Source: Deltaproteobacteria bacterium
GTDB lineage: Bacteria > Desulfobacterota > Desulfobacteria > C00003060
Assembly: GCA_030667105.1 (NCBI GenBank)
Contig: DAOUWN010000105.1
Coordinates: forward strand, 1-7,136
DNA: 7,136 nucleotides
Direction: 5' to 3'
Numbering within the stretch: the first letter of the stretch is position 1; the number at the start of each line of letters is the position of its first letter. Of the stretch, positions 1 through 7,136 are shown piece after piece. A program made the translations under genes and the position numbers. The notes beneath the pieces are model-generated. The model did no database searches, had not been told where the DNA came from, and worked only from the letters and a program-made list of their open reading frames with translations.

Positions 1-120
1 CTTGGACTCGCCATCAGTCTTCGCATTGTTGAGTCGTTCGGCGGCGCCATCAGCGTGGAAAGCGTTGAGGGGAAGGGAAGCACCTTTAAGATCAGACTGC
101 CTTTGGAGCGCAGAGTATGA
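1..120 (+). CDS. Sensor histidine kinase, C-terminal tail (5' end outside window)
   Basis: The window opens inside a reading frame whose last 39 codons end at TGA 118-120. They read LGLAISLRIVESFGG at the start and GKGSTFKIRLP near the end. This is the G2 box and final beta strands of a GHKL/HATPase_c ATP-binding domain, as in two-component histidine kinases of the NtrB/AtoS type. Only this end is visible, so the sensor input, phosphoacceptor histidine and possible receiver domain cannot be judged. The stop overlaps the alr start by 4 bp (ATGA, 117-120), which suggests co-transcription and coupled translation with alr. The tail resembles that of the kinase at 3329-5080 only as the family requires; I see no sign that one is a copy of the other. 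Confidence 0.88.
   Translation, partial: LGLAISLRIVESFGGAISVESVEGKGSTFKIRLPLERRV
105..108 (+). promoter_or_regulatory. Ribosome binding site for alr
   Basis: GGAG lies 8 nt before the ATG at 117, inside the end of the upstream kinase gene. It supports ATG 117 as the true alr start, upstream of the internal TAG, rather than the later ATG at 243. Confidence 0.55.
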
Positions 121-1238
121 TAGAAAACGAGGTAATCGTCGACCTGGGTGCCATCAGGCACAATCTCTTTGAGATCAAGCGATTGGCAGGCCCCGGGAGC
201 CGCGTCATCGCTGTCATCAAGTCAGATGCCTAGGGGCACGGCATGATCCCGGTAGCCCAAACCCTTGAGTCATCAGGCGTTGATTCCTTTGGGGTATTTG
301 AACTGGAAGAGGCCTTGGACCTGAGAAAGGCCCATTGCAACATCCCGATTTTACTTATGAAGGGCATCACTGCGGATGAAGTTTCAGCCGCTGTTGAAAA
401 AAGGCTCACGGTGGCTCTTTTTCAACAGGACATAGCGGAAAAACTCTCCGGAGCGGCCCTTAAACAAGGCACGGTCACTCCGGTCCATGTGAAGATAGAC
501 ACTGGCATGGGGCGCCTGGGCGTGCCATGGGAAGATGCGTCAGATTTCCTGCAAGGCCTTTTGTCCTTAAACGGGCTTTTGCTCGAAGGGATATTTTCGC
601 ACTGTGCTGTCGCCGATAAGCCTGATCACCCCTTCACGGATGAGCAGATTGGCAGATTCTTACAGGTAGTCAAAAAAAGTAAACAACTTGGGGTGTGCTC
701 CGAGGCGGTTCATGTTGCAAACAGCGGCGCTCTTTTGGCAAGAAAGGGCATTGATCTCGGCATGGTGCGGCCCGGCATACTCCTCTACGGATCGCCGCCC
801 GCTGAAGGCTTGGCTGGGGCAGATTCCTTCAAGCCGGCCATGACCTTCAAATCCAGGGTAACTCAGGTAAAAAAAGTCCCCGCCGACACCCCCATCAGTT
901 ACGGTTGTACCTACAGAACCCGCTCAACTTCTACCATTGCCACTGTCCCTGTAGGCTACGATGACGGATACAGCCGAATGCTCTCAAACAAAGGAGAAGT
1001 GCTCATCCATGGGAAAAGAGTGCCGATCGTGGGTCGCGTTTGCATGAACCTGACCATGGTGGATGTGTCTCTACTGGACGGTGTCTCCGTGGGCGATGAG
1101 GTGGTTCTTTTGGGAGCCCAGGGAAAAGAGCGGATAACTGCCGAAGAGCTGGCAAGAAGAATCGGAACCATTAGCTACGAAGTCTACTGCATGATCGGAA
1201 AGAACAACCGTCGTGTCTACAGGGACCAAAGACAATGA
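117..1238 (+). CDS. alr: Alanine racemase, interrupted by an in-frame TAG at codon 39
   Basis: PLP enzyme interconverting L- and D-alanine in the cytoplasm for peptidoglycan. From ATG 117 the frame is 373 residues, normal for the family. Visible landmarks (numbered from ATG 117) are the PLP-lysine segment AVIKSDA with Lys35; KIDTGMGRLG at 126-135; VRPGILLYG with Arg218, expected at the pyridine nitrogen; VGYDDGY with Tyr281, the expected second catalytic base; and CMNLTMVDV with Cys309. Codon 39, the Tyr of the A-Y-G-H-G motif, is TAG (231-233), so normal translation would give a 38-residue stub. The frame is open again from ATG 243 for 331 residues, but that product lacks Lys35 and could not bind PLP normally. 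Everything after the stop is well conserved, so this is a very recent nonsense mutation, a sequence error, suppression/recoding, or a stop-restart. The family assignment is secure; activity is doubtful. The end overlaps the next gene by 4 bp. Confidence 0.9.
231..233 (+). other. In-frame TAG in the alr PLP-lysine motif
   Basis: The codon between GCC (Ala38) and GGG (Gly40) is TAG. The family has Tyr here (TAT/TAC), so one base change explains it. The residue corresponds to active-site Tyr43 of the Geobacillus enzyme, four residues after the PLP lysine. TAG also ends two other genes in this window (stops at 3218-3220 and, on the minus strand, 5211-5209), so it works as an ordinary stop codon in this genome. 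Confidence 0.9.
232..236 (+). promoter_or_regulatory. Possible internal ribosome binding site for restart at ATG 243
   Basis: AGGGG begins within the TAG codon and sits 6 nt before ATG 243. This spacing would suit ribosomes reinitiating after the stop. The motif may be accidental, since the bases also encode the conserved Gly of A-Y-G-H-G. Confidence 0.3.
1221..1225 (+). promoter_or_regulatory. Ribosome binding site for the PilZ-OYE-Usp gene
   Basis: AGGGA lies 9 nt before ATG 1235, inside the last codons of alr. It supports the start that overlaps the alr stop (ATGA, 1235-1238). Confidence 0.5.
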
Positions 1239-3220
1239 CTGCCACGGATGTTCAAGAGGCAAAGCGAGAACATGTAAGAAAGGATTTCTTTGGGCAGGTG
1301 GAAGGCCTTTTCCAGGGCTCCACTTTCTACGCCACCATACAGAATCTCGGCGTGGGCGGTATGTGTTTTGAGGTCGACTACCTTTTCAGGACCGGCATGG
1401 ACTTGCGCCTTGTGTTTAAAGTCTCCGAATCAGATCCCAAAGTACTGGAAGTGGCAGCGGAAGTGGTGTGGGTTCAACCCGTGCACATGCTCTTCAATCG
1501 AGTGGGAGTGAGGTTCCAGAAACTTGACCGGGCAACTGAACGCATGATCAACAGGTTTGTTTCCGGCCTGATAAGGCCCTCAGGCCTTGCAGGGGCCGCC
1601 AGATATCCCCTGCTGTTCAGCCCCTTTAGGATTTCCAACGTGACACTCAAGAGTCGCCTCACCATGGCGCCCATGTTCTGGGGTTATGCCAATGAAGACG
1701 GGACAGTGAGCCAGACGCTGATCGATCATTACCGGCAGATCGCCCTTGGTGAGGTGGCTATGATTGTTGTGGCCAATGCCGTTGTTGACCAGTCCGGTAT
1801 CATGGCTTCCAGGGTCCTCAGAATCGATCATGACTGTTTTGTCCCTGGACTGGCCAAGCTGGCAGAGGCCATAAAGTCTTCTGGGGCTGTTGCTTGTCTG
1901 CAAATCAACCATGCCGGGCGATGGGCAAGTATCGAAAAACCACTGACGCCTTCTCCCATCACCGTGGATATGTTGCCCGAATTGGGCGCCTTGGATGGCA
2001 TGCGAAAGGTGATGTCGAAACGGCATCAGATGCGGCTGGTAAACAAGTTCTTATCGGCAGTGATGCGGTGTCGAAAGAGCATGAAGTTGAAGGAGATTGC
2101 GTCGATCAGGACCTCCTACGGCCAGGCGGCTTTGAGGGCGCGAGAGGCAGGCTTCGATATGATGGAACTCCATGGGGCGACTGGATATCTTCTGGCCCAG
2201 TTTCTTTCTCCAAGATCAAACAAACGAACAGACCACTACGGCGGCAGCCTGGAAAACAGGATGAGGTTTCCGTTGGAAGTGGTTGAAACAGTGATGGAGT
2301 TTGTCGGAAAGGACTTCCCCGTAGGATACCGATTCTTGGCCGATGAATGGCTTGCCGACGGCTTCGGGATCAAAGAAGCTGGAATCTTCGCTCAGCAGCT
2401 GGAAGCATTGAACATTGCCTATTTGTCTGCAACAGCAGGGACCTACGAATCGTTCTTTCTACCAGAAATCATGAATCAATCGAGAAAGGAGGGTTACTTG
2501 GCCCCCCTGGCCAAGAGGCTGAAAGAACTCGTCCCTAGGACGCCGGTCATCGCTGCGGGAAGGATCGTGTCACCCGAACTGGCTGAGCACATGCTCGGGG
2601 ATGACGAATGTGATCTCATCGGACTTGCTCGAGCCTTGTTTAGCGACCCCCTTTGGCCCAATAAGGTATACGAGGGAAGAGAAAGTGACATTGTTTCTTG
2701 CAAGTGCTGCAACACCTGTCTCATCCGTGTCATCAATAATGAACCGGTCGTGTGTGTCAGGTGGGATAAGCTGAAAAGAATGGACCTGGACGTGCAGTTG
2801 AAGCAAAAGAAAGACAAATGGGAGAAGATTCTAATTGCCGTGGATGACACAAGAAGTTCTCTGGAAGCCGTTGAGTATGCAGGTCATATGATCGGTCAGG
2901 GCAAAAGAGTAACTCTGTTTAGTATCGTAGAGGAAGGACCGGCGGCCCAAACGGCAAGAAAGGAAAGGGAAAATTTGCTGGTTCAGGCCAAGGGGCTCTT
3001 GCAAAGTACTGGTATGAACGAGCCCGATATTCAAATAAAGGTGGCCATGAAGCAAAAGAGGATAGAAGAGGACATACTCGACGAAATCGAAAAGGGAGAG
3101 TATGGCTCGATCATCCTTGGAAGAAGAGGTGTATCAAGAGCCAAACAGCTCTTATTTGGCAGTATCTCCAATTACATCGTACATCATGCCAAAAACTGCG
3201 GAGTATGGGTTATTGACTAG
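1235..3220 (+). CDS. Three-domain fusion: PilZ - Old Yellow Enzyme-type flavin oxidoreductase - universal stress protein
   Basis: One uninterrupted 661-codon frame. Residues ~8-110 are a PilZ domain, a c-di-GMP receptor fold: R11-x3-R15, then N37-L-G-V-G-G42, where the usual N-x-S-x-x-G serine is Gly39. Residues ~123-510 are an OYE/2,4-dienoyl-CoA reductase-type FMN barrel: LKSRLTMAPM at 138-147, HAGR at 226-229, HGATGYLLAQFLSP at 313-326, and SNKRTDHYGGSLENR at 328-342. Cysteines 489, 491, 492, 495 and 507 include a C-x2-C-x2-C-x11-C pattern fit for a 4Fe-4S cluster. Residues ~528-661 are a UspA domain: KILIAVDD at 531-538 and the ATP-binding glycine motif G629-x2-G632-x9-G642-S643. The FAD/NAD(P) domain that usually follows in dienoyl-CoA reductases is absent; the Usp domain occupies its place. 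No signal peptide or TM segment, so cytoplasmic. It probably reduces an activated C=C bond; substrate and electron donor are unknown. Regulation by c-di-GMP and a nucleotide is inference. Coupled to alr by ATGA. Confidence 0.88.
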   Translation: MTATDVQEAKREHVRKDFFGQVEGLFQGSTFYATIQNLGVGGMCFEVDYLFRTGMDLRLVFKVSESDPKVLEVAAEVVWVQPVHMLFNRVGVRFQKLDRATERMINRFVSGLIRPSGLAGAARYPLLFSPFRISNVTLKSRLTMAPMFWGYANEDGTVSQTLIDHYRQIALGEVAMIVVANAVVDQSGIMASRVLRIDHDCFVPGLAKLAEAIKSSGAVACLQINHAGRWASIEKPLTPSPITVDMLPELGALDGMRKVMSKRHQMRLVNKFLSAVMRCRKSMKLKEIASIRTSYGQAALRAREAGFDMMELHGATGYLLAQFLSPRSNKRTDHYGGSLENRMRFPLEVVETVMEFVGKDFPVGYRFLADEWLADGFGIKEAGIFAQQLEALNIAYLSATAGTYESFFLPEIMNQSRKEGYLAPLAKRLKELVPRTPVIAAGRIVSPELAEHMLGDDECDLIGLARALFSDPLWPNKVYEGRESDIVSCKCCNTCLIRVINNEPVVCVRWDKLKRMDLDVQLKQKKDKWEKILIAVDDTRSSLEAVEYAGHMIGQGKRVTLFSIVEEGPAAQTARKERENLLVQAKGLLQSTGMNEPDIQIKVAMKQKRIEEDILDEIEKGEYGSIILGRRGVSRAKQLLFGSISNYIVHHAKNCGVWVID

Positions 3221-3328
3221 CCCGTTACTTGTCAAATTCGTGTTCTTTCTGGCAGTTGAACGACCATAAATGCGCACTTGCATAAATCTGTCCTATTTGA
3301 TCTTCAGCAAAGGGAAACAGGGCCGTAG
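3221..3328. other. Convergent intergenic gap, no clear terminator
   Basis: This 108-bp stretch lies between the stop of the fusion gene and the stop of the minus-strand kinase. I find no GC-rich hairpin followed by a T run on either strand. Weak structures only: ATGC-N6-GCAT at 3270-3283, and a 7-bp direct repeat CATAAAT at 3265-3271 and 3281-3287. No ORF of note. Confidence 0.5.
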
Positions 3329-5080
3329 TCAGAGAATCGTAGGGAGGCGAAGGACAAAAGTTGTACCTTTTTTCAACTCGCTGTGGCATTCAATGGTGCC
3401 GCGGTGAGCCTCCACAATCGTCTTGACTATTGACAACCCGAGGCCCGTACCTTTTTTGCCTTTGGTAGTAAAGAAGGGGTCGAACATCTGTTCCAAGATC
3501 TCTGGTGCCACGCCGAGCCCTGTATCTTCTATCACAACCACAAGGCTCTGCTCTTCGATCCTTCCTTCAATGCTTATCCTTCCGGGACCGCCTACGGCTT
3601 CTAAAGCGTTTTTGACCAGATTGTTCAAGGCCTGGTACATGAGACGGGTATCTATGTTGACAGGTGGCAAGTTGGAGGGCCAGTTGAGGTCAAGCTGGAT
3701 TCCACTTTGTTTTGCATTGGCCTGATGGACAAACAAGACCTCACGAATAGTCTTGTCTATTGACACCCTTTCCAGGCGTAGGTCCGGTTTTTTGGCAAAT
3801 TGTAAGAAATTATGAATGAACTGCCTGACCCGCTTTGAGTCTTTTTCCAATATATCCAGGGCGTTTTCTCCTTTTTGGCTGAGTCCTTCACCCTTTATAA
3901 TGGCCAGAGTCAACCCAACGTTGTTGAGGAGGTTTCCCACCTCATGGGTGACCTTGCTGGAGGTCGTGCCCAGGATGGCCAAATTCTTTGCATGTGCCAG
4001 TTCCCTGGCTGTCTCAACTTCACGCCTTATGAATGTCTTGAGCGAATCTGTCATCTTATTAAAAGCCAGGGCCAGATCGCCGATTTCGTCATGGGACTCA
4101 ACGGACGCCCTCTGATCAAGGTCTCCCTGACCGATTCTTTCAACCTGGCGGTGAAGGGTGTGAATAGGGGTAAGGAAACGCCTTACCCGATGCCACCCGA
4201 GGAGGATGGCCAAAAGGCAGATCAAACAAGTTATAAGGATACCCCAACGAATATTCTGGTATAAGTATGCATAGATCTCCGGATAGGCCTGGCTTAAGAC
4301 AATCACCCAATCAAGATCCGGAATACGGTAGCCCAGACAGTGGAGTTTGGTTTCGTCCTTTTCTTCAACCCAGACCACTGGCGTACTTGAAGTGCGGAGT
4401 TTTTTCAGCACGTCCGATGCTTCTTCCGGACGCGCCCTGACCACGCGGTCCATTTCCATATGGCCGATGAACTGTCCTGACAAATCCATGATAGCCACTT
4501 GACCTGTGTCGCCTACTTTGACCCCCTCCAACACATCCCACACTGACTTCAGGTTAAATTCACCCCAAAGGACTTCCCTGACCTCGCCCAGGTGTAGTAC
4601 CGGGGTGGCTACATGGATGTAAGGGATATTTTCTTTTGTCCACATGACACCGGAAATGGCCCTTTTTCCCGTCAGTGCCTTTCTAAAGGTCTCGCTTTGC
4701 CTGAAGTTTACGTCTCCTTTTTCCCGGCCAACCGATATGACCTCCTTTCCTTGTGTGGAAATCAAAGACATAGACATGAATTCCGTTGCTGTATGACTAA
4801 AAGCTGCAATGGCCATCTCCTTTTGCCATCGATTCAGTTTAGTGGCAGCTATGACCCAGGCCAGGCCCTCTAAACCTTTTTGTGCATTTCTCATGAAAAG
4901 GCGGATCTCGCCTGCAGAGCTTTTGATGATATTTTCGTAATCCGTGTTTATCGTTTTCTGGAAGTGTGTGTACGTCGTCCAAGAAAGGATGATGCCGGTC
5001 ATGGTTATGGATAGGACAAGGAAAGGCAGGACAAAGAGGAGAACCTTATAGATGAGTTTTGTCTTTTTTGTGCTGTTCAT
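3329..5080 (-). CDS. Membrane sensor histidine kinase (Cache-HAMP-HisKA-HATPase)
   Basis: A 583-residue complete kinase that senses an extracytoplasmic signal and autophosphorylates a histidine. TM1 spans ~9-33; residues ~38-275 form a periplasmic double-Cache-like sensor, with GDTGQVAIMDLSGQFIGH at 190-207 typical of its second lobe; TM2 spans ~277-297. HAMP covers ~298-351. The HisKA H-box is THEVGNLLNN with phosphoacceptor His379. The N box is NNLVKNALEA (486-495), the G1 box is EDTGLGV (518-524), the F box is FDPFFTTK (533-540) and the G2 box is GTGLGLS (544-550). No PAS or receiver domain. ATG 5080 was chosen because TM1 follows directly; the frame stays open upstream to 5653 but would overlap the permease gene and has no family resemblance there. 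The ribosome site is poor (CCAGG 14 nt upstream, AGAGGA 19 nt upstream). No response regulator is in view, so the partner is unknown. It converges on the fusion gene. Confidence 0.92.
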   Translation of the reverse strand: MNSTKKTKLIYKVLLFVLPFLVLSITMTGIILSWTTYTHFQKTINTDYENIIKSSAGEIRLFMRNAQKGLEGLAWVIAATKLNRWQKEMAIAAFSHTATEFMSMSLISTQGKEVISVGREKGDVNFRQSETFRKALTGKRAISGVMWTKENIPYIHVATPVLHLGEVREVLWGEFNLKSVWDVLEGVKVGDTGQVAIMDLSGQFIGHMEMDRVVRARPEEASDVLKKLRTSSTPVVWVEEKDETKLHCLGYRIPDLDWVIVLSQAYPEIYAYLYQNIRWGILITCLICLLAILLGWHRVRRFLTPIHTLHRQVERIGQGDLDQRASVESHDEIGDLALAFNKMTDSLKTFIRREVETARELAHAKNLAILGTTSSKVTHEVGNLLNNVGLTLAIIKGEGLSQKGENALDILEKDSKRVRQFIHNFLQFAKKPDLRLERVSIDKTIREVLFVHQANAKQSGIQLDLNWPSNLPPVNIDTRLMYQALNNLVKNALEAVGGPGRISIEGRIEEQSLVVVIEDTGLGVAPEILEQMFDPFFTTKGKKGTGLGLSIVKTIVEAHRGTIECHSELKKGTTFVLRLPTIL

Positions 5081-5118
5081 TCTGACATGGGCAACCTGGT
5101 CCTCTGGGCTCGGATATC

Positions 5119-5147
5119 TATATAGAAGATTGGCCAGGCGTAGTAAA
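5119..5147 (-). promoter_or_regulatory. Candidate sigma70-like promoter for the histidine kinase
   Basis: On the minus strand, TTTACT (5147-5142) and TATATA (5124-5119) are separated by exactly 17 nt. Each matches 4 of 6 consensus positions. Transcription would start near 5112, giving a leader of about 30 nt before ATG 5080. It lies in the 128-bp gap after the permease gene and could let the kinase be expressed separately. Found by eye, so tentative. Confidence 0.3.
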
Positions 5148-5208
5148 GGATATTTGAAGAAACAAAACGGGGACGCAGTAAACAGGAAGCTTTGCGACGC
5201 TTTCTTGT

Positions 5209-6417
5209 CTAGCCTATGGACATCTTCTTGAAAGGCGTAGCGCCTCTTGTCAGAAGGGATGCCCACAGCAAGACCAAAGACGCAGCGAGCAGAAGGGGTT
5301 GGGGACCCCACAGGCTTAAGACAAGGGCGCTGCTTAATATGGCTCCCAAATAGCAGGCTCCCCTGTATGCTGTTAACATCGATATGGTTTTCCCCATGTC
5401 GACCTTGGGGCTGGTTTGCTGGATAAGGCTTTCCAAAAAGATATGTGCCAGCGTCAGTCCGCAGCCAAATAGAATCATCAGCAAGGCAATCTGGATGTAA
5501 GTTGTGAGGTGACCGAGAATGGCCATGCCCCCTGCGAGGATCAAAAATGTAAGAGAAAGAATCGATTTGGGCCTGAAGGTCGATGACCACCTGGGCAACA
5601 GGAAGGTGGCCAGACAGGAACCAGCCTGAAACCCCGAAAGGATCAACCCCCAATCAGCAATATTGCTGCCGAAGTTTGACTTGAACAAGATGGGTAGGCC
5701 AATATTCAATACACCTCCTCCCAGAAGCACAAACCCGAAGATAAGAAAATAGGCCCTGAGGTTATGATTCTTTCTAAAAGGCTCCCTGTACTTAAAGAGC
5801 AAAGAGTCCTTGCCCCCGCCTCCCTTTGGACTGCGGCTGGACCCATCAGGGACATCAGCGGATTTCGGCAGCCCGCAGACGGCGCAGACCGAGAGCATAA
5901 GAAGGGCGCCGGCCAGCCCCAGAGCGACTCCCTGACCAGCTTTCAAAACCACCCAGCTGATAAGACAGGGCCCGCAGATGCTGCCAGCGAGCGACACCCT
6001 TTCGTTCAGGGCATTAAAGGCAATGATCTGTTTTTTGGGTATCAACAGGGGGGTCACGGAGAGACGTCCGATGTTGAAAAAGAGTGAACCCACCGTAAAG
6101 AAAAGGTAGACAGGCAAGATAATCCAGGGAGATAATTGAAGGACAAGCAGCCCCACCAGAGCGCATTTGCCTACGTTTACCATGGTGAGCCATTTTCTGA
6201 TCCCCACCCGATCCATCCAAAGACCTGCCAGGGGGCTCAGGAGAATAGAAGGGGTTTGCTGAACCAGGCAAAGCACTACGAGATTCGATAAGGCATTCTC
6301 TCCCTTAAAGATCAGCACGTCAAGCAGAGTTAGGCCCACGAACTGATTTGCCAGATCGGCCAGGAGATCGGCCGAGATGATCAGATACTTCGGGGCAATC
6401 CGGTCAGTGGGTCTCAC
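5209..6417 (-). CDS. Major facilitator superfamily transporter, 12 TM, exporter-like
   Basis: A 402-residue integral membrane protein with twelve hydrophobic segments in two sets of six: roughly 11-35, 43-66, 78-95, 98-118, 141-160, 162-182, then 222-245, 252-274, 284-303, 305-329, 350-369 and 373-390. They are split by a hydrophilic, Gly/Lys/Ser-rich cytoplasmic loop (~183-218). The loop between TM2 and TM3 carries the MFS motif A, G65-LWM-D69-R70-VG-I-R74-K75. The overall style is that of the MFS_3 / EntS-like efflux group, so export of a small molecule or peptide is more likely than uptake; the substrate cannot be read from sequence. The start is GTG 6417, overlapping the upstream SPASM gene's stop as GTGA, with only a weak ribosome site (GGGG about 17 nt upstream), which fits translational coupling. 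It probably exports, or confers resistance to, something made with the SPASM protein. Confidence 0.87.
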   Translation of the reverse strand: MRPTDRIAPKYLIISADLLADLANQFVGLTLLDVLIFKGENALSNLVVLCLVQQTPSILLSPLAGLWMDRVGIRKWLTMVNVGKCALVGLLVLQLSPWIILPVYLFFTVGSLFFNIGRLSVTPLLIPKKQIIAFNALNERVSLAGSICGPCLISWVVLKAGQGVALGLAGALLMLSVCAVCGLPKSADVPDGSSRSPKGGGGKDSLLFKYREPFRKNHNLRAYFLIFGFVLLGGGVLNIGLPILFKSNFGSNIADWGLILSGFQAGSCLATFLLPRWSSTFRPKSILSLTFLILAGGMAILGHLTTYIQIALLMILFGCGLTLAHIFLESLIQQTSPKVDMGKTISMLTAYRGACYLGAILSSALVLSLWGPQPLLLAASLVLLWASLLTRGATPFKKMSIG

Positions 6418-7136
6418 GCTGCTATTTTCAAGGCCCCATCCTCTTGACGTTCCTGAAAAGAGACGGCTGAAGCCATTTCCCTGATGTATTCTTCCAGAAA
6501 GAGGCGCTGTATCTCTTCATGGCAATCGATGCCGTTGAAACCGTTCCCCTTTATCAGGGCCTGCAAGCGGCAGCCGCCTATGCAGATGGGCAAGATGGGG
6601 CATTTGTTCAGGCATTTGTCGGGCAGCTTTCGTTTCAGAAGTTCTGATTCTGCCACAAAGTCGACCCCTGTTGTGACATGTCCATAGGCCATTTCCCCGC
6701 CTTGCAGCGATGGGCAGGGGATGATAGAACCGTCTGCATCAAAGACAAATCTTGCCCGAAAATCGGCCATGCAGGCATTGGAAGGGGCCTCATCATCCTG
6801 GGGGAAGCCTCGTTTTTGTGCCTCTTCTGTGAGATAGAGCAATATCCTGGGATCGCCTGTGCCGGATTGAAAGGGGCTTTTTCCCCTTCTGGGCAGGATC
6901 GGCGTAAAGGTGATGCTGTCGATTGCAATGCCACGTTCAACAAAATCGTCCAGCATCTCCGGAAAACCGAGGAAATCAAAGGCGCCACTGTCATACTGGC
7001 ATTCAATGGTGATGGGAATCATGCCTGAGACAGCCTCAAGGTTTTGCAAAATCACTTCATAGGTCTTGCCGTTGGTCTTTGAGGGCCTCAAGGCATCGTG
7101 AACAGCAGCAGGCCCTGCCAGGCTGACCCGAAGACC
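6414..7136 (-). CDS. Radical SAM/SPASM protein, C-terminal part (5' end outside window)
   Basis: The frame is open to the right edge, so the gene starts beyond 7136; 240 residues are visible. The first, LRVSLAGPAAVHDALRP, match the radical SAM barrel strand usually written SLDGP..HD.LR. The CxxxCxxC SAM-cluster motif must lie upstream, outside the window. The C-terminal half is a SPASM domain binding auxiliary 4Fe-4S clusters: C122-x13-G-x4-C141, then C175-x3-C179-x5-C185-x3-C189 and a last C205 (numbered from the first visible residue). The canonical spacing is C-x2-C-x5-C-x3-C, so the first gap is one residue longer. SPASM enzymes include RiPP peptide maturases, anaerobic sulfatase maturases and PQQ/mycofactocin-type enzymes. 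Direct coupling to an MFS exporter favours a peptide or small-molecule modification role, but this is inference and no precursor peptide is in view. TTG 7091 could pass for a start but would cut the barrel. Confidence 0.85.
   Translation of the reverse strand, partial: GLRVSLAGPAAVHDALRPSKTNGKTYEVILQNLEAVSGMIPITIECQYDSGAFDFLGFPEMLDDFVERGIAIDSITFTPILPRRGKSPFQSGTGDPRILLYLTEEAQKRGFPQDDEAPSNACMADFRARFVFDADGSIIPCPSLQGGEMAYGHVTTGVDFVAESELLKRKLPDKCLNKCPILPICIGGCRLQALIKGNGFNGIDCHEEIQRLFLEEYIREMASAVSFQERQEDGALKIAA

Follow-up and report, generated by a model that had tools for sequence, protein, structure and literature searches.

A PilZ–OYE-type flavin/4Fe-4S–Usp fusion protein, a putative sensor-regulated oxidoreductase from a lineage related to seep sulfate reducers

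One gene in the stretch of DNA analysed here (7,136 nucleotides in full, hereafter the window) encodes, as seen in its sequence or in a structural model, a PilZ domain with c-di-GMP-binding residues, an Old Yellow Enzyme (OYE)-type barrel with the flavin-site arginines and the catalytic tyrosine, an intact 4Fe-4S site and, where an FAD/NAD(P)H domain would otherwise stand, a Usp domain that carries an ATP-type motif. With a confidence slightly better than even, we read this protein as a sensor-regulated FMN/[4Fe-4S] oxidoreductase that uses an external carrier and takes two inputs, nucleotide being the older and c-di-GMP the more recent. The gene (P0001; 1235-3220, + strand, as for every feature below) is a single open reading frame of 661 codons with an ATG start and a TAG stop. 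A sequence-only reading had proposed a PilZ–OYE–UspA fusion in one frame, and this is borne out by a Pfam search of the 661-residue protein, in which PilZ (PF07238, residues 10-110, 1262..1564; E 1.2e-13, 51.7 bits against a curated cut-off of 22.5), Oxidored_FMN (PF00724, residues 127-484, 1613..2686; E 8.1e-72, also supported by the AF2 model and VIA-align) and Usp (PF00582, residues 529-659, 2819..3211; E 1.2e-15, 58.7 bits against 24) all score above their curated cut-offs. The N-terminus thus does match PilZ. No fusion of PilZ to a flavin/4Fe-4S enzyme was found in the literature searched.

Conservation was assessed in an alignment of 117 rows, query included, made up of 49 three-domain, 13 Usp-less and 55 PilZ-less (OYE-Usp) proteins; three short sequences (P0039, P0042 and P0063) were excluded, as was P0002, which is 100% identical to the query, while P0030 was classed as three-domain on the basis of its alignment, despite having no Usp among its precomputed Pfam matches. 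The PilZ-type N-terminus that had been recognized in the sequence holds up, motif columns included. It carries R11-x3-R15 (1265..1279) and N37-L-G-V-G-G42 (1343..1360), which we take to be the RxxxR and [DN]xSxxG c-di-GMP-binding motifs. Among the 62 PilZ-bearing rows, R11 and R15 are kept in all 59 with letters there and G42 in all 60, position 37 is N in 40 and D in 20 (60/60 N or D), and position 39, a G in the query, is most often S (52/60), otherwise G (7/60) or N (1/60). R11, R15 and G42 are three of seven invariant columns out of 102; since G54, W79, G91 and F94 are equally invariant, part of this conservation is structural. That R11, R15 and G42 never vary nevertheless supports the prediction of a working PilZ c-di-GMP receptor. 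GGDEF domains occur in 7/7 genomes with a three-domain gene or its remnant, and the PilZ piece had 0 matches among PDB sequences up to E 10.

Such a domain might serve placement or assembly, with c-di-GMP docking the enzyme to the membrane, a pilus or an EPS complex, or shifting its oligomeric state, and turnover left unregulated. Many characterised PilZ proteins do act through docking to a partner, and 2 to 33 PilZ matches (E 0.001) were counted per genome in the seven that carry the gene or what is left of it, which is in keeping with this idea. However, PilZ domains that dock usually stand alone or are fused to parts without enzymatic function, and a docking target is not indicated by any conserved neighbour, making this explanation an unlikely one, if still to be reckoned with. 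In the window and loci L001-L008, no conserved neighbour of three-domain genes was found that would indicate a pathway, the only neighbour matches being the L004/L006 pair (87%) and the window's histidine kinase against a piece of L006 (30%); L002 is almost without upstream flank. Immediately upstream in the window, an alanine racemase gene (alr, 117..1238) overlaps the fusion gene by 4 nt (1235-1238). It contains an in-frame TAG at 231-233, for which a pyrrolysine reading is unsupported, a PylS match above cut-off occurring in 0/7 of the relatives' genomes.

The OYE-type barrel announced by the sequence-only reading is complete, but it is not that of a simple OYE: together with the 4Fe-4S site it makes up the FMN/4Fe-4S half of a class that comprises 2-naphthoyl-CoA reductase (NCR), 2,4-dienoyl-CoA reductase (DCR, FadH) and trimethylamine dehydrogenase (TMADH), minus the FAD module of that class. 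Both the profile match and the TIM-barrel fold that define Oxidored_FMN membership are found in the query. Its active-site stretch H313-G-A-T-G-Y318 (2171..2188) was placed by alignment to FadH and the family rows, Y318 falling on FadH Y167 (full-length numbering), presumably the catalytic Tyr166 of DCR. Q223, R366, R466 and Y318 are invariant in 117/117 rows and align with FadH Q101, R215, R312 and Y167; we take the first three to be FMN-contacting positions and the last to be the catalytic tyrosine position. Compared with E. coli FadH, the query has an insert whose limits were judged by eye (roughly residues 246-280; 1970..2074); it is helical in the model, with low confidence for residues 248-262. 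The cysteine cluster previously noticed is real as well. C489-x2-C492-x2-C495-x11-C507 (2699..2755) has its four cysteines invariant in 117/117 rows, query included, and aligned to those of TMADH, histamine dehydrogenase and FadH (C335, C338, C342 and C354), and is a predicted 4Fe-4S site of the TMADH/dienoyl-CoA-reductase type. C491 is not conserved, being present in 29/49 three-domain, 13/13 Usp-less and 0/55 PilZ-less rows. In the AF2 model (input alignment A1, 71 rows), the close structural match to NCR/DCR/TMADH stops at about residue 521, where their FAD domain begins, and an FAD/NAD(P)-binding domain has no Pfam match in the 661-residue query; comparison of Pfam and model places Usp where the FAD domain would be. 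Whole-model fold searches mostly probe the barrel, and the best 50 rows of each consist of barrel matches. The query shares the NCR/DCR/TMADH module and is not filed as a member of that class, the C-terminal FAD/NAD(P)-like domains being absent. Both the class of the 4Fe-4S site and the position of Usp had been missed by the earlier reading.

A barrel flanked on both sides by signalling domains could itself be the sensor, its redox state or substrate setting the binding of c-di-GMP, nucleotide or a partner at the ends, which would then be outputs of a redox-signalling switch with little turnover. That pathway neighbours were not found in the loci compared, and that a built-in FAD/NAD(P)H donor domain is absent, would suit such a switch. 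The invariance of H313, Y318 and R366, together with E405 in 116/117 rows, is by contrast as expected of an enzyme, and either end is missing in some relatives, which fits inputs better than outputs, so that we think it decidedly unlikely.

The full G-x2-G-x9-G-S motif claimed for the Usp domain is present (G629, G632, G642 and S643; residues 629-643, 3119..3163) and is, we assume, that of the ATP-binding Usp subtype, making the query's Usp probably an ATP binder. The motif is complete in 54/55 OYE-Usp rows versus 34/49 three-domain rows, and its incompleteness in the other 15/49 argues against a universal ATP input. Of the two inputs, that of adenine nucleotide appears to be the more ancient, and it seems to be decaying or absent in some members of the PilZ clade. 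For this reason, the earlier notion of two signal-input domains, which holds for the query in that both motifs are kept, may fit some members only. The Usp domain might instead be an ETF-like or a c-di-AMP-binding domain, ETF subunits and Usp belonging to a common fold superfamily. DAC domains are found in 6/7 genomes with the gene or a remnant, and a precedent for c-di-AMP binding by Usp is listed for KdpD (PMC7288161). With the ATP-type motif complete in nearly all OYE-Usp rows and DAC not found in the seventh genome, this is very improbable.

The fusion is not confined to the window. Rather than being encoded by separate genes, the PilZ–Oxidored_FMN–Usp order is common to 48 homologues among the matches listed, and five intact three-domain genes, with differing neighbours, each lie in a separate genome assembly; L006, with a run of N across its PilZ region (5899-5998), and L007, interrupted but without N runs, were not counted as intact. 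An assembly or annotation artefact fusing separate genes, to which the Usp-only and Usp-less versions in databases might point, is refuted because the order recurs in these homologues and intact genes, and has next to no chance of being correct. A search for separately encoded Usp in relatives gave four matches (P0122-P0125). P0122-P0124 are apparently fragments from three-domain genes, with starts at internal codons within the 4Fe-4S linker or just ahead of Usp; two are on contigs of about 1 kb, and P0124 minus its first residue is contained in the L002 three-domain protein. P0125 is a stand-alone Usp (40%). Relatives without Usp number 13 (one perhaps cut). Judging by length and tail, nine of them (P0048, P0050-P0052 and P0055-P0059) seem to stop immediately ahead of W529 and P0053 and P0054 another three residues short of it, while P0060 ends otherwise; P0044, on a contig of 2129 bases, extends 17 residues into Usp and may be cut. 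Together with the eroded Usp motifs, the Usp-less relatives make a sensor swap possible.

PilZ appears as one change on a quickly built tree with long outgroup branches, calculated from 71 hand-picked rows (37/49 three-domain, 13/13 Usp-less and 14/55 OYE-Usp proteins plus L032, three Usp-Usp proteins and three FAD/NAD outgroup sequences). In the genomes searched, PilZ-bearing genes are confined to one family, together with MAG C00003060, and in a draw across the phylum 2/395 genomes match at E 1e-120. The query is related to genes of uncultured sulfate-reducing bacteria, and C00003060 is an order name that PMC10553843 and PMC11237511 tie to Seep-SRB1c. OYE-4Fe4S-Usp proteins (P0067-P0121; 43-49% identity) are found in 12/291 genomes of the class Desulfobacteria and probably represent the ancestral form. 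PilZ would have been gained once, after which Usp would have decayed in some descendants or gone missing (one clade, 12 rows), so that control may have moved toward c-di-GMP.

In the oxidoreductase reading that we favour, FMN would exchange hydride or electrons with a substrate such as an activated alkene, an acyl-CoA or a compound related to these, and the 4Fe-4S cluster, its built-in FAD feed gone, would trade single electrons with an external carrier, for which ferredoxin, another flavoprotein or a protein resembling ETF would be candidates. A gene with a GxGxxG motif adjoins the OYE-Usp gene at 7/12 loci, and its product is a candidate flavoprotein on the strength of that one motif and a weak Pfam match (best E 0.038, 2/7 members); its AF2 model is too low in confidence (pLDDT 34.2) to give a fold, and its profile retrieved one PDB chain, unconvincingly (E 0.39). 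At E 1e-20, this partner was not found in 4/12 OYE-Usp genomes and was found in 0/6 PilZ-clade genomes of the draw (G001 and G003-G007). This counts against the favoured reading, as do the missing pathway neighbours of the three-domain genes and the absence of PDB matches to the PilZ piece. Binding of c-di-GMP to PilZ and of adenine nucleotide to Usp would alter access of the carrier or substrate, and the two ligands may in this way gate the redox reaction, as the sequence-only reading had suggested. A fuller scenario is plausible but doubtful: c-di-GMP at PilZ would directly control electron entry via an exposed 4Fe-4S cluster into the OYE-type active site, the FAD input module having been replaced by a nucleotide-sensing Usp, PilZ then added and Usp discarded in some lines, with the result that surface or consortium signalling would switch a metabolic redox step without transcription in Seep-SRB1c-related sulfate reducers.

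A PilZ domain on a flavin/4Fe-4S oxidoreductase would couple c-di-GMP directly to redox metabolism in relatives of methane-seep sulfate reducers. Moreover, OYE-Usp, PilZ-OYE-Usp and PilZ-OYE proteins form a natural series in which the sensors change on one enzyme core, which is open to testing.

Among known systems, FadH (1ps9) and the trimethylamine and histamine dehydrogenases share the barrel and 4Fe-4S module, with aligned cysteines, whereas the query is without an FAD/NAD(P)H domain. The FadH H27 position is F148 in the query, presumably the place of the FMN-linked cysteine in TMADH, and FadH M162/E165 correspond to H313/T316, Thr316 being at what we take to be the position of the second active-site histidine of YqjM-type OYEs. 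YqjM/XenA-type OYEs end at the barrel and are without a 4Fe-4S site, while the query continues past the barrel and carries one. The best structural match of the query model is NCR (6qkg/6qkr; 1.9 Å over 367 residues, up to chain residue 399), in which a 4Fe-4S linker likewise follows the OYE barrel. NCR, an enzyme of anaerobic naphthalene degradation, has an FAD domain and a second α/β domain after residue 400 as described in PMC6502838, where the query has Usp, with PilZ added in front. With PilZ c-di-GMP receptors the query shares RxxxR and [DN]x[SG]xxG, but it differs from them by its fusion to a flavin/4Fe-4S enzyme. The c-di-GMP receptors listed in PMC10519070 and PMC7288161 act mainly in motility, biofilm/polysaccharide production and virulence. 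The principle proposed here, a metabolic enzyme that c-di-GMP stimulates directly, is listed for GlgX of Streptomyces, a glycogen-degrading enzyme, which is not a redox enzyme and whose c-di-GMP binding is listed at the C-domain rather than at a PilZ domain (PMC10519070). The OYE-4Fe4S-Usp proteins of Desulfobacteria have the same core and Usp as the query, but without the PilZ domain.

The query, a 661-residue protein, is encoded by a single uninterrupted frame (window 1235-3220, forward strand, ATG to TAG) whose beginning shares 4 nt with the end of an upstream alanine racemase gene. The sequence-only reading had assigned it PilZ, Old Yellow Enzyme (OYE)-type and Usp domains, and a Pfam search finds all three well above the curated cut-offs: PilZ at residues 10-110, Oxidored_FMN at 127-484 and Usp at 529-659. 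The full Usp motif claimed for it, G-x2-G-x9-G-S, is indeed complete. All NCBIfam matches fall below cut-off, with the models for mycofactocin OYE 2, BaiCD and bilirubin reductase scoring best.

The three-domain fusion is real and conserved; the assembly artefact considered in the same reading is not borne out, since the fusion recurs in the listed homologues, with differing gene surroundings at the loci compared. Among 7998 candidates scored in the protein search, 3141 matched at E <= 0.001, and the best 120 of these include P0002, which is identical to the query. The remaining 119 together with the query comprise 49 PilZ-OYE-Usp proteins, query counted, 13 PilZ-OYE and 55 OYE-Usp proteins, three short proteins being left out of the counts. 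With the PilZ part alone as query, all 27 proteins recovered, from candidates of similar length, contain an OYE domain. The named carriers (loci L001-L007) are MAGs of Desulfobacterales, Desulfobacteria and 'Deltaproteobacteria', and almost no neighbouring genes are common to the window and L001-L008, which argues that the fusion has been kept while its surroundings changed.

The order of domain acquisition was read from a tree of the core (OYE barrel plus 4Fe-4S site; 71 rows, PilZ and Usp columns omitted), built by a quick method with long outgroups. PilZ requires one change (branch support 90, not starred) and Usp three: one between the family and the FAD/NAD outgroup, one at P0044, which may be cut, and one in the clade of P0048 and 11 further PilZ-OYE proteins. 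P0061-P0066 form a deep branch. An unresolved fork joins the OYE-Usp, OYE-Usp-Usp and PilZ groups and, because all three carry Usp, this domain was probably present before PilZ. The OYE-Usp-Usp architecture was read by eye at L033-L035, where the stretch after the core is roughly twice as long as a Usp domain; Pfam, run on L035 alone of these, reports one Usp stretch. The PilZ-OYE proteins (P0044, P0048 and P0050-P0060) have no Usp match, and nine of the 13 seem to stop at the Usp junction, just before W529, the first Usp residue, which is invariant in three-domain rows; loss, a stop or a frameshift are candidate causes.

Across the 62 PilZ-bearing rows, counting those with letters at the site, seven of the 102 PilZ columns never vary: R11, R15, G42, G54, W79, G91 and F94. 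R11, R15 and G42, which had been singled out in the query, persist even in members 26-36% identical to its PilZ piece. All 60 rows scored have N or D at position 37; at position 39, 52 have S, seven G and one N. GGDEF domains occur in all seven genomes with the three-domain gene or its remnant, alongside 2 to 33 PilZ matches per genome; the 33 (at E 0.001) belong to G006, the genome of L006, of about 2.4 Mb. A rival reading is that PilZ acts by docking. Of the OYE-Usp rows, 54 of 55 retain the whole ATP-type motif of Usp, versus 34 of 49 among the three-domain rows; where it is incomplete, the second glycine is usually what is missing. Another rival is that Usp binds a different ligand. At equal core identity, Usp identity is lower in three-domain than in OYE-Usp rows (0.55 versus 0.59 at core identity 0.6-0.7, for example), the pairs not being independent.

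At E 1e-80, 38 of 291 genomes sampled from the class match: four with a full three-domain match, G006 (PilZ region under an N run), G007 (gene interrupted), 12 with OYE-Usp and 20 with more distant or shorter proteins. At L007, 2581-3658, the three-domain gene is interrupted, residues 1-130 and ~398-661 being matched and the middle missing with no N run. In the genome family of G001-G007 (22 genomes in the set), a PilZ-clade gene occurs in six, G006 counted, the interrupted gene in one more and OYE-Usp in two (G206 and G673); absences are soft, because these are MAGs whose completeness is not given. L003, in G003 of this family, is from MAG C00003060, which we infer to belong to the order bearing its name; two papers use that order name for the Seep-SRB1c/1g lineage (PMC10553843, PMC11237511), and the main text of the former contains none of the terms c-di-GMP, PilZ and Old Yellow.

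In seven of 12 loci of the PilZ-less OYE-Usp sister family (L038-L044; e.g. L040, 9663-10955), a gene of ~430 codons, cut by the contig in L038, has a 4-nt overlap with the OYE-Usp gene. A GxGxxG dinucleotide fingerprint stands at the start of its uncharacterised product, for which NCBIfam returns no match and Pfam at most a weak FAD-NAD(P)-binding hit. At E 1e-20 it occurs in eight of the 291 genomes, all among the 12 with OYE-Usp (in G059 ~14 kb from that gene), and was not found in the six with a PilZ-clade gene. These features would suit a putative flavoprotein acting in trans on a core without an FAD domain. A neighbour at L051 (10037-12046, reverse strand) has an FAD-type fingerprint.

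Elsewhere in the window, positions 1-120 encode the C-terminal end of a protein resembling, by eye, a histidine kinase ATPase domain. The racemase gene has an in-frame TAG (231-233) within its PLP-lysine motif, K-S-D-A-*-G-H-G, where tyrosine is usual; nonsense mutation, sequence error and read-through are candidates, and PylS was above cut-off in none of seven relatives' genomes. A dCache-HAMP-histidine kinase (3329-5653, reverse strand) may truly start further in, because its first ~230 residues hold no domain. An MFS transporter gene (5209-6417, reverse) adjoins the C-terminal part of a radical SAM/SPASM gene (6414-7136, reverse, cut by the window edge), whose closest model, geopeptide maturase, is matched below cut-off; a peptide-modification locus is possible.

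The domains, residues and predicted fold are established, as is the history on one tree. In the likeliest mechanism, whose cofactors, ligands, donor, substrate and gating are all inferred, an external carrier would trade electrons one at a time with the 4Fe-4S cluster. FMN would handle the two-electron step, its substrate having an activated C=C or being related to such compounds, and nucleotides bound at the two ends would set how well the reaction runs. A further rival reading is that the protein may be a redox-sensing switch. Full-text searches, with most subscription journals outside their coverage, returned nothing relevant on PilZ joined to OYE, Usp or flavin or other oxidoreductases, or on a UspA domain with dienoyl-CoA reductase. 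A 2020 review puts the number of PilZ architectures in Pfam at 221 (PMC7288161). Within the literature searched, the domain combination is new, its modules themselves being known.
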